Part shown: piece by piece, positions 1-64,000 of the stretch
Layout of the letters: each line of letters begins with the position of its first letter
Numbering within the stretch: the stretch's first letter is position 1
Assembly (NCBI RefSeq): GCF_018413465.1
Contig: NZ_JAHCDK010000002.1
Location: 1 to 64,000, forward strand
Direction: 5' to 3'
From: Flavobacterium sp. CYK-55
GTDB lineage: Bacteria > Bacteroidota > Bacteroidia > Flavobacteriales > Flavobacteriaceae
DNA: 64,000 nucleotides
Notes under the pieces: model-generated
Database searches by the model: none
The model's input: the letters and a program-made list of their open reading frames with translations, nothing else
Told to the model about the DNA's origin: nothing
Made by a program: the position numbers and the translations under genes

Positions 1-540
1 GTCACCCCGAGCGCAGTCGAGGGGCACTCAGAAACTCAATATCTCTTTTATCCAAAAGCGCAGTGGTTTCTAGCGCAGCGTTTCCCGAATGATTAACGAT
101 TAACGAATTTTGAAGTTTTTGAATCGTGTAATCGACAACCATCGCTTTTATCCTAAAGCCAGCGGTCTGAAGCAAAGCGTGTCCCAAAGCGCAGCGGTTA
201 TTCCTTGTCACCCCGAGCGCAGTCGAGGGGCACTCAGAAACTCAATATCTCTTTTATCCAAAAGCGCAGTGGTTTCTAGCGCAGCGTTTCCCGAATGATT
301 AACGATTAACGAATTTTGAAGTTTTTGAATCGTATCATCGACAACAATACGTTCTATCAAAAAGCGCAGCGGTCTATAGCCCCGCGTGTCCGTAGGCGCA
401 GCCGTGTCTTAAAGCGCAGCGGTCTGTTTAAAAGGTTTAAAAAGTGCAGGAAGTTTAAGAAGTTTAGTTGAAGCCCCATTCGTAATTCGTAATTCGTAAT
501 TCTTAATTCGTAATTCGCAATTCTCACAACGCAACACACA
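1..540 (+). repeat. Composite short-tandem-repeat island 1
   Basis: No gene is seen here. A 127-bp segment at 1-127 is repeated directly at 207-333. Each copy runs from the imperfect palindrome CCCCGAGCGCAGTCGAGGGG through GCGCAG-containing text to a 7-bp-periodic stretch (GATTAAC, GATTAAC, GAATTTT, GAAGTTT, TTGAATC). From about 424 follows a 9-bp-periodic stretch (GTTTAAAAG, GTTTAAAAA, GTGCAGGAA, GTTTAAGAA, GTTTAGTTG), then a 7-bp array of CGTAATT and variants at about 479-530. The short ORFs that cross it are translations of the repeats. Confidence 0.85.
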
Positions 541-594
541 AACAATAAAGGCTTATCTTAGTACAGAATCTAAATTTGAAACAAACGCATACCC

Positions 595-1092
595 ATGAAG
601 TCGTTATTTTTTGTCTGTACGTTGCTGTTTAGCTTGGCTCCGAAAGTGTCGGCGCAGATATTATTGCCCAATGAAACCAACCTGTTTTCATTTAAAACCC
701 ACAACAACAAAACGGTTACCTTGGCGCAAGACAAAGACCAAAAATACATGGTATACCGATTTGGAACTCCTGAAAAAATAGAACTCGAATATCCTGAAAA
801 AGAGCTGAAAAGCTACAACAAGTTTAAGTATTCATTTTATATGAGAGGCGGCGGAAAAATGAACGAAGGCATGGATGTCAATTTTGTATCGTTTATACAA
901 GGTGATTACAAATATGTGCTCTACGCAACGTACTACGCCATCGATGAAAAATCTGAAATAGGCATCAAAGTCATCCACCTCAAAACCAACAAAACCACCA
1001 AAATCAAAGGCCAATTAAAATCACAAAAAGGCAGTTTGATTGATTTTAGATACAATGAACTTTTGAGCATTGACGATCAACTTTACGAATAA
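595..1092 (+). CDS. Secreted protein of unknown function
   Basis: A 165-residue protein with a clear N-terminal signal peptide (hydrophobic core around residues 4-14, cleavage likely after VSAQ near residue 21). The mature part is Lys-rich with alternating beta-strand-like stretches. I do not recognise a family. The ATG at 595 is the natural start because it opens the signal peptide. TATCTTAG at 554-561 lies 33 nt upstream and may be a Bacteroidetes -7 box. The gene follows repeat island 1 and ends 87 nt before the DUF1398 gene. Likely periplasmic or secreted by inference from the signal peptide alone. Confidence 0.7.
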   Translation: MKSLFFVCTLLFSLAPKVSAQILLPNETNLFSFKTHNNKTVTLAQDKDQKYMVYRFGTPEKIELEYPEKELKSYNKFKYSFYMRGGGKMNEGMDVNFVSFIQGDYKYVLYATYYAIDEKSEIGIKVIHLKTNKTTKIKGQLKSQKGSLIDFRYNELLSIDDQLYE

Positions 1093-1179
1093 ACGTGTTT
1101 TAAGAGCGCTGGTTCAACGCAAATAGCACACGTCTATGTGGATATAAGTCATTTTATAATCATTAAAAATCAAACCAAA

Positions 1180-1566
1180 ATGTTTACTGTAGAGCAAATC
1201 AAAGCTGCGCATAGCAAAGTAAAATCAGGAGCCGACTTTCCGGCCTACATTCAAGAAATCAAAGCCCTGGGCGTTACGCACTATGAAGCCTATGTGTCTG
1301 ATGGGCATATAGATTACCACGGTGCCGAGCACACCGCCCAAGTACCCGAAAAATATGCACCTTTAGCCATTGCAAGCACCCCCGACCTCAGCACCTTCAA
1401 AACTGAATTACGAGCACACCAACAAGGCCAAACCGACTACTTGACTTTTATTCAGATGTGCGCCACCACCGGCATTGAAAAATGGAAGGTGTGTATGGAG
1501 CAAATGACCTGTACCTATTTTGATGTTTCGGGGAATGAGGTGTTGGTAGAGGCGATTCCGTTTTGA
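1180..1566 (+). CDS. DUF1398 family protein (YbcV-like)
   Basis: A 128-residue soluble protein resembling the DUF1398 family (E. coli YbcV and relatives). The typical N-terminal helix (FTVEQIKAAHSKVKSG), the segment GVTHYEAYVSDGHIDY and the C-terminal half with GIEKWKVCMEQMTCTYFD are visible. The function of the family is not established. A GTG at 1138 would extend the frame by 14 residues, but the ATG at 1180 begins exactly where family members begin, so I chose it. There is no signal peptide. The 8-bp CTGAG array starts within a few bases of the stop codon. Confidence 0.8.
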   Translation: MFTVEQIKAAHSKVKSGADFPAYIQEIKALGVTHYEAYVSDGHIDYHGAEHTAQVPEKYAPLAIASTPDLSTFKTELRAHQQGQTDYLTFIQMCATTGIEKWKVCMEQMTCTYFDVSGNEVLVEAIPF

Positions 1567-1645
1567 GGGGCTGAGGTACTGAGTTACTGAGTACCTGAGA
1601 AGCTGAGCCGCTGCGCTTCATGAATGAGGCGTATTTTAGCAGGCG
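1567..1645 (+). repeat. 8-bp CTGAGnnn tandem array
   Basis: Successive octamers CTGAGGTA, CTGAGTTA, CTGAGTAC, CTGAGAAG, CTGAGCCG and CTGCGCTT run in register from about 1572, followed by the tail ATGAATGAGGCGT. The same array-plus-tail recurs at about 4020, 15730 and 23757. It lies between the DUF1398 gene and the convergent PIN toxin gene. Confidence 0.75.
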
Positions 1646-1647
1646 TT

Positions 1648-2013
1648 TTACATTTCAATCAGAACTAAATCTAATTCACTTATTTTAGAAAAACCTTTGT
1701 CAGCACTAACCAATGGAATGTCATAAACAATACATGATGCAGCTATTATGGCATCCGGAAGTTTGATGTGATATTTTCGTTTTAGTAGAATAGTTTGTTC
1801 TTTAATTTTTGTATTCCATTCAATTTGAAAACAATCATTAAGCAACATTTTCAATTTGGCTTCTTCAGACTTAGTAATTCCGTTAAACCCAAGTAATTCT
1901 ATTTCAGAAACAAATGAAACACCAAAGTTATACTCCAAAAACGGTTCAACAATTAAATTTCCTTCATGAAGATAAACCAGGAAATTTGTATCAGCAATAA
2001 AATCAATCTTCAT
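1648..2013 (-). CDS. PIN-domain toxin (VapC-like ribonuclease)
   Basis: A 121-residue protein with the PIN fold signature. The first acidic residue lies in ADTNFLVYL near residue 8, a second in LPDAIIAAS in the C-terminal half, and a third in SADKGF. These are the usual Mg-binding Asp residues of VapC-type RNases. Length is typical for the family. The start overlaps the end of a 55-residue ORF (2003-2170) by 11 nt, the layout of a translationally coupled antitoxin-toxin pair. By family knowledge the toxin would cleave RNA and be held inactive by its partner; the RNA target cannot be told from sequence. Confidence 0.85.
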   Translation of the reverse strand: MKIDFIADTNFLVYLHEGNLIVEPFLEYNFGVSFVSEIELLGFNGITKSEEAKLKMLLNDCFQIEWNTKIKEQTILLKRKYHIKLPDAIIAASCIVYDIPLVSADKGFSKISELDLVLIEM

Positions 2014-2170
2014 TTTCCCTTGCTGAAGTTTGATATTCTAAGCCGTCAATATCGCGTTTAAGTTTTCCGAAATGCTTAGCCAAGTTACCAGTCGTGTTTG
2101 ATTTCTTCAATTTCTCACTAAGAATTTTTGAAGTGTTCTTTAAGTTTGATTTATCTATTACAACTGTCAT
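2003..2170 (-). CDS. Small antitoxin partner of the PIN toxin
   Basis: A 55-residue ORF starting at ATG 2170 and ending at TGA 2005-2003, just upstream of and overlapping the PIN gene by 11 nt. The product begins MTVVIDKSNLKNTSKI and contains AKHFGKLKRDIDGLEYQ, a short basic helix followed by an acidic tail. Such Lys-rich peptides commonly precede PIN toxins in Bacteroidetes and would bind the toxin through the C-terminal part. No DNA-binding fold is obvious. Overlap, order and the upstream -7 box make it a real gene despite its size. Confidence 0.75.
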   Translation of the reverse strand: MTVVIDKSNLKNTSKILSEKLKKSNTTGNLAKHFGKLKRDIDGLEYQTSARENED

Positions 2171-2187
2171 AACACGTTTGTTTTTTT

Positions 2188-2213
2188 CAAAAATACAAAA
2201 TTATTTATATCAA
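2188..2213 (-). promoter_or_regulatory. Candidate promoter of the PIN TA pair
   Basis: On the minus strand TATTTTTG (2195-2188) fits the Bacteroidetes -7 consensus TAnnTTTG, with TTG at 2213-2211 fifteen nt upstream, slightly closer than usual. The antitoxin ATG is 17 nt downstream. Confidence 0.45.
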
Positions 2214-2239
2214 GATAACGATTCGTCAAAAATGCCTTT

Positions 2240-3150
2240 GGATTGAGTTCTTGAGTGCCTGAGTGCCTGAGAAGCTGAGCAGCTGCGCGGAATGATTAAC
2301 GATTGAAGATTAACGAACTTTGATTTTTGAAGTAATTGAATTCGTGTAACCAACAACCCACTACACATTTAAAAAGTGTAAAAGGCTCAATAAGTTGATA
2401 TTGAAGCATCATTCTTAATTCTTAATTCTTAATTCTTAATTCGTAATTCGTAATTCGTAATTCGTAATTTATCCAGCGTAGCGGGCGTTCTTGTCACCCC
2501 GAGCGCAGTCGAGGGGCGAGTGAGCCCCTGAGTGCCTAAGCAGCTGCGCGGAATGATTAACGATTGAAGATCAACGAACTTTGAATTTTGAAGTTTTTGA
2601 ATCGTGTAACCGATAACCCACTACAGGTATAAAAAGTGTAAAAGGGTTAAGACGTTTAGTTTGAAGCAATATTTGCTGAGTGCCTGAGCTACTTAGTGCC
2701 TGAGAGGCTGAGAGGCTGCGCGGAATGATTAACGATTGAAGATTAACGAACTTTGATTTTTGAAGTAATTGAATTCGTGTAACCAACAACCCACTACACA
2801 TTTAAAAAGTGTAAAAGGCTCAATAAGTTGATATTGAAGCATCATTCTTAATTCTTAATTCGTAATTCGTAATTCGTAATTCGTAATTCGTAATTTATCC
2901 AGCGTAGCGGTCGTTCTTGTCACCCCGAGCGCAGTCGAGGGGCGAGTGAGCCCCTGAGTGCCTGTGCAGCTGCGCGGAATGATTAACGATTGAAGATCAA
3001 CGAACTTTGAATTTTGAAGTTTTTGAATCGTGTAACCGATAACCCTCCACGCGTTTAAAAAGCATACAAGGTTAAAGAAGTTTAGTTGAAGCCCCATTCG
3101 TAATTCGTAATTCTTAATTCGTAATTCTTTCAGCGCAGCGACCCTAAATC
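2240..3150 (+). repeat. Composite short-tandem-repeat island 2 (tandem copies)
   Basis: Two long copies lie about 433 bp apart (GAATGATTAACG at 2290 and 2723). Each contains the 8-bp CTGAG array, CAGCTGCGCGG, a 7-bp-periodic GATTAAC stretch, a 9-bp-periodic GTTTAAAAA-type stretch, a 7-bp TAATTCG array (2408-2470 and 2846-2895) and the CCCCGAGCGCAGTCGAGGGG palindrome (near 2497 and 2923). Outside the arrays the copies are almost identical. Inside, they differ in unit variants and number. No gene is supported in this 900-bp stretch. Confidence 0.85.
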
Positions 3151-3256
3151 ACAACCTGATTTTCTGAACTTCTAAACAATTTCTACCAGAAAATGATATC
3201 TTAGCGTTACATCCGCAGTGAGCGGCTCTGTACAGCAACTATATAAGCCATTTCGA

Positions 3257-3985
3257 ATGAACAATACAACTTCAACAAAAAAGTCAATTGTATCAAAATT
3301 AACTTTTCACAAACTTGATTGGTTAGAAAAGGTGACACTATGTATGGGTTTGTGGTTCTGGATTTATCCCAAGCCCTATACATTACTTTTTACAGCGCTA
3401 CTCATTATTCCAATTTTAGGATTAATCCTCAACGGATTAAACGGAAAACCAAGCATTGCCAGCCTGGTAGAAATAAACACCAATGAAGACGGAGATGACA
3501 AATATGACGTTGCTGATTTTATTGATTTTGCCGCCATCGTAATATTTATTAGGGTATTAAAAGATTACGAATTTGAAGACTTTTATAGTTTAATGATTCC
3601 CGGAATGATCGGATTCATCATCATGATCATTATTGTTGTAGCAACACACAAAATAATCGTTGATAATGGCAAGAGCAAGTTGTGGATTTACGGTTCGCTC
3701 ACCTTTAATATATTTCTCTATAGTTATTCTGCAACCTATGGAATCAATTGTACTTATGATTATTCTAAACCTCAAGTATATGAAGCCCAGATACTTGAAA
3801 AAAGAATCTCAAAAAGCAGAAAGAACACAAGCTATTATGTGCGTGTAACACCCTGGGGGCATCACTATGACTCTGAAGAAATATCTGTCGCGCCAAGCCA
3901 ATATCAGGCGCTTCAAACAGGGCAAACCGTAAAAATAGATCTAAAGAAAGGGGTTTTTAATATTCCTTGGTATGAGATTGAATAA
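3257..3985 (+). CDS. Integral membrane protein, unknown
   Basis: A 242-residue protein with about four hydrophobic segments: around residues 30-60 (two close spans near WFWIYPKPYTLLF and LIIPILGLIL), 115-135 (MIPGMIGFIIMIIIVVA) and 145-160. A soluble C-terminal domain of about 70 residues includes YVRVTPWGHHYDSEEISV and looks like a small beta domain. No family recognised. A GTG at 3218 would add 13 residues, but the ATG at 3257 precedes the basic N-terminus and is preferred. TATCTTAG at 3197-3204 is a possible -7 box. Confidence 0.65.
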   Translation: MNNTTSTKKSIVSKLTFHKLDWLEKVTLCMGLWFWIYPKPYTLLFTALLIIPILGLILNGLNGKPSIASLVEINTNEDGDDKYDVADFIDFAAIVIFIRVLKDYEFEDFYSLMIPGMIGFIIMIIIVVATHKIIVDNGKSKLWIYGSLTFNIFLYSYSATYGINCTYDYSKPQVYEAQILEKRISKSRKNTSYYVRVTPWGHHYDSEEISVAPSQYQALQTGQTVKIDLKKGVFNIPWYEIE

Positions 3986-4014
3986 AACGATTACTCGGAA
4001 ACATAGCAACTGAA

Positions 4015-4075
4015 CACCTGAGTGCCTGAGCGGCTAAGCTTTATGAATGAAGCGTATGCTATGAGCCATTCTGTT
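4015..4075 (+). repeat. Short CTGAG array with conserved tail
   Basis: A degenerate 8-bp array (CTGAACAC, CTGAGTGC, CTGAGCGG, CTAAGCTT) is followed by ATGAATGAAGCGT, the same tail as at 1615. It lies directly between the membrane protein gene and the ParDE operator. Confidence 0.6.
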
Positions 4076-4099
4076 AAAAATCCGCAAAACATTTCAATT

Positions 4100-4123
4100 T
4101 ATACCATAGTTTGGTATATTTAG
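4100..4123 (+). promoter_or_regulatory. Operator/promoter of parDE
   Basis: A palindrome with 7-bp arms TATACCA (4100-4106) and TGGTATA (4112-4118) overlaps a -7-like box TATATTTA (4115-4122), 16 nt before the parD ATG. Ribbon-helix-helix antitoxins bind such palindromes to repress their own operon, so this is the expected autoregulatory site. Confidence 0.6.
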
Positions 4124-4138
4124 CAAAAATATTTTGTT

Positions 4139-4381
4139 ATGGCAAAAAACACATCAATATTACTTGGAGATCATTTTAGTAATTTTATAAATAGTGAAGT
4201 TGCATCAGGGCGCTATAGTTCAGCAAGTGATGTAGTGAGATCGGCACTCAGACTATTAGAAGTTGAAGAGAGCAGAACTAAGTGGTTGCAAAATGAACTT
4301 GAAATTGGAGAGAAAAGTGGATTCGTTGAAAATTACGATCCCAAAAAACATCTTGAAGAAATCAAGAGAAAGTATTTATGA
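4139..4381 (+). CDS. parD: ParD-like ribbon-helix-helix antitoxin
   Basis: An 80-residue protein with the ParD signature. The N-terminal strand NTSILLGDHFSNFI is followed by the helix pair with VASGRYSSASDVVRSALRLL, then an acidic/basic C-terminal tail that would wrap around the toxin. The TGA stop overlaps the ATG of the toxin gene (ATGA), so translation is coupled. By family knowledge it neutralises ParE and represses its own promoter; a palindrome overlapping the -7 box sits just upstream at 4100-4118. Confidence 0.9.
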   Translation: MAKNTSILLGDHFSNFINSEVASGRYSSASDVVRSALRLLEVEESRTKWLQNELEIGEKSGFVENYDPKKHLEEIKRKYL

Positions 4382-4668
4382 AATATAGAATAACCGAAGC
4401 TGCTTATCGAGATTTGAATGATATTTGGTTCTACACATTTCAAGAATGGTCAGAAAATCAAGCTAACCAATATTTTGAATCAATAATTCAACAAATCATA
4501 CTGTTTAGTGAAAATCCGAGTAAAGCAAAGAAGCTGGCAAAAGTAAAGTCTGAATACTATTATTTTCGTGCATTATCTCATTATGTATTTTTCAAATATG
4601 GAGATCATCAAATCGACATCATTAGGATTCTTCACAAAATGATGGATTTCCCAAAACATTTGGAATAA
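4378..4668 (+). CDS. parE: ParE-like toxin (RelE/ParE superfamily)
   Basis: A 96-residue toxin of the RelE/ParE fold. The N-terminal strand YRITEAAYRDLNDIW and helix, the central segment with NPSKAKKLA, and the C-terminal strands with YYYFRALSHYVFFKY and DIIRILHKMMDFPKHL are typical of ParE. ParE-family members usually poison DNA gyrase rather than cleave mRNA. The gene starts within the stop codon of parD. Length and motifs look intact, so the pair is probably functional. Confidence 0.9.
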   Translation: MKYRITEAAYRDLNDIWFYTFQEWSENQANQYFESIIQQIILFSENPSKAKKLAKVKSEYYYFRALSHYVFFKYGDHQIDIIRILHKMMDFPKHLE

Positions 4669-4835
4669 GAACGGCTCATAACCGCGGTCATGACTTATGG
4701 CTTTATTTTCTTAGCTTCTCGCCTATTTTTAACGAACAAAATATCTTAGCGAAGCGTACTCTGCTCACTTTTCTACAACGCGCGCCTAGCAAGAGAACGT
4801 TAGCGCCCATAATTTAACAGAGAAATTAGCTTTTC

Positions 4836-4870
4836 GTATAATATTGTACATATATTTGTACAAATTATAC
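4836..4870 (+). promoter_or_regulatory. Large palindromic operator of the yefM/yoeB operon
   Basis: Nested inverted repeats: inner arms TTGTAC (4844-4849) and GTACAA (4858-4863), outer arms GTATAAT (4836-4842) and ATTATAC (4864-4870), with one extra base on the left. A perfect -7 box TATATTTG (4851-4858) lies at the centre, 16 nt before the ATG. YefM/Phd-type antitoxins bind such nested palindromes in cooperation with the toxin. Confidence 0.65.
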
Positions 4871-4874
4871 AATT

Positions 4875-5129
4875 ATGGTAGTAGCAAATATTTCAGATTT
4901 TAGAAAAGATATCAAATCATATTTCGATCGTGTTGCAAAAAATTTTGAAACATTGATTATTAATCGTGGAAAAGATTCCGGTATCGTTATAATGTCACTT
5001 GAAGAATACAATTCTTTAATGGCTACTAATCATGAATTATCGTCAAGAGCTAACGAAAAAAGATTAGATTCTGCAATCGAAAAATTAAAAACCGGAAAGT
5101 CATTTTCAAAAGATTTAATCGAAGAATAA
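4875..5129 (+). CDS. YefM/Phd-family antitoxin
   Basis: An 84-residue protein with the Phd/YefM fold: VVANISDFRKDIKSYFDRV, then NFETLIINRGKDSGIVIMSLEEYNSL around residues 23-50, which is the family's core motif. The C-terminal tail (residues 55-84) is charged and would bind the toxin. It is followed after one base by a YoeB toxin gene. The gene is preceded by a nested palindrome containing a -7 box, the expected autoregulatory site. Confidence 0.9.
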   Translation: MVVANISDFRKDIKSYFDRVAKNFETLIINRGKDSGIVIMSLEEYNSLMATNHELSSRANEKRLDSAIEKLKTGKSFSKDLIEE

Positions 5130-5130
5130 T

Positions 5131-5388
5131 ATGAAATATGTTTTTGTAGATGAATCTTGGGAAGATTATTTATACTGGCAAAAGATTGACAAAAAGAAAG
5201 TCAAAAAAATAAATGACTTACTAAAAGATATTTCAAGAACTCCGTTTGAAGGTTTGGGAAAACCTGAGCCTTTGAAACATAAATATGCTGGATTTTGGTC
5301 GAGAAGAATTGATGACGAGCACAGATTAATTTACAGGTTTCAAGACGACGAAATTCAAATCGTTAAGTGTAGACATCATTACGATTAA
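5131..5388 (+). CDS. yoeB: YoeB/Txe mRNA interferase toxin
   Basis: An 85-residue protein matching YoeB over its full length: ESWEDYLYWQ, KKKVKKINDLLKDI, PFEGLGKPEPLKH, GFWSRRIDDEHRLIYR and the terminal CRHHYD. The Glu, Arg and His residues that form the RNase active site in the family are present, so the toxin looks intact. By family knowledge it binds the ribosome and cuts mRNA in the A site. It lies one base downstream of the YefM-like antitoxin gene. Confidence 0.93.
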   Translation: MKYVFVDESWEDYLYWQKIDKKKVKKINDLLKDISRTPFEGLGKPEPLKHKYAGFWSRRIDDEHRLIYRFQDDEIQIVKCRHHYD

Positions 5389-5397
5389 TTATTACGG

Positions 5398-5900
5398 GCA
5401 CTAACCCACTACACATTTAAAAAGTGTAAAAGGCTCAATAAGTTGATATTGAAGCATCATTCTTAATTCATAATTCATAATTCGTAATTCGTAATTTATC
5501 CAGCGTAGCGGGCGTTCTTGTCACCCCGAGCGCAGTCGAGGGGCGAGTGAGCCCCTGAGTGCCTAAGCAGCTGCGCGGAATGATTAACGATTGAAGATCA
5601 ACGAACTTTGAATTTTGAAGTTTTTGAATCGTGTAACCGATAACCCACTACAGGTTTAAAAAGTGTAGAAGGTTTAAGAAGTTGAGCTGAAACAGCCGTG
5701 AAACAGACAATCCACTACAGGTTTAAAAAGTGTAAAAGGGTTAAGAAGTTTAGTTGAAACCCCATTCGTAATTCGTAATTCATAATTCGTAATTCTCACA
5801 GCGCAGCGGTCCTACAGCGCAGCGGTCTTACAGCGTAGCGTGTCTTCTCATCCCCTCATCCCCTCATTCAACACACAACATTCAGCATTCAACATAAAAA
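5398..5900 (+). repeat. Composite short-tandem-repeat island 3
   Basis: It begins straight after the yoeB stop. A copy almost identical to those in 2240-3150 runs from about 5402 to 5690, with a shorter 7-bp TAATTCG array (5461-5497) and the CCCCGAGCGCAGTCGAGGGG palindrome near 5524. Then come two 9-bp-periodic GTTTAAAAA stretches (5652-5690 and 5711-5760), another 7-bp array, and a 16-bp array of AGCGCAGCG-type units starting at 5800, 5816 and 5832. No gene is supported. Confidence 0.85.
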
Positions 5901-5903
5901 AAC

Positions 5904-5933
5904 TTGTCTCCGTAAGAAAAATCACTACATTTA
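5904..5933 (+). promoter_or_regulatory. Candidate promoter upstream of the zinc-ribbon lipoprotein
   Basis: TTG (5904-5906), 19-nt spacer, then TACATTTA (5926-5933), one mismatch from the TAnnTTTG -7 consensus. The next ATG is at 6067, so the leader would be long. Confidence 0.3.
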
Positions 5934-6066
5934 CCCCACTCACCACTTTTACTACCTCATAACACCGCTACTCAAATTGACTTTTGAGGGGTGGGTATTG
6001 TTGTGGGGATAATCTTGATTTAAGAATTAGAATTGGGAAATATAAATTTAGTTTGCTGCAATTATT

Positions 6067-6606
6067 ATGAAATTTTTTGTCTATATATTAACCACACTAC
6101 TACTAGCAATAGCATGTAAAAACACACCGAATGATTCAGTGAATTACGATTCAGAGGAAATCGAGATGTCAGACATTCAAACTGATGATGATGCCCAACA
6201 ATACTATGACCAAACTGGCAATTATCCAGATGGCACATATTGCTCAGAGGTAGAATATTATAATCCAAATACAGGAACACGAAACACATATGACTTAGAT
6301 GTTGAAGTCGAAGATGGAGAACTTACTGTTATACATTGGCCAAACGGTGGTTGGCTTGATGAAACACATTTTTACCCTGAAGACATAACAAGTGGTCAAT
6401 GCGAATTTACTTCTGATAGAGGTTATAGATACACAATAACTCTTGGTGAATTTGGAGGTTGCGGATATACTGACGATTACAAAATAAGAAATGATGTAAA
6501 TAGTGAAGTTGAGAGCACTACATGTCCCAATTGTGGCGATGAAAAAAACAGCTATGATGATTATTGTGATAGTTGCCAGAAAGAAAATGAGGAAGAGAAA
6601 GAATAA
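6067..6606 (+). CDS. Lipoprotein with C-terminal zinc ribbon, unknown
   Basis: A 179-residue protein. Residues 1-17 form a lipoprotein signal peptide with lipobox LAIAC, so it should be lipid-anchored outside the cytoplasm. The middle part is strongly acidic and rich in Asp, Glu, Thr and Tyr. Near the C-terminus two CxxC pairs (CPNCG and CDSCQ) form a zinc-ribbon pattern of the kind usually found in cytoplasmic proteins, and the last residues are Glu/Lys-rich. I do not recognise the family. The gene is AT-rich and lies 251 bp upstream of the AAA+/subtilase pair in the same orientation. Confidence 0.6.
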   Translation: MKFFVYILTTLLLAIACKNTPNDSVNYDSEEIEMSDIQTDDDAQQYYDQTGNYPDGTYCSEVEYYNPNTGTRNTYDLDVEVEDGELTVIHWPNGGWLDETHFYPEDITSGQCEFTSDRGYRYTITLGEFGGCGYTDDYKIRNDVNSEVESTTCPNCGDEKNSYDDYCDSCQKENEEEKE

Positions 6607-6832
6607 AATTATAAATGTGCATAACAATACATAAAACCATAGTGTAATTCTGTTGGTTTAGCATTTCTTTTTCCGTCAAACACACGTAACACACTGACAA
6701 AAAGACGATTGAAGACTTAGTTTAAAAATAGTCGAGATTAATTCTATGGAAAAACATTATGTTTTAAGAATCCGAAAATAGTTTCCAATAGAAAGTTAAG
6801 TTTTTTAAAAAAATATCGGGTATAAATTTGGT

Positions 6833-6840
6833 AAATTTGC
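6833..6840 (+). promoter_or_regulatory. -7 box of the AAA+/subtilase operon
   Basis: TAAATTTG matches TAnnTTTG exactly and lies 17 nt before the ATG at 6858. A TATAAATTTG stretch just upstream offers an alternative. No TTG element at the usual distance. Confidence 0.4.
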
Positions 6841-6857
6841 GTTATACATAATAAATA

Positions 6858-7811
6858 ATGGCAAAAGCAGACTATATAGTATCGTTAATAAAATTACATT
6901 ACAACAACGAACCTGAAAGGTTTACTACGGTAGCGTTGCAGATAGCTGCACACGAAGCCAAGCTAGGTCATACAATTGTTGCTAATGACATTAAATCAAT
7001 TATTGACAAGGCAAAGGAAGCCAAACATAAAACCAAAACATTTGCACCCGACTTACAGGGTTTGATACAGGAAAATGTTCCTGCAGTAAAACTGTTAGAT
7101 ATTATTGCTACTGAAGATATTAAATCAAAAATAAATCGCATCATTTCTGAATTTGTACAGCGGGATAAATTGCGCAGACATGATTTGGAAAATCGCAGAA
7201 AAATTTTACTGTCTGGCCCCCCTGGAACGGGCAAAACCCTAACAGCCTCAATCATTGCCAACGAATTAAACTTACCTCTTTACACAATTCTAATGGATAA
7301 AATGGTGACAAAATTTATGGGCGAAACTAGTGCAAAACTTCGCCAAGTATTTGATTTGATAGAACAACGTCAAGGTATTTACCTTTTTGATGAATTTGAT
7401 GCCATTGGTGGTGAGCGGAGTAGAGATAATGATGTAGGTGAGATGCGAAGGGTATTAAATTCGTTTCTTCAATTTATTGAACGTGACAATTCCGATAGTT
7501 TAATTATTGCCATTACAAATAATAAAGAACTATTAGATCAAGCCTTGTTCCGCAGGTTTGACGATGTTATTTTATATCACTTACCTAGTTTAGAAGAAAA
7601 AGAGGAATTACTGAAAAACAGACTTTCACAGTTTACAAAAAAAATTAAGTTTAAAGATTTATTACCTGACATAAACGGGCTTAGCCACGCTGAAATTTCA
7701 CTTGCTTGTATCGATGCTATAAAAGAAACCATCTTGAATGAAAAGCAACAGATGAACAATAATTTAATTTTAAAAGCAATCAAAGATCGTAATTCAGCTT
7801 ATTACAAATAA
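6858..7811 (+). CDS. AAA+ ATPase (IetA-like), TA/defence module
   Basis: A 317-residue single AAA+ domain protein. Walker A GPPGTGKT is at residues 120-127, Walker B IYLFDEFD at 174-181, sensor-1 Asn in AITNN near 221, and arginine-finger residues in FRRFD at 231-235. A helical N-terminal region of about 110 residues precedes the ATPase core, as in FtsH/spastin-type AAA proteins without membrane spans. The next gene, 9 nt downstream, encodes a subtilisin-like protease. This order matches IetA/IetS, described as a TA system on the Ti plasmid (AAA ATPase as antitoxin, protease as toxin) and later grouped with antiphage systems. Assignment rests on domain pairing, not on alignment. Confidence 0.8.
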   Translation: MAKADYIVSLIKLHYNNEPERFTTVALQIAAHEAKLGHTIVANDIKSIIDKAKEAKHKTKTFAPDLQGLIQENVPAVKLLDIIATEDIKSKINRIISEFVQRDKLRRHDLENRRKILLSGPPGTGKTLTASIIANELNLPLYTILMDKMVTKFMGETSAKLRQVFDLIEQRQGIYLFDEFDAIGGERSRDNDVGEMRRVLNSFLQFIERDNSDSLIIAITNNKELLDQALFRRFDDVILYHLPSLEEKEELLKNRLSQFTKKIKFKDLLPDINGLSHAEISLACIDAIKETILNEKQQMNNNLILKAIKDRNSAYYK

Positions 7812-7820
7812 GTTTAAAAT

Positions 7821-10346
7821 ATGGCATTATATAAACACTTCTTCATACAAGGAAATATAAATAGTGAAAAATATAGAGCACCATCTACAATGGGAGCGAA
7901 ACCTCGTATACCCGTTCGTGACAGGTCAGCTCAAAGTCAAAAACTTTTGAATCAGTTTGCAGAAATTTGGCAACAAAAAAACCAAATGCAAGAACAGCGA
8001 AGTGCTGAGCAAATCACAACAAGAGAAGGAACGTATATCCAGTTTACAAGTGCAGCAGACAACGACTTGATTAGTAAAAGTCTTGAAAGTATGCGAGGTA
8101 AAAAGTCAGAAAAATGGATAAGGCTTTTAAATATTAAAACTGAATTATCGGAACAAAATCAAATTATTACTAAGGCTATTATTTATGTCCCAAATGGAAA
8201 GGAAGGACATTTCATCAAGAAAATCCAAGATTATCAAAACAAAAATTTTAGAGATACCGAAAATCCACTTAATGCAGATTTAGTAAATAGCATCGAAGAT
8301 ATCAGCATAGCCCTACTTGAGGGTTTATGGACAGATAATCCAAAGCTTATTCCAACAGATTCGGCTAAATGGTGCGAAGTGTGGCTGAATGTGAACACAA
8401 AAGACAACCAAGAAAAAGAACAAATTGCACAGTTTCTTAGAACGCTAGAAAGCATTGGAATAGAATATAAACACAATAGCATTGTTTTTCCTGAAAGAAC
8501 CGTTTTATTGGTAAACGCAAATCGTGAACAGTTAATTGAGTTGATGCTACAAAGTGATTTATTAGCAGAGTTCAGAGCAGGACAAGAACCAGCAGGATTT
8601 TGGGTAAACGAAAGCCGGATTGAACAACAAGCATGGGTAGATGATTTGTTGCATAGAATACAAATTGTAGATAGTAATGTAAAAGTTTGTCTCTTGGACA
8701 CAGGCGTAAACAATGGGCATCAACTTTTGCAGCCGCTAATTGATAATAACAATACGTTGACAGTTGATAATTCTTGGGGAACAAACGATCACGCCAACGG
8801 TTCAGGACACGGAACACTTATGGCGGGTGTTGCTGGTTATGGACAAATGGAACAAGTGCTTACTTCAACCAATACTGTTCCGCTTACACATCAATTGTGT
8901 TCAGTAAAAATTCTACCCAATCAAGGGCAAAGCCCCCGAGAATTGTGGGGAGATATAACTTCACAAGGAATTTCAATAGCCGAAATACAAAATCCTAATA
9001 TGGTTTTGGTGTATTGCATGGCGGTAACATCACAAGATGACACAGATAGAGGTAGGCCTTCTTCGTGGTCAGGAGCTGTAGATAATCTGGCTTATGGAGA
9101 AGGTGAAAGCCAACGCCTGATAATCATTTCGGCAGGAAATGTAACTGATGAAGAAATGTGGCAAAATTATCCCAATTCAAACTTTACATCTTCTATTCAA
9201 AATCCTGCCCAAGCTTGGAATGCATTAGTAGCAGGAGCATACACGAATAAAATTCAGACAAGCGACCCAAATTTTCAAAATTACAAACCTGTTGCAAACG
9301 AAGGGCAACTTTCACCTTACAGCTCAACTTCACTAGTTTGGGAAAAAAAATGGCCAATAAAGCCTGATTTAGTTTTTGAAGGTGGAAATTTATTAAAAGC
9401 TCCTGATAATAGTATTTCGAGACACGAAGAAATGGAGCTTTTGTCCACATCAAAACAGTTTAATACAAGAAGTCATTTTGATACGATTTGGGCAACAAGC
9501 GCAGCAACTGCTAAAGCATCTTGGTTTGCAGCAAAAATTGCTTATGAATATCCAAACGCTTGGGTAGAAACTATAAGAGGTTTAATGGTTCATTCTGCTA
9601 ATTGGAATGAAGCCATGTTTCATCAATTAAATATTCGCAAAACAAAAAAAGGAGATTATATAAATTTATTAAGAACTTTCGGATATGGCATTCCCGATTT
9701 AGATCGCGCATTATACAGTCAAGAAAGTGCCTTGACCTACATTGCACAAGAAACTATCCAACCATTTAATTACAAAATTAAGGACGGAAAAAAAACGAAT
9801 GATAGCGAAACAAATGAAATTCATTTTTTCAATCTACCATGGGCAAGTGATTTACTTTTGCAAATGGGTGAAACGCCAGTAAAATTGAAAGTTACACTAT
9901 CCTATTTCATCGAGCCCGGAGCAGGTGAAATCGGTTGGAAAGATAAATATCGTTATCAATCACATGGTCTGCGTTTTGATGTTAACAACGTAAATGAAAG
10001 TGAAGACGATTTTAGGAGACGTGTTAACATTGCTGCTCGGGAAGAAAACGAAGAAGTTAACGGAACAGCAGGGAGTAATCGCTGGACAATAGGAACAAAC
10101 AACCGAAGTACAGGTTCAATACATTCCGATTATTGGGAAGGAACAGCAGCTGCCTTAGCAACCAGCAATCACATTGCTGTCTATCCTGTTATTGGTTGGT
10201 GGCGTGAACGCAAACATATAGGTAAAGTAGAAAATCAAACTCGTTATTCTTTGATTATTTCTCTTGAAACACCTACCGAAGATGTTGAGCTATACACAAC
10301 TGTTAAAAATATGATTGAAATACCAATTGAAATTAATATGAGATAG
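7821..10346 (+). CDS. Subtilisin-like serine protease (IetS-like)
   Basis: An 841-residue S8-family protease without a signal peptide, so it is probably cytoplasmic. The catalytic triad is readable: Asp293 in CLLDTGV, His330 in GSGHGT and Ser560 in ATSAATA, with oxyanion Asn440 in SAGN. The N-terminal 280 residues are a non-catalytic region that could regulate access. The C-terminal 200 residues after the protease domain are beta-rich. It is co-transcribed with the AAA+ gene (9-nt gap). By comparison with IetS it would be the effector, kept in check or activated by the ATPase. Both genes are AT-rich relative to the gene at 10387, which suggests transfer. Confidence 0.8.
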   Translation: MALYKHFFIQGNINSEKYRAPSTMGAKPRIPVRDRSAQSQKLLNQFAEIWQQKNQMQEQRSAEQITTREGTYIQFTSAADNDLISKSLESMRGKKSEKWIRLLNIKTELSEQNQIITKAIIYVPNGKEGHFIKKIQDYQNKNFRDTENPLNADLVNSIEDISIALLEGLWTDNPKLIPTDSAKWCEVWLNVNTKDNQEKEQIAQFLRTLESIGIEYKHNSIVFPERTVLLVNANREQLIELMLQSDLLAEFRAGQEPAGFWVNESRIEQQAWVDDLLHRIQIVDSNVKVCLLDTGVNNGHQLLQPLIDNNNTLTVDNSWGTNDHANGSGHGTLMAGVAGYGQMEQVLTSTNTVPLTHQLCSVKILPNQGQSPRELWGDITSQGISIAEIQNPNMVLVYCMAVTSQDDTDRGRPSSWSGAVDNLAYGEGESQRLIIISAGNVTDEEMWQNYPNSNFTSSIQNPAQAWNALVAGAYTNKIQTSDPNFQNYKPVANEGQLSPYSSTSLVWEKKWPIKPDLVFEGGNLLKAPDNSISRHEEMELLSTSKQFNTRSHFDTIWATSAATAKASWFAAKIAYEYPNAWVETIRGLMVHSANWNEAMFHQLNIRKTKKGDYINLLRTFGYGIPDLDRALYSQESALTYIAQETIQPFNYKIKDGKKTNDSETNEIHFFNLPWASDLLLQMGETPVKLKVTLSYFIEPGAGEIGWKDKYRYQSHGLRFDVNNVNESEDDFRRRVNIAAREENEEVNGTAGSNRWTIGTNNRSTGSIHSDYWEGTAAALATSNHIAVYPVIGWWRERKHIGKVENQTRYSLIISLETPTEDVELYTTVKNMIEIPIEINMR

Positions 10347-10386
10347 TTACAAAATTAATATTAATTATCATCACTAAGTACCCCCC

Positions 10387-10830
10387 ATGACCCTCCTCCC
10401 TCACAATTCCCTCATCATCTTCGGCGGCATCGGTATGATGTTTACGGCCGTGGTTTATCCGTATATCCGACATGTGGTTTTTGATTGGTATAATGACATC
10501 AAAAAGCTCAAACCGCTCAACCAAGAAATTGCCAAAACCTATGGCCGCTATATACAGGGCTTAAACTTTTCGTTTGGGCTCATCACGATTTTGTTTACCG
10601 ACGAGCTCAAAAACCAAACCGGGCTGGCGGTGGCCTTAACCGGTCTGATTGCCGCCTACTGGACGGGCAAGGTGGCCACGCAATTTGCCTATTACCCGAT
10701 GTATGAAATTCCGAAAAAACCTATTTTTAAAATCGGTGAGGTACTCATGAACACTTTGTTTATTTCGTTTTCCCTGATTTTTATCGCTTTGTTTGTGAGC
10801 AATTTGATGGGATATCTGAGCGCACGATAA
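10387..10830 (+). CDS. Small integral membrane protein, unknown
   Basis: A 147-residue protein with about four predicted membrane segments: residues 8-26 (LIIFGGIGMMFTAVVYPYI), 57-73, 76-92 and 115-140. A charged cytoplasmic stretch DIKKLKPLNQEIAKTYGRY lies between the first two. No signal peptide or catalytic motif is seen and I do not recognise a family. Its GC content is visibly higher than that of the preceding AAA+/subtilase pair, so it probably marks the return to the host backbone. The ATG at 10387 follows a C-run. Confidence 0.65.
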   Translation: MTLLPHNSLIIFGGIGMMFTAVVYPYIRHVVFDWYNDIKKLKPLNQEIAKTYGRYIQGLNFSFGLITILFTDELKNQTGLAVALTGLIAAYWTGKVATQFAYYPMYEIPKKPIFKIGEVLMNTLFISFSLIFIALFVSNLMGYLSAR

Positions 10831-11009
10831 ACCCCTAGTACAAGTGAGCACCGGAACAAAGCAATCCAATAAACTTGATGTTTTATAGTGGCTTTTGAAT
10901 CGGGTGGCTACATTAAAACAAAAAACTTATCTTAGCTAGGCATAGGCTGTACATGAATTTAAAACCGCAGCCATGTATAAAATATTCGTTAGAACTCATA
11001 AAACAACAC

Positions 11010-12038
11010 ATGTATAGAATCCTATTTTTATGGTTATTTATTTCATTAGTTTCATGTGGCCCGGGCGAGCTGATTGATGAACACAAATCAAAATCATATT
11101 TTATAAATTCTTCTGGGGACATTATTTATTGCACCAACGGAAATTATCTGGCTTTTGGTACAGAAACCGTTGATGCTGATAAAGCATCATTCAAAGTGAT
11201 TGAAGATGCCTTTGCCCGAGATAAAAATTACATATTCTACAAAGGCCTCAAGCAACCGCAAATTGATTATCATAGTTTTTACCTTGAAAAAGGAATCCCA
11301 AAAGACAAACAATCGGTGTATTTGATGGATTTCAACCGACTTAAAAAAATTGAAAATGTTGATGCCCAAACCTTTGAGTATTTATCAATAGACACACTCA
11401 ACAATTGTTTGTCAAGAGATAAATTCAACTACTTCTTGAATCTAAAAAAGCTAAAAGTTGATAGAAAAACATTTACTTTTCTGAATGATACATTTGCCAA
11501 AGACAAAGATTCTGTATATGCCTATTTTAATTGTTGGAAGCTACAATCTTTGTTGCCCAATAATCAAAAAATAGAGGTGCTCAATGAGCGTTACATCAAA
11601 ACCAAAAATCAACTGTATTATGTCAGTGATTTTGAAAAAGCTGAGCTACTTTCAATCAACTACACAAATTTTAAATACATCAGAGTCGTTGATAAAAACA
11701 TCATCTGTGTGAACGATGACGTAGTTTATGATGGCAAAAAGTTCAAAGATAAAACGGCCGATGCAAAATCATTTGTAGTTTATTTTCCGGGGACTATGAG
11801 CTTTTATACTAAAGATAAGAATAGTGTGTATTACGATCAAGTTAAAATTCCGGGAGCCGACCCAAAAACATACAAACCCCTGGTGCTAGGCTTCGGAAAA
11901 GATGACAAAAATGTTTATTACGAAACCAAATTACTCCAAGGAGTTGATGCGCACAGCTTCAAAGAAACCGGTGAATATTCAACCATTTTTGGTGACAAAT
12001 ACGGACATTTATTCAACAGCGAAGGAAAAAAACTGTAG
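11010..12038 (+). CDS. DKNYY-repeat lipoprotein
   Basis: A 342-residue lipoprotein starting at the ATG at 11010, where the signal peptide MYRILFLWLFISLVSC with lipobox LVSC begins. An earlier in-frame ATG at 10953 would place a long polar extension before it. The mature part is built of repeated units with the motif DKnxvyy (DKNYIFY, DKQSVYL, DKDSVYA, DKNSVYY, DDKNVYY), the hallmark of the DKNYY family, each about 30-50 residues and often preceded by 'vDaktf'. Function of the family is not known; a repeat-built surface or periplasmic binding role is plausible. TATCTTAG at 10928-10935 is a possible -7 box. Confidence 0.8.
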   Translation: MYRILFLWLFISLVSCGPGELIDEHKSKSYFINSSGDIIYCTNGNYLAFGTETVDADKASFKVIEDAFARDKNYIFYKGLKQPQIDYHSFYLEKGIPKDKQSVYLMDFNRLKKIENVDAQTFEYLSIDTLNNCLSRDKFNYFLNLKKLKVDRKTFTFLNDTFAKDKDSVYAYFNCWKLQSLLPNNQKIEVLNERYIKTKNQLYYVSDFEKAELLSINYTNFKYIRVVDKNIICVNDDVVYDGKKFKDKTADAKSFVVYFPGTMSFYTKDKNSVYYDQVKIPGADPKTYKPLVLGFGKDDKNVYYETKLLQGVDAHSFKETGEYSTIFGDKYGHLFNSEGKKL

Positions 12039-12066
12039 CCAAAACCTATAACCAAACACCAACCCC

Positions 12067-12264
12067 ATGAAACAAAAAAAAGGCACCAACTTCTTCTTCA
12101 TCGTCATAGGCCTCATTACCGGCAGTAAACTGCTGCAACACTTTGACTTTCAAACCCTGAGTTTTCAAAAACCGTGGATTGATGCAATTTACCTGATTAC
12201 TTTTTTGGTCATGGTTGTTTTGATGATCAAAAACCTGATCAAAAAGCCTGAAAATAAAAAATAG
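12067..12264 (+). CDS. Small two-span membrane protein
   Basis: A 65-residue protein with two hydrophobic segments (residues 8-22 and 38-56) and a basic C-terminus (KNLIKKPENKK). It starts 28 nt after the DKNYY gene, so the two may be co-transcribed, and a strong hairpin follows at 12321-12356. No family recognised. Confidence 0.5.
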   Translation: MKQKKGTNFFFIVIGLITGSKLLQHFDFQTLSFQKPWIDAIYLITFLVMVVLMIKNLIKKPENKK

Positions 12265-12320
12265 ACGTGTTTTTTTGCCGCTAAATATTCCAACAACCCA
12301 TAAGTATTTATGTTATTCTT

Positions 12321-12361
12321 AGGGCAACTTGGCAGCAAAAACCGCTGCCAAGGCCCCTGTT
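12321..12361 (+). terminator. Strong hairpin, probable terminator
   Basis: Perfect 9-bp stem CTTGGCAGC (12328-12336) / GCTGCCAAG (12344-12352), extended outward by AGGGC/GCCCCT with a two-base bulge, then GTTTT. It lies 57 nt after the small membrane protein gene. The U-run is short, so a structured RNA element is also possible. Confidence 0.45.
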
Positions 12362-12436
12362 TTAGGCGCTGTACTGCCTTAAAACCGGCTTTGGTGTACG
12401 CTAAAAACCAACGACCAAAAACAAAATCACAAAAAT

Positions 12437-12467
12437 TTGAATTAATGGGTTCAAAAAAGTATCTTTG
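12437..12467 (+). promoter_or_regulatory. Bacteroidetes-type promoter
   Basis: TTG (12437-12439), 20-nt spacer, TATCTTTG (12460-12467), which fits the -33/-7 consensus. The small gene at 12539 starts 71 nt downstream. Confidence 0.5.
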
Positions 12468-12538
12468 AATTTGTAAACGCCAATGACAATAAAACGTCAT
12501 GAAGTAAATAGTATAAACCATCTAAAACCATACCCACC

Positions 12539-12742
12539 ATGACTGATTTTTTGTTAGACTCAGCCTTCCCTTTTCTGGACATCATTTTTGGAATCGTTAT
12601 GCTCTTAACAGCCTTCAAGGTCATTAACCTGATAGACGACGATGTAGTTTTAAAAAAATACAGAGTGTACATCATTATAGGCGGACTTATTTTGATCTCG
12701 GGCGGAATTATATACTTCTACTTAGAATATGTTTCTGAGTAA
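12539..12742 (+). CDS. Small two-span membrane protein
   Basis: A 67-residue protein with two hydrophobic segments (residues 11-28 and 43-62) joined by an acidic-basic loop (LIDDDVVLKKYR). A good promoter lies upstream at 12437-12467. It resembles the 12067 gene product in size and topology but not in sequence. No family recognised. Confidence 0.5.
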   Translation: MTDFLLDSAFPFLDIIFGIVMLLTAFKVINLIDDDVVLKKYRVYIIIGGLILISGGIIYFYLEYVSE

Positions 12743-12906
12743 AATTATGTTCAGATTATTGTTTGAAGCAAACGGTACAACCGAGTGCCTATGCGGTTAT
12801 TGGTTTAGACCCGTTTAAACCCATGCTTCAAACCCACCTGCCATCATAAGGTTGCACCGCCGGCGCGCGCGTTTGGCTCGTGCCGCACCCACTTTTTTTA
12901 TACCGC

Positions 12907-13548
12907 TTATACCAACGCCACAGCGCCCAAATACAAGCTGTTGGCGCATTTCTGACCTGTTGGGTTGGTCATACTGATCCAAATATGAGCGGTATTGCCT
13001 ACCCAGGTGGGCGGAAGCTCATATAAAAACACGCCATCGGCACGCATGGCGGCTTGAGTGCGGTAGGCAAACACATCGCGTGCGGGGTTGTACACCACCA
13101 CCAGCAAGCCATCGGTAGCTTTGGCCTGCCCCAGCCCGCTGTTGTCTTGCCAGGTAAACCGCAGGGCAGCCCCTGCCTGTGCTGCTACGGCGGGTTGGTC
13201 AACGCCCAAGAGTTCGCCCTTGCTGATGATGACTTTGGGGTAATCAATTTGAAAGTTGGGATAGGTTCCGCTCAGCGCCTCAAGGCGGTGGTAGGTAAAT
13301 GCTTGATTGAACCGCGATTTAGAGCCTGAAGGCGCCCCGAAATAAACCGCCAATACCTCCTTGATTTGCGCCAAAAAGTGCGAGGTCACCGCAAACCGGG
13401 CGCGGACCTCTAATTGGGCCGGGCTGGCTTTGCGGTTGGATTTTTTAGGGCGACTGCGCATGACGTCTAAGCCGCGCCAGTTATAACCTACGATGGTTCC
13501 GATGGTGCCTGAGAATCCGCCCAGGATGCCTTTGTTGAATATGCTCAT
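12907..13548 (-). CDS. DUF6266 family protein
   Basis: A 213-residue protein whose N-terminus (MSIFNKGILGGFSGTIGTIVG, then WRGLDVMRSRPKK) is the recognisable opening of the DUF6266 family, common and often multicopy in Bacteroidetes. The rest is beta-rich with conserved Trp and Tyr. No signal peptide is obvious and function is unknown; some members resemble phage- or surface-structure proteins, which is only a guess. The gene is clearly GC-richer than its surroundings and is followed by a very GC-rich stretch at 12858-12885, which suggests separate ancestry. Phased A-tracts lie about 100 bp upstream of its start. Confidence 0.75.
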   Translation of the reverse strand: MSIFNKGILGGFSGTIGTIVGYNWRGLDVMRSRPKKSNRKASPAQLEVRARFAVTSHFLAQIKEVLAVYFGAPSGSKSRFNQAFTYHRLEALSGTYPNFQIDYPKVIISKGELLGVDQPAVAAQAGAALRFTWQDNSGLGQAKATDGLLVVVYNPARDVFAYRTQAAMRADGVFLYELPPTWVGNTAHIWISMTNPTGQKCANSLYLGAVALV

Positions 13549-13646
13549 GATTTCTAAAATTTAAAATGAAACAAACTGTTTTTAATGGGTTGGCCACCCC
13601 ATCGACCCCCGAAGTTAAAACAGCCGTTCCGAGCACGCAAAAAAAC

Positions 13647-13716
13647 GACCGAAAATGACCGAAAATGACTGAAAACGACCGAAAACGACTGAAAACGACC
13701 GAAAATGACCGAAAAA
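13647..13716. repeat. Seven 10-bp tandem repeats with phased A-tracts
   Basis: Seven units of GAC(C/T)GAAAA(T/C) with exact 10-bp period. Each carries an A4 tract, so the tracts fall on the same helix face, a pattern known to bend DNA. It lies 99-168 bp upstream of the DUF6266 start codon. The ORF across it (13481-13768) is a translation of the repeat. Confidence 0.85.
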
Positions 13717-13798
13717 AGGCTAAAAGCAAACGAAAAGACTTACAAAAATAGCCCCAAAACCCACGCATTCGTTTTAGAGGGCACCGAAACTGCGTTTG

Positions 13799-13868
13799 TT
13801 TGAATCAAACTCGGGTTTTGTTTGACTGTTGTTTGTAAAATAGGGGTGTTTTACAAACATGATTCAAA
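13799..13868. repeat. Nested inverted repeat (possible cruciform or RNA hairpin)
   Basis: Inner perfect arms GTTTGTAAAA (13831-13840) and TTTTACAAAC (13849-13858) around an 8-base loop. Outer arms are TTTGAATCA (13799-13807) and TGATTCAAA (13860-13868). Two 11-bp direct repeats (AGAGTCAAAGA) follow at about 13870-13891. No coding sequence is seen around it. Confidence 0.7.
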
Positions 13869-13892
13869 GAAGAGTCAAAGAAGAGTCAAAGA

Positions 13893-14115
13893 AATAGACA
13901 CGGCTGCGCCTGCGGACACGCTGCGCTGTGAGAATTACGAATTAAGAATTACGAATTAAGAATTACGAATTGGGAATTACGAATTACGAATGGGGAATTA
14001 CGAATTGAGAATTACGAATTAAGAATTACGAATTACGATTGGGGCTTTAACTAAACTTCTTAAACCTTTTACACTTTTTAAACCTTTGAAACAGATCGCT
14101 GCGCTGTGAGCAGAA
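13893..14115 (-). repeat. Composite short-tandem-repeat island 4 (inverted orientation)
   Basis: Read on the minus strand it shows the usual order: a 9-bp-periodic GTTTAAAAA stretch (14095-14045), a long 7-bp array of CGTAATT variants (14040-13932), then AGCGCAGCG and GGCGCAGCC words. It lies directly downstream of the broken RelE/ParE gene. Confidence 0.8.
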
Positions 14116-14119
14116 GGCT

Positions 14120-14437
14120 TTATTTAGTTCGCTTTAGTTTTATTGGATTTTGCCTTGTATCAAAAACATCGGCAATCTTTATCAACTTTGCTTTTTTATC
14201 AATAGAATAAATCAGTTTGTAGTTTTTAAAAACTAAATATCTATATTCATTTTCTCTGTCTAATAAAAGTTCTTCACGTTGGCTTATTTCAGGAATCAAT
14301 AATAACTTTTTCGGTTCTGAAATAATTTTTTGCAATAAACTTTGTGCAACTCTTACACTAGCATTTTCACAATAATATTCATAAATTTTATCCAATTCAA
14401 TTTCGGCTTAATCAGACCAAATTATTTGAAATGCCAT
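14120..14437 (-). pseudogene. RelE/ParE-family toxin broken by in-frame stop
   Basis: The toxin reading frame should start at ATG 14437, which overlaps the antitoxin stop in the sequence TAATG. It reads MAFQIIWSD, then a TAA codon at 14410-14408, then AEIELDKIYEYY and continues in the same frame to 14120. Without the stop it would be about 105 residues, normal for the family, with the usual N-terminal strand and C-terminal YRYLVFKNYKLIYSI and IADVFDTRQNP. A restart at TTG 14395 would give a 91-residue product lacking the first strand. It is most likely an inactivated toxin; a single-base sequencing error cannot be excluded. Confidence 0.75.
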
Positions 14438-14667
14438 TATTTATACTTTTTGAGAAGTTCAGAACTAGTTTTAAATTTTCCATTTTTAAAATCTAATTCA
14501 GATTTATCGATTCGGGAATTTAGTTCTTCAATTGACATTGGAGTTATTGTCGGAGATTTTCTCGAAGATTTATTTTTGAGCAAACTTTCAAATTGAGAAA
14601 TTACTTCTTCATTTTGAAGTTTCAAAAACTTTTGTACAAATTCAATTTTTCTAGTTTGCAAATCCAT
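14437..14667 (-). CDS. Antitoxin paired with the broken RelE/ParE toxin
   Basis: A 76-residue helical, charged protein starting MDLQTRKIEFVQKFLKLQ and containing SMEELNSRIDKSELDF, the layout of the small antitoxins that precede RelE/ParE toxins in Bacteroidetes. Its stop codon overlaps the toxin start by one base. The reading frame is intact, whereas the toxin frame is interrupted, as expected when a TA locus decays. A short inverted repeat sits just upstream at 14676-14689. Confidence 0.75.
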   Translation of the reverse strand: MDLQTRKIEFVQKFLKLQNEEVISQFESLLKNKSSRKSPTITPMSIEELNSRIDKSELDFKNGKFKTSSELLKKYK

Positions 14668-14675
14668 AATTAAAT

Positions 14676-14689
14676 ATTTGAATCCAAAT
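14676..14689 (-). promoter_or_regulatory. Possible TA operator
   Basis: Inverted repeat ATTTG (14676-14680) / CAAAT (14685-14689) with a 4-base spacer, 9 nt upstream of the antitoxin ATG. The arms are short. Confidence 0.35.
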
Positions 14690-14897
14690 TAACAAATTAT
14701 GTAAAAAACACGTAGATATTTTTGCAACGAATTTAGTTAAGCTTTCTGCTAACTATACGCTAGCCGCACGAAAACTCATTCATTGGTTTTAAGTGTTTGT
14801 TTGCATAAAAAATTTATCTTAGCAAAGCATACTACGCGCGGTTGCGCAAGGTTTGCATCAATGCTTCATGGCCTCTAAAACGTGATCAACTATTCAA

Positions 14898-15695
14898 ATG
14901 AAAAAAGCACTGCTGTTTATTTTTGGTTTTCTCATCATGGGTTGCAATTCTGATGATCAGAGCTCAACCACTCCTGAACCCACCTATCACATCAATGAAT
15001 ATTATTTCAACCATATGATGTATCCCAACGGAGTAATGGAAAATTTAGACAACCTTGTCAAGATTGAATATGACACCAACTTGAATATCACCCAACGAAA
15101 AGGAGGATATACCGCATTTGATCCGGCTACAGGTTATGCCTTTATTTTTACTGATGTTCTTTATGACCAATTAACCTATTCGTCCAACCAAATATTCATT
15201 GAGAAAAAGACCACTTCAACGTTCTCAGTTCCTAAATTTGAAAGAAAAATATTTTTAGACAACCAGCATAGAATGATCAAAAAAGCAATATTCAGAGAAT
15301 TTGATTTGACGCCCCGAGATACCTTCTATTATTCATACAATGCAAACGGAAAACTCATAGAATCAAGAAACGGAAACATCAATAGTGTTCATGAAGTTTC
15401 AAGCTTCTATTATAACTCGGCAAACAATCTCGATAGCATTGTGACCCAAAAGTACCAGGCAGCAACACTACAATCTAAAGTTGTAGAAGAATTTTCAAAC
15501 TATGATTCAGCAGCAAACCCGGTAAAAAATCTCTTTCTTTTTGAAGAAACATTCTACAGATCGCTCACGCAGAATAACTTCAGAAAATACGAACGAAAAG
15601 AATACGATGCAGATGACCATTTGACTTTTTCGTCATTTAAGAATTGGACTCTCATTTATGACGAATCAGGAAACGTTCAGTTTGAAAGTCATTAG
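14898..15695 (+). CDS. Lipoprotein of unknown function (YD-like)
   Basis: A 265-residue lipoprotein. The signal peptide MKKALLFIFGFLIMGC carries lipobox IMGC and is followed by a Ser/Thr/Glu linker. The rest alternates beta-strand segments with motifs such as YSYNANGKLIES, FYYNSANNLDSIV and TLIYDESGNVQFES, reminiscent of YD/RHS-type repeats in small Bacteroidetes lipoproteins. No enzyme signature is seen. TATCTTAG at 14815-14822 may serve as the -7 box. It probably sits on a membrane surface; a specific role cannot be given. Confidence 0.7.
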   Translation: MKKALLFIFGFLIMGCNSDDQSSTTPEPTYHINEYYFNHMMYPNGVMENLDNLVKIEYDTNLNITQRKGGYTAFDPATGYAFIFTDVLYDQLTYSSNQIFIEKKTTSTFSVPKFERKIFLDNQHRMIKKAIFREFDLTPRDTFYYSYNANGKLIESRNGNINSVHEVSSFYYNSANNLDSIVTQKYQAATLQSKVVEEFSNYDSAANPVKNLFLFEETFYRSLTQNNFRKYERKEYDADDHLTFSSFKNWTLIYDESGNVQFESH

Positions 15696-15714
15696 GAGCT
15701 CTGCCAACACGTAT

Positions 15715-16235
15715 AAAACAGTTAATGAGTGACTGAGAGGCTGAGTGCCTGAGCAGCTGCGCTCCACGAATGAGGCGTTTCTCTTTTATATTGTTTTCCT
15801 GAATAATTTTTTGAAACCGTCGTGTAAAACCACATCCCTTCTGTCCTAAAGCGAAGCGGTCTTACAGCGCAGCGGTCTGTAGCGCAGCGTGTCCGTAGGC
15901 GCAGCCGTGTGGTCTGTTTAAAAGGTTGAAAAAGTGTACAAAGTTTAAGAAGTTGAGCTGAAACAGCCGTGAAACAGAGAACCCACTACAGGTTTAAAAA
16001 GTGTAAAAGGTTTAAGAAGTTTAGTTTGAAACATCATTCGTAATTCGTAATTCTCAATTCGTAATTCTTTCAGCGCAGCGATCTTACAGCGCAGCGGTCT
16101 TACAGCGCAGCGATCTTACAGCGCAGCGGTCTGTAGCGCAGCGTGTCCGTAGGCGCAGCCGTTTCTCTCATTCCGACGCAGGAGGAATCTCACTATCTCC
16201 CCTGCTCAGGCACTCAGCCGCTCAGCAACTCGAAA
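15715..16235 (+). repeat. Composite short-tandem-repeat island 5
   Basis: Contains an 8-bp CTGAG array (15725-15765) with the ATGAATGAGGCGT-like tail, AGCGCAGCG words at 15866 and 15881, 9-bp-periodic stretches (15916-15960 and 15990-16030), a short 7-bp array (16036-16068), and a 16-bp array of AGCGCAGCG units at 16072, 16088, 16104, 16120 and 16135. A reversed 8-bp CTCAG array closes it near 16205. No gene is supported. Confidence 0.8.
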
Positions 16236-16263
16236 TTTTGACTTACCGTGTAGCTTATAAATC

Positions 16264-16299
16264 AAAAAAAGCCCTGTGTGTGTCAGCAACAACAGGGCT
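16264..16299 (-). terminator. Rho-independent terminator of the cytochrome operon
   Basis: Stem AGCCCTGT (16270-16277) / ACAGGGCT (16292-16299). On the minus strand the hairpin is followed by a run of T (A-run 16264-16270 on plus). It lies about 140 nt past the last small gene of the operon. Confidence 0.7.
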
Positions 16300-16439
16300 T
16301 CAAACTAACCAAAATGTAAGAACCGCTTATTGCTCAATAGCTTCGAGCCAGTTCTTAAAAATGAAACCTTACATTTACGACTATACAAGATTTCAATTTA
16401 CCAATTTAGGACTTTACTCATGGGAAATGCACTTTTTAA
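16300..16439 (-). other. 3' untranslated stretch with competing inverted repeats
   Basis: Between the 54-residue gene and the terminator. TAAGAAC (16317-16323) can pair with GTTCTTA (16351-16357), while the overlapping AAATGTAAG (16312-16320) can pair with CTTACATTT (16368-16376), so two exclusive folds are possible. No coding sequence is convincing here. Confidence 0.4.
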
Positions 16440-16604
16440 CTAGTAAAGCCCTTTGATAAATTGGTAGTTTTTTTCTAATGGATTTTCTTGGTTGTTTACT
16501 TCTTTTGATTTGACAATTTGTGTGGCGACACTTTTGATTTTGATCAAAAAGTAAATACACATGCCCACAAAGAGCAAAATCATAATGGCTAAAACTTGAG
16601 TCAT
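16440..16604 (-). CDS. 54-residue membrane microprotein of the cytochrome operon
   Basis: ATG at 16604, TAG at 16442-16440. The product begins MTQVLAIMILLFVGMCIYFL, one transmembrane helix followed by a basic and polar C-terminal tail of about 30 residues. It lies in the same orientation 21 nt after the 28-residue ORF and inside the transcript that ends at 16264. Single-span microproteins (CydX type) are known accessory subunits of cytochrome bd oxidases, so a subunit role is a reasonable inference. Confidence 0.55.
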   Translation of the reverse strand: MTQVLAIMILLFVGMCIYFLIKIKSVATQIVKSKEVNNQENPLEKNYQFIKGLY

Positions 16605-16625
16605 ATTTTTTTGTTTTTAAAATTG

Positions 16626-16712
16626 TTAGTTATGTCCTGACCGATACCTCAACAAAAGAAACATACCCATTGCAATGAGTACCGGCACCCAGAAGAATAT
16701 TTTTAATTTCAT
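16626..16712 (-). CDS. 28-residue membrane microprotein of the cytochrome operon
   Basis: ATG at 16712, TAA at 16628-16626. The peptide starts MKLKIFFWVPVLIAMGMFLL and ends RYRSGHN, so it is a single hydrophobic helix with a basic end. Its ATG lies immediately after the stop codon of the 449-residue cytochrome gene (16714), a position that suggests translational coupling. Size, topology and place recall CydX/CbdX subunits of bd oxidases, but there is no sequence proof. Confidence 0.5.
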   Translation of the reverse strand: MKLKIFFWVPVLIAMGMFLLLRYRSGHN

Positions 16713-16713
16713 T

Positions 16714-18063
16714 TTACTTTTTTATTGTCAATATATACTCGGCCAATTGGTCAAGCTGTTCTTGATTGAGTTGGGCTGCAAAACTTGGCATCTGCGGATA
16801 ATCAGGGCGTTTTTTACCGGGATTTTTAATCCAACTTTGCAAGCCGTCTTTGTTGCCTTTATAAATAGAATTCATTTCAATAATCGGCGGTCCTACTAGT
16901 TTTTCATTGGGTTTGTGACAAGCAGCACAATATTGATTGAATACATTTTTCCCTTTGTCAGCTAAGGATAAATTAGCGTTTTGTTCAGAGGCTTGCTCTT
17001 TTTGGCTTTCAACAAGCGCTTCTTTTTTGCGTTTTTGGAATTCTTCGGTGCGCAGTCGAACCAATTCTCGGTGTTTTTCAAGTGCATTGGCCCGATATAC
17101 CTGACGGCCTGAACCCATAAACAAAACCGTAACAGACATGAGTATCAAAACTTTCTTGAAATCTTTATCGATGGTTTGTTCGTTGCCGTTGATTCCTTTC
17201 CACATCATCCACATGGCGGGTATGGCTATAGCAGCACCGGTAAAAATAATAGCGATTAAATTCCAACCCAATCCTTTAGAAGGTAAGGTCAAGAGAACAA
17301 TTGGGCCAATCAAAAACTGAATGACCGAAGCCACCAAAGCCAACGAATAACCTTTTTTCTTGAGTTCAAATCGGGTGAGTTGAGTAAAAATTGTTTCGAA
17401 TGGATAGTTTTTTCGGCCCATATACCAATGCAAAAACAAACCTGTAATGGAGAGCGAGGCCATGATGAAGTGCAAATACCTCGGGAACACGTTGGGCAAA
17501 AGCAAGGCGCTAAAAAATCCTTTGACCGTTCCCCATTTTTCAGGAAACAGCATCAGGTTGATGTTGGTGAGGAAAATCAGCGGAATAAACAAAAACAAAG
17601 CTACCGAAACAGCCAGAATCGAGATGTGTATGGCTTTGTGTTTTTCTAAAGCTTCCCAAGTAAACTTGTGCAAATAAGTCAATAAAAAAGCTACGGTGAC
17701 CAGTGGTACGATGGCCAACCACATGAGTCCGGTAAGCGCATTGGCCGAATAAAAATAAAGGCTGTACAACGTGTTGATACACAACAAAGGTGCAATACCC
17801 ATAACCACCGCCATACTTTTGTTGACTGTTATGGTCGAGGCAATTTCATGGGCCAGTGTATCGTATTCTTTATTTTTTAACCCTTTGATTTGTGCCATCA
17901 AAGTAAGGATAGAACCACCCACCATCAGATTGACAAAAAGGATGTGCACTAAAAAGGAAACCACCAACAAAACCACCAGCAACCACTCAGGTAAAGGTAA
18001 TGGCAAAGGAAGGTCTCTGGGTACAGGCGTGGTTTGCCAAAAAATCAACAAGCTTGCGAACAT
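16714..18063 (-). CDS. Membrane protein with C-terminal cytochrome c domain (bd-superfamily-like subunit)
   Basis: A 449-residue protein with about nine membrane spans in residues 25-320 followed by a charged linker rich in Lys, Glu and Gln, and a cytochrome c domain at about 360-449. The heme motif is CAACH, with Met as likely sixth ligand in QMPSF. The membrane part has His residues near VHILFVNLMVGG and in TYLHKF. It lies 6 nt downstream of a second membrane-cytochrome c fusion of similar build, so the two probably form a heterodimer like CydA/CydB. Heme-c-fused members of the cytochrome bd superfamily have been described; which electron donor and acceptor are used here is unknown. Confidence 0.6.
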   Translation of the reverse strand: MFASLLIFWQTTPVPRDLPLPLPLPEWLLVVLLVVSFLVHILFVNLMVGGSILTLMAQIKGLKNKEYDTLAHEIASTITVNKSMAVVMGIAPLLCINTLYSLYFYSANALTGLMWLAIVPLVTVAFLLTYLHKFTWEALEKHKAIHISILAVSVALFLFIPLIFLTNINLMLFPEKWGTVKGFFSALLLPNVFPRYLHFIMASLSITGLFLHWYMGRKNYPFETIFTQLTRFELKKKGYSLALVASVIQFLIGPIVLLTLPSKGLGWNLIAIIFTGAAIAIPAMWMMWKGINGNEQTIDKDFKKVLILMSVTVLFMGSGRQVYRANALEKHRELVRLRTEEFQKRKKEALVESQKEQASEQNANLSLADKGKNVFNQYCAACHKPNEKLVGPPIIEMNSIYKGNKDGLQSWIKNPGKKRPDYPQMPSFAAQLNQEQLDQLAEYILTIKK

Positions 18064-18069
18064 ATCTAT

Positions 18070-19512
18070 TTATTTTCTGTTTTTTAATAAGGCTTCGGCG
18101 GTATGTTCAGGATTGATTTGAACTCCCTCTTCTTGCGCACCCGAGTATACATCATCGGTTTGTTGCAAATAGCGGATGTAGGTTGCCAGCGCATCGGCCT
18201 CGGCATCATTCCCCGGAAATTCGGGCATAAATGTTCGTCCGTTGTGCATGTTTTTCATATAACCGGCCATTGAATTTACATCGAGCGGTTGGTTAAAACC
18301 ATACATTTTTTCATAGACATACACAATGCTATTCACGCCTTGTGTGGTGTGGCATCGGCTGCAAGCAATGGCAAAAACGTTTTTACCGGCTTCAAGTTTA
18401 TTGTTGGGTGTGACTTCATGCGTTGAAACATAGGTGGCGTGTTTGAGTACACCGTCTTTTTTAAAAACCACATAATCGTCTTTGAGCAACAAGTTTGAAT
18501 ACATATACTGACTAATGACATACGGTTTTCTGATGAATTCGCGCACGCGTTCAAAAAAGCCCAGATAACCAATGGCAATCACCACCGGAACCACAACATA
18601 AGCCGGTTTGAGCCACTGAGTTTTCAAGATGCCAATGATTCCGATGGCTAGGGTAACCAACACGCCTGCCAATGCCACATAAAGCAACAAGTCATAGTAC
18701 TGAGCAAATTCTAAAGTTCCTACCGCCGTGCTGAGATTGGCGGTCATGGCTTCAGGCATCACTTTATAGTAGATGTACGCGCCCATGAGTGAAATTGGTG
18801 CCCAAAACAAAATCCATTTAGAAGCGTATTTTACAGCGGTCAATCGCAACTGAGAGCCCGCTTGGGTAAATAAGGTAATAAGAAACATGCCGAAGATGCC
18901 TGCAACCAACATGGCAGTGGGTGTTCTGAAGAGCAACTGCGGCAAATAAATCGGGTTGGTAAAACCATTGAGTAAGGTATGATTGGTTTGCCAGTTTCCG
19001 GGATCCATCATAAAACCTAAAATTGAGACAATAATAGCCATGGTAACCCAAGAGAATACACTCAGATACCAGCCAAATTTGATGTGTCTTAACTTGGCCT
19101 TGAGTGAACTATTGCTGTTTTTCCAGGTCAAGAAATAAATCATAATAAGAATGACTTCGGTAACAAACACCAACCATTCAACAAACCAAGCCCAGAAAAA
19201 CACGCGAATCAAGCTTCCGATAGAACTCGGGCTCACCAGTGCCACCGAAACCCATATTCCTACTCCGGTCATGGCTCCTAGAGTGGTGGTAATGATAAAC
19301 GCCACCTTCATGATTTTATAAACCATTTTGTCCCACTCCAGATCGGTAATCTGGTCTGTGCCGCTTTTTGAAACTCCGCGTTGTTCCAGCCATGTTACAA
19401 AGGGCATAAAACCCACCGCCAATCCGTGGTTGATGATGACGTGCAAAATGGCAATAATGGCAATGAGCATGCGGTTGTTGAGCCAGTCTAGGTGAAAAAT
19501 CGGAAAATCCAT
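18070..19512 (-). CDS. Cytochrome bd-like subunit I fused to cytochrome c
   Basis: A 480-residue protein. The chosen start at 19512 (MDFPIFHLDWLNNRML) leaves out a 13-residue polar extension. The N-terminus resembles CydA: after LDWLNNR comes a helix with His residues (ILHVIINHGLAVGF) that could ligate heme. About nine spans follow, then a cytochrome c domain at about 370-450 with motif CSRCH and Met in TFMPEF. It is the first gene of the operon, 6 nt before the 449-residue partner. A terminator for the upstream cluster at 19571-19607 separates the two units. Oxygen reduction by the bd fold is inferred, not shown. Confidence 0.6.
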   Translation of the reverse strand: MDFPIFHLDWLNNRMLIAIIAILHVIINHGLAVGFMPFVTWLEQRGVSKSGTDQITDLEWDKMVYKIMKVAFIITTTLGAMTGVGIWVSVALVSPSSIGSLIRVFFWAWFVEWLVFVTEVILIMIYFLTWKNSNSSLKAKLRHIKFGWYLSVFSWVTMAIIVSILGFMMDPGNWQTNHTLLNGFTNPIYLPQLLFRTPTAMLVAGIFGMFLITLFTQAGSQLRLTAVKYASKWILFWAPISLMGAYIYYKVMPEAMTANLSTAVGTLEFAQYYDLLLYVALAGVLVTLAIGIIGILKTQWLKPAYVVVPVVIAIGYLGFFERVREFIRKPYVISQYMYSNLLLKDDYVVFKKDGVLKHATYVSTHEVTPNNKLEAGKNVFAIACSRCHTTQGVNSIVYVYEKMYGFNQPLDVNSMAGYMKNMHNGRTFMPEFPGNDAEADALATYIRYLQQTDDVYSGAQEEGVQINPEHTAEALLKNRK

Positions 19513-19570
19513 ATGATTCGCATTTTTTGAATGATGCAAAGTTGAAATCAATGTGTGAATAGTCCTAAAA

Positions 19571-19607
19571 AGAAAAAAGCAGGATGTTTAGAAAAACGTT
19601 CCTGCTT
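19571..19607 (-). terminator. Rho-independent terminator
   Basis: Stem AAGCAGGA (19577-19584) / TCCTGCTT (19600-19607), followed on the minus strand by a T-run (A-run 19573-19578 on plus). It ends the SCO-to-YHS cluster, 68 nt past the YHS gene and 58 nt before the cytochrome operon start. Confidence 0.75.
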
Positions 19608-19674
19608 GCTTTGATAAAAGTGCTTTTTTTGTTGTTTTTTGCATCCTTTGATTTAGATTTTCAATCCTAGTCAT

Positions 19675-19962
19675 TCAATTTTGGTTCTTCTGCAAATACA
19701 TTTCAGGATTTTTCTTGAATTCATCCTTACACATTTTGGCGCAAAAACCATAGAGTTTTCCCTTGTATACTGCGGTATCGCTTACACCGTATTTGGTGAT
19801 GTCCATTTTACAATAAAAGTCGATTTTGTTGGCGTATTTTAATTTATTAAGAGGATTTTTGGGATCAAGTAAACTCTCAGATTCTTTTACCGCAACCGGC
19901 GTTTCTTTTTGGTGACAGCTGATTGCTGCTGCTATGATTAATAGGTAGATGATTTTTTTCAT
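19675..19962 (-). CDS. YHS-like metal-binding lipoprotein
   Basis: A 95-residue lipoprotein with signal peptide MKKIIYLLIIAAAISC (lipobox AISC). The mature part has the YHS pattern: KIDFYCKMDITKYGVSDTAVYKGKLYGFCAKMCKDEFKKNPEMYL, written here as separate motifs YCKMD near residue 50 and FCAKMCKDEF near 73. The Cys residues (CxxxC) suggest binding of a soft metal such as copper. The start overlaps the superoxide dismutase stop by 4 nt (ATGA). With SCO and SOD in the same cluster, a role in metal or redox handling in the periplasm is likely. Confidence 0.75.
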   Translation of the reverse strand: MKKIIYLLIIAAAISCHQKETPVAVKESESLLDPKNPLNKLKYANKIDFYCKMDITKYGVSDTAVYKGKLYGFCAKMCKDEFKKNPEMYLQKNQN

Positions 19963-20639
19963 TTTTTCGAGTTTTTGGTCATAGCCGATTTATAATAATT
20001 ACTTACTTCATTCCAATTAATCACATTCCAAATGGCAGTTAAATAATCGGCACGTTTGTTTTGGTATTTCAAATAATAAGCATGCTCCCAAACATCAATG
20101 GCTAAAATGGGCATGCCTTTGTTTTCGGCAATGTCCATCAATGGATTGTCTTGATTGGCTGTCGTGCAAATGGCTAATTTTCCGTCCTGACCCACATACA
20201 ACCATGCCCAACCAGAGCCAAATCGAGAAGTTCCCGCCACATTTAATTTATCTTTTAAAGCATCTAAACTTCCAAAGCTTTCACGGATTGCCTTTTCTAA
20301 ATCGGCTGACGGTTTGGTATTTTTTTCTGGAGTCAGAATTGACCAAAAGAATTCGTGGTTGAAATGGCCGCCTGCATTGTTCCGGATTGCAGGACTTAAC
20401 TTCGAAATGTTAGCAAAGATCTCGGTAATGTTCATTTTTTCGGCATCGGTGCCTACGATGGCTGCATTGAGGTTTTTTACATACGCCGCGTGGTGTTTGC
20501 TGTAATGGATTTCCATGGTTTGTGCATCGATGAATGGTTCCAAGGCATTATAGGCATAAGGCAATGGTTTTTGGGCAAACTGTGCTGATGCGGATACGCA
20601 GACGAGCAAAAGCAATGATAAGAGTTGAATTTTTTTCAT
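19959..20639 (-). CDS. Exported Fe/Mn superoxide dismutase
   Basis: A 226-residue Fe/Mn-type SOD with an N-terminal signal peptide (LLSLLLLVCVSASAQ), so it acts outside the cytoplasm. Metal ligands are visible: His in MEIHYSKHH, His in GGHFNHEFFW, Asp and His in DVWEHAYYL. Substrate-channel residues (GSGWAWL) are present. The ATG at 20639 was chosen because it opens the signal peptide; the frame continues upstream inside the hydrolase gene. It is 4 nt after the hydrolase gene and overlaps the YHS gene. Whether Fe or Mn is preferred cannot be told safely. Confidence 0.92.
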   Translation of the reverse strand: MKKIQLLSLLLLVCVSASAQFAQKPLPYAYNALEPFIDAQTMEIHYSKHHAAYVKNLNAAIVGTDAEKMNITEIFANISKLSPAIRNNAGGHFNHEFFWSILTPEKNTKPSADLEKAIRESFGSLDALKDKLNVAGTSRFGSGWAWLYVGQDGKLAICTTANQDNPLMDIAENKGMPILAIDVWEHAYYLKYQNKRADYLTAIWNVINWNEVSNYYKSAMTKNSKK

Positions 20640-20643
20640 GAGA

Positions 20644-21633
20644 TTAGTTTTTTGTGTTATTGTTTTTCTTTTTGTGTTTGTCAAACCATGCGAACATTTG
20701 ATCAAAGCTGTCAAATTGCGAAAAAGGCAAGGAATGACTGGGTTCGTTATAAATAATCATCGCATATTCCTTGTTGTATTCCTGTAGTTTGGCAGCCATT
20801 TTTAGTCCGTCAGCGCAAGGCACTTTTGGGTCTTGTCTGGAATGCAAGATCAACACTGGCGTATTTATTTTATCTGCCCAATAAATGGCGGAACGGTTTT
20901 TTAAAATTTGAATGCTGTCTGTTTTCCAATTCGGAAAAACCTTTGCAAAACCTAGATAATTCAGCGAGGAATCATCATCGGTCCAACCTTCAACAAACTC
21001 TTTGCGGTCTTTAGCCCGACTGACCCAATCGCTTGTTCCGGCGGTGACCACCATAGCATTCAACTTCATTTTTAGTGAGGCTTGATAGGTGTTTTGTCCG
21101 CCACGCGAAAATCCGTACATGAAAACATTGGATGTATCTATATAAGGTAAGTTTTCATAAATGGTTTTTAGGTTTACAATATCATCCACATCAATGCCTC
21201 CATGTTGGTCATATTTTCCGTATTTTCCAGCAAATCTGGTTTTACTTGCAAGTACAACATAACCGTTTTCTGCCATTTTGTAAAAATCTACTAAGTTGGT
21301 TTCTTCGAGATTTCCGAAGTTCCCCATACCACCACGGTTATATATAATTAGTGGGAATTTCTTTTTGTTGGGCTTAACGGGCTTGTACAGCCAAGCTTCG
21401 ACCGTAGCAGTATCGCTTATGTATTGCAATTGCAGGCATTCAAAAGCTTTGGTTTTCCGAGCTTTTTCATAAAATTGGGCATCATAATACCATTTGTAAA
21501 ATTGGGTTTGTTTTTCGTACGACGTTTCAATTTTAATTTTGCCAACAATTTGAAAATCACTTTTGCCAGTCTGTGCGCAAGTAATGCTGGTTATCAAAAT
21601 AAAAATGAACTTTAGGTAACTACTTTTCATCAT
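20644..21633 (-). CDS. Secreted alpha/beta hydrolase (prolyl oligopeptidase-like)
   Basis: A 329-residue protein with a signal peptide (ending ITCAQ near residue 20). The alpha/beta hydrolase core shows oxyanion region IIYNRGGMGNFG, nucleophile elbow GFSRGG near residue 170, Asp in LHSRQDPKVPC and His in EPSHSLPF. The fold matches the S9 prolyl oligopeptidase/dienelactone hydrolase group, so it could be a peptidase or esterase. It starts immediately after the AraC gene stop and precedes the SOD gene by 4 nt, so the regulator and the enzymes are very likely one transcript. Confidence 0.8.
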   Translation of the reverse strand: MMKSSYLKFIFILITSITCAQTGKSDFQIVGKIKIETSYEKQTQFYKWYYDAQFYEKARKTKAFECLQLQYISDTATVEAWLYKPVKPNKKKFPLIIYNRGGMGNFGNLEETNLVDFYKMAENGYVVLASKTRFAGKYGKYDQHGGIDVDDIVNLKTIYENLPYIDTSNVFMYGFSRGGQNTYQASLKMKLNAMVVTAGTSDWVSRAKDRKEFVEGWTDDDSSLNYLGFAKVFPNWKTDSIQILKNRSAIYWADKINTPVLILHSRQDPKVPCADGLKMAAKLQEYNKEYAMIIYNEPSHSLPFSQFDSFDQMFAWFDKHKKKNNNTKN

Positions 21634-22500
21634 TTAACAACTTTCTTTTTTTCGGAATTGTTCCGGTGTGACCAAGGTTTGCTTTTTGAAAAAAGTAATG
21701 AAATACGAAACGTTCTCAAACCCCAAATCATGGGCAATTTGGTTGATGGTCAGGTTGGTGTAATGCAAAAGTCGTTGTGCCTCAATGGTGATTTGCTTTC
21801 GGATGATGTCACCGGCTGTTTTTCTGACTTCGCCTTTACAGATTTTATTGAGATAATTTGTGGATACATGCAACTTTTCGGCATAAAATGAAGGCAATTT
21901 ATTTTCGCGAAAATGCAACTCGACTAACTTTTCAAATTCTTTGACCTTATCGTTTTTGGTGTTGTGCGTTTTTACCGTTGAACTCGGATTATACACGCGT
22001 TCAAGTTGCACCAAGAGTATATTTAAATAGGAGCGCAACACTTTGTTTTTGTCTTTCAACACAGCGTTATATTCGTAGGCAAAGAGTTCAAAAAAGGTTT
22101 GTAAATGCTCATTCTGAAACGTACTGAGCGACATATAAGGTTGACAATCTTTTTCAAAAAACGAAAAGTCATTCAGCGCATTGTTGTTATAACGCAGCGA
22201 AAAAAAAGTTTCGGTAAATGAAATCATTTGCCCATTGGTTTGGGGCGGTAAATTAATTTTTGAAATGCAGTTGGGCTGAATAATAACAACTTTCGGGCAG
22301 TTAAAATGAATTTTATGATGGTCAACCTCAAGAATTCCCGCGCAGGAATCAATAAATAAGACCGAATAAAAATCTTGTTGATGCGATTCTTCCACAAACG
22401 GATATCGGGCAGTAAAGCCCTTTAGGGAATCATAAAAAATATTGCCGTTATTGTTGCTAAAATCTGCCAAAGTGCAATTCAAGATGGTACTTGATCGCAT
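21634..22500 (-). CDS. AraC-family transcription regulator
   Basis: A 288-residue regulator. The N-terminal 170 residues form a cupin-like sensor domain (beta-rich, with HHKIHFNCPKVVIIQP). The C-terminal 100 residues carry two helix-turn-helix motifs: FYAEKLHVSTNYLNKICK and INQIAHDLGFENVSYFITFF, with the AraC signature ending TPEQFRKK. It lies between the 124-residue protein gene (34-nt gap) and the hydrolase gene (no gap), so it probably controls this cluster. The ligand is unknown. Confidence 0.88.
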   Translation of the reverse strand: MRSSTILNCTLADFSNNNGNIFYDSLKGFTARYPFVEESHQQDFYSVLFIDSCAGILEVDHHKIHFNCPKVVIIQPNCISKINLPPQTNGQMISFTETFFSLRYNNNALNDFSFFEKDCQPYMSLSTFQNEHLQTFFELFAYEYNAVLKDKNKVLRSYLNILLVQLERVYNPSSTVKTHNTKNDKVKEFEKLVELHFRENKLPSFYAEKLHVSTNYLNKICKGEVRKTAGDIIRKQITIEAQRLLHYTNLTINQIAHDLGFENVSYFITFFKKQTLVTPEQFRKKESC

Positions 22501-22534
22501 AATGGTGAGATTTTAAGTTCATAATTGCTAAGAA

Positions 22535-22909
22535 TTAAGAAACTAACTCAGGCGGATCATCAACTGAATTGAGAAAAGAGAAGTAAGTGGCATCGGTTTT
22601 AAAACCAATGACTTCTTTTGTAGTAAAGATTTGAATTTTCGGGCATTCTAGGGTTATGTATTCTGGGGCGGTATAGAGTACTTCTTTCTCTATGGTAGTG
22701 AGGCTTTTTTTGTTTTCTTTTTGTTCTTTGTTTAATTCGTTGTTCAGATAACATTGACCTTTACAAACAGGAATTTTATCAAATCTATTGATACATATAT
22801 TGTTAGCAATATATTCTCTGTTGATTTGAAATGAAGAAATAATCCATAAGCTTTTGGTGCTTTGGATGGTGAAAATAAAAAGTAAAAAATAGACAACTCC
22901 TTTTTTCAT
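22535..22909 (-). CDS. Small exported Cys-containing protein, unknown
   Basis: A 124-residue protein with an N-terminal hydrophobic segment (VVYFLLFIFTIQSTKSLW). Cys residues are found in NNICINRF, VCKGQCYL and ECPKI. The middle is Lys/Glu-rich. No family name comes to mind, but small proteins of this build occur beside copper and SCO genes in flavobacteria. It follows the SCO gene by 18 nt. A perfect -7 box TACATTTG lies 4 nt upstream of the ATG, which would give an almost leaderless transcript. Confidence 0.6.
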   Translation of the reverse strand: MKKGVVYFLLFIFTIQSTKSLWIISSFQINREYIANNICINRFDKIPVCKGQCYLNNELNKEQKENKKSLTTIEKEVLYTAPEYITLECPKIQIFTTKEVIGFKTDATYFSFLNSVDDPPELVS

Positions 22910-22913
22910 TTTG

Positions 22914-22921
22914 CAAATGTA
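22914..22921 (-). promoter_or_regulatory. -7 box directly before the start codon
   Basis: Minus-strand TACATTTG (22921-22914) matches TAnnTTTG. Transcription would begin about one base before the ATG at 22909. Confidence 0.35.
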
Positions 22922-22927
22922 CAGTAT

Positions 22928-23527
22928 CTATTCGTTTAATAGTACTTTAATGTCTTTAATCAATCGATTGGTTTCTTGTGGATTTGTTCCATCATACACA
23001 CCTCTGATGTGTCTGTTTTGGTCTATTAACAAGAGCCCGCCCCCATGCACCAATCCACCGGGTTCTTTGGCATCAGGATAAGCAGTTGTAAAATAGCTTT
23101 TTGTTGCAATACTAAAAATACTGTCTTTATTGCCTGTTACAAAATGCCAATTCTGGTTTAAAGCTAATGAATTACGATAGGCTTTGAGCCTTTCTATGTT
23201 GTCGTGTTCTGGATCAATGGTGTGTGATAAATAATTCACTTTGGGGTTATTTTTATAGACATCATAAACCTTATTGAGTTCGAAATTCATCTTCGGGCAA
23301 ATAGTCGGACAGGACAAAAAAATAAAATCCGCAATGTAGATTTTACCTTTGAAAGTTTCATTGGTAACAATCATACTGTCTTGATCAATAAATGAAAAGT
23401 CTTTTATTTTGGGATAAATGGTATCATTTCCGCGCACAACAGGTTGGCCGAGAAACGGCAGTTGTTCTTGTTTTTTGTTACATCCTAAAGCAAAACAAAT
23501 GAGTAATGTTGCTACTATATTTTTCAT
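22928..23527 (-). CDS. SCO1/SenC family lipoprotein
   Basis: A 199-residue lipoprotein beginning MKNIVATLLICFALGC (lipobox ALGC); the ATG at 23527 was chosen over one five codons upstream for this reason. The thioredoxin-fold SCO signature is clear: Cys pair in FLSCPTICPKM (CxxxC) and the conserved His in GGLVHGGGL. SCO proteins deliver copper to cytochrome oxidases or act as thiol reductases. It heads the cluster that continues through the AraC regulator, SOD and YHS lipoprotein. A -7-like box TATCTTTA ends 4 nt before the ATG. Confidence 0.9.
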   Translation of the reverse strand: MKNIVATLLICFALGCNKKQEQLPFLGQPVVRGNDTIYPKIKDFSFIDQDSMIVTNETFKGKIYIADFIFLSCPTICPKMNFELNKVYDVYKNNPKVNYLSHTIDPEHDNIERLKAYRNSLALNQNWHFVTGNKDSIFSIATKSYFTTAYPDAKEPGGLVHGGGLLLIDQNRHIRGVYDGTNPQETNRLIKDIKVLLNE

Positions 23528-23531
23528 TTTG

Positions 23532-23539
23532 TAAAGATA
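23532..23539 (-). promoter_or_regulatory. -7-like box directly before the SCO start codon
   Basis: Minus-strand TATCTTTA (23539-23532), one mismatch from TAnnTTTG, at the same distance from the ATG as in the next gene of the cluster. No TTG element found. Confidence 0.3.
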
Positions 23540-23579
23540 CATATTCGGAGCTTTTTGTCATTCATTGGCAGTTTCTCTT

Positions 23580-24010
23580 TTTAAGCACCTTCGTGAAAAG
23601 GAATTCTGCACCCCACAACTTCAGAACTTCTCAGGCACTCAGCAGCTCATACAACATAGAACATTCAACATAAAAACCACCCTTCTGTCCTACAGCGCAG
23701 CGGTCTACAGCGCAGCGTGTCTCTCATTCCGACGCAGGAGGAATCTCTATAAAGAGGCTGAGTGCCTGAGTACCTGAGCAGCTGCGCTCAATGAATGCGG
23801 CGTGTACTATTGATAGTTATGTTTTACTGAATGTTTTTTGAAACATCCATGTAAAACCACAACCCACCACACGTTTAAAAAGTGTACAAAGTTTAAGAAG
23901 TTTAGTTTGAAGCTTAATTCGTAATTCCCAATTCGTAATTCGTAATTCTTACAGCGCAGCCGTATCCCTCATTCCGACGCAGGAGGAATCTCAGCAACTC
24001 AGGCACTCAA
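23580..24010 (+). repeat. Composite short-tandem-repeat island 6
   Basis: Holds a reversed CTCAG array (23625-23650), AGCGCAGCG words (about 23694-23715), the 8-bp CTGAG array with its ATGAATGCGGCGT tail (23757-23803), a 9-bp-periodic stretch (about 23873-23910), a 7-bp array (23917-23950) and another CTCAG stretch at about 23990. It fills the gap between the divergent SCO and hotdog genes. No gene is supported. Confidence 0.8.
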
Positions 24011-24070
24011 CGGCTTAAAATAAAACCCCTAACTTTACCACCACACAAAAGTTTCAAAGCAGCACCTCGT

Positions 24071-24502
24071 ATGACCCACTACCAAAAACTCCAAAACATG
24101 TATCTATCCGGGCCCATCAACCGGGCCACATACCCCAGTGTTCAGATGGAAGTTTCAGAAGGCCAAGCGGAGATTACCCTTGAGGTACAACCCGAGTATT
24201 TTCATGCGGGGCAAAGCTTGCACGGTTCGGTCTATTTTAAGATGCTCGACGATGCGGCTTATTTTGCGGTGAATTCGGTGGTGACTGATGCCTTTGTGTA
24301 TACAGTTGCCTTTAACATTCAAATCTTACGGCCGGTGAAAAGCGGGAGGATTAAAGCGGTGGGCACGCTCAAGTTTGCGTCTAAAAATTGGTGGGTGGCC
24401 GATGCCGTTTTGTATGACGCCAAAGGACGCGAGGTGGCGCGCGGCAGCGGAAACTTTATGAAAAGTGCCCTGAGCTTAGAAAGTGTTGAAGGGTATCAAT
24501 AA
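24071..24502 (+). CDS. Hotdog-fold thioesterase (PaaI-like)
   Basis: A 143-residue protein of the hotdog thioesterase type. The central helix with HAGQSLHGSVYFKMLDDAAY carries the HG motif and the acidic residue expected for acyl-CoA thioesterases of the PaaI group. Strands FNIQILRPVKSGRIKAVGTL and VADAVLYDAKGREVARGSG follow. It probably hydrolyses an acyl-CoA in the cytoplasm; the substrate is unknown. A bidirectional terminator follows at 24501-24541. Confidence 0.85.
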   Translation: MTHYQKLQNMYLSGPINRATYPSVQMEVSEGQAEITLEVQPEYFHAGQSLHGSVYFKMLDDAAYFAVNSVVTDAFVYTVAFNIQILRPVKSGRIKAVGTLKFASKNWWVADAVLYDAKGREVARGSGNFMKSALSLESVEGYQ

Positions 24503-24541
24503 AAAAATCCGGTATTGACCTAAGCCTCAACCGGATTTCAT
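24501..24541. terminator. Bidirectional rho-independent terminator
   Basis: Stem AAATCCGGT (24505-24513) / ACCGGATTT (24530-24538) with A-run on the left and T-rich right flank. It sits between the convergent hotdog and LamG genes. Confidence 0.75.
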
Positions 24542-24561
24542 TAACAAAAAAATTACTCAAA

Positions 24562-26379
24562 TTACTCTACTGAAAATTTTCGGGTTGACCACAAACCTTC
24601 GGCTGATTGCACACGCACGAGGTACATACCCGATGACAAAGTTGAAACATCAATTTTTGATTGGGTCGAAGAGATGATTTTTTGACCTTGTATGTTATAG
24701 ATTTCAATTGAATCAATCTGCTCAACCGACTCAATATTTAGGTATGCACGCGCAGGGTTTGGATAAAGCTGCATTTCAAAATCATTTTCAAATTGAGCCA
24801 CACCCATAGCATTGGTGGTAAACTGACCTTCGGCATAATGATAAACAATGTCCGGAGTAAAATCGCCTAAACCAATTCGATAAGAATACGTTGTGTTGGG
24901 CAATAAATTTTGAACTTGAATACTGTTAGCGCCCAAAGTTGGATTGTTACTGATGTACACTTGGGTATCAAGATCAGAATCGTATTCTACACCGGGGTTC
25001 ATGACAATTTCAGCAATTTGCATCGGAGCATTTCCTACCGAATCTACGTAGAAATTAATGGTCACCGAATTAGCCGTAATATTACTCTGGTTTACCCCTA
25101 AAATGGCAAACTTTGAGGTAGTTGTAAAAATTCTTGATTGTGTGTCAACTCCGGCACTGTTGGTAGCGATAATGCGCAACCAATACGACTGCTGTGCGGC
25201 AAATAATCCGTAGCTGGTTGAATATGATTGTACGGTGTTTCCGGTGGCACTACCGCCTGAATAAGTAATCATAGGCGGATTGGTTAAATCTCCTTGCCCC
25301 ACCTCAAAAGTAACTGAGGTATTCCCGCCATTGGCATTCAAATCATACGAAGCCTGGAATGAACTCGAATCAACAAAGGTAATGTCAAAATTGGTGACTG
25401 TAGGAGCTGTGACTAAATTGGCTTGGGTGGTAAAGCTTCGCCAAGACCCTAAGGTGGTTCCACCTGAATTGGTGGCTTCAACACGGTAGTAATAAGTGGT
25501 TCCCGGTTGCAAACCTGTTAAGGTTTGGGTTAAGTAATAAGCGCCTGTTCCAGTAGCCGAAGGCCCGTTCTGAACCAAATTGATGTTGGCAAAATCAGTT
25601 CCGTAGCGAATTAAGGTGGTGGTGGTGGTGCCAAACGGATTGACATAATATTCAATACCGGTTGCATCTTGTGTTGTATTGAATGAGTTTACACTGCTGA
25701 TGGTCGGTAACGATGCAATTCCCGCCAAAGTATTGACCTCAGATTGGCTCAAGGCAAAATCAAAAATCTTGAGGTCGTCAATGGTAGCATTCATTCCGAA
25801 CAAAGCGTTGTTGATAAGCTTACCTACTGAAAAAGTAGTTCCTGACGTGTTCCAAGCGGCGGTATTGGAAATAATCTGTGTACCGTTGACATAAGCTTTT
25901 AGGGTGCTGTTGCTGTAGGTTACGGTATAGTTATACCACACTCCGGTTGAAGGTGCAAAAGCTCCGGTAAAATCGCTGCCCCAGCCGTAGTGAACCAATT
26001 CATTCAAATTGCCCGGATTGCCCTGAACAAGTCCGTATGCTTGGCCTGAGGCGGCTGATCCGTATCCGTATAAAAATTGTCTGTTTTGTAGGTTGTCAAA
26101 CTTTACCCACATTGAAATTGATCGGGCAGCTGAACCCTGCGGCAAGTTCGGAATTGTGGCTTCTAAGTAATCAACACTTGTGCCCGCTCCGAGTTGTTTG
26201 GCGCTGTTTGGGTTTCCGTTTCGATCAGCCACATAAGTTGACCCATAATTACCTCCAAATACAATTGAATTGTTTGAATTGTACATGGTGTTGTTGAACG
26301 TAAAATGGTGAATCGGATTTTGTGCCTGTGCCAAAGTGGTCATCAGGCCCAACCATAGTAATTGTAATTTTTTCTTCAT
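24562..26379 (-). CDS. Secreted LamG/FN3-like protein with T9SS type A tail
   Basis: A 605-residue protein starting at MKKKLQLLWLGLM (signal peptide to about residue 19). Residues about 20-230 resemble a LamG/concanavalin-like domain (ATIDDLKIFDFALSQSEVN near its end). The middle 300 residues hold three fibronectin III-like segments with YYRVEATNSGG and YWLRIIATNSAG motifs. The last 75 residues form a Por-type sorting domain (LYPNPARAYLNIE, IYNIQGQKI, LSSGMYLVRV), so it is exported by the type IX system to the cell surface. Its promoter region carries a paired LytTR-type site at 26441-26472 and a -7 box at 26410-26403, so the LytTR regulator encoded at 27711 probably controls it. Confidence 0.85.
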   Translation of the reverse strand: MKKKLQLLWLGLMTTLAQAQNPIHHFTFNNTMYNSNNSIVFGGNYGSTYVADRNGNPNSAKQLGAGTSVDYLEATIPNLPQGSAARSISMWVKFDNLQNRQFLYGYGSAASGQAYGLVQGNPGNLNELVHYGWGSDFTGAFAPSTGVWYNYTVTYSNSTLKAYVNGTQIISNTAAWNTSGTTFSVGKLINNALFGMNATIDDLKIFDFALSQSEVNTLAGIASLPTISSVNSFNTTQDATGIEYYVNPFGTTTTTLIRYGTDFANINLVQNGPSATGTGAYYLTQTLTGLQPGTTYYYRVEATNSGGTTLGSWRSFTTQANLVTAPTVTNFDITFVDSSSFQASYDLNANGGNTSVTFEVGQGDLTNPPMITYSGGSATGNTVQSYSTSYGLFAAQQSYWLRIIATNSAGVDTQSRIFTTTSKFAILGVNQSNITANSVTINFYVDSVGNAPMQIAEIVMNPGVEYDSDLDTQVYISNNPTLGANSIQVQNLLPNTTYSYRIGLGDFTPDIVYHYAEGQFTTNAMGVAQFENDFEMQLYPNPARAYLNIESVEQIDSIEIYNIQGQKIISSTQSKIDVSTLSSGMYLVRVQSAEGLWSTRKFSVE

Positions 26380-26402
26380 AATGTTAGATTTGAAATTCAA
26401 GA

Positions 26403-26472
26403 CAAAAATATTTTTAGGGTACTTTTTTTTGATGGTTGACTTCACCAACGGTTGATATGAATTCACCAACCG
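26403..26472 (-). promoter_or_regulatory. Candidate LytTR-controlled promoter (LamG gene)
   Basis: On the minus strand, half-sites ACGGTTGGT and ACCGTTGGT stand 21 bp apart as direct repeats (plus-strand TTCACCAAC at 26441 and 26462). The second fits the LytTR consensus (T/A)(A/C)(C/A)GTTN(A/G)(T/G) fully. A -7 box TATTTTTG lies at 26410-26403, 31 bp from the proximal half-site, and no TTG -33 element is seen, as in activator-dependent promoters. Confidence 0.65.
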
Positions 26473-26484
26473 TATTTTTTTTGA

Positions 26485-27561
26485 TTATTGCGCAACCACA
26501 AATTCTTGTTTGTTCATAGAGGCATTGAGCTCGGCGCTCCAACCTGAATCAGTACTCAAAGTGCCTGAGCTAAAACTCTCTGAACGCTTGCTGCGTGGGT
26601 TTAGGGTTGTAACGTATTTTCCGTTGCGGAATAACTTAACCGGTCGGTCAGATTTGTTATTTAAATAAACTACTATTGAACCTGAAGATGATTTGCTTGA
26701 GCTGCCGGAGCGCGGAATTCCGTTGGGGTATAGCCTTTTCATTTCGGCGGCCCATTCTTTGTCAAGGTCGTTCTTAAAACGCTTAAAACCTTGTGCGTAC
26801 AATTGTGCAAACTGATTGGCAAACGCGTGTAAATCGTCAGCGGTGTAGGTTTGTGCTTGTTCTTTTTTGTCGGCGGTATAAAACAACATCAAGTTCTGAA
26901 TTTTTACATCGTCATATTCTGTTTTGTTTTGCTCACCGCGATTGTGCAAAGGCATATATCGGTTATTGCCCACCAAAAGGATGCCCGGCTCAAGCTGCAT
27001 GATATCGGCATCTGCAAAACTGACCAACTCGGCAGCTCCGCGTTCATACGGGTGCTCATTATAATCTTTGGGTTTGTAATTGGTATAATAAAAATGTTCA
27101 CTGCTGATGCGTTCAATCAGGGCCGGTTGCTTGAATGAATTTGAAATGCGCAAAACAGCGTCTAACGGATATGAGGTTCGCCCCCAAACCAGCGGTCTGA
27201 TTTTTTGATTGCCTGATTGGTAAGCATACTGACTTTTGGCTGATAGTTCCATTTTCTTTTCGTCAAATTCAAAAAGAAATTTCTTGAGGGGCACCTTATC
27301 GCCTGCCTCATTCTCGCCATAAATCACTTGTGAACAATAATAAACCCCTCCAAAACCATAGGAGTCTTTTTTGATGCTTTGCTGATCTAGAAAATTCTGT
27401 GCTGCATCTTCATCAGCACGGGTTTGATCTTTTTTTGAAGCCGAACCTTCGGCCGATTTTACTTTGTCTTTGAGTTTTCCGAGTAACCCTTGCGCGTTGG
27501 TTTGCATACCTTGACTCAAGGCTAAAACCAACAATCCGACGGTTAATTTAGTTTTCATCAT
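26485..27561 (-). CDS. Secreted protein of unknown function, LytTR-regulated candidate
   Basis: A 358-residue protein with signal peptide (LLVLALSQGMQTNAQ, cleavage near residue 23). The start could be either of two adjacent ATG codons. The N-terminal mature part is Lys/Ser-rich (LLGKLKDKVKSAEGSASKK). The centre has many Tyr and Phe residues, and a Ser-rich stretch precedes a C-terminal beta-like domain (IVVYLNNKSDRPVKLFRNG). No family recognised and no T9SS tail seen. It is divergent from the LytTR regulator gene, with a paired half-site between them. Confidence 0.7.
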   Translation of the reverse strand: MMKTKLTVGLLVLALSQGMQTNAQGLLGKLKDKVKSAEGSASKKDQTRADEDAAQNFLDQQSIKKDSYGFGGVYYCSQVIYGENEAGDKVPLKKFLFEFDEKKMELSAKSQYAYQSGNQKIRPLVWGRTSYPLDAVLRISNSFKQPALIERISSEHFYYTNYKPKDYNEHPYERGAAELVSFADADIMQLEPGILLVGNNRYMPLHNRGEQNKTEYDDVKIQNLMLFYTADKKEQAQTYTADDLHAFANQFAQLYAQGFKRFKNDLDKEWAAEMKRLYPNGIPRSGSSSKSSSGSIVVYLNNKSDRPVKLFRNGKYVTTLNPRSKRSESFSSGTLSTDSGWSAELNASMNKQEFVVAQ

Positions 27562-27577
27562 CTGAAGTATTTTTGGC

Positions 27578-27691
27578 CAAAATTACCTTTGAAGCAATCA
27601 CTTTCGGGGCACTTATTTCACCAACGGTTGTTTTGACTTCACGAACGGATAAAATGGATGACGCAGCAATGGCTTAAAAAATGTATTTTTG
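27578..27691. promoter_or_regulatory. Divergent LytTR-controlled promoter region
   Basis: Half-sites on the minus strand TCCGTTCGT and ACCGTTGGT are 21 bp apart (plus-strand TTCACCAACGG at 27617 and TTCACGAACGG at 27638); both fit the LytTR consensus. Toward the secreted-protein gene a -7 box TAATTTTG lies at 27585-27578, 32 bp from the proximal half-site. Toward the regulator gene TATTTTTG lies at 27684-27691. Confidence 0.65.
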
Positions 27692-27710
27692 AAAAAAAAC
27701 AATTCTATCC

Positions 27711-28457
27711 ATGAAAACAATCATCGTTGACGATGAACCCAAAGCCCGTTCAATACTGCACAACCTAATTACCGAGCATTGCAAAGGAATCGAGATTGTA
27801 GGCCAAGCCCAAAACATTAAAGAGGCCGTTAAACTCATCAACAGCCAAACGGTTGAATTGGTTTTTTTAGATGTTGAAATGCCCAACGAAAATGGTTTTG
27901 CCCTATTTGATTATTTTGAAAGACCAACCTTTGAAACTATTTTCTGCACTGCCTACAGCGCATATGCTTTGAACGCTTTTGAAGTATCGGCTATTGATTA
28001 TTTGCTCAAACCGGTAAGCATTTCTAAGCTACAAAATGCTATTGAAAAAGCCATCAAATCACGCGGTCAGAATCAAATTCTTGAACGTGTCAATGCGCTT
28101 CGTGACAACATCACGGTGAATCAATTGCAAAAAATAGCGCTACCGCTCTCAGACGGTTTATTCTTTATTAAAGTTGAAGACATTTTATATTTTGAAGCCG
28201 ATGGTTCGTATACCTATGTAATCACGCTTAAAGACAAGTATATGGTTTCAAAAAAAATCAAAGAGTTCAATGATTTACTCGAAAACGACCATCGTTTTTA
28301 TCGCGTCCATCGCTCGTATTTGGTTAATATTCAACAAATCAAAAAATACAGCAAAAAAGATGGAGCCAATTTGGTTTTTGAAAACAATCAATCCATTCCG
28401 GTGGCCCGTGAAAAACGAAGCGACTTTGACCAATACATCGGAAACCTCAGTGTATAG
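27711..28457 (+). CDS. LytTR-family response regulator
   Basis: A 248-residue two-domain regulator. The receiver domain (1-120) has the phosphoacceptor Asp in LVFLDVEMPNENG near residue 54, the acidic pair DDEPKARS at the N-terminus and Lys in YLLKPVS. The C-terminal LytTR DNA-binding domain (about 150-245) shows YFEADGSYTYV, FYRVHRSYLVN and IPVAREKR. It starts 60 nt after a paired half-site and is followed after one base by its sensor kinase gene. Candidate targets are itself, the divergent secreted protein and the LamG protein. Confidence 0.93.
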   Translation: MKTIIVDDEPKARSILHNLITEHCKGIEIVGQAQNIKEAVKLINSQTVELVFLDVEMPNENGFALFDYFERPTFETIFCTAYSAYALNAFEVSAIDYLLKPVSISKLQNAIEKAIKSRGQNQILERVNALRDNITVNQLQKIALPLSDGLFFIKVEDILYFEADGSYTYVITLKDKYMVSKKIKEFNDLLENDHRFYRVHRSYLVNIQQIKKYSKKDGANLVFENNQSIPVAREKRSDFDQYIGNLSV

Positions 28458-28458
28458 T

Positions 28459-30336
28459 ATGATGCGTACCCCTATTATGATGTTGCTTTTGTTGACATCA
28501 ATTCATCTTTGGTCACAAAATGAAAAAGTAGTGTTGCAAAAAAAAATAAAGCAACACACAAAACTTGATACCTTAAAATGTAATCTTTGGGCCGAACTAA
28601 TTGAGTTAGAAGAAGACCCAGCTATTTGGCCCAAATATAACCTTGAGCTCAAAAAAATTCTACTGCAAATCATTGCCGATCAAAAGCTTCAACAAACATC
28701 CCCGGAATGGTATGTCCGAAAACTCTTTACGGTTTTAATGTATGAAGCCCAAGATGCCAAATGGCAATACGGAAATAATGCTAAAGCGATTGCTCTTGAA
28801 TTTGAAATGCTCAAATATGCCCAAAGTATTGATGATGCTAAAATGATTTGCCAATCATATATTGAAATTGCAGCAACTTATATTGGACAAAAACTGTATC
28901 CCGAAGCACAGCAGTACCTTGAGAAAGCACTGGTGGTTGCGCGAAAAAGCAAAAGCGAATCTGAAATAGCTTTGGTATTAAATAACCTCGGACAGAACTA
29001 CAATGATTTGTTGCAGCCTCAAAAAGCGATTCCGTTGTTGCATGAAAGTTTGCAATTGGCCCAAAAGAACAAACTTAAAATCTGCATCAATATTCAAAAC
29101 AATTTGGGTGTTGCTTATTATAAACTAAAACGCTTTGACTTGGCGGTTGATCATTACAAACAATCGCTCAAAATAAGCCAAGAATTGCAAAACACTTCAG
29201 GGATAATCATCAGTTATTTAAACATTGCCAACAGCCTCAGAGATAATAAACAGTATACAAACGCCATTGAATATGCCGAGCAAGCATTGGCATTGAGTCA
29301 AAAAATCAATAGGATTCCCTATGTTGAGGCAGCCTACAAAATGCTCACCTCGTTGTATGAGTTAAGCCATCAACCCCAGAAAGCTTTGGATGCTTTTAGA
29401 GCATCGACCATTTTAAAAGACAGCATCATCAACGACGAAAACAAAAGTGCCATTCTTAAAACCGAGTTCAAGTATGAAAACCAAAAAAAAGAAGCACAGA
29501 TTAAAGCACTTGCGCAACAAAAAAAGATTGTTGAGCTAGAGAGTAAGCGTCAAAAAACTTGGTTGTATGTTTCGTTGTTTGCTGCGTTTGTTTTAGCACT
29601 GATTGGCTATTTGATGTTCTTGAGATACAAAACCAAAAAGCAAAATGAGTTGCTCAAGGTTCAACTTGAAGAGACTCAGAAAACCTTAGAAGCCGAGAAG
29701 AAATCAGTGCAAAGCGAACTCAAAGCACTCAGAAGCCAAATGAATCCGCATTTTATTTTTAATGCGCTCAACTCAATTCAAGAACAGTTTATGTATGGTG
29801 ATCGCGTGCTGGCCAACGAACAAATGGGCAACTTTACAACCTTGACCCGACAAATTTTAGATATATCGCGCAAGAAATACATCTCGATGGCTACTGAAGT
29901 TGATGTGTTGACCAAATACTTAGAGCTTGAAAAAATGCGCTTTGCAGATGATTTTAGCTATGAGATTACCCTAACCGATGAAGTAGACGAAGATTATCAT
30001 CAGATTCCGCCGATGCTCGTACAGCCTCTGGTTGAAAACAGCATCAAACACGGCTTACTGCACAAGTCAGGCCCTAAAAAAGTAACGATTTGTTTTGATT
30101 ATGATGAGGCCGAGAACACGCTGATTTGCACGGTTGAAGACAATGGCATTGGTCGTGAAAAAGCCTTGGCCATCAAAGAGAGTAATACTAGAACGCATCA
30201 ATCATTTGCTACCCAAGCCACCGAACAAACGCTTGAATTGTTGGAAGGCGAAAAAAGCACACTACACTATGATGATTTGATACAAGCAGGTGAATCAGTG
30301 GGTACGCGGGTTACTTTAAAAATTTCTTTGGCTTAG
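28459..30336 (+). CDS. LytS-type sensor histidine kinase with TPR domain
   Basis: A 625-residue kinase. The true start is the ATG at 28459 (MMRTPIMMLLLL, a signal peptide); a longer frame upstream overlaps the regulator gene. The periplasmic part (about 25-340) is built of TPR-like helices (ALVLNNLGQNYNDL, NNLGVAYYKLKRFDLAVDHY). One transmembrane helix lies at about 365-387, then a coiled coil, the His_kinase motif with phospho-His in QMNPHFIFNALNSIQ near residue 430, and the HATPase domain (LVENSIKHGL, EDNGIGREKA). Together with the LytTR regulator it forms a two-component pair typical of Bacteroidetes. Confidence 0.92.
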   Translation: MMRTPIMMLLLLTSIHLWSQNEKVVLQKKIKQHTKLDTLKCNLWAELIELEEDPAIWPKYNLELKKILLQIIADQKLQQTSPEWYVRKLFTVLMYEAQDAKWQYGNNAKAIALEFEMLKYAQSIDDAKMICQSYIEIAATYIGQKLYPEAQQYLEKALVVARKSKSESEIALVLNNLGQNYNDLLQPQKAIPLLHESLQLAQKNKLKICINIQNNLGVAYYKLKRFDLAVDHYKQSLKISQELQNTSGIIISYLNIANSLRDNKQYTNAIEYAEQALALSQKINRIPYVEAAYKMLTSLYELSHQPQKALDAFRASTILKDSIINDENKSAILKTEFKYENQKKEAQIKALAQQKKIVELESKRQKTWLYVSLFAAFVLALIGYLMFLRYKTKKQNELLKVQLEETQKTLEAEKKSVQSELKALRSQMNPHFIFNALNSIQEQFMYGDRVLANEQMGNFTTLTRQILDISRKKYISMATEVDVLTKYLELEKMRFADDFSYEITLTDEVDEDYHQIPPMLVQPLVENSIKHGLLHKSGPKKVTICFDYDEAENTLICTVEDNGIGREKALAIKESNTRTHQSFATQATEQTLELLEGEKSTLHYDDLIQAGESVGTRVTLKISLA

Positions 30337-30734
30337 TTGTACTGCTCCTGAAATGCATCGAGCAAAAATTCAGGCGATACCATACCCGTAGCAGATACTT
30401 CCATGGCTTGCAACACGCGTTTGATTCCGTTCGGGTTAAGCCCCATGGCTATGCCGATTTCTCGGATTTTTTTCTGTTCATTGCCGTGCAAAACACCATC
30501 GCAATGCATGAGCAACGCAAGTCTATAAAACTGTTGGATGCGCTCAAACTCTGATTTAATCACTTCAGGGTATTGCTCTTGGTGAAACAATTGTTTGAGT
30601 TCATCGCCACCTATTTGAAGTTCTCCGGCCACCAATTCAATGAATTGATATTCTCTGGGGTGCAGCTTTCCGTCTACAATGGCAAAAGCAATCATATCAG
30701 TCACCAAATGAAGTCTTTCTTTGTGTTTGTTCAT
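30333..30734 (-). CDS. TerB-like protein
   Basis: A 133-residue all-helical soluble protein resembling the TerB fold: VTDMIAFAIVDGKLHPREYQFI and LLMHCDGVLHGNEQKKIREI each carry the acidic 'DG' loop typical of TerB metal-binding repeats. The ATG at 30734 was preferred to an upstream one that adds a basic stretch without homology. The stop overlaps the kinase stop (convergent, 4 nt). The role is unknown; TerB-like proteins are often linked to stress responses. Confidence 0.7.
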   Translation of the reverse strand: MNKHKERLHLVTDMIAFAIVDGKLHPREYQFIELVAGELQIGGDELKQLFHQEQYPEVIKSEFERIQQFYRLALLMHCDGVLHGNEQKKIREIGIAMGLNPNGIKRVLQAMEVSATGMVSPEFLLDAFQEQYN

Positions 30735-30777
30735 GCGGCTAATGTAAAATATTTTGCGCTTTCTTTGAAGAGGGTCA

Positions 30778-30817
30778 TAAAAAAACCCGCACTTTACGAA
30801 GGAAAGCACGGGTTGCT
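30778..30817 (-). terminator. Probable terminator of hsp20
   Basis: Stem AACCCG-containing arm (30784-30795) and CGGGTT arm (about 30806-30817) with two internal mismatches. On the minus strand it is followed by a run of T. Confidence 0.55.
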
Positions 30818-30840
30818 ATTAACCACCAACGTTATGAAAA

Positions 30841-31272
30841 TTAAGCAATTTCGATGAGTCTTTTGGGTTTTGGAAGCGCTTCTTCTTTTTTCGGAAGCTG
30901 TACGTGCAATACGCCGTCTTGGTAGCTGGCGTTGATGCTGTCAGCATTGACCGTTTGCGGCAAAGTAAACGATCTTGTAAATGAGCTGTAGCTATACTCG
31001 CGACGGGTGTATCGTGCGTGGGTGTCTTTTTGTTCGTTTTCGGTTTTGGTTTCAGAGGCAATGGTGAGCACATTGCGATCAATCTCAATAGAGAAATCTT
31101 CTTTTTTCTTGCCCGGAACAGCGAGTTCTAAGACAAATTCAGCATCGGTTTCTCTGATGTTCACGGCCGGTACCGAGGCCAATGCATTTTGCGAGCCGCC
31201 AAACCAATCCGGTTTTAAGAATTCATCTAAAATAGACGGAAAATACTCTAAGTTTCTTTTTACTAAGTTCAT
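30841..31272 (-). CDS. Small heat-shock protein (Hsp20/alpha-crystallin)
   Basis: A 143-residue Hsp20 chaperone. The alpha-crystallin domain spans about residues 35-135 with VNIRETDAEFVLELAVPG, FSIEIDRNVLTI, SFTLPQTVNADSI and the signature YQDGVLHVQLPK. The C-terminal IXI-like anchor is weak (PKPKRLIEIA). It would bind unfolding proteins in the cytoplasm without ATP. The gene stands alone and ends in a terminator at 30778-30817. Confidence 0.95.
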   Translation of the reverse strand: MNLVKRNLEYFPSILDEFLKPDWFGGSQNALASVPAVNIRETDAEFVLELAVPGKKKEDFSIEIDRNVLTIASETKTENEQKDTHARYTRREYSYSSFTRSFTLPQTVNADSINASYQDGVLHVQLPKKEEALPKPKRLIEIA

Positions 31273-31486
31273 GATGTTTTATTTTTAAGGTTCAACTTAT
31301 TTTGTTTTGGGCTGTTTTTGACAAATGATGTACCAACTGATTTTGAATGTCATTTTTTCATAAAACATCCGCCGTACAATGAAATTTTGACCGTTTTAAC
31401 AACTCTTTAACTGACTTAATATCAGTTGGTTTAGCACAAATAACCGTTGTGCAATTATTCATTATCTTAGCACAAAAGACAACGCC

Positions 31487-32311
31487 TTGAAAACGCTCAG
31501 AATACAGCTCGTGATTTTGGTTTTGCTGTGGGTGGGTTTACCGGTCTCGGCACAAGAAAACCGCAAACCTTCGACCGCTTCGGCTCAAGTATCAACCTTT
31601 GTGCTCGAGGCGCCACAACTCAACACCCAACGCAAGATTTGGCTGTATTTGCCCCAAGATTACAAAACCTCCAAAAAACGATATCCGGTAATCTATGCTC
31701 ATGATGCGCAAAACTTGTTTGACAGCACAACCTCTTTTGCCGGCGAGTGGAACCTTGATGAAAAACTCGACAGCCTCAAAGCCCAAGTGATTGTGGTGGG
31801 CATTGAAAACGGTGGGGATAAACGCCTTTCTGAGCTTACACCCTACCCGCACGAAAAATACGGAGGTGGTAAGGGCGATGCTTATTTAGATTTTATCGTA
31901 CACACCTTAAAACCCAAGATTGATGCTGAATACCGCAGCCAACCTCAGGCCAAAAACACCGTCATCATGGGCAGCTCGCTCGGTGGGCTGATATCATTTT
32001 ACGCCTTGCTCAAATATCCAAACGTGTTTGGCAAAGCGGCGGTGTTCTCGCCTGCCTTTTGGATCAACCGCAAGCCTTTGCTCGATTTGATGCAACAAAC
32101 CCAAAGCTTTAAAAGCAAAGTGTACTTTTTGTGTGGCGATAACGAAGGTGACGAAGATATGATCCGCGATTTGAACACCGTAGAACATTGGGTCAATACA
32201 CAGCGTTGTTCGTGCAAGAGGCTCAATAAGAAAGTCATCGTCAAAGGCGGACAACACAATGAAAAATTATGGCGCGATGGTTTTGTAAAAGCGTATCTAT
32301 GGTTGAAGTAA
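31487..32311 (+). CDS. Secreted esterase-like alpha/beta hydrolase
   Basis: A 274-residue protein of the esterase D/feruloyl esterase-like group. The signal peptide starts at a TTG codon (31487): MKTLRIQLVILVLLWVGL ends at VSAQ near residue 23, and no ATG gives a better start. Catalytic features: RYPVIYAHDAQNLFD, nucleophile in GSSLGGLIS, Asp in CGDNEGDED and His in KGGQHNEKLW. It probably hydrolyses esters in the periplasm or outside the cell, for example of siderophores or hemicellulose. TATCTTAG at 31463-31470 may be the -7 box. Confidence 0.85.
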   Translation: MKTLRIQLVILVLLWVGLPVSAQENRKPSTASAQVSTFVLEAPQLNTQRKIWLYLPQDYKTSKKRYPVIYAHDAQNLFDSTTSFAGEWNLDEKLDSLKAQVIVVGIENGGDKRLSELTPYPHEKYGGGKGDAYLDFIVHTLKPKIDAEYRSQPQAKNTVIMGSSLGGLISFYALLKYPNVFGKAAVFSPAFWINRKPLLDLMQQTQSFKSKVYFLCGDNEGDEDMIRDLNTVEHWVNTQRCSCKRLNKKVIVKGGQHNEKLWRDGFVKAYLWLK

Positions 32312-32314
32312 GAA

Positions 32315-32360
32315 AAAAGACCGCTGCGCTGCAAGAACCAAGACCGCTGCGCTGTAAGAG
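32315..32360 (-). repeat. Two copies of the AGCGCAGCGGTC word, inverted
   Basis: GACCGCTGCGCTG occurs at about 32319 and 32341, the reverse complement of the 16-bp-array word of the left-hand islands. This is the only trace of that repeat family seen right of 24 kb. Confidence 0.6.
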
Positions 32361-32424
32361 AAAAGAATTATGAGTATCTTAGCCGGATATCTGTTTCAGT
32401 GAAGCGATCTTAAAATCAAAAAAA

Positions 32425-32862
32425 ATGACCAACAACGATATTTTTAAAAAACTCCGCGTAGCGCTTATGTTGCGCGATGACCAAATTGTCGAAATTTTAG
32501 AATTGGTTGACTTTAGAATGTCAAAAGGCGAAATCGGCAACTTCTTCAGAAACGAAGACCATCCTAAATATATGGAATGTGGCGATCAGGTTTTGCGCAA
32601 CTTCTTAAACGGTTTGGTAATTTATTTGCGCGGCACCAAAGAAAGTCCGAAAGACCCGATGGCGGTGATCCAAGAGAACAAAGCCACGGCTGCTGCACCA
32701 AGACCTAAAACCGATGCAAAGCCTCAAGCCATAAAAGCAAGCACGGCCAAGCCGAAAGCCTTTAAACCCAAAACAGCTAAACCCGCCAAAAACAAAAAGC
32801 CCGGACTCGGTGAAGTCATGGGCAAAGTGCAATTCAAAAACGGTAAAAACAAAAAATCCTGA
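32425..32862 (+). CDS. DUF1456 protein with single domain and Lys/Ala/Pro tail
   Basis: A 145-residue protein. Residues 1-70 form one DUF1456 unit (NDIFKKLRVALMLRDDQI, FRNEDHPKYMECGDQVLRNF). Family members such as E. coli YehS have two such units in tandem; here the second is replaced by a low-complexity tail of Lys, Ala, Pro and Thr (about residues 75-145), a possible nucleic-acid-binding extension. The terminator hairpin overlaps its stop codon. TATCTTAG at 32375-32382 is a possible -7 box. Confidence 0.8.
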   Translation: MTNNDIFKKLRVALMLRDDQIVEILELVDFRMSKGEIGNFFRNEDHPKYMECGDQVLRNFLNGLVIYLRGTKESPKDPMAVIQENKATAAAPRPKTDAKPQAIKASTAKPKAFKPKTAKPAKNKKPGLGEVMGKVQFKNGKNKKS

Positions 32863-32886
32863 GCATTAAAACACTCAGGATTTTTT
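32851..32886. terminator. Bidirectional rho-independent terminator
   Basis: Stem AATCCTGAG-type left arm (32856-32863) and CTCAGGATT right arm (32874-32882), T-run 32881-32886 and A-run 32851-32856. It serves DUF1456 (plus) and sucC (minus). Confidence 0.8.
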
Positions 32887-32906
32887 ACATATTAAATTTT
32901 AAAAAA

Positions 32907-34100
32907 CTAGTTCAAAGCTTTCTTTACCTGATCGGCCGCTTCTTGAAACTGTACCGCAGATAAAATAGGCATGCCTGAATTGTCAATCATTTCTTTGGCC
33001 AACTCGGCGTTGGTTCCTTGCAAACGAACAATAATAGGCACTTTAATGCTGTCCCCCATGTTTTTGTAGGCATCAATAACGCCTTGCGCCACACGGTCAC
33101 AACGAACAATTCCACCAAAGATGTTGATGAGGATTGCTTTTACGTTCGGGTCTTTTAAGATGATTCTAAAAGCCAACTCAACGCGTTTGGCATCAGCGGT
33201 TCCACCTACGTCTAAGAAGTTAGCAGGCTCAAAACCGGCATATTTAATCAAGTCCATCGTAGCCATCGCAAGTCCGGCACCGTTTACCATACAACCTACG
33301 GTTCCATCTAAATCAACGTAGTTCAAACCGGCTGCTTTAGCTTCAACCTCAATTGGGTTTTCTTCACGCACATCGCGCATTTCGGCATATTTCGGGTGAC
33401 GGAACAAAGCGTTGTCGTCTAAGTTTACTTTGGCATCAACGGCAATGATTTTGTTGTCAGAGGTTTTCAAAACCGGATTGATTTCAAACATCGTCGCATC
33501 GCATCCTACATAAGCGCTGTACAAAGCTTGTACAAACTGAGTCATTTCTTTAAAAGCGTTTCCGCTCAAGCCTAAGTTAAAGGCAATTCTGCGCGCTTGA
33601 AAACCTTGCAATCCTACTGATGGATCAATTTCTTCGGTAAAAATCAAATGAGGGGTTTTCTCAGCCACTTCTTCAATGTCCATACCGCCTTCGGTTGAAT
33701 ACATGATCATGTTTCTTCCGCTGGCACGGTTGAGCAATACTGACATGTAAAACTCTGAAGTTTCGCTTTCGCCCGGATAATAAACATCTTCTGCAATCAA
33801 TACTTTGTGTACTTTTTTACCGGTGGGTGGCGTTTGTGGCGTGATGAGTTGCATCCCGATGATTTGTTCTGACAACTCTTCTACTTGTTGTAGATTTTTA
33901 GCCAATTTTACACCGCCGCCTTTACCGCGACCGCCCGCGTGCACTTGGGCTTTGATCACGTGCCATCCGGTTCCGGTTTCAGCCGTGAGTTGTTTGGCCA
34001 TAGCCACCGCTTCTTGCGGATTGTTGGCTACGTGTCCGCGTTGTACTTTTACACCAAAACTGGCGAGAATTTCTTTCCCTTGATATTCGTGTATATCCAT
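32907..34100 (-). CDS. sucC: Succinyl-CoA synthetase beta subunit
   Basis: A 397-residue protein matching SucC over its full length. ATP-grasp N-terminus MDIHEYQGKEILASFGV, VIKAQVHAGGRGKGGGVKLA, FEINPVLK near residue 210, and the C-terminal ligase domain with GAGLAMATMDLIK, FLDVGGTA and NIFGGIVRCD. It forms ADP/GDP-dependent succinyl-CoA ligase with SucD in the citric acid cycle. No sucD is adjacent: the flanking genes are DUF1456 and lysA. A -7 box TATTTTTG lies at 34142-34135. Confidence 0.97.
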   Translation of the reverse strand: MDIHEYQGKEILASFGVKVQRGHVANNPQEAVAMAKQLTAETGTGWHVIKAQVHAGGRGKGGGVKLAKNLQQVEELSEQIIGMQLITPQTPPTGKKVHKVLIAEDVYYPGESETSEFYMSVLLNRASGRNMIMYSTEGGMDIEEVAEKTPHLIFTEEIDPSVGLQGFQARRIAFNLGLSGNAFKEMTQFVQALYSAYVGCDATMFEINPVLKTSDNKIIAVDAKVNLDDNALFRHPKYAEMRDVREENPIEVEAKAAGLNYVDLDGTVGCMVNGAGLAMATMDLIKYAGFEPANFLDVGGTADAKRVELAFRIILKDPNVKAILINIFGGIVRCDRVAQGVIDAYKNMGDSIKVPIIVRLQGTNAELAKEMIDNSGMPILSAVQFQEAADQVKKALN

Positions 34101-34134
34101 ATTGATTGTGCGTTAGACTTATTAAAAAGTGTGA

Positions 34135-34142
34135 CAAAAATA
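34135..34142 (-). promoter_or_regulatory. -7 box of sucC
   Basis: Minus-strand TATTTTTG fits TAnnTTTG, 34 nt before the sucC ATG. No TTG at the usual distance. The rest of the 34101-34398 gap holds only this and the lysA promoter. Confidence 0.4.
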
Positions 34143-34351
34143 ATAAAAAGCATTCTAAGTTTGATGGCCTTTTTACAGATAATTTTAAGATTTTTTAGGA
34201 GCTCTTTCCTGCTGTCCGCTATATCTTTTGTGCTCGAAAATTTCTTATCAAAAAACGCTGCAGTTAGCACAAAAGGATGCCGCTGCCATCAGGGCTAGGC
34301 TGCGCTTGCCTGTTACTACAACGTTAGCGCAAGATTTCTTGCCTAGAATAT

Positions 34352-34382
34352 TTGCACAAGCCAACCAAGCGGTTTAGATTTG
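34352..34382 (+). promoter_or_regulatory. Promoter of lysA
   Basis: TTG (34352-34354), 20-nt spacer, TAGATTTG (34375-34382): both elements match the Bacteroidetes consensus. The lysA ATG is 16 nt downstream. Confidence 0.55.
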
Positions 34383-34398
34383 CTTAAAAACCAAGCTC

Positions 34399-35604
34399 AT
34401 GCAACCTTCTGAACTTACCGCTCTGGCCAACGAATTTGGCTGCCCTTTATATGTCTATGACGCGCACAAAATACAAGCGCAGTATGAGCGCCTGACCAAA
34501 GCTTTTGCTAAAGTGGAGCGCTTGCGTGTGAATTACGCCATGAAAGCGCTGTCAAATATTTCCATATTGCAGTGGTTCCAACAAATGGGCGCCGGGCTTG
34601 ATACGGTATCGATTCAAGAAGTGCAGTTGGGTTTGCACGCAGGCTTTAAGCCCGAGCAAATTATCTTTACGCCCAACGGTGTTTCATTTGAAGAAATTGA
34701 AGCCGCCGCCGCGCTGGGCGTACAAATCAACATTGACAACTTATCGGTGCTCGAGCATTTCGGGGCTAAATATCCGGAGGTTCCGGTGTGCATTCGCATC
34801 AATCCGCACGTGATGGCCGGTGGCAACACCAATATTTCGGTGGGGCATATTGACAGCAAGTTCGGCATCTCGATTCATCAATTGCCGCATATGCTGCGCA
34901 TTGTTGAAAATACCGGTATGCGCATCAACGGTATGCACATGCATACGGGCTCAGATATTTTAGACATTGAAGTGTTTTTATACGCCGCCGAGATTTTGTT
35001 TGACACCGCCATCCATTTTAAAAACCTAGAATTCCTGGATTTTGGCAGCGGATTTAAGGTTCCGTACAAAAAAGGCGACATTGAAACCGATATTGAAGAA
35101 CTCGGCCGCAAACTCAGCAAACGCTTTTTGGCTTTTGAAAAACAATACGGCCAACCGCTGACTTTGGCCTTTGAGCCGGGCAAGTTTTTGGTGAGTGAAG
35201 CGGGTTATTTCTTGGCCCAAGTAAATGTCGTCAAACAAACTACTTCAACTGTTTTTGCTGGGGTTGACAGCGGTTTTAACCATTTGATTCGCCCGATGCT
35301 ATACGGCTCACAACACCATATTGAGAACCTCTCCAACCCCAAAGGCAAAGAGCGTTTTTATACCGTAGTGGGCTATATCTGTGAGACTGATACTTTTGCC
35401 AACAACCGCCGCATAGCCGAAATCAAAGAAGGCGATATTTTATGTTTCAGAAACGCCGGAGCTTATTGTTTCTCGATGTCATCAAACTACAACGCGCGCT
35501 TTAAACCCGCCGAGGTTTTATACAAAAATGGCAAGGGTTATCTGATCCGCGAACGCGAAACTTTAGACGATTTGCTGCGCAACCAGATTCTGCTGGCTGA
35601 ATAA
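34399..35604 (+). CDS. lysA: Diaminopimelate decarboxylase
   Basis: A 401-residue PLP enzyme of alanine-racemase fold type. The PLP lysine is in NYAMKALSN near residue 50; glycine-rich phosphate site FLDFGSGFKVPY near 215; VSVGHIDSKFGIS-like segment and GMHMHTGSDI; the dimer-interface Cys/Gly loop in CETDTFA and FRNAGAYCFSMSSNYN. It decarboxylates meso-diaminopimelate to lysine in the cytoplasm. Related carboxynorspermidine decarboxylases look similar, but the CETD and GAYC motifs favour LysA. It stands alone with its own promoter. Confidence 0.92.
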   Translation: MQPSELTALANEFGCPLYVYDAHKIQAQYERLTKAFAKVERLRVNYAMKALSNISILQWFQQMGAGLDTVSIQEVQLGLHAGFKPEQIIFTPNGVSFEEIEAAAALGVQINIDNLSVLEHFGAKYPEVPVCIRINPHVMAGGNTNISVGHIDSKFGISIHQLPHMLRIVENTGMRINGMHMHTGSDILDIEVFLYAAEILFDTAIHFKNLEFLDFGSGFKVPYKKGDIETDIEELGRKLSKRFLAFEKQYGQPLTLAFEPGKFLVSEAGYFLAQVNVVKQTTSTVFAGVDSGFNHLIRPMLYGSQHHIENLSNPKGKERFYTVVGYICETDTFANNRRIAEIKEGDILCFRNAGAYCFSMSSNYNARFKPAEVLYKNGKGYLIRERETLDDLLRNQILLAE

Positions 35605-35606
35605 AA

Positions 35607-36842
35607 TTATAGCTTGTAGATTTTTTGGGTCATGATTTGACCGTCGTGCATCCATTGCAACACATAAAAACCCGGGGCTAACTGCGGGTTGACCTCTATC
35701 CTATTGCCCTGAATTTTAGGCGCATCCATGAGTTGACCTAATTCATTGTAGATTTTAGCCTGCGCCAGATTTGCATTAATCCCGCTGATGAATAACTCAC
35801 TGACAAAAGGATTTGGATAGACCACAACTTCTGCGGTTTCAAAAGTATCTTGCGCTAAAGGCGTGCAATTGCCCACTGCGGTAAAATTGGTGAATCGTTT
35901 GAGCGATGAAGTTAAGATAGCGGCATCGTCATTATTTGATACATCGCGACACAACCAAGCGCTTCCGGTAACGGTGCTGTTGCATTTGGGCATGAGCGCA
36001 AAACCTTCAAAGTTTTCGTTGCCATCGCCGGCGGTCGGGATAAAATATTCGGCTACGGTATGAAAAGCCGCATTGGCACTGGTGGCCGCTGACAAAGTCA
36101 TATCGGTTACTTCAAGGTAATTATCATCAATATTGTGTAGTATATACAGCAAACCCGTTGAGCGATCAAAAGCCAAATCGCAGCTTTCTTGGCGAGCGGT
36201 TTGGTACTTTCCGACATAGGCAAAATCATCGGTCACATTCGGATTGAGGTCAAACACCCAAATATAGCCGCCGTCTTGATGCGCAATAAAGAACAGTCCG
36301 CCCGCGCCTTTGGTCGAGGTATACAATTGTCCGGTAACCGAACTGGTAAAACCAATGGCGGTTAAATAACTGTCGGGGATAAAACAAATGCCCTCGGGGC
36401 CGGTGTTTCCGGTGTCTTGCATGGGCGATGGTGCGCTGAGTAAATTCCAAGAACGCGATGGATTAACCGTAGAAAACGAACTGTTGTGGGTATACTTTTG
36501 AATTTCGTAGTTGTTCTCATCCATCACATAAAACTCATTGGCCGATAAATTGGCTTGGGTAATGCCTTCGGGGCCGCCCGATAAGGTTTTACTGCCGATT
36601 TGTGAAAACACATTGTTTGTAGGATTGTATTGCAACACGCGCACGCGTCCGTTGTTTTGCACGGCGTATAATCGGTTGTTGATGGGGTTCCAATGCAAAC
36701 CGCTGAGTTCATCGATTCCGGCCGCATCCATTATAGTTGTGAGGTTGCTGCCAGCGCTCCACGAGCTAGCCGGCCAAGCTTGTTGTGCCTGCCCTTGTAC
36801 AGCAAAAAACAATAGAACAAACCCAATATACCAACGAATCAT
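35607..36842 (-). CDS. Secreted beta-propeller (SdiA-regulated-like) with T9SS tail
   Basis: A 411-residue protein; start at 36842 (MIRWYIGFVLLFFAVQGQAQ, signal peptide). Residues about 25-320 form a propeller with motifs DELSGLHWNPINNRLYAV, GPEGITQANLSANEFYVM and GPEGICFIPDSYL, as in the SdiA-regulated/phytase-like esterase group. The last 75 residues are a T9SS type A domain (VVYPNPFVSELFISG, IYNELGQL, LAPGFYVLQW). It is encoded 7 nt after the PafA-like phosphatase gene, so the two are likely co-transcribed. Enzymatic activity on phosphorylated substrates is possible but unproven. Confidence 0.8.
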   Translation of the reverse strand: MIRWYIGFVLLFFAVQGQAQQAWPASSWSAGSNLTTIMDAAGIDELSGLHWNPINNRLYAVQNNGRVRVLQYNPTNNVFSQIGSKTLSGGPEGITQANLSANEFYVMDENNYEIQKYTHNSSFSTVNPSRSWNLLSAPSPMQDTGNTGPEGICFIPDSYLTAIGFTSSVTGQLYTSTKGAGGLFFIAHQDGGYIWVFDLNPNVTDDFAYVGKYQTARQESCDLAFDRSTGLLYILHNIDDNYLEVTDMTLSAATSANAAFHTVAEYFIPTAGDGNENFEGFALMPKCNSTVTGSAWLCRDVSNNDDAAILTSSLKRFTNFTAVGNCTPLAQDTFETAEVVVYPNPFVSELFISGINANLAQAKIYNELGQLMDAPKIQGNRIEVNPQLAPGFYVLQWMHDGQIMTQKIYKL

Positions 36843-36849
36843 AAGCTTT

Positions 36850-38463
36850 TTAATTGTTGTCAATTACCTCGGTGAGCACTTCGGCTTGGGTGGCATTCGG
36901 GAAAGCAACGCCTATTTTTTGGGCAATCGTGGGCGCAATTTCCGTGATGACTTTGCGATCAGCAGTATGCCCGGGCTTGATGTTCCATCCGTAAAAAATA
37001 AGCGGCACATGCGTGTCGTAAGTATAGGTGGTTCCGTGTGAGGTTCCGGTTTTTCCGTATTCAATATAACCCGGTTTGTCCAGGATGACCAAATCACCGT
37101 TTTGGGTAACGTCATAACCTTTGGCAATGCAATCTAAATGATCATCTGCACCGCTTTGGCTCAGGATTTCTTCTTCAGAATAAACGCGTTTCACCTGCGG
37201 TTGGGTCATCAGATAATTTTTAAAAGTTGTTTTGACATCCGATAAGTTCAGGTTTTTAGATTTTAATTTTTCGTAGTCAAAAAAAACATTGAAACTTGAA
37301 TATTCTTTAATCAAATCAACTCCATACGTATCGTTTGAAAATTGACGCAAACCTTTGGCTATGTCTTTTGGATCGATGGGTGATACATTGTATTTATGGT
37401 CAGCTAAAAACTGTGCATTCTCGGCACCGGCATGATCAGCCGTGAGAAACATCAAGTAATTGCCTTTACCTACTTTTTGGTCGAGGTAACTGATCAAATC
37501 AGCCAAGGTCAAATCAAGTCTGAGGTAGGTATCTTGCAATTCTATAGAGCGCGGCCCGAGGATGTGCCCGACATAATCAGTCGAGGAAAAACTCACGGTT
37601 AGAAAATCGGTTACTTCATCTTGGCCCAATTGTTCGGCCTCAATGGCGCGCTTGGCAAACATTGCGAGTAAATCATTGCCAAACGGTGTGGTCCGAATCA
37701 CACCAGCGTCATTTTTGTCATACATCGCCTTTAAATCATACGGAAATATAGGCTTGTCCACTTTGTATAATTTGCCTTCATACGGGTTGTCGTCGGGTAA
37801 ACTTTCGTTATAGGTTTCAATCGGTTTGAGCAAGTTCCAAGGTTGGCTGAGAAAATCCATGTAGTTTTTCTCGGCATTGAACTTATTGACCCAATCAGGC
37901 AAAGCGGTTCCGTAAAATGTACTGGAGATGAAATTGCCGGTTTTGCTGTACCAAAAAGCCCAATTGGCAAAATGTCCGGCGGGTAATATAGCACCGCGAT
38001 CTTTGATGCTCATGCCAATGACTTTTCCTTTGAAGTTGGTGGCTAGTCTGAGTTCATCAGTAATGGTGGTGGCCAATAGGTTTTTGGGTGACATTTTTCC
38101 TTCATCGGCTTTGCCTTCGCCGAGCATCTGAACTGCATCGTCATCGGTACAATAGCGCTCTTTGCCCAAACTGCGGCTGAACCATTCGTTGCTGACAATT
38201 CCGTGCTGTGCAGGTGTAGTTCCGGTATAAATTGAGGCATGCCCGGGAGCCGTATACGTAGGCAAATAGTTGTAATGCATATTGCTAAAAACATAGCCTT
38301 GACTCATGAGTTTCTTGAATCCGTTAGCCGAAAAATCAGCAGCAAAACGATTGAGGTATTCGGGCTTCATCTGATCAACCACTATGCCGACCACTAATTT
38401 GGGTTTTTGCTGGGCCTGTGCAATTGAAGCTATTAAAATCAATAAGCAAAAGTATTTTTTCAT
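36850..38463 (-). CDS. pafA: PafA-like alkaline phosphatase
   Basis: A 537-residue periplasmic or exported enzyme of the alkaline phosphatase superfamily with signal peptide (to AQAQ, near residue 18). Signatures of PafA: metal ligand in VVDQMKPEYL, nucleophile Thr in PTYTAPGHASIYTGTTP near residue 80, KxR pair in SIKDRGAI, metal ligands in SSTDYVGHILG, TADHAG and SHGTTY. PafA enzymes of Flavobacteriia hydrolyse phosphate monoesters independent of phosphate starvation. The downstream gene encodes a T9SS propeller. Confidence 0.9.
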   Translation of the reverse strand: MKKYFCLLILIASIAQAQQKPKLVVGIVVDQMKPEYLNRFAADFSANGFKKLMSQGYVFSNMHYNYLPTYTAPGHASIYTGTTPAQHGIVSNEWFSRSLGKERYCTDDDAVQMLGEGKADEGKMSPKNLLATTITDELRLATNFKGKVIGMSIKDRGAILPAGHFANWAFWYSKTGNFISSTFYGTALPDWVNKFNAEKNYMDFLSQPWNLLKPIETYNESLPDDNPYEGKLYKVDKPIFPYDLKAMYDKNDAGVIRTTPFGNDLLAMFAKRAIEAEQLGQDEVTDFLTVSFSSTDYVGHILGPRSIELQDTYLRLDLTLADLISYLDQKVGKGNYLMFLTADHAGAENAQFLADHKYNVSPIDPKDIAKGLRQFSNDTYGVDLIKEYSSFNVFFDYEKLKSKNLNLSDVKTTFKNYLMTQPQVKRVYSEEEILSQSGADDHLDCIAKGYDVTQNGDLVILDKPGYIEYGKTGTSHGTTYTYDTHVPLIFYGWNIKPGHTADRKVITEIAPTIAQKIGVAFPNATQAEVLTEVIDNN

Positions 38464-38532
38464 GCTCGAGTTGTGTTTTTGAATTGCAAAGATAACATTC
38501 TAATTGACCGCAACCCCAGTTATCTAAAAACA

Positions 38533-38562
38533 AAAAGTGTCGCTATCCCTAGCGACACTTTT
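38533..38562. terminator. Rho-independent terminator of the adhesin operon
   Basis: Perfect 12-bp stem AAAAGTGTCGCT (38533-38544) / AGCGACACTTTT (38551-38562) with 6-base loop. It lies just past the OmpA-like gene. Confidence 0.85.
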
Positions 38563-38589
38563 AACCCAAATTATTAATTACAATATATA

Positions 38590-40467
38590 TTATTTCAAAA
38601 TAATAAATTCACAACGTCGGTTGATGGAGTGTTCTTGTTCGGTACAAGTGTCACCACAATTGACGAGCGGTCTTGACTCGCCATATCCTTTTGAACGCAA
38701 TCTTCTGCGCTTGATTCCGTTGTCAACCAAATACTCGAGCGTTGAAGCGGCACGACGGTTTGACAACATAATGTTATAGGTAGTTGATGCACGCGAATCA
38801 GTGTGTGCGCCAAGCTCGATTTCCATTTCAGGGTATTTTTTGAGCAAATCAACCAATACATCTAAGATTCTGGCCGCATCGGGTTTGATGTCCCATTTGT
38901 TCAAATCAAAATAGATGTTTTCAAGAACAATCTCTACACGACCATCTTGACGTTTGGTGATGATTTCTTCGGCATCGTCATAGCATTCCATAAACAATTC
39001 AATGGTGTAGCGCAGCTTGCCATCTTCATTGGTCATGAACTCTTCGCTGTGCGGAATATAGAAATCACGCGTAGCTTCAATGCGGTATTTTTTGTTGGGC
39101 TCGGTAGCAAAAACATAGTCGGCTTCAGCGCCTACCACCATTTGACCAATCAGAATGTTGTTTTCATCATACAACGACACCATGGTTCCCGGTAAGAGAT
39201 TTTGGGTGTTTTTATCGCGTACATCGCCTTCAACAACATAGCGTTCTTGGTTTTCGGTACGCGTAAAACTGTATAGGTTATCACCGCCTTTTCTATTGGA
39301 TGAAAAATAACCCAAGTTGCGTTTCTCATCTACCACATAACTAAAGTCATCCATAGAACTGTTGAGCGTTTCGCCCAAGTTAATCGGTTTGGCAAACTCG
39401 CCGCCTTGGAAGGATTTACTCATAAAAATATCGAGCCCGCCCATGCCTTGATGACCATCTGAGGCAAAATACAAAGTTGATCCATCATTGGAAATTTCAG
39501 GAAATTGTTCGCGGTGAATGGTGTTTACGGCTTTTCCTAAATTAACCGGTTCGCTGTAGGTTCCGTCTTCTTTCACATCAACATAAAACAAGTCAAATGA
39601 ACCCATTGAGCCGGGCATATCACTCGAAAAATATAATCGTTTGCCGTCTTTGGTGAGTACCGGATGCTCGCAAGAATATTGGTCGCTGCAAAACGGAAGC
39701 GCGGTAATGTTGGTCCATTTTCCGTCAACGAATTCGGCTTTATATATTTTGATGTTGGCAATTTTTTCCGAACCGATTTTAACCATTTTGTCATTGGTTC
39801 GGTTAAAATACATGATGTGTCCATCTTGGCTGAACGTGGGATTACTCTCGTGGGTTTTGGTATTGATTTCTTTAGGGAAAGGCTCAATATTGGCCAGCAA
39901 TCCTTTGGCATTGATATCGGCACTAAACAAATCGAGATAAGCGCGTTCGTTCCATCCGTATGATTTGCCTTCACCGGCACGCAAAGATGCAAAAGCAACT
40001 TTATCACCGTAGAACACCATTCCGAAATCGCCGTTTGACGTGTTTTTGGACATGGTTTGCACCTCATAGTTAAAAGGCACATTGGTTTTGAGATTGGCTA
40101 TGAACTTGAGCGTATTGACATTGTATTTTAGGTATTTGGCCATGATGCCATCGCCTTTTTCATAATCGCCTGAACCCATCAATGCGTGGGCATATCTGAA
40201 ATAGTATTCCGGATAAATGCTGTCTTTGGCTTCAAGCATCAGTTTTGCGTAGACACGCGCTGCATCTTTTACTTGGGAGTTGTTGTAATAACAATCACCT
40301 AAATTTTGAAGTACATGCTGGTTGGGTTCAATTTGTTCATACAACTCGGCCGCTTTTACATAGGAACGCTTGTTGAACAAAGCGTCTGCCTTTTTTTCAC
40401 GACCTTTCTGCGCATAAGCCGCAGTGTGTAAACAGAGAATCAGTATTATATAACCGTATTTTTTCAT
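38590..40467 (-). CDS. TPR/beta-propeller/OmpA-family surface protein (PorE-like layout)
   Basis: A 625-residue exported protein. Signal peptide to about residue 19. TPR-like helices at 25-130 (AAELYEQIEPNQHVLQNLGD), a PD40-type propeller at about 140-400 with repeats FPEISNDGSTLYFASDG and HPVLTKDGKRLYFSSD, a carboxypeptidase regulatory-like domain at about 410-490 and an OmpA C-terminal domain with IYFDLNKWDIKPDA and IELGAHTDSRASTTYN that should bind peptidoglycan. This order is that of PorE, a T9SS-associated protein. Last gene of the adhesin operon, so it probably anchors or assists the adhesin and its PorP/SprF-like partner. Confidence 0.88.
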   Translation of the reverse strand: MKKYGYIILILCLHTAAYAQKGREKKADALFNKRSYVKAAELYEQIEPNQHVLQNLGDCYYNNSQVKDAARVYAKLMLEAKDSIYPEYYFRYAHALMGSGDYEKGDGIMAKYLKYNVNTLKFIANLKTNVPFNYEVQTMSKNTSNGDFGMVFYGDKVAFASLRAGEGKSYGWNERAYLDLFSADINAKGLLANIEPFPKEINTKTHESNPTFSQDGHIMYFNRTNDKMVKIGSEKIANIKIYKAEFVDGKWTNITALPFCSDQYSCEHPVLTKDGKRLYFSSDMPGSMGSFDLFYVDVKEDGTYSEPVNLGKAVNTIHREQFPEISNDGSTLYFASDGHQGMGGLDIFMSKSFQGGEFAKPINLGETLNSSMDDFSYVVDEKRNLGYFSSNRKGGDNLYSFTRTENQERYVVEGDVRDKNTQNLLPGTMVSLYDENNILIGQMVVGAEADYVFATEPNKKYRIEATRDFYIPHSEEFMTNEDGKLRYTIELFMECYDDAEEIITKRQDGRVEIVLENIYFDLNKWDIKPDAARILDVLVDLLKKYPEMEIELGAHTDSRASTTYNIMLSNRRAASTLEYLVDNGIKRRRLRSKGYGESRPLVNCGDTCTEQEHSINRRCEFIILK

Positions 40468-40479
40468 GCTTGTCTCGAA

Positions 40480-41439
40480 TTAGAAGAACCTTGGTGATTT
40501 TTCATAGCCTTTAGATGCAAAATTCGATGTATCTAAATCAAATAATAAAAATATCTCGTGTGAGCCTGAGTTGTATCTGCCCAAATTTGATAAGGTATAA
40601 TCATAAGCATAACCAACCTTTAAATTCGGTGTAATATTTATGCCCACCAAACCGCTCACAGAATCATCAAATCGGTATCCGGCGCCAACTTCAAAATCGT
40701 TAAAAAATAACAAGTTGGCAGTAACATCAAGTGATAAAGGAGCACCTGAAACGCCTTTGGCCATAAATGCCGGTTTAAATTTTAAGTTTGAATTCAGATC
40801 AAAAACATAACCTCCGGTTAAGAAAAAATGTGTTGACTCAACTCCGGTGGCGCGAACTCCGTCTTTGGTTTCAATATGCTTTGAGTTGAGCAAATTAGGT
40901 ACTGATAAGCCCACATAATAATGATCACTAAAATAAAATGCACCCGTACCAATATTGGGAAAGGTTTTACTGATGTTTTCAGAAAACGCATTGTCCGGGT
41001 TAGGGTCAGTATATTGAAATCCGTTGAAATCAACATCAAACAAAGTAACCCCGGCTTTGATACCAAAAGATAATTTGTTGTTGTCTGATACCGGAATTAC
41101 ATAAGCCACATCAGCATAAATATTGTTTTCATGAACTACATCGCCAATCACATCACTCACTATTGAGAGTCCGGCCTCAACGCGCTTGGCAATAGGAGAA
41201 TGGACAAATGCATTGGCCGTTTTTGGTCCGCCTACTGCTCCAACCCATTGGGTGCGATACATTCCGCCTATGTTGATTACACCCGGATTATCGGTTGCGT
41301 ATGCCGGATTGACCGAGCTCATATTGTACATATAATGGGTAAACTGCGGATCTTGCTGAGCCGAAGCTAAAGTAGACATCAGGAAAATGCCGATAAAAAC
41401 TATATAAAAAATGGGAGTCTTTTTCATCTTGTATTTCAT
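40480..41439 (-). CDS. PorP/SprF-family outer membrane protein
   Basis: A 319-residue beta-barrel protein of the PorP/SprF family. Signal peptide MKKTPIFYIVFIGIFLMSTL (an ATG four codons downstream of 41439 may be the true start). Family motifs: QDPQFTHYMYNMSSVNPAYA, GMYRTQWVGAVGGPKTANAF, and the C-terminal barrel strands with GYAYDYTLSNLGRYNSGSHE. SprF is needed in Flavobacterium johnsoniae for secretion of the SprB adhesin by the T9SS. Here it follows a giant adhesin gene with no gap, so it is its likely dedicated partner. Confidence 0.93.
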   Translation of the reverse strand: MKYKMKKTPIFYIVFIGIFLMSTLASAQQDPQFTHYMYNMSSVNPAYATDNPGVINIGGMYRTQWVGAVGGPKTANAFVHSPIAKRVEAGLSIVSDVIGDVVHENNIYADVAYVIPVSDNNKLSFGIKAGVTLFDVDFNGFQYTDPNPDNAFSENISKTFPNIGTGAFYFSDHYYVGLSVPNLLNSKHIETKDGVRATGVESTHFFLTGGYVFDLNSNLKFKPAFMAKGVSGAPLSLDVTANLLFFNDFEVGAGYRFDDSVSGLVGINITPNLKVGYAYDYTLSNLGRYNSGSHEIFLLFDLDTSNFASKGYEKSPRFF

Positions 41440-44400
41440 TTATCTACTTAAATAAAGTCGTCCTTGTTTGTCTTTTGTAGTTCCGTCATTGAACTCTAAC
41501 ACGTAAAAATATACCCCTGTAGGAACTGTGCTGTTGCCCAAATTAACTCCGCCTTCATTGTTGGTTCCGTCCCAATTAGGCGTATTGATATCGCCTTTGT
41601 ATAATATGTTTCCGTAACGATTGTAAATCTCAAGTTTGAACTTCGGATACTTGGTAGACAGATTCTTGATTTCAAAAGTATCGTTGACGCTGTCATTGTT
41701 TGGTGAAAAACCGTCCGGAATCAGGATATCATCACAAGGATCAAGAATAACGGTAACGGCCAAACGGGTTCCGCTCTCACAACCGGTAGTTGATTGATAA
41801 GCGGCATAATAAATCCCTCCATCAATAAGCGTAGTAGTTGATACGTATAAGTTTCCTCCTGTTGGTGCATCATACCAAAGCACGGTGTCGGTTCCGGAAA
41901 TGTTTGACGTTAGATTGGCAATGGTTGGATTGGTAGGGGCACAGAATTTATTACCACCGTCATTAAGCGTTGGTGTACCTACCACCGGAGCAATATCAAA
42001 ATCAACAGGCGTTAGTCCGGATACGACATTTGAACAATTATATTCAGAAACTATCTGTGTGATATCAACTGTGACTGTACCTGCGTTTGTCAATTCAGAG
42101 GCAGGAACATCAAAGGTTGCCGTACCACTTGCAACGGTAATTTGCGCAGTACTTGTTGTGGTAGAAGCACCTGAAAGTTCATAAGTGATGGTGTAATCGC
42201 CATCGGCAAGATTAAGTGCCGAGTTGACCGTAATAACATTATTATCACCCAAACATATATCAGAAGCTGTTAACACAGCTGCACTCAAATCAGGTATTGG
42301 GTATACATTAAAAGTAGTTTCGGCATCTTCGGTGGTGTTATTACATCCGCCGGATAAGCTTACTATAGACGTAATTTTAAAATTGTATAACCCGGTAACA
42401 TTTAACACCGAAGCCGGAACATCAAACTGACCGGAACCTCCTGCTATAGCAATGACAGCTGTGGTGGCTGTGGTAGGAGTTGCTTGTGGAATTTCGTATA
42501 CAAACTGGTAATTCCCATCGGTCAAACCGGTAGCGCCCGAAATCAATACTGTAACGCTATTTCCTGAACAAACATCGGCTATACTCAAATGAGAACTATC
42601 CAAGTCTGAAGTTGGTCGAACAATAAAATCAGCACTCACACTCGGATTAATCGGTACGGTACAGCTGGTTACCGAGTTGGTGATGTTTGTAAAAGTAATA
42701 CGTGTGTTACCTGTATTTGAAAGGTCGGCAGCACTAATGGTCATAATTCCGGTTCCGCCCGAGATGATTACTGGGGTTGATTGATTGTTCAATACGTTAC
42801 TGATCGAAAGGTTGTAATTCAAGGTGTAAGAACCATCAACCATATTGTTGAAGGTTACCGTTACATTATCGCCCAAGCAATTTGGTGACGAGACCTGAAT
42901 GTTGGCACCTGTGAGTACCGGATTTGGCAATACCGTAAACAGAACCGTTTCAGTATCACTGCCACAAGTATTGGTAACCGTATAGGTGTATGTATAAGTT
43001 GCGACAGGCAAAGTGGTTACATCAACTATGTTGTTTACAGTAACTGAATTACTATCGGTCCAAACCCCTCCGGTTTGTGGCGCGTTGAGTAAACTATTTA
43101 AATCAATGGTGAGTTGTGAATTACAAACATCCTGATTTGGCAAAGCTGTACCTGCATTTGGAATCGGATTTACGGTAACGTTAACCGTTGCTGTATCATT
43201 GTCACAAGGGTCATTACCGCTGAGTGTATAGGTATAAATGGTCGCTGCATCAACCGCTGGGTCAAACACTCCAGTTCCGCTAGCCATGGCCGGAGACCAA
43301 GTTCCGCCAGCTTGAGCGGTAGGCCCTAAAAGTGTAAACAAATCAGCAGCAGCATCGGTAACACAATAGGTAACTGCTGCGCTAACTCCAGCCTCTGGGC
43401 CAGGTACAATGGTTATGGTTAAAGTTGCTTGCGCCGGATTACAGAATGGTGCGCCCACAGTATACACGTAGTTTCCGGCTAAATCAACTGCAGGGTCAAA
43501 CATATTGGTTCCACTGGCCAATGCCGGTGACCAAGTTCCGCCGGCTTGAGGAGTACCGGCCAATTGTGTAACCAAATCAATAGGAGCTGCATTTGAACAA
43601 ATATTAACAGCATTATCTTGCCCGGCATCCGGAACAGGGTTTACCTGTACCGTTACAGTAGCCGTGTCGTTTTCGCAAGGGTTGTTTCCGCTTAAAGTAT
43701 AAGTATAGACCGAACTCAGATCAACTGCCGGGTCAAATAAATCAGTACCGCTGGCAAGTGCAGGTGACCAAGTTCCTCCGGTTTGAGCCGTTGGTCCTAA
43801 AAGAGGAAACAAATTAAACGTTGGGTTGTTGACACAAACGGTTACTGAAGCATTAACACCTGCCTCAGGACCTTGGGTAATACTTACGACCACTTGAGCA
43901 GATGCACTCGTACATGGAGCTGTTCCGGTTACTGTATAAGTATAGGTTCCTGCCGTGTCAACTGCCGGATTAAATTGATTCGTTCCGCTGGCCAAAGCTG
44001 GTGACCAAGTTCCGCCCGACTGAGGTGTTCCTCCTAAATAGGTGGTTAAATCAACCGGATCAATATTTGAACAAAGATTGGCAGCTCCGTTGGTTCCGGC
44101 ATTAGGTTCAGCAACATAAGTAATAAAAACCACTGCTGTATCATTGACGCAAGGCGGTGTACCGGCCACTAAGTATTGATAACTTGACGCTGAATCAAAC
44201 TGCGGATCAAAAATATTGGTTCCGCTGGCAAGCGCTGGTGACCAAGTTCCACCCGGTTGTGCATTAGGACCCAACAAAATGAACAAGTCTTGCGTTGGCC
44301 CATTGGTACAGGTAGTATAAGCAGCATTGCTTCCCGCTACAGGAGGTTGCGTAACTTGTAAAGTAGTTGAACCCGATAAATTTTGACTACAAGCCGGCGG

Positions 44401-47400
44401 GTTATTCATGACTATACTCACCAAAGTAAAAGTAGTGGTAACAGTAAGTGGTGTATTGAGTGTAAAGGTTCCCGATGCGCCAATAATGATGGTTGCGTCA
44501 GTAGTTCCGTTGTTATAAGTGACTGTTGAGTTTGGCGTACCAGTGAATAAAATGGCAGCCGATGTTCCTGAACATACCGTTCCACTTGATGATATGGTGG
44601 CCGTTGGCAACGGATTGACTTGAACCGTACTCGATGCCGAATTGCTTTGACAAGTGGTGGCTAAATTTGTGATGATAACGGTATAAGTTCCCGCAACTGT
44701 TGTATTAAATGAATTGACATTTCCCGGATCGGTTGCTCCTGAAGGAACGGTCCATGCAAAAGAATAATCGGTCGAAACTCCAGAACCTGGTATTGCAGTA
44801 ATGGTAGCTAAACTACCCAAACATACTGAAGGATTATTGACCGTAACGGTTGGTTGTGGATTGACGGTTAAAGTTCCTGAAACACTCAAACTTGAACAAC
44901 CACTCAAGATATTGGTGATAACCACACTGTAATTACCCGCAACAGTTGCACTAAATGAAGCTACATTTCCGGGGTTGCTTGCTCCGGCTGGAACTGTCCA
45001 AACGTATGAATAATCTGCTGCCGAGCCTGAACCCGGAGTTGCCGTTATGGTTGCAGACTGCCCAGAACATACCGCAGTACTATTGACCGAAACGGTTGGT
45101 TGTGGATTATTGGTTACCTCGCCAGAGGCGCTTTGACTGACGCAATTGGTTGTAAGATCGGTAATAATAACACTATAAGTTCCAACTACATTGGTGGTAA
45201 ATGTGGCAACATTGCCCGGATCAGAAGCTCCTACCGGTACCGTCCATGCATATGAATAGTTTCCGGTTGCCCCCGGAGTTGCTGTTACAGTAGCATCTAA
45301 GCCAGGACAAATGGATGGACTGTTAACTGTAACTGTTGGCAAGGCACTGATCGTAACTGTTGCAGCACCGGTGGCACTTGAACAATTGGTTACCAAATCA
45401 GTAATCACAACTTCATAGGTGCCGGCAACAGCCGTTGTAAAGGTATCAACATTGCCCGGGTCAGTTACTCCTGATGGAACCGTCCAAGTATAAGTATAAG
45501 TTCCCGGGATTACCGGTGTTGCTGTAATTGTTGAAACTCCTTGCGCACAAAGCAGCGTACTGCTCACTGTTACAGTTGGTAATGGATTCACAATCAAAGT
45601 ACCTGAACCCGGCAAGCTAGTACATGTAGTAGTTGTATCGGTAATCACTACCGAATACGTTCCGGCAACACTCGCATCAAATGAAGCTACATTACCCGGA
45701 TCAACAGCACCGCTCGGAACGGTCCATGTATAAGTATAAGTTCCGGCTGCGCCCGGTGTAGCTGTTAAAGTAGCTGTTTCACCTTGACAAATTTCATCGC
45801 TGTTAACCGTTACGGTTGGCAACGGGTTGAGCGTAACAATACCTGAGGCAGCAGCACTTTGACAATTGGTTGTGGTATTGGTTGCTACAACCGAATAAGT
45901 TCCGGCAATAGTTGTTGTGAACGAAGCCGCATTGCCCGGATCAGCAGCTCCTACCGGTACCGTCCAAACATAAGAATAGGTTCCCGCAGGATTTGGCACG
46001 GCAGTAACCGTTGCCGGCTGACCTGCACAAACGGTAGGGTTATTTACAACAACCGTTGGCAATGGGTTAATGGTTAAAGTAGCACTACCCGGATTACTTG
46101 GACAAGTGGTCGTTGTATTGGTAGCAATTACCGAATAGGTTCCGGCAACATTGGCACTAAAACTGGCTACATTGCCCGGATTAGCAACCCCTGAAGGCAC
46201 AGTCCAAACATATGAATATACCCCAGCTGGGTTTGGAGTAGCTGTTACTGTTGCAGATTCTCCCGGACATATCGGTGGGATATTTACCGTTACTGTTGGC
46301 AACGGGTTAATCGTTACTACTCCTGTAACACTCACACTGGAACAAGTAGTTACCGTATTGGTAATAACTACACTATAATTACCAGCCACAGTTGTAGAAA
46401 ACGAAGCTACATTACCGGGATTGGTAAATCCGGCCGGAACGGTCCAAGCATAAGAAAATGTTCCCGGCTCTCCCGGAGTAGCAGTTACGGTTGCTGTTTG
46501 ACCAGCACATACTGAAGGGCTATTTACGGTAACCGTTGGTCGTAAGTTAATGGTTACTGTACCTGAAGCACTATCACTTGAGCAAGTTGTAACTGTATTG
46601 GTCACTACAACACTGTAAACACCCTCAACCGCAGTTGAAAAAGCAGCTACATTGCCCGGGTTAGTTGCTCCGGCTGGGACTGTCCATGCATAAGAGTAAT
46701 TACCTGCAGATGGATTAACCGTGGCTGTCAAATTAGCAGTTTGACCAAGACAAACCGAAGGACTATTTACTGTAACTACCGGTTTAGGATTGATTGTAAC
46801 AACACCGGTTGCACTTGAACTGACACAAGTTGTAGCGGTATTGGTTATCACCACACTGTAGTTTCCGGCAATTGTTGTTGTAAAGGTTGGAACATTACCC
46901 GGATTAGCAACACCTGAAGGCACCGTCCAAGCATAAGAATAAATACCGGCCGATCCTGGTGTAGCAGTTACCGTAGCGTTTTGTCCCGGACAAATAATTG
47001 AACTATTGACCGAAACAGTTGGCAACGGATTAATGACCACTGTTGCTGATACACTATCGCTGATACAAGTAGTATTTAAGTCGGTAATTCTCACGCTGTA
47101 TACACCGGCTACCGTAGTTGTAAAAGTAGCTACGTTACCGGGATTGACTGCCCCTGAAGGAACCGTCCAAGCATAAGAATACGAACCCACAGCTCCGGGC
47201 GTAGCCGTGACTGTAGCACTTTGCCCAGCACAAACCGGTGGGCTAGAAACGGTAACTGTTGGCAAAGCTATTACGTTTATAGTCGTAGATGTACCTGCCA
47301 AACTAGCCGAACATACAGGCGGACCTTGTGAGGCCACGCTAACTAAATTAACAACGGATGTTGTAGTATAGGTATTGGTTAAGGTAGCAGCACCTGAAGA

Positions 47401-48588
47401 ATTCAAAACTATAGTTTGATCTGAACCTCCACCTATATTATAGGTAACTGTAGCGTTAGGCGTTCCGTTGAAGTTGATGGTTGTTGATGTTCCGGAACAA
47501 ATACTCGGATTTGTTACAGATACAGCGGCAGTTGGCAGCGGCAAAACATTGATTGTTACCGTAGATGTAATTGTTGGACAAGCAACAGACGAAACTGAAT
47601 AGGTAAAAACATACGGACTACCCGCCACAGTTAACGAATTGATATTTACTGTACCTAAATGACCGTTGGTTGTAGTTAAAGGTCCGGTCCAAGTTCCCGT
47701 GGTATTGGGAATACCGGTTAGGTCGTCAAATAAATTAAAGGCCGGATAAGTCGGAATATCTGAAATACATATACTTCGAACCCCATTCACCCCAGCGTTA
47801 TTGGGCTGAAGTATTGTAACATCAACCTGAAAGCGACTTGTACTTTCACACGGAGGATCAACACTAGTAGCAAAATAACTCTGACCATTTACAAGCGGAG
47901 TTGTTGAAGTTAAAGGAGTAGCTGAAGATATAGTTGCATACCAACGAATATTTCCGCTGGGTTGCAAATTGGATACCGTTGGAGGATTCCCGGGCGTATT
48001 ACAAAATACCTGATTGGGATTACCTGTTGGAACCGGAACAATTCCGACATTTACAAAAACCGAAAGCCTTGATGTTTCACAACCTGTATTGGGATTGGTC
48101 TGACTAGCATAATAAATAGTCCCGTCAACCAATTGTGTCGTTAAAGCCAAAGCAGTCCCTCCTGTTGGTTGATCATACCACTGTATATTGTTCCCCGCCA
48201 CGACCAAATCAACCAGAGTTGCATCTTCAGGAATTCCGACACAAACTCCTTGAAAACTCAAACCAACAGGCGCCGCATAAATAGTAACTACGACACGTGT
48301 TCTGCTCCCGCAGGTACCGGCGCTGTTGTCAGCATAGTAATCTTCGCCATTAACAAGTCCGGAAAAAGAAGCCAAAGGAGTTGTAGAGGTTTCGGTAGCA
48401 AACCAAGCAATGCCTCCACCGGTATCGGTAGCTTGCAAACTTGCAACAGTTGGCGATTCGACATCGCAAAAGGACTGATTTAAATTGGATACTGTGGGGC
48501 ATTGTCCAAAGGAATTTGAAACAAAACCGAGACAAGCCAGCACAAGATTAATTTTCAGCAGTTTTTTAGCACGAGTAAAAATTCTCAT
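41440..48588 (-). CDS. Giant repeat adhesin with T9SS type B (CHU_C) domain
   Basis: A 2382-residue protein. I chose ATG 48588 (MRIFTRAKKLLKINLVLACL, signal peptide). Residues about 30-330 hold three Ig-like units with CTVSN/YYA motifs; about 440-1325 hold eleven 80-residue repeats of the form LPTVTVNSPSVCAGQ ... YAWTVPSG ... NPGNVA; about 1410-1880 hold six 78-residue repeats with GGTWSPALASGT; four further beta-rich units follow. The C-terminal 90 residues are a gliding-motility-type sorting domain (IPDGFSPNNDSVNDTF, IYNRYGNILYKG, GVYFYVLEF). It resembles SprB-type adhesins exported by T9SS and is the first gene of the operon with a PorP/SprF-like and an OmpA-like gene. Each repeat has a Cys pair. 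Confidence 0.93.
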   Translation of the reverse strand: MRIFTRAKKLLKINLVLACLGFVSNSFGQCPTVSNLNQSFCDVESPTVASLQATDTGGGIAWFATETSTTPLASFSGLVNGEDYYADNSAGTCGSRTRVVVTIYAAPVGLSFQGVCVGIPEDATLVDLVVAGNNIQWYDQPTGGTALALTTQLVDGTIYYASQTNPNTGCETSRLSVFVNVGIVPVPTGNPNQVFCNTPGNPPTVSNLQPSGNIRWYATISSATPLTSTTPLVNGQSYFATSVDPPCESTSRFQVDVTILQPNNAGVNGVRSICISDIPTYPAFNLFDDLTGIPNTTGTWTGPLTTTNGHLGTVNINSLTVAGSPYVFTYSVSSVACPTITSTVTINVLPLPTAAVSVTNPSICSGTSTTINFNGTPNATVTYNIGGGSDQTIVLNSSGAATLTNTYTTTSVVNLVSVASQGPPVCSASLAGTSTTINVIALPTVTVSSPPVCAGQSATVTATPGAVGSYSYAWTVPSGAVNPGNVATFTTTVAGVYSVRITDLNTTCISDSVSATVVINPLPTVSVNSSIICPGQNATVTATPGSAGIYSYAWTVPSGVANPGNVPTFTTTIAGNYSVVITNTATTCVSSSATGVVTINPKPVVTVNSPSVCLGQTANLTATVNPSAGNYSYAWTVPAGATNPGNVAAFSTAVEGVYSVVVTNTVTTCSSDSASGTVTINLRPTVTVNSPSVCAGQTATVTATPGEPGTFSYAWTVPAGFTNPGNVASFSTTVAGNYSVVITNTVTTCSSVSVTGVVTINPLPTVTVNIPPICPGESATVTATPNPAGVYSYVWTVPSGVANPGNVASFSANVAGTYSVIATNTTTTCPSNPGSATLTINPLPTVVVNNPTVCAGQPATVTAVPNPAGTYSYVWTVPVGAADPGNAASFTTTIAGTYSVVATNTTTNCQSAAASGIVTLNPLPTVTVNSDEICQGETATLTATPGAAGTYTYTWTVPSGAVDPGNVASFDASVAGTYSVVITDTTTTCTSLPGSGTLIVNPLPTVTVSSTLLCAQGVSTITATPVIPGTYTYTWTVPSGVTDPGNVDTFTTAVAGTYEVVITDLVTNCSSATGAATVTISALPTVTVNSPSICPGLDATVTATPGATGNYSYAWTVPVGASDPGNVATFTTNVVGTYSVIITDLTTNCVSQSASGEVTNNPQPTVSVNSTAVCSGQSATITATPGSGSAADYSYVWTVPAGASNPGNVASFSATVAGNYSVVITNILSGCSSLSVSGTLTVNPQPTVTVNNPSVCLGSLATITAIPGSGVSTDYSFAWTVPSGATDPGNVNSFNTTVAGTYTVIITNLATTCQSNSASSTVQVNPLPTATISSSGTVCSGTSAAILFTGTPNSTVTYNNGTTDATIIIGASGTFTLNTPLTVTTTFTLVSIVMNNPPACSQNLSGSTTLQVTQPPVAGSNAAYTTCTNGPTQDLFILLGPNAQPGGTWSPALASGTNIFDPQFDSASSYQYLVAGTPPCVNDTAVVFITYVAEPNAGTNGAANLCSNIDPVDLTTYLGGTPQSGGTWSPALASGTNQFNPAVDTAGTYTYTVTGTAPCTSASAQVVVSITQGPEAGVNASVTVCVNNPTFNLFPLLGPTAQTGGTWSPALASGTDLFDPAVDLSSVYTYTLSGNNPCENDTATVTVQVNPVPDAGQDNAVNICSNAAPIDLVTQLAGTPQAGGTWSPALASGTNMFDPAVDLAGNYVYTVGAPFCNPAQATLTITIVPGPEAGVSAAVTYCVTDAAADLFTLLGPTAQAGGTWSPAMASGTGVFDPAVDAATIYTYTLSGNDPCDNDTATVNVTVNPIPNAGTALPNQDVCNSQLTIDLNSLLNAPQTGGVWTDSNSVTVNNIVDVTTLPVATYTYTYTVTNTCGSDTETVLFTVLPNPVLTGANIQVSSPNCLGDNVTVTFNNMVDGSYTLNYNLSISNVLNNQSTPVIISGGTGIMTISAADLSNTGNTRITFTNITNSVTSCTVPINPSVSADFIVRPTSDLDSSHLSIADVCSGNSVTVLISGATGLTDGNYQFVYEIPQATPTTATTAVIAIAGGSGQFDVPASVLNVTGLYNFKITSIVSLSGGCNNTTEDAETTFNVYPIPDLSAAVLTASDICLGDNNVITVNSALNLADGDYTITYELSGASTTTSTAQITVASGTATFDVPASELTNAGTVTVDITQIVSEYNCSNVVSGLTPVDFDIAPVVGTPTLNDGGNKFCAPTNPTIANLTSNISGTDTVLWYDAPTGGNLYVSTTTLIDGGIYYAAYQSTTGCESGTRLAVTVILDPCDDILIPDGFSPNNDSVNDTFEIKNLSTKYPKFKLEIYNRYGNILYKGDINTPNWDGTNNEGGVNLGNSTVPTGVYFYVLEFNDGTTKDKQGRLYLSR
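42935..44350 (-). repeat. Six in-gene repeats of about 236 bp
   Basis: Encode about 78 residues each with the core GGTWSPALASGT. Units 1, 3 and 5 (LLGP...) and units 2 and 4 (LGGTP/LAGTP...) resemble each other more than their neighbours, a two-unit higher-order period. The sixth is diverged. Confidence 0.75.
44611..47265 (-). repeat. Eleven in-gene repeats of about 241 bp
   Basis: Encode Ig-like repeats of about 80 residues (PTVTVNS ... CAGQ ... WTVPSG ... GNVASF ... AGTYSVVITN ... C). The arrays are in-frame and similar at the DNA level, so copy number could vary by recombination. Confidence 0.85.
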
Positions 48589-49001
48589 AAGCATAAGGAT
48601 ATTGGCCAAATTTTGAAACAAAACCAAGCGTATAAACTTTGCTTAAAACACAGATTTAACACCTTAATAAACACGCCTGATTTATGTTTTTTGTAAACCG
48701 GATAAAACACACCAGAATACGAACACTATATTAGCGCATTTACAGAAGTTAATATTTTCTATTTTTTAATGTTATTAACAAAATGATTAACATACTGTTG
48801 ATAACAAATAAATGAAAAATTAAACGTAAAAATCTGAAAAACAAATAAATAAAAAAAGTAAGCTCTGATTAAAAGTAAGAAAATATACGATTAACGGCAT
48901 TAAATTAAGGTTTTTAACAATTAGATATTGTTAATAACTATGCCTGAAATGGATGTAGATATAAGAAAAAAAGAAGAATCTAAACCAATAAGATTAATCC
49001 T
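48589..49001. other. AT-rich intergenic region upstream of the adhesin operon
   Basis: About 410 bp without a gene. It is very AT-rich, with several TTAAC/GTTAA words between 48750 and 48930. It probably holds the promoter and control region of the adhesin operon, but no clear -33/-7 pair was found. Confidence 0.5.
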
Positions 49002-49035
49002 AAAAAAGCACTTATTGATGGTTTTTATCAATGTG
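49002..49035 (-). terminator. Probable terminator of the mnmA operon
   Basis: On the minus strand CACATTGAT / ATCAATAAGTG pair imperfectly (plus 49009-49035) and are followed by six T (A-run 49002-49007). The hairpin overlaps the stop codon of the last gene. Confidence 0.4.
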
Positions 49036-49440
49036 GTTTACGATATTATAAACCACGATAAAATCTTTCTGATTGATGTATAATTGCTTTCGGTTTCCTT
49101 GATTTTTTCGGGTGATGATGGATATAGTAAAAGGCTGCCCATCATCATCTGAACAGCTAAAAGCATTGATGATATCGGTATCATTTTCTTCCTCAGGTTG
49201 ATACTGAACAATATTATACAATTGAACCTCTTGCGAATAAACAACAAACCTGTTTTTATTGGTATCGAGCATGATAACAATTGATGCTTCTTTTAAATCA
49301 GACCATTTACCCCATTCACCGCGCTCATTGCGTTCCATAACACTAAACCCGGTGGTCAAAAATTTGTACACTTGAGCCTGAGCAGATGAAGCCCATGTAG
49401 TCAACACCAAAAAAACGAAAATTCTAAATACACGCATCAT
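49012..49440 (-). CDS. Small secreted protein, unknown
   Basis: A 142-residue protein; start at 49440 (two adjacent ATG codons) opening signal peptide MRVFRIFVFLVLTTWASSAQAQ. The mature 120 residues contain KFLTTGFSVMERNERGEWGKW and alternate strands ending in DFIVVYNIV. No family recognised. It starts 4 nt after the nitronate monooxygenase stop and is the last gene of the operon. Confidence 0.7.
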   Translation of the reverse strand: MMRVFRIFVFLVLTTWASSAQAQVYKFLTTGFSVMERNERGEWGKWSDLKEASIVIMLDTNKNRFVVYSQEVQLYNIVQYQPEEENDTDIINAFSCSDDDGQPFTISIITRKNQGNRKQLYINQKDFIVVYNIVNHIDKNHQ

Positions 49441-49444
49441 AAAA

Positions 49445-50389
49445 TTATAATCGAAGGGTTTGCATTTCTTTTTGTACTTGTTCAAATTCTTCAAGTACAT
49501 TTTTTATAATAACTTCAACCGGTAATATGTCATCTATAAGACCGGCAATTTGGCCAATTTCAAGTTCGCCTTCAATCAAATCGCCTTCAAACATTCCGCG
49601 TTTAGCGCGAGCCCTTCCGAGCAATTCTTTGAGTTGGTCTACCGTAGGGCATTGAGCGTAGAGCTGTTGTAAATCGTCAAAAAACTTATTTTTAATCAAA
49701 CGTACCGGAGCTAATTCTTTGAGTGTAACTAAGGTATCGCCTTCTTGGGTTTGCACAATGGTTTGCTTGAAATCATCATGTGAAGATGATTCAACTGAAG
49801 CCGCAAATCGACTGCCCATCTGTACACCATCGGCACCCAGCGCCATCGCTGCATACATACCGCGACCGGTAGCAATTCCGCCAGCAGCAATAAGCGGAAT
49901 CGAGATATTTTTTTTGACCATCGGAATCAAAGTCAGCGTTGTGGTTTCTTCACGACCATTGTGACCACCGGCTTCAAAACCTTCGGCTACCACGGCATCA
50001 ACACCGGATTCTTGCGCTTTTAAAGCGAATTTAGAACTACTCACCACATGCACGACTGTTATACCGTGTGATTTAAGTAGCGATGTCCAAGTTTTTGGAT
50101 TTCCGGCTGATGTAAAAACAATCGGAACTTTTTCTTCAATAATAATCTGAATGATTTCTTCAATATTCGGGTACAACATCGGCACATTGACCCCAAAAGG
50201 TTTGTTGGTTGCTTTTTTACATTTTTGAATGTGCTCGCGCAAAACATCCGGATACATTGAACCGGCACCAATCAAACCCAAACCTCCTGCATTACTCACA
50301 GCACTGGCCAATTTATAGCCGCTGTTCCAAATCATTCCACCTTGAATAATGGGATATTGAATTTTAAAAAGCTCGGTGATTTTGTTCAT
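49445..50389 (-). CDS. Nitronate monooxygenase / NPD-family FMN enzyme
   Basis: A 314-residue TIM-barrel FMN protein of the 2-nitropropane dioxygenase family. Motifs: YPIIQGGMIWNSGYKLA at the N-terminus, FGVNVPMLYP, VVAEGFEAGGHNGRE with the His used in nitronate oxidation, PLIAAGGIATGRGM and GADGVQMGSRF near residue 190. Enoyl-ACP reductase FabK shares the fold, so a fatty acid role is an alternative. The ATG overlaps the stop codon of the subtilase gene (TAATG). Confidence 0.9.
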   Translation of the reverse strand: MNKITELFKIQYPIIQGGMIWNSGYKLASAVSNAGGLGLIGAGSMYPDVLREHIQKCKKATNKPFGVNVPMLYPNIEEIIQIIIEEKVPIVFTSAGNPKTWTSLLKSHGITVVHVVSSSKFALKAQESGVDAVVAEGFEAGGHNGREETTTLTLIPMVKKNISIPLIAAGGIATGRGMYAAMALGADGVQMGSRFAASVESSSHDDFKQTIVQTQEGDTLVTLKELAPVRLIKNKFFDDLQQLYAQCPTVDQLKELLGRARAKRGMFEGDLIEGELEIGQIAGLIDDILPVEVIIKNVLEEFEQVQKEMQTLRL

Positions 50390-52008
50390 TATTGCTTGAT
50401 TATTTTACCCGATGAAACAAAAGATGCAGTTTCAAGATTGTACACATACATACCCGCTTTGAGCGATGCCAATGAAATTTTTGATGTTGACTCAGTGATT
50501 TCTTCGGTTTGTACCAACTGACCTATATTATTGTAGATGTTGAGTTGGGCGGTTGTTATTCCTGATGGTAAAGTTACGTTTACGGTTCCGAAAGTCGGAT
50601 TCGGAAAAACCGTCAATTTGGTTGTACTGGATGGATTAATCCCTAAAAACTGTTGCGCCAAGGCCACAGCTATACTAAAATCAGGAATTCCATAACCATA
50701 TTCATTATCCGGGTTAGCAAAACGATCGGCCGATTGCTTAACAAACGAAACCACTTCTTCTTGTGACAACTCTGGTACAGCACTCCAAAATGTTGCAATC
50801 ATACCGGCAGTAATGGGGCCTGAAAATGAAGTTCCGTTAGCCGTCACAATATTTCCGGAAGTATCTGACAATACTGAAGCTTGCCCTTGCGCCATGACAT
50901 CGGGCTTGATTCTACCGTCAAAAGATGGACCAATAGAACTAAAACTAGCACGGCTGCGATTAGAACGAACCGCTCCAATGGCCAAAACGTTGTTGGCTTC
51001 GGCCGGAACACCTACATGTGGCTCATCATTATTGCCTTCGTTTCCTGCACTGGCCACAACCACAATTCCCCGCGTAAAGGCGATGTTAGCACCTTGTGAT
51101 GCAAAAGCCGAATTTCCGGTCATATCTTCATAAGTATGTCCATAAGCCGGATTGTCAAAAGCAAAGTATCCTAAAGAAGAGGTAATAATATCGGCTCCAA
51201 CTCGGTCAGCTTGTTCGGCTGCTTCAACCCAATTGCTTTCTTCAACCGGATTTTCAGAAGTAACATCTTCTGTAATGTATAAATAATATTGAGCATCTGG
51301 TGCAGTACCTACCAATTCACCGTCAACATATCCGCCCATGGTTGAGAGCACCATAGTTCCGTGGCTGTTGTTTGTATAAAAGTTATCACTCTTGCCAACA
51401 TAGTCATATCCACCTAAAATTTGATTGTTGTTTCTGAGCCTGTCAAACGGAACAGCAGTATCTACACCCGGAAAACCAGCATCAAGTACTGCAATAACTT
51501 TTCCGACCCCGGTGTAATTTTGTTGGTGCAACACATCACCATTGAGCATATGAATTTGGTTGAATGAATTTCCGTAGTTAAAGTTCACTAAGGTTTCCAT
51601 TTGTTTTTGGACCGGTTTGGGTCTGATAGGAACAACTACACCTCTGTTGTTGAGCGATGTGTTGGCATAAAAAATATGATGTACAAATGGCAATACAGCC
51701 AAGGCTGCAATATCATTAGCCTCACCACGTACATGCACACAATTAAGCCATTTTGATTTGGCCATTACAGCTATACCGGAAGCTGCCGCAATTTGATTGA
51801 TGTAATTTTGACTTATGGGCGCGTCTTTGATATCAAGTGCAATGTTTTGTGCAGTTCTTCTGTCAAGCGATCGCTGCGAGAGTTCACTCAGCGGATTATT
51901 GAAAAATGCAGTAGCACCCGGCTTATCACTAAAATAAACCCAAGCATCTTCTTGCGCCCAACTATGCGTGGTGAGCAAAAACATCAGTAATAAAGTAATC
52001 TTTTTCAT
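50389..52008 (-). CDS. Secreted subtilisin-like protease with T9SS type A tail
   Basis: A 539-residue S8 protease starting at 52008 (MKKITLLLMFLLTTHSWAQ, signal peptide). Catalytic residues: Asp in VIAVLDAGFPGVD, His in NSHGTMVLSTMGG, Ser in NGTSFSGPITAGM, oxyanion Asn in VVVASAGNEG. The last 75 residues form a Por sorting domain (VFPNPTFGTVNVTL, IYNNIGQLVQ, LKAGMYVYNLE). It is exported by the T9SS, in contrast to the cytoplasmic subtilase at 7821. It lies 26 nt after mnmA and overlaps the next gene by one base. Confidence 0.92.
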   Translation of the reverse strand: MKKITLLLMFLLTTHSWAQEDAWVYFSDKPGATAFFNNPLSELSQRSLDRRTAQNIALDIKDAPISQNYINQIAAASGIAVMAKSKWLNCVHVRGEANDIAALAVLPFVHHIFYANTSLNNRGVVVPIRPKPVQKQMETLVNFNYGNSFNQIHMLNGDVLHQQNYTGVGKVIAVLDAGFPGVDTAVPFDRLRNNNQILGGYDYVGKSDNFYTNNSHGTMVLSTMGGYVDGELVGTAPDAQYYLYITEDVTSENPVEESNWVEAAEQADRVGADIITSSLGYFAFDNPAYGHTYEDMTGNSAFASQGANIAFTRGIVVVASAGNEGNNDEPHVGVPAEANNVLAIGAVRSNRSRASFSSIGPSFDGRIKPDVMAQGQASVLSDTSGNIVTANGTSFSGPITAGMIATFWSAVPELSQEEVVSFVKQSADRFANPDNEYGYGIPDFSIAVALAQQFLGINPSSTTKLTVFPNPTFGTVNVTLPSGITTAQLNIYNNIGQLVQTEEITESTSKISLASLKAGMYVYNLETASFVSSGKIIKQ

Positions 52009-52034
52009 AGTATAGCGGTTAATAGATTTCAAAC

Positions 52035-53222
52035 TTACGAAATTACCCCGGAACCCAACAACTCATCCTCTTGATACCAAGCTACAAACTGACCGGGCGT
52101 AATGGCTGATTGAGGCTCATCAAAAGCAACGTACATACCGTTTTCAAACTGATGTAAAGTAGCTTCTTGCAAAGGTTGACGGTATCTGATGCGGGCTTTT
52201 ACTTTTAGTGTTTGCCCGTTTTCAAGACGCAAATCTTCACGAATCCAATGCACTTCATGGCCTTTGATGTAGAGGGCTTTTCTAAACAAACCCGGATGAT
52301 TTTGACCTTGACCTGTGTAGATTGTATTGTTGACTACATCGGTTGCAATCACAAACAAAGCTTCAGGAGTTCCGCCCACGTTGAGTCCGCGGCGTTGTCC
52401 GTTGGTAAAATAATGAGCACCTTGATGTTTGCCTACTACCTTGCCCATTTCTGGGGAATAAGCAATCGGCTGGGCTTCAAAAGCCAGCATTTCTTCAATG
52501 GAAACACCTTCGGGTTTGGCCATATGGTAGATAGATTGTTGTGCATCAACTTCAAAAATAAGCCCGTCTTTAGGTTGTAGTTTTTGCTGTAAAAACTCGG
52601 GCAATCGAACCTTGCCGATAAAACACAAACCTTGCGAATCTTTTTTATCAGCGGTTACCAAATCCATTTCAGTAGCAATGGCGCGTACCTCTGGTTTGGT
52701 CAATTCACCAATGGGGAATAAAGCTTTTGAGAGTTGTTCTTGCGAGAGCTGACACAGAAAATACGATTGATCTTTGTTGCCATCAACCCCGGCCAGCAAT
52801 TGATATAGGGTTTGTCCGTCCTTTTGAATAGTTCCTTTGCGGCAATAATGTCCGGTGGCTACATAATCGGCACCCAAACTCAAAGCGATTTTCATGAATA
52901 CATCAAACTTGATTTCGCGGTTGCACAAAACATCCGGATTGGGTGTGCGGCCGTTTTCATATTCGTTGAACATATAATCAACGATGCGCTCTTTGTATTG
53001 CTCGCTGAGATCAACCGTTTGAAACGGAATACCCAGTTTTTGCGCTACCAACAAGGCGTCATTGCTGTCTTCGAGCCACGGGCATTCGTTAGATATGGTT
53101 ACAGAATCGTCATGCCAATTCTTCATAAAAAGACCAATCACTTCATAGCCCTGCTGTTGCAACAAATAGGCCGCAACACTTGAATCTACTCCGCCCGATA
53201 GGCCTACCACTACTCTTTTCAT
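52035..53222 (-). CDS. mnmA: tRNA-specific 2-thiouridylase MnmA
   Basis: A 395-residue protein that matches MnmA over its length. PP-loop [13 protein letters not shown] at residues 8-20, tRNA-binding and catalytic segment with Cys in [13 protein letters not shown], second Cys in SQGLCFIGK, and C-terminal beta-barrel domain ending [10 protein letters not shown]. It thiolates U34 of Lys, Glu and Gln tRNAs using ATP and a persulfide donor. Start at 53222 ([11 protein letters not shown]) is preferred over an ATG two codons upstream. First gene of a four-gene minus-strand operon. Confidence 0.97.
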
Positions 53223-53286
53223 ATGCATGATAATTATCGGGCAAAATTAAGAATAATTTCGGCTTGTGTATGGGTATTAACAAAGC

Positions 53287-54033
53287 TTATTTTGCTTGGG
53301 GTGTTGCCTTGTCTTCGGCTGCTTTTTTTGCGCGTAATTGTGCCAATTTATTGGTTTTTGACTTGCTCATGTTTTCTTCGTGATCGAGCTTTCCGTCTTT
53401 GTAGAACTTCCAAATGCCGCGTTTTTTTCCTTTGTTGTAGTTGCCTTCTGACGCGATTTTCCCGACCGCATCTCTAAAAATTGCTTTGCCGTCATACTCG
53501 CCGTTTTTGTAGTTGGTTTCTTCAAGCACAATGCCGCTTTCGGTGTATTTTCGGTACGGACCTTCTTTGATTCCGTTTTTGTAAATGATTTCTTCGGCAG
53601 GTTTACCACCGATATAATAAACGGTTCGTTTGCCTTCAAGCTTTCCGTTTTTGTAGTTTTCAAGTGTAAATATTTCAGTAGATGCTTTGTGATAGTATTT
53701 CCAAAGGCCTTCATACTTTCTGTTAACCTCTTTGCCTTCGCTGATTTTGTTGTTTTTCTGATCATAAAAAATGGTATACGCAGAACCATCCGCAGCAAAT
53801 TCACGCGTGGCCACAACAACATGCTCTGGTGAATCTTCAAAAAACTTAAAAGTTCCGGTTTCTTTTCCGTGATTAAAAGTTCCTTCATAACGAACGCGTT
53901 TGCTTTCGGGGTACAATCCGTGCCAAGCACCGTGTCGCTGACCTTTTTCATCAAGTTTATTGGTTTCGGATTGCGCAATGGCTGAAAAAGCGATGAATAG
54001 AAAGCTGATAAAACAGTTAAGATATTTGAACAT
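53287..54033 (-). CDS. Exported YwqK/MORN-like repeat protein
   Basis: A 248-residue protein with signal peptide (FISFLFIAFSAIAQ) starting at 54033. The mature part is built of about eight 20-24-residue repeats of the form YKNGxxEGxxxxYY (for example YKNGKLEGKRTVYY, YKNGIKEGPYRKY, YKNGEYDGKAIF), as in YwqK/MORN proteins. It ends in a Lys/Ala-rich tail. Names such as 'antitoxin YwqK' refer to Bacillus; here the secretion signal suggests a periplasmic or surface role instead. Confidence 0.82.
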   Translation of the reverse strand: MFKYLNCFISFLFIAFSAIAQSETNKLDEKGQRHGAWHGLYPESKRVRYEGTFNHGKETGTFKFFEDSPEHVVVATREFAADGSAYTIFYDQKNNKISEGKEVNRKYEGLWKYYHKASTEIFTLENYKNGKLEGKRTVYYIGGKPAEEIIYKNGIKEGPYRKYTESGIVLEETNYKNGEYDGKAIFRDAVGKIASEGNYNKGKKRGIWKFYKDGKLDHEENMSKSKTNKLAQLRAKKAAEDKATPQAK

Positions 54034-54294
54034 ATGTTTTAAAAATTTTGAAGACAAAAATAGTAAACGACAAAAGTAGATGAATATTTTTTTGAATTGT
54101 TGAATTGCAAAACAGATTAGAAAATGGATTTAGCTTTCTAAAAACAAGAAAAAAAACAATCTGCTGAAAATCTATTAGTTGCGTAAAAATTAAACAATTA
54201 ATAAATATTTGTTTTGTTTATATTTTTTAAGATTTTTTTAAACAATTCATACTTTTTGTTTAATAGATTCGCAAAACAATTAAACAAATTTATT

Positions 54295-55266
54295 ATGAAA
54301 AAAACACTTAAAAACAGTTTAGTGATCATTCTGGGAATCACTTTTTTATCAATCACTTCATGCAGCAGTGACAGTGATTCATCGTCAAACACGCCTGACA
54401 ACACCATCACAGGTATAGCCAGTAGAACTTCGAATTTATCAACTTTAGTAGCGGCTCTTAACAAGGCCGGTTTGGCGGCTACTTTAAAAGGAACTGGCCT
54501 CTATACTGTGTTTGCACCAACTAATGATGCTTTTGATGATTTCTTGGCCGAGAACGGTTATGATAACCTTGACGCAGTGCCGGTAGCCACTCTAAAAGAA
54601 ATACTGCTCAATCATGTAGTTAGTGGCGAAAACACCTCTTCTTCCCTATCCACAGGTTATGTAAAAACGCTTAGCAAAGGCAGTGCTTCATCAACGAACA
54701 CTTTGAGTATGTTTATCAATACGGCCAGCGGTGTAAAAATCAACGGAATTTCTAATGTAACAGCAGCCGATGTAGATGCGTCAAATGGTGTTGTTCATAT
54801 TGTTGATGCAGTAATTGGTTTGCCAACCGTTGCAGCTCATGCTAAAGCCAACAGTAACTTCACAACCCTAGTTAGTTTGCTCAACCGACCAGGCCAGCCA
54901 AACTTTGAGAGCGTATTGTCAAATCCGGGCACCTATACTGTTTTTGCGCCCACCAATGATGCTTTTACTGCTTTAAATACCGAACTTGAACCAACCGGAG
55001 GAATCGCAGCTGTATCAGCTGACAACATCACCAAAATTTTACAGTATCACGTTGTGAGCGAGGCTAACGTTTTATCTTCACAATTAACAGAAGGTCAAAA
55101 CATAACACCTATCTTAACACCTTCGCAAACTTTTCAGGTTTTATTATCGGGAGGGGCAAAACTCAAAGACGCATCCAACAGACAATGTAACATAATTGCC
55201 ACCGATGTTCAATGTTCAAACGGAATCATACATGTTCTTAGCAAAGTACTGCTACCAAACTTGTAA
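54295..55266 (+). CDS. Lipoprotein with two fasciclin domains
   Basis: A 323-residue lipoprotein starting at 54295 (MKKTLKNSLVIILGITFLSI, lipobox TSC). A Ser/Asp linker leads into two fasciclin (FAS1) domains at about residues 45-180 and 185-320. Each has the H1 motif YTVFAPTNDAF and the H2-like region ending VVHIVDAVI or IIHVLSKVL. FAS1 domains mediate adhesion. Start chosen by the lipoprotein signal; the frame is open 27 codons further upstream. A terminator follows at 55291-55328. Confidence 0.93.
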   Translation: MKKTLKNSLVIILGITFLSITSCSSDSDSSSNTPDNTITGIASRTSNLSTLVAALNKAGLAATLKGTGLYTVFAPTNDAFDDFLAENGYDNLDAVPVATLKEILLNHVVSGENTSSSLSTGYVKTLSKGSASSTNTLSMFINTASGVKINGISNVTAADVDASNGVVHIVDAVIGLPTVAAHAKANSNFTTLVSLLNRPGQPNFESVLSNPGTYTVFAPTNDAFTALNTELEPTGGIAAVSADNITKILQYHVVSEANVLSSQLTEGQNITPILTPSQTFQVLLSGGAKLKDASNRQCNIIATDVQCSNGIIHVLSKVLLPNL

Positions 55267-55290
55267 TTTTAGTTAGTTTGTTTTTGTGAA

Positions 55291-55328
55291 AAGCCTCTGC
55301 AAAGTGAGAATAGCGGAGGCTTTTTTTT
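55291..55328 (+). terminator. Rho-independent terminator
   Basis: Stem AAGCCTCTGC (55291-55300) / GCGGAGGCTT (55313-55322) with one mismatch, then eight T (55321-55328). Confidence 0.8.
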
Positions 55329-55344
55329 ATGAAATGCCTAAAAA

Positions 55345-57447
55345 TTACTTAATCTCTTTTTCTTTGAGCAAGCGTTGCAACTGCGTTTTTTCGCGAATGG
55401 GCAACTTGGGTTCAAGCTCGGTAAACATCTTGCGGTATTGATCATCTTTGAGCAATTTACGGATGTTTTCTTTACAAAAATTCACAAACTGCCAACGGTG
55501 ATTTCCGGTTCCGTAGGCCAAACTTTTGAGTACATCTTCAGTAAAAAGCTCTAAACTGATGAGTTTGAGCAAAGCCAATTCTTGTATACCCGAATCATAA
55601 TTGGTTCCGGTAAACTGCAAAAGCTCGAAGTAAATTTTTGATTTTTCATCCGCCTTATCTGTGGTTAAATAAGCCAAATACAAATGCATCAAACGTAGAT
55701 TTTGGTCTTGAAAACCGATCCATTTTTTTGATTTATCGATGTATCGTACGCGCTCATTCGGAAAGTTTTTCCACAAGAAATACAAAGCAGCTTCGCGGGT
55801 TTCGTAGGATGCATCGTCGAGTAAAGTTTCATAATTAGCTCTGAACGATTCCGGAATTTCTTCAAGCGAATTGGCCACCGCTTGACGCACTTTTATATCG
55901 CCGGTTTTGATCGCCGCTTGCAACAGAAATTCTTTTTCGACAAAAGGCTTTTCAGTTGCTTGATACACAAGCAATTCTTTGATGGGGAAATACGCTTTTG
56001 AGTTGAAAATGTCTAAAATTTGTTGGCGATTTTGTACCAAATCCAATCGGTGATCGCGCAAATCGTAATATTGTTTGACGAATGTATTTTTGAGCAACAA
56101 AGTATCGGCATGCGCAGCCGGAAACTGAGCTGACTCTAACCACAATTTCTGAAACGCAACAACATCAAACGACGAAACTTTTTTGACTTCGTCCAAGAAA
56201 TCATCGGTGGTCACGTTTTTAAAAGCGTATTTCTTGAGGTAATTCTTCACAGCCAAATCAAACTTTTTCGCACCGATTTGTTCGCGCAAAACATGCAACG
56301 CCCACGCGCCCTTTTGATAAAATGTCAGTGAACTCGCTTTGGGGTTCAGCAACGGAATCGTATCGGTCTTGGCGGCTTCAATCAATTGACGAGAAGTTTT
56401 GTACAATTTGTTGTAAAAATAATCGTCACCAAAAACCGAGCGTTCGGCGAGCAGAGCGTAATAAGTCGCGAAACCTTCTTGTAACCAATGGTCTTTTCCG
56501 GATTGCGCCGTAACCAAATCGCCAAACCACTGATGCGCCAATTCATGCGCGTTCACATTGAGGTAATTTCGGTCGTTATAGGCTATACTATCAACCACAA
56601 AATCTCTTGAAAACAAAGTAGATGAAGTGTTTTCCATGCCGGCATACAAGAAATCACGCACCGGAATTTGGCGATAAACCTTCCATGGATAGGCCACGCC
56701 AATGGTTTTTTCAAGGTAATCAAATATTTTTTTGCTGTAGCGATAGGTGGGTTCAACTTTATCAGCATCCTTGGTTTCATAATACATCTCCAGCGGAATA
56801 CCCGAAGCTGATTTTTCGGTTTTTTTCTGAAAATGCCCGATGGCCAACATCACCAAATAACTGCTCATAGGCTCATTCATGCGGTATTTCCAGATGATAT
56901 CGTTGCCTTGCGCTTGTTTTTCAAGCAAAACTCCGTTCGAAATGACTTCGAAACTCTTGTGAAAAGCAACGTCCAAACTAAACAGCGCTTTATCATTCAC
57001 ATCATCTATACACGGCAACCAATGGCTTGTGTTTTTGCCTTGTCCTTGTGTCCAGATTTGGCCTTGAACTTCTTCGGGTGTGTCATTTTTATGGGTAAAA
57101 TCCCAGTTGACAAAATACATGGCTTGCGTCGGAAAAGCCTCATAATCAAAACTCAAAACATTTTTACCAACCCGCAAACCTTCATAGAGCAAAAGTTGTT
57201 TTTTGTTTTCTTTGAATTGGACGTTTTCGCCGTTTAGTTTTACATGGGTAAAAACCATTTTTTGAGCATCGATGCGAAGCGTGTCTGTACTTTTAAAAAG
57301 CTCAAAAGTGTATTTGGCTTGCCCGGTTACATTTCGTTTGACGGGATTGATGCTCAACGCTGCATGAATGGTTTTAAAATCAACCACACGGGCCGGTTGT
57401 GCCCATAAAGTCAAGGTAAATAAGAGGAAAAACACGATTTTTTTCAT
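55345..57447 (-). CDS. M1-family aminopeptidase
   Basis: A 700-residue metallopeptidase, start at 57447 (MKKIVFFLLFTLTLWAQ, signal peptide). The N-terminal beta domain is followed by the exopeptidase motif GAMEN-like GMENTSSTLF and the zinc site HELAHQWFGD with the third ligand Glu in WLQEGFATYYA 18 residues later. The C-terminal 250 residues are HEAT/ARM-like helices (VRQAVANSLEEIPESF, YETREAALYFLWK). It would remove N-terminal residues from peptides outside the cytoplasm. It lies convergent with the fasciclin gene and divergent from recG. Confidence 0.93.
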   Translation of the reverse strand: MKKIVFFLLFTLTLWAQPARVVDFKTIHAALSINPVKRNVTGQAKYTFELFKSTDTLRIDAQKMVFTHVKLNGENVQFKENKKQLLLYEGLRVGKNVLSFDYEAFPTQAMYFVNWDFTHKNDTPEEVQGQIWTQGQGKNTSHWLPCIDDVNDKALFSLDVAFHKSFEVISNGVLLEKQAQGNDIIWKYRMNEPMSSYLVMLAIGHFQKKTEKSASGIPLEMYYETKDADKVEPTYRYSKKIFDYLEKTIGVAYPWKVYRQIPVRDFLYAGMENTSSTLFSRDFVVDSIAYNDRNYLNVNAHELAHQWFGDLVTAQSGKDHWLQEGFATYYALLAERSVFGDDYFYNKLYKTSRQLIEAAKTDTIPLLNPKASSLTFYQKGAWALHVLREQIGAKKFDLAVKNYLKKYAFKNVTTDDFLDEVKKVSSFDVVAFQKLWLESAQFPAAHADTLLLKNTFVKQYYDLRDHRLDLVQNRQQILDIFNSKAYFPIKELLVYQATEKPFVEKEFLLQAAIKTGDIKVRQAVANSLEEIPESFRANYETLLDDASYETREAALYFLWKNFPNERVRYIDKSKKWIGFQDQNLRLMHLYLAYLTTDKADEKSKIYFELLQFTGTNYDSGIQELALLKLISLELFTEDVLKSLAYGTGNHRWQFVNFCKENIRKLLKDDQYRKMFTELEPKLPIREKTQLQRLLKEKEIK

Positions 57448-57571
57448 GCGCAAACAAATGTCATGGCAAATATACACAGAACGCCTTTGCAGCTTGTTAT
57501 GCGTTTCTTAATTTTCAAAATATACTTATCTTCGTCGGGGTAAAAGCCGTTAATTTTTAATACAAATCGAC

Positions 57572-59674
57572 ATGTCTGAGTTGTTGCAAACCCCGATTGA
57601 ATACCTCAAAGGCGTTGGCCCGAGTCGTGGTCAATTGCTCAGAAAAGAATTGGGTATTCACACCTATGCCGATTTGCTTCAGTTTTTTCCGCATCGATAC
57701 ATTGACCGCACGCGTTATTACAAAATAAACGAGCTGCGCGAACAACCCACCGAAGTACAATTGGTAGGCAAAATTATCCACATCAAAACCGTTGAACAAA
57801 AGCGCGGTAAAAGACTCGTAGCCAACTTTGTAGACGAAACCGGACAAATGGAGCTCGTGTGGTTTCAAGGTCATAAATGGATCCGCGAAAATCTGCCGCT
57901 CAATGTGCCGATTGTGATTTTTGGACGATGCCAATTATTCAACCATCAGTTTTCGATGCCACACCCCGAGATTGAGCTTTTATCAGAACACCAGCAAAAT
58001 CTGCGCGGCGCCTTACAAGCGATGTATCGATCCACCGAAGCGCTGTCTAACAAAGGTTTTACACACCGAACTTTTGGCAAACTTGTACAACAAGCCTTGC
58101 TCGAAACCCGCGATTTAATAGCCGAAACTTTGCCCGAACACCTACTGAGCGCCTGGCAACTCATGCCCAAAAAAGAGGCCATGCTTCAGGTGCATTTTCC
58201 GCGTGACAACGACGGATTATCCAAGGCGCAATTCAGACTTAAGTTTGAAGAATTGTTCTATATTCAGCTGCAACTCATCAGCAAAAATCTGATTAGAAAA
58301 CACAAAATAAAAGGTCATGCTTTTAACCAAGTGGGCACTTATTTCAACGAATTTTACCAAAATCACTTGCCATTTGATTTAACCGGAGCGCAAAAACGCG
58401 TGCTCAAAGAAATCAGAAATGACATGGGCCAACCCGCGCAAATGAACCGTCTTTTGCAAGGCGATGTGGGCTCGGGCAAAACCATCGTGGCCTTTATGAG
58501 CATGCTTTTGGCACTAGACAACGGTTTTCAAGCTTGCCTGATGGCGCCTACCGAAATTCTGGCCAATCAGCATTATATCGGGCTCAGCGAATTGGCCGAT
58601 AAAATGGGCATCAGCATTAAAATTTTAACGGGTTCAACCAAAACTGCTGAGCGAAAAGTTATTCATGAAATGCTTGAAAGCGGTCAACTCAAAATCTTGA
58701 TCGGAACGCATGCTTTGCTTGAAGACAAAGTACAATTTCACAATTTAGGATTGGCCGTTATTGATGAACAACACCGATTTGGCGTAGAACAGCGCTCAAA
58801 ACTTTGGAAGAAAAACAGCATTCCGCCGCATGTGTTGGTCATGACTGCCACGCCGATTCCGAGAACTTTGGCGATGAGTTTATACGGTGATTTAGATTTA
58901 TCAGTCATTGACGAATTGCCGCCGGGGCGAAAACCCATACAAACCGTCCATCGATTTGACAGCAATCGGCTCAAGGTTTGGAAATTCATGCGTGATGAAA
59001 TAGCGCTCGGGCGACAGATTTACATTGTTTATCCGCTCATTCAGGAATCTGAAAAAATGGACCTCAAAGACTTAATGGACGGCTACGAAAGCATCTCGCG
59101 CGATTTTCCGCTGCCTGAGTACGCCATATCCATCGTGCACGGCAAAATGAAACCTGCCGACAAAGACGCCGAAATGAAGCGTTTTGCACAAGGAAAAACC
59201 AACATCATGGTGGCTACCACGGTGATTGAAGTAGGCGTAAATGTGCCCAATGCAAGTGTGATGATTATTGAAAATGCCGAGCGATTTGGCTTGTCGCAAT
59301 TGCATCAGTTGCGCGGACGTGTGGGGCGCGGTGCCGATCAGAGTTACTGTATTTTGATGACTTCGCACAAACTCAGCGCCGACAGCAAAACCCGACTTGA
59401 AACCATGTGTCGCACCAACGATGGTTTTGAAATTGCCGAAGTAGATTTGAAATTGCGCGGTCCCGGCGATTTGATGGGCACCCAACAAAGTGGCATTCTG
59501 AATTTGCAAATTGCCGATTTGGTCAAAGATCGCGACATTTTGCAACTGGCGCGTCACAGAGCCATAGAGATTTTAAAACGCGATGCTCCGATGGAATTGC
59601 CCGAACATAGTGTCTTGCGCAAAACGTATATTGAACTCACCAAAAAGAAAAATCTTTGGAATCACATCAGCTAA
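57572..59674 (+). CDS. recG: ATP-dependent DNA helicase RecG
   Basis: A 700-residue SF2 helicase. The N-terminal wedge/OB-fold domain (about 1-240) with LQFFPHRYIDRTRYY is followed by helicase motifs: I in GDVGSGKTIVAF near residue 300, II as DEQH (VIDEQHRFGVEQR), III TATPIPRTLAM, and V-VI with TTVIEVGVNVPNA and QLRGRVGRGADQ. RecG remodels stalled replication forks and Holliday junctions. TATCTTCG at 57527-57534 is a possible -7 box. Confidence 0.97.
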   Translation: MSELLQTPIEYLKGVGPSRGQLLRKELGIHTYADLLQFFPHRYIDRTRYYKINELREQPTEVQLVGKIIHIKTVEQKRGKRLVANFVDETGQMELVWFQGHKWIRENLPLNVPIVIFGRCQLFNHQFSMPHPEIELLSEHQQNLRGALQAMYRSTEALSNKGFTHRTFGKLVQQALLETRDLIAETLPEHLLSAWQLMPKKEAMLQVHFPRDNDGLSKAQFRLKFEELFYIQLQLISKNLIRKHKIKGHAFNQVGTYFNEFYQNHLPFDLTGAQKRVLKEIRNDMGQPAQMNRLLQGDVGSGKTIVAFMSMLLALDNGFQACLMAPTEILANQHYIGLSELADKMGISIKILTGSTKTAERKVIHEMLESGQLKILIGTHALLEDKVQFHNLGLAVIDEQHRFGVEQRSKLWKKNSIPPHVLVMTATPIPRTLAMSLYGDLDLSVIDELPPGRKPIQTVHRFDSNRLKVWKFMRDEIALGRQIYIVYPLIQESEKMDLKDLMDGYESISRDFPLPEYAISIVHGKMKPADKDAEMKRFAQGKTNIMVATTVIEVGVNVPNASVMIIENAERFGLSQLHQLRGRVGRGADQSYCILMTSHKLSADSKTRLETMCRTNDGFEIAEVDLKLRGPGDLMGTQQSGILNLQIADLVKDRDILQLARHRAIEILKRDAPMELPEHSVLRKTYIELTKKKNLWNHIS

Positions 59675-59773
59675 AAACGGTTGTTAAATAAAGTTTAACA
59701 GGCCGGCTTTTACCGATTCTAAAAACTACATTTGACCGTCATAAAACAATCCTTTTGTGAGGAATTTCAGCCT

Positions 59774-60832
59774 ATGAAAGTAAAATACATCGCATATGCC
59801 CTACTGTTGGTTGGTTTAGGAAGTTTAATTGCCTATCGAATTCAAACCAACAAAAGCCAAGACGAATCAGGTAAAGACAAAGGCCCAAAAAAACCCATCA
59901 AAGTAACCGGACTGGTTATTGAACCACAGATTTTTGACAACGAACTCTCGCTCACCGGTGCGCTTGAAGCCAACGAACAAGTTGAAGTGCGCAGTGAAGT
60001 TTCGGGCGTGGTACAGAGCATTCATTTTCAAGAAGGAAGCCAAGTTCAAAAAGGACAAGTTCTGGTTAAAGTCAACGATAGTGAATTGCGCGCGCAACTG
60101 CGTCAAGCCAAAACCAAAGAATCTTTGGCCGCTGAAAATGAAAGACGCGCCAAATTACTGCTCGCCAAAGAAGCCATCAGCCAAGAAGAATATGACATCA
60201 CTTTGGCCGACTACAAATCAGCCCAAGCCCAAAGCCAACTCATTGCAGCGCAACTTGACAAAACCAGTATACGTGCGCCTTTTTCGGGTAAAATTGGTTT
60301 GCGTTCAATTTCGCCAGGCGCTTATCTCACGCCTTCTTTGCTCATTGCTAAACTCGTCAACACCGGGCAACTCAAAATTACATTTTCAATTCCCGAAAAA
60401 TACGCTGGTCAGATTCAAAACAACACCGTTTTAAACTTTACAGTGGCCAATTCAGACCAAGTATTCAAAGCCAAAATTTATGCGCTTGAACCCGGCATTG
60501 AAGCTACTACACGAACTTTACAAGTGCGCGCCTCAACCGAAAACGCCAACAACAAGCTCATTCCGGGCACTTTTGCCAACATTATTTTACCGCTCGATAA
60601 AATCAAAGATGCCGTCATGGTGCCGAGTGAAGCGATTGTTCCGGTGCAAAAAGGCAAAAAAGTATACATCGTTGAAGGAGGAAAAGCCATCGAAACTATG
60701 GTAACTACGGCCACCAGAACCGATGCATCTATCTTGGTTTTAACCGGACTCAAACCCGGCGACACACTCATTACCAGCGGTGTGATGGCACTTAAAAACG
60801 AGGCGCCCGTTCAAGTGAAACTCAAATCATAA
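59774..60832 (+). CDS. RND efflux periplasmic adaptor (membrane fusion protein)
   Basis: A 352-residue HlyD/AcrA-type adaptor; start at 59774, just before the N-terminal membrane anchor (IAYALLLVGLGSLIAYRI). Lipoyl-like domain with GALEANEQVEVRSEVSGVV and EGSQVQKGQVLVKV, an alpha-helical hairpin at about 110-160 rich in Gln, Ala and Lys, and the beta-barrel and membrane-proximal domain with APFSGKIGLRSISPGAYL. It connects the RND pump to the TolC-like channel in the next genes. TACATTTG at 59727-59734 is a likely -7 box. Confidence 0.92.
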   Translation: MKVKYIAYALLLVGLGSLIAYRIQTNKSQDESGKDKGPKKPIKVTGLVIEPQIFDNELSLTGALEANEQVEVRSEVSGVVQSIHFQEGSQVQKGQVLVKVNDSELRAQLRQAKTKESLAAENERRAKLLLAKEAISQEEYDITLADYKSAQAQSQLIAAQLDKTSIRAPFSGKIGLRSISPGAYLTPSLLIAKLVNTGQLKITFSIPEKYAGQIQNNTVLNFTVANSDQVFKAKIYALEPGIEATTRTLQVRASTENANNKLIPGTFANIILPLDKIKDAVMVPSEAIVPVQKGKKVYIVEGGKAIETMVTTATRTDASILVLTGLKPGDTLITSGVMALKNEAPVQVKLKS

Positions 60833-60835
60833 CCC

Positions 60836-63800
60836 ATGAGTTTATCCACGCTAAGCATCAAACGACCCGTACTAACCATTGTCTTGAATCTAACGTTGAT
60901 TCTCTTTGGTGTTATTGGGTATAAATTTCTGGGCATTCGCGAGTTTCCGTCGATTGATCCGGCGCAGATTTCTATCCGAACCGATTATGCCGGAGCCAAT
61001 GCGGACATCATCGAATCGCAAATTACCGAACCCATTGAAAAAGCCATCAACTCGATTGACGGCATCAAAAACATCACCTCGTCAAGCGTTCAAGGAACCA
61101 GCAACATTACCGTTGAGTTTAACCTGAATAAAGACCTCGAAACCGCTGCCAACGATGTGCGCGATAAAGTAGCCATTGCCGCCAAAAGCTTGCCTAAAGA
61201 TATTGATGGTCCGCCGGTGGTTTCAAAAGCCGATGCGAATGCCGATGCGATCATCTCGATGACCATTCAAAGCGATACCCGAAGCCCGTTGGAGCTCAGC
61301 GATTATGCTGAAAACGTTATTGGGCCGAGGCTCGAAACCATTCCGGGCGTGAGCGGTATTCAGATTTGGGGACAGAAAAAATACGCCATGCGCTTGTGGA
61401 TTGACCCGATTAAATTGGCATCTTATGGTTGTACGGTCTCAGACGTCAAAAATGCTCTTGGACAACAAAATGTAGAACTTCCGTCGGGAAAACTCACTGG
61501 AAACAGCACTGAACTTACTGTAAAAACCGTTGGAAACCTCAGCAAACCTGAAGAATTCAACAACCTCATCATCAAAACCGATGGAGAAAAAATCGTTCGT
61601 TTGAGCGATGTCGGTTCGGCTGCACTCGGCCCTGAAAATCTCGAAACGCAAATGTCGCAATCAGGTTTACCGCTGGTAGCCGTGGCGATTGTGCCGCTTC
61701 CGGGGGCGAATTATCTAGACATTTCAAAAGAATTCTACAAAAAATTTGAAGTGCTTAAAAAAGATTTACCCAAAGATATTCAACTCAACATTGCCATTGA
61801 CAACACCGTTTTTGTCAAAAAATCAGTGCTTGAAGTGGCCGAAACCTTAGGCATATCGATCTTGTTGGTGATTTTGATTATTTACTTGTTTTTCCGCGAT
61901 TGGGCCATTGCGTTCCGACCGCTGATTGACATTCCGGTATCGCTCATAGCCACTTTTTTTATCATGTGGTTGTTCGGATTTTCGATCAATGTACTGACGC
62001 TTTTGGCCATTGTGCTCGCGACCGGTTTGGTGGTGGATGACGGAATTGTAGTGACCGAAAACATCTTCAAAAAAGTTGAAGAAGGCATGAGCCCGATTGA
62101 GGCGGCCATCAAAGGCTCGAATGAAATTTTCTTTGCGGTTATCTCTATTTCAATCACGCTGGCGGCGGTGTTTTTACCGGTGATTTTCTTAGACGGATTT
62201 GTGGGCCGTTTGTTCCGCGAATTTGGTGTGGTGATTGGCGCCGCGGTGCTTATATCGGCCTTTGTTTCACTGACTTTGACCCCAATGCTCAACGCTTATT
62301 TGATGAAAGGCGGACATCAGAAAAAATCAAAATTCTACGAACTGACCGAACCCATTTTTGAAAACATCAACCAATCCTACGCTGTATCGCTTAAAAAATT
62401 CATCGGCCACAAATGGATCAGCTTTGCTATTTTGGGCTTTTGTTTTGCGCTGATTTATCTGTTTTTTAATATTTTACCTAAAGAAACCGCGCCTTATGAT
62501 GACCGCAGTTCACTCGTGATGGTCACCACTACAGCCGAAGGTTCTTCGTATGATTACACCAATCGTTTTATGCAAGAATTGTCACGCTTGATTGACGATT
62601 CAATTCCGGAAAAGAAAGTGAGTTTGGTGATTACCGCACCCGGATTTAACGCTTCGGCTACCAACAGCGGTCGCGTGCGCATTGCTTTGGTGGATCCTGA
62701 AAAACGAGAACGCTCGCAGAAAGAATTGGCCGAAAAACTCACCAAATGGACTAAAGGTTATCCCGATGCCAAAACTTCGGTGACCGAGCAGCCGACCATT
62801 GCCGTGAATAAGCGCGGTGGGCTTCCGATTCAGTACATTATTCAAGCGCCGAATTTTGAAAAATTGCAAGAGAAGATTCCACAGTTTATGGAAGAAGCCG
62901 CCAAAGATCCGACTTTTGCCATGACCGATGTGAACCTCAAATTCAACAAACCCGAAATCAACGTAACCATTGATCGCGAAAAGGCTGAAAGTCTGGGTGT
63001 TTCTGTTTTAGACATTGCGCAAACGCTGCAACTTTCGCTCAGCGGACAGCGTTTTGGGTATTTTTTGATGAACGGAAAACAGTATCAAGTGATTGGGCAA
63101 TTTGACCAAAAAGATCGCTCAAAACCACTTGATTTGACTTCGATGTTTGTGCGCAATACGCAAGGCCAACTCATTCAAATGGACAATGTGGTGCATATTG
63201 ACGAGAAAAGTAATCCGCCGCAATTGTATCACAACAACCGAAATATGTCGGCTACCGTGATGGCCGGATTGGCGCCGGGCAAAAGCATCAGCGATGGCAT
63301 TGAAGCCATGAACCGCATTCGCGAAAAAGTACTCGACGATAGTTTTACCACCGATTTAGGCGGAGAATCGCGCGATTTTGTGGAGAGCAACTCGAATACT
63401 TCGTTTGCTTTTGGTTTGGCTTTGTTGCTTATTTTCTTGATTTTGTCGGCTCAATTCGAGAGTTTTATTGATCCGCTGATTATTATTCTGACCGTTCCGA
63501 TGGCCGTGGCCGGAGCATTGTTCTCGCTTTGGTTGTTTGGTCAGACTTGGAATATTTTTAGTCAAATTGGTACCATTATGCTCATTGGTTTGGTCACCAA
63601 AAACGGAATTCTGATTGTAGAATTTGCCAACCAATTGCGCGAGCAAGGCATGGAGAAAACCCAGGCCATTTTGCACGCCGCAGAATCGCGTTTGCGCCCT
63701 ATTTTAATGACGAGTTTGGCGATTGCCTTGGGCGCTTTGCCGATTGCTTTATCACTCGGAGCAGCCGCCACGAGCCGCATTGGCATGGGCGTGGTGATTG

Positions 63801-63922
63801 TAGGCGGAACCATTTTTTCGCTCATCCTGACTTTGTTTGTGATTCCGACTCTGTATTTAATGTGGTCGCGCGTGCGAAAACACCGCGCTGAATTTGACCA
63901 AATGGACGCTTATGAAAAATAG
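60836..63922 (+). CDS. RND efflux transporter (AcrB/HAE1 family)
   Basis: A 1028-residue inner-membrane pump with the usual two repeats of six membrane helices and two large periplasmic domains. N-terminal helix from SIKRPVLTIVLNLTLIL; proton-relay Asp pair in TGLVVDDGIVVTENI (helix 4); Lys in TKNGILIVEFANQL (helix 10); conserved NVLTLLAIVLATG. Gap of 3 nt to the adaptor gene and 11-nt overlap with the next gene. Substrates cannot be predicted; the HAE1 family exports drugs, dyes and detergents. Confidence 0.95.
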   Translation: MSLSTLSIKRPVLTIVLNLTLILFGVIGYKFLGIREFPSIDPAQISIRTDYAGANADIIESQITEPIEKAINSIDGIKNITSSSVQGTSNITVEFNLNKDLETAANDVRDKVAIAAKSLPKDIDGPPVVSKADANADAIISMTIQSDTRSPLELSDYAENVIGPRLETIPGVSGIQIWGQKKYAMRLWIDPIKLASYGCTVSDVKNALGQQNVELPSGKLTGNSTELTVKTVGNLSKPEEFNNLIIKTDGEKIVRLSDVGSAALGPENLETQMSQSGLPLVAVAIVPLPGANYLDISKEFYKKFEVLKKDLPKDIQLNIAIDNTVFVKKSVLEVAETLGISILLVILIIYLFFRDWAIAFRPLIDIPVSLIATFFIMWLFGFSINVLTLLAIVLATGLVVDDGIVVTENIFKKVEEGMSPIEAAIKGSNEIFFAVISISITLAAVFLPVIFLDGFVGRLFREFGVVIGAAVLISAFVSLTLTPMLNAYLMKGGHQKKSKFYELTEPIFENINQSYAVSLKKFIGHKWISFAILGFCFALIYLFFNILPKETAPYDDRSSLVMVTTTAEGSSYDYTNRFMQELSRLIDDSIPEKKVSLVITAPGFNASATNSGRVRIALVDPEKRERSQKELAEKLTKWTKGYPDAKTSVTEQPTIAVNKRGGLPIQYIIQAPNFEKLQEKIPQFMEEAAKDPTFAMTDVNLKFNKPEINVTIDREKAESLGVSVLDIAQTLQLSLSGQRFGYFLMNGKQYQVIGQFDQKDRSKPLDLTSMFVRNTQGQLIQMDNVVHIDEKSNPPQLYHNNRNMSATVMAGLAPGKSISDGIEAMNRIREKVLDDSFTTDLGGESRDFVESNSNTSFAFGLALLLIFLILSAQFESFIDPLIIILTVPMAVAGALFSLWLFGQTWNIFSQIGTIMLIGLVTKNGILIVEFANQLREQGMEKTQAILHAAESRLRPILMTSLAIALGALPIALSLGAAATSRIGMGVVIVGGTIFSLILTLFVIPTLYLMWSRVRKHRAEFDQMDAYEK

Positions 63923-64000
63923 TCTGACCCATCTCAAAATCTATAGTTTTCTGATCCTGCTGCTCGCTGGTTCGCTGCAGGCACAATCTGTATTGACTTT
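63912..64000 (+). CDS. TolC-like outer membrane channel (N-terminal fragment)
   Basis: Starts at ATG 63912, overlapping the pump gene by 11 nt in another frame, and runs off the window. The visible 29 residues are a signal peptide (IYSFLILLLAGSLQAQ). Position after the adaptor and pump genes strongly suggests the TolC/OprM-type channel of the tripartite system; no channel domain is yet visible. Confidence 0.65.
   Translation, partial: MKNSLTHLKIYSFLILLLAGSLQAQSVLT

Follow-up and report, generated by a model that had tools for sequence, protein, structure and literature searches.

Conserved LytTR-type operator pairs at fixed distances from TAnnTTTG boxes in Flavobacterium suggest a local two-component switch for T9SS cargo

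The agr system of Staphylococcus aureus (AgrA-AgrC) resembles the locus described here in that it combines a LytTR regulator with direct repeats 5′ of two promoters, P2 and P3, in one intergenic region, P2 driving the operon of the regulator itself. The YpdB and BtsR systems of E. coli pair, as here, a LytS-type kinase with a LytTR regulator, and LytS sensors of that type are multi-TM proteins. The repeat bound by YpdB, GGCATTTCAT, is similar to the ACCATTTATGAA-type half-sites reported below (PMC4847170, available text). The format of LytTR sites is a 9-bp repeat with a 12-bp spacer, according to the available text of PMC2766830, which also describes SilA-SilB of group A and G streptococci, a LytTR system sharing the 21-bp period found here. 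There, the repeats are 10 bp long with an 11-bp spacer, the promoters P3 and P4 are divergent, and two further putative sites lie near the locus; unlike the present case, each promoter has its own set of repeats, the signal is a peptide and the targets are others. The LRS systems HdrRM and BrsRM are positively autoregulated through direct repeats with a 12-bp spacer and a strong bias to a position 10 bp upstream of the -35 element, and two ‘LRS-like’ operons with repeats upstream of TATCTTTG have already been predicted in Bacteroides (both in the available text of PMC6193735). In Bacteroidota, PorXY offers a further parallel, that is, two-component control linked to the T9SS, and exerts its effect on the secretion machinery via an ECF sigma factor (PMC7712824, available text). 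At the level of search results, we found in the open PMC literature no description of a LytTR operator in Flavobacterium or of LytTR control of T9SS cargo.

The locus lies in a stretch of 64,000 nucleotides from Flavobacterium sp. CYK-55, hereafter the window. A LytTR response regulator of 248 aa (27711–28457, plus strand) consists of a receiver domain (PF00072, 77.1 bits, with Asp54 within FLDVEMP) and a LytTR domain (PF04397, 81.5 bits); its best NCBIfam match is BtsR, below the cut-off of that family. Directly downstream follows the gene of a 625-aa sensor kinase (28459–30336, plus strand) with an N-terminus that by eye looks like a signal peptide, a TPR sensor over residues ~20–366, a single hydrophobic stretch at ~367–391 (Kyte-Doolittle above 1.6) and a His_kinase domain (PF06580, 69.7 bits, NPHFIFN at 429, His431). 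By these domain tests the two proteins form a LytTR-family two-component system, in which DNA binding by the regulator is predicted. It differs from an LRS, made of a regulator and a membrane inhibitor (PMC6193735, available text), and one hydrophobic stretch with TPRs stands in place of the polytopic receptor kinase of agr/com type; the TPR sensor, the targets and the promoter type set it apart from YpdB/BtsR as well. The genome holds 16 LytTR domains, three of which lie within 12 kb of each other (G000:C5:80859-92819).

Two genes for putatively exported proteins precede the regulator on the minus strand. The first (24562–26379) encodes a protein of 605 aa with LamG (PF13385), fn3/Pur_ac_phosph_N and a T9SS C-terminal sorting domain (PF18962, 52.6 bits against a cut-off of 27; TIGR04183, 47.9 bits against 23), by which it is predicted to be T9SS cargo. 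The second (26485–27561) encodes a 358-aa protein with an N-terminus that, judged by eye, is signal-peptide-like; it has no Pfam or NCBIfam family, hence no match to a T9SS sorting domain, and single-sequence structure prediction gave no usable model (mean pLDDT 33.5). T9SS cargo among the predicted targets and the single-TM TPR sensor are both differences from agr.

The preliminary description of the window had placed paired direct repeats ahead of these genes, and both pairs were found exactly there, with an exact spacing of 21 bp: TTCACCAAC at 26441 and 26462, and TTCACCAAC at 27617 followed by TTCACGAAC at 27638. Read on the minus strand, pair 1 (ACGGTTGGTGAA-N9-ACCGTTGGTGAA, 26441–26473) lies 5′ of the LamG gene and pair 2 (TCCGTTCGTGAA-N9-ACCGTTGGTGAA, 27617–27649) between the two divergent promoters of the 358-aa gene and the regulator. 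The minus-strand half-sites are ACCGTTGGT (twice), ACGGTTGGT and TCCGTTCGT. Taking [TA][AC][CA]GTTN[AG][TG] as the LytTR consensus, three of the four match it fully, as had been claimed, and ACGGTTGGT departs at position 3. Within the window, exact TTCACNAAC-N12-TTCACNAAC occurs in pairs 1 and 2 only; at up to 3 mismatches it occurs at 4 places, a number reached by 0 of 100 shuffles (mean 0.99). We also carried out the genome scan that the preliminary description had proposed (3.15 Mb, 53 contigs). With CACSAACG-N13-CACSAACG, the window pairs are the sole places at 0 and 1 mismatches; there are 8 places at 2 mismatches, and at up to 3 mismatches the 63+72 places are little above the 66+46 of a reversed-pattern control. 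The observation of the repeat pairs is thus confirmed, far above chance.

We then asked how far the pairs accompany the regulator in 398 Flavobacterium genomes, in which the search for the regulator returned 35 rows from 27 genomes at threshold, 30 of them with loci to scan for pairs. The regulator is found at 71% identity or more in 12 genomes, the window's included, and all 12 carry a pair upstream of it and on the other strand, with the 9-bp core and 12-bp spacer of the LytTR format. The pairs are best described by ACCRTTBRTGAA-N9-ACCRTTBRTGAA (33 bp, scored out of 24), against which window pairs 1 and 2 score 23 each; the pairs upstream of the regulator score 20–24, compared with at most 21 at other spacings from 15 to 30. 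In 7 of the 12 genomes a second pair lies 80–87 bp further off. Among more distant relatives of the regulator (56–57%), three of four genomes have the pair (G352, G154 and G399, the last counted from locus L175), and G318, at 56%, has none upstream. In the 14 rows at 41–56%, G318 among them, nothing reaches 18/24 within 500 bp upstream. Locus L162, a second copy within genome G208, was set aside.

Some paralogous systems have weaker pairs (18–21/24) elsewhere at their loci (L165 3494, L174 1518, L176 4529, L083 7806). The repeat pairs at L174 1497-1550 and L176 4529-4561 belong to a paralogous system, and the latter overlaps a short ORF, so that the predicted peptide has a 7-residue repeat. 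A minus-strand pair lies between the kinase gene and polA of paralogous systems (L083 7806-7838; also G219:C45:69254, L174 12737 and L082 at about 8035). At L083 it is followed at 30 bp by a full TAATTTTG, with no evident gene downstream before the 3′ end of the kinase gene, and could perhaps belong to a small RNA or be what is left of a target since lost.

The second regularity concerns the distance from the operator to the promoter. The -7 box of the LamG gene (TATTTTTG, 26403–26410, minus strand) lies 30 bp from pair 1, that of the 358-aa gene (TAATTTTG, 27578–27585, minus strand) 31 bp from pair 2, and that of the regulator gene (TATTTTTG, 27684–27691, plus strand) 34 bp from pair 2 on its other side. 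The 31 or 32 bp first given for the secreted-protein promoters differ from our 30 and 31 in counting only, ours being taken from the 12-bp half-site, and both promoters do lack a TTG at -33. Across the 25 pairs that score at least 20 (17 loci; L171 and L175, with near-identical promoters, were both kept), there are 11 full TAnnTTTG boxes starting no more than 52 bp downstream of the pair, 10 of them at 30 bp and one, that of the window's 358-aa gene, at 31 bp; five further pairs have a box with 7 of the 8 letters at 30 bp. Nine of the 25 are without a box at 30 bp, namely eight regulator-side pairs and L174 12737. Counted by genome and admitting pairs of 18/24 or better, all 12 genomes have the box 30 bp from a pair ahead of a secreted-protein gene, with all letters present in 8 of them and 7 of the 8 letters in the other 4. 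Ahead of the main cargo gene of G344, TAGTTTTG is present with a degenerate pair (13/24) at 30 bp. That locus (L169, 1-6756) has four secreted-protein genes in a row, three with their own pair and a box at 30 bp (two full, one 7/8) and the fourth with a degenerate pair alone, spaced 30 bp from the box.

Towards the regulator, the box lies 34 bp from the pair in 10 of the 12 genomes and 44 bp from it, that is, one helical turn further, in G025 and G208, where it reads TATTTTAG. It stays at 34 bp even in G163, where 154 bp separate the pair and the ATG. Boxes at the same distance (10/12 on the regulator side, 12/18 on the secreted side) compare with a maximum of 2 in 2000 shuffles of each set of stretches. 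This does not amount to a clean probability, as the loci share ancestry and part of the 18 came to attention through their box. In G401, a single pair is flanked by two boxes, 30 bp away in one direction and 34 bp in the other, and one site thus appears to serve both promoters; such two-way use, which several loci seem to share, is unlike agr.

The box of Flavobacterium psychrophilum promoters extends from -12 to -5 (PMC9723704, available text). On this numbering, pairs on the secreted-gene side would cover about -43 to -75, with the edge of the 9-bp core at -46, and the regulator-side pair about -47 to -79. The repeat centre would hence fall at about -59, AgrA repeats being centred at about -60 (PMC4227749, available text), and the location of the pairs is by analogy that of known LytTR activators. 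The absence of a TTG at -33, together with an operator edge near -43 (-46 for the 9-bp core), is compatible with activation. The promoters are of another kind than those of agr, which have -35 and -10 elements whereas these have TAnnTTTG without -33. The predicted Bacteroides sites also differ: their 11-bp repeats and 11-bp spacer make a period of 22 bp, and the box is 34 bp away, against a 21-bp period and about 31 bp here in the same count (PMC6193735, available text).

The alternative that survives best, although we consider it rather unlikely, is that the pairs activate the secreted-protein promoters only, the regulator side being repressed or unaffected and the 34 bp reflecting some other constraint. 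The repeat has a polarity and points away from the regulator promoter: in each of the 14 correctly oriented loci that have a pair, pair and regulator gene are on opposite strands. Autoregulation could therefore be negative. Moreover, the two loci with a 57% regulator that were examined on this point (G352 and G154) yielded no regulator-side box. Against it speak the distance of exactly 34 bp in 10 of 12 loci, with one helical turn more in the other 2, the lack of a TTG 14–24 bp before the regulator-side box in 11 of 12 loci, as expected of an activator-dependent promoter, and the location of the site upstream of the core promoter and not over it. We favour a regulator that activates on both sides.

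To gauge specificity we combined repeats and box in a composite pattern, RTTNRTGAA-N12-RTTNRTGAA-N30-TANNTTTG, and sought it with up to 2 mismatches in the 398 genomes. At 0–1 mismatch it occurs at 12 places in 10 genomes, at this locus alone; these are 10 of the 16 genomes with a regulator of at least 56% identity, compared with 0 of the 382 others, and the site is always beside the regulator. In 64 further genomes there are 2-mismatch places only; in G244, G163 and G091 this locus is among them, and the rest look scattered. The pattern was built from these very loci, so the independent evidence is its absence elsewhere. Allowing 3 mismatches recovers the locus in 15 of 15 genomes searched, with several background places in most. 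In the window's own genome, where pair 1 is the top-ranked composite site with 0 mismatches, that search gives three places: the two secreted-protein promoters and C10:39884 (3 mismatches), which was tried as a further member and judged to be chance. The predicted regulon thus comprises three promoters at one locus, and no convincing member was found elsewhere in the genome.

A 2-mismatch composite site in G203, an incomplete genome (68% complete), lies between a LamG/T9SS-like gene and a gene for a lipoprotein (Lipocalin_4) that resembles the one of G025 (L233 2126-2193). No regulator was found in this genome at the search threshold. We regard the site as an unplanned confirmation.

Since the genome has 16 LytTR domains and LytTR sites are mutually similar, the operators could be real and yet be bound by another LytTR protein. 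We judge this to be very unlikely: the composite at 0–1 mismatch keeps to genomes with this regulator (10 of 16 against 0 of 382), and around the remaining 15 LytTR loci no such repeat-plus-box was found within about 1.5 kb on either side with the criteria used. The regulator encoded beside the sites is the probable ligand.

In the nearest compared genome, G309 (SucC 99%, four flanking proteins 89–94%), the gene order is that of the window minus the 358-aa gene, and the two pairs lie 87 bp apart. Window pair 2 and the regulator-side pair of G309 are identical in 32 of 33 bases. The regulators are 72% identical and the match of the LamG gene is confined to the last 83 residues (40%), while in the kinase a sharp step near the membrane stretch separates a catalytic part of 91% identity from a sensor of 28%. 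At the DNA level, similarity ends at 24512, returns at 27616–28455 (72%), ends again and resumes at 29590 in the kinase gene (87.5%). Two segments hence have no detectable similarity to G309: 24513–27615, with the cargo gene, operator 1 and the 358-aa gene, and 28456–29589 on the plus strand, the sensor part. Upstream of a thioesterase gene, at 23873–23904, the window has a 9-bp tandem repeat, a stretch that matches five places at the G309 locus, so that its copy number seems to differ between both species.

Comparison of the 12 orthologous systems yields the same picture, with the sensor at a mean identity of 30%, the kinase part at 68%, the receiver at 74% and the LytTR domain at 79%. As controls we compared other loci of the window genome with G309: three other LytTR/kinase loci are 83–93% identical, and in a fourth the regulator is at 81% and the kinase at 68% (433 residues); a TPR protein is at 79%. 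In two other TPR kinases, too, the sensor evolves faster (23–68% versus 68–90% for the kinase part, and 25–43% versus 49–77% in a pair that is perhaps not orthologous), so fast sensor evolution is partly general. The extreme step was seen at this locus only, among the kinases compared, and a donor of the window's sensor was not found in the 398 genomes (best 29–33%). The sharpness of the step suggests replacement of sensor and cargo by recombination.

The cargo varies as well. When seven cargo proteins of six relatives were scanned with Pfam, six had LamG and a sorting domain and one (G208) an SBBP repeat and a sorting domain; the cargo of G244, G401, G163, G219, G091 and G154 was assigned by BLAST matches to these. 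A Lipocalin_4 lipoprotein is also encoded in G025, preceded by a pair of its own with TACATTTG 30 bp away. Similarity of the sensors does not follow that of the cargo (Spearman 0.09, p 0.44, over 78 non-independent pairs from 13 loci), and that of the regulators correlates with it weakly (0.32). G219 and G091 have sensors that are 98% identical and unlike cargo; conversely, five loci with similar cargo have sensors that are 21–31% alike in nine of ten pairs and 45% in one. Operator, regulator and kinase core are thus conserved, while the TPR sensor and the cargo vary strongly and independently of each other.

Two hypervariable partners beside a conserved regulator and kinase core recall the specificity groups of agr and com, in which the variable sensor would recognise the variable secreted product of its own locus; there is a precedent in PorA of P. 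gingivalis, a T9SS-type CTD protein that feeds back on a two-component system (PMC7712824, available text). The lack of covariation, although it tests the cargo alone as the signal, and the loci in which one partner is kept while the other is unlike make such a pairing quite improbable here. That the repeats are functionless is hardly credible: short direct repeats are common and the genome has 135 matches to the pattern when up to 3 mismatches are allowed, but 12 genomes conserve its sequence, its period, its strand and both of the fixed distances to a box, next to a sensor that has drifted to 30% identity.

For the 358-aa protein, relatives of its first ~100 aa (35–38%) were found in G344 and G244 only, among the 398 genomes, and both adjoin the same two-component system (loci L169 and L170). 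The G344 relative is preceded by a separate pair (score 18), 30 bp from TAGTTTTG; ahead of the G244 relative no pair was found. In the window lineage, the gene lies between what appear to be the two pairs that stand side by side in relatives, a placement that implies the same control. It is most simply read as an insertion between two pre-existing pairs, one of which came to serve both this gene and the regulator. Loss of the gene in the other lineages is the alternative, with which G344 and G244 are compatible.

Overall, we put at roughly 0.8 the probability that this is a locally acting LytTR two-component switch that activates the LamG, 358-aa and own-operon promoters, with sensor and cargo replaced independently in different lineages. 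The earlier proposal that the pair activates two exported proteins and itself thus gains support from co-inheritance, the fixed box distances and the restriction of the composite site to the locus; as this support comes from sequence comparison, binding and direction of control are predictions. The kinase, with its TPR sensor presumably exported to the periplasm, would respond to an envelope or external signal and phosphorylate the LytTR regulator. The regulator would in turn bind the two direct repeats of 9–12 bp, 21 bp apart, as motif, position and co-inheritance suggest, and activate TAnnTTTG promoters without a -33 element from a site whose edge lies about 43–47 bp upstream of the start. 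Its targets would be the LamG protein exported by the T9SS, the 358-aa exported protein and the regulator-kinase operon, with pair 2 serving the last two divergently. The conserved switch would comprise operator, regulator and kinase core, the sensor half and the cargo being replaced separately by lineage.

The DNA geometry is of the known LytTR/AgrA kind; more interesting is how the modules around it vary. What appears to be new is a switch predicted to be locally devoted to T9SS cargo, with one operator shared by divergent Bacteroidota promoters and with a sensor and a cargo that vary independently. While PorXY acts on the secretion machinery, the LytTR system would directly control individual cargo genes. 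Tentatively, and with slightly less than even confidence, we see in the locus a modular surface-display switch, in which sensor half and T9SS cargo are swapped separately by recombination and new secreted genes are captured under ready-made control. The orphan 358-aa exported protein gains a predicted regulator and partner genes. The fixed operator-box distances in both directions would allow a single LytTR site to control a divergent pair of Bacteroidota promoters. If right, the rule of a 21-bp repeat, 30 bp and TAnnTTTG would allow Flavobacterium promoters that lack a -33 element to be recognised as LytTR targets, and the locus would be a natural experiment in which a fixed switch is rewired to new inputs and new surface proteins.
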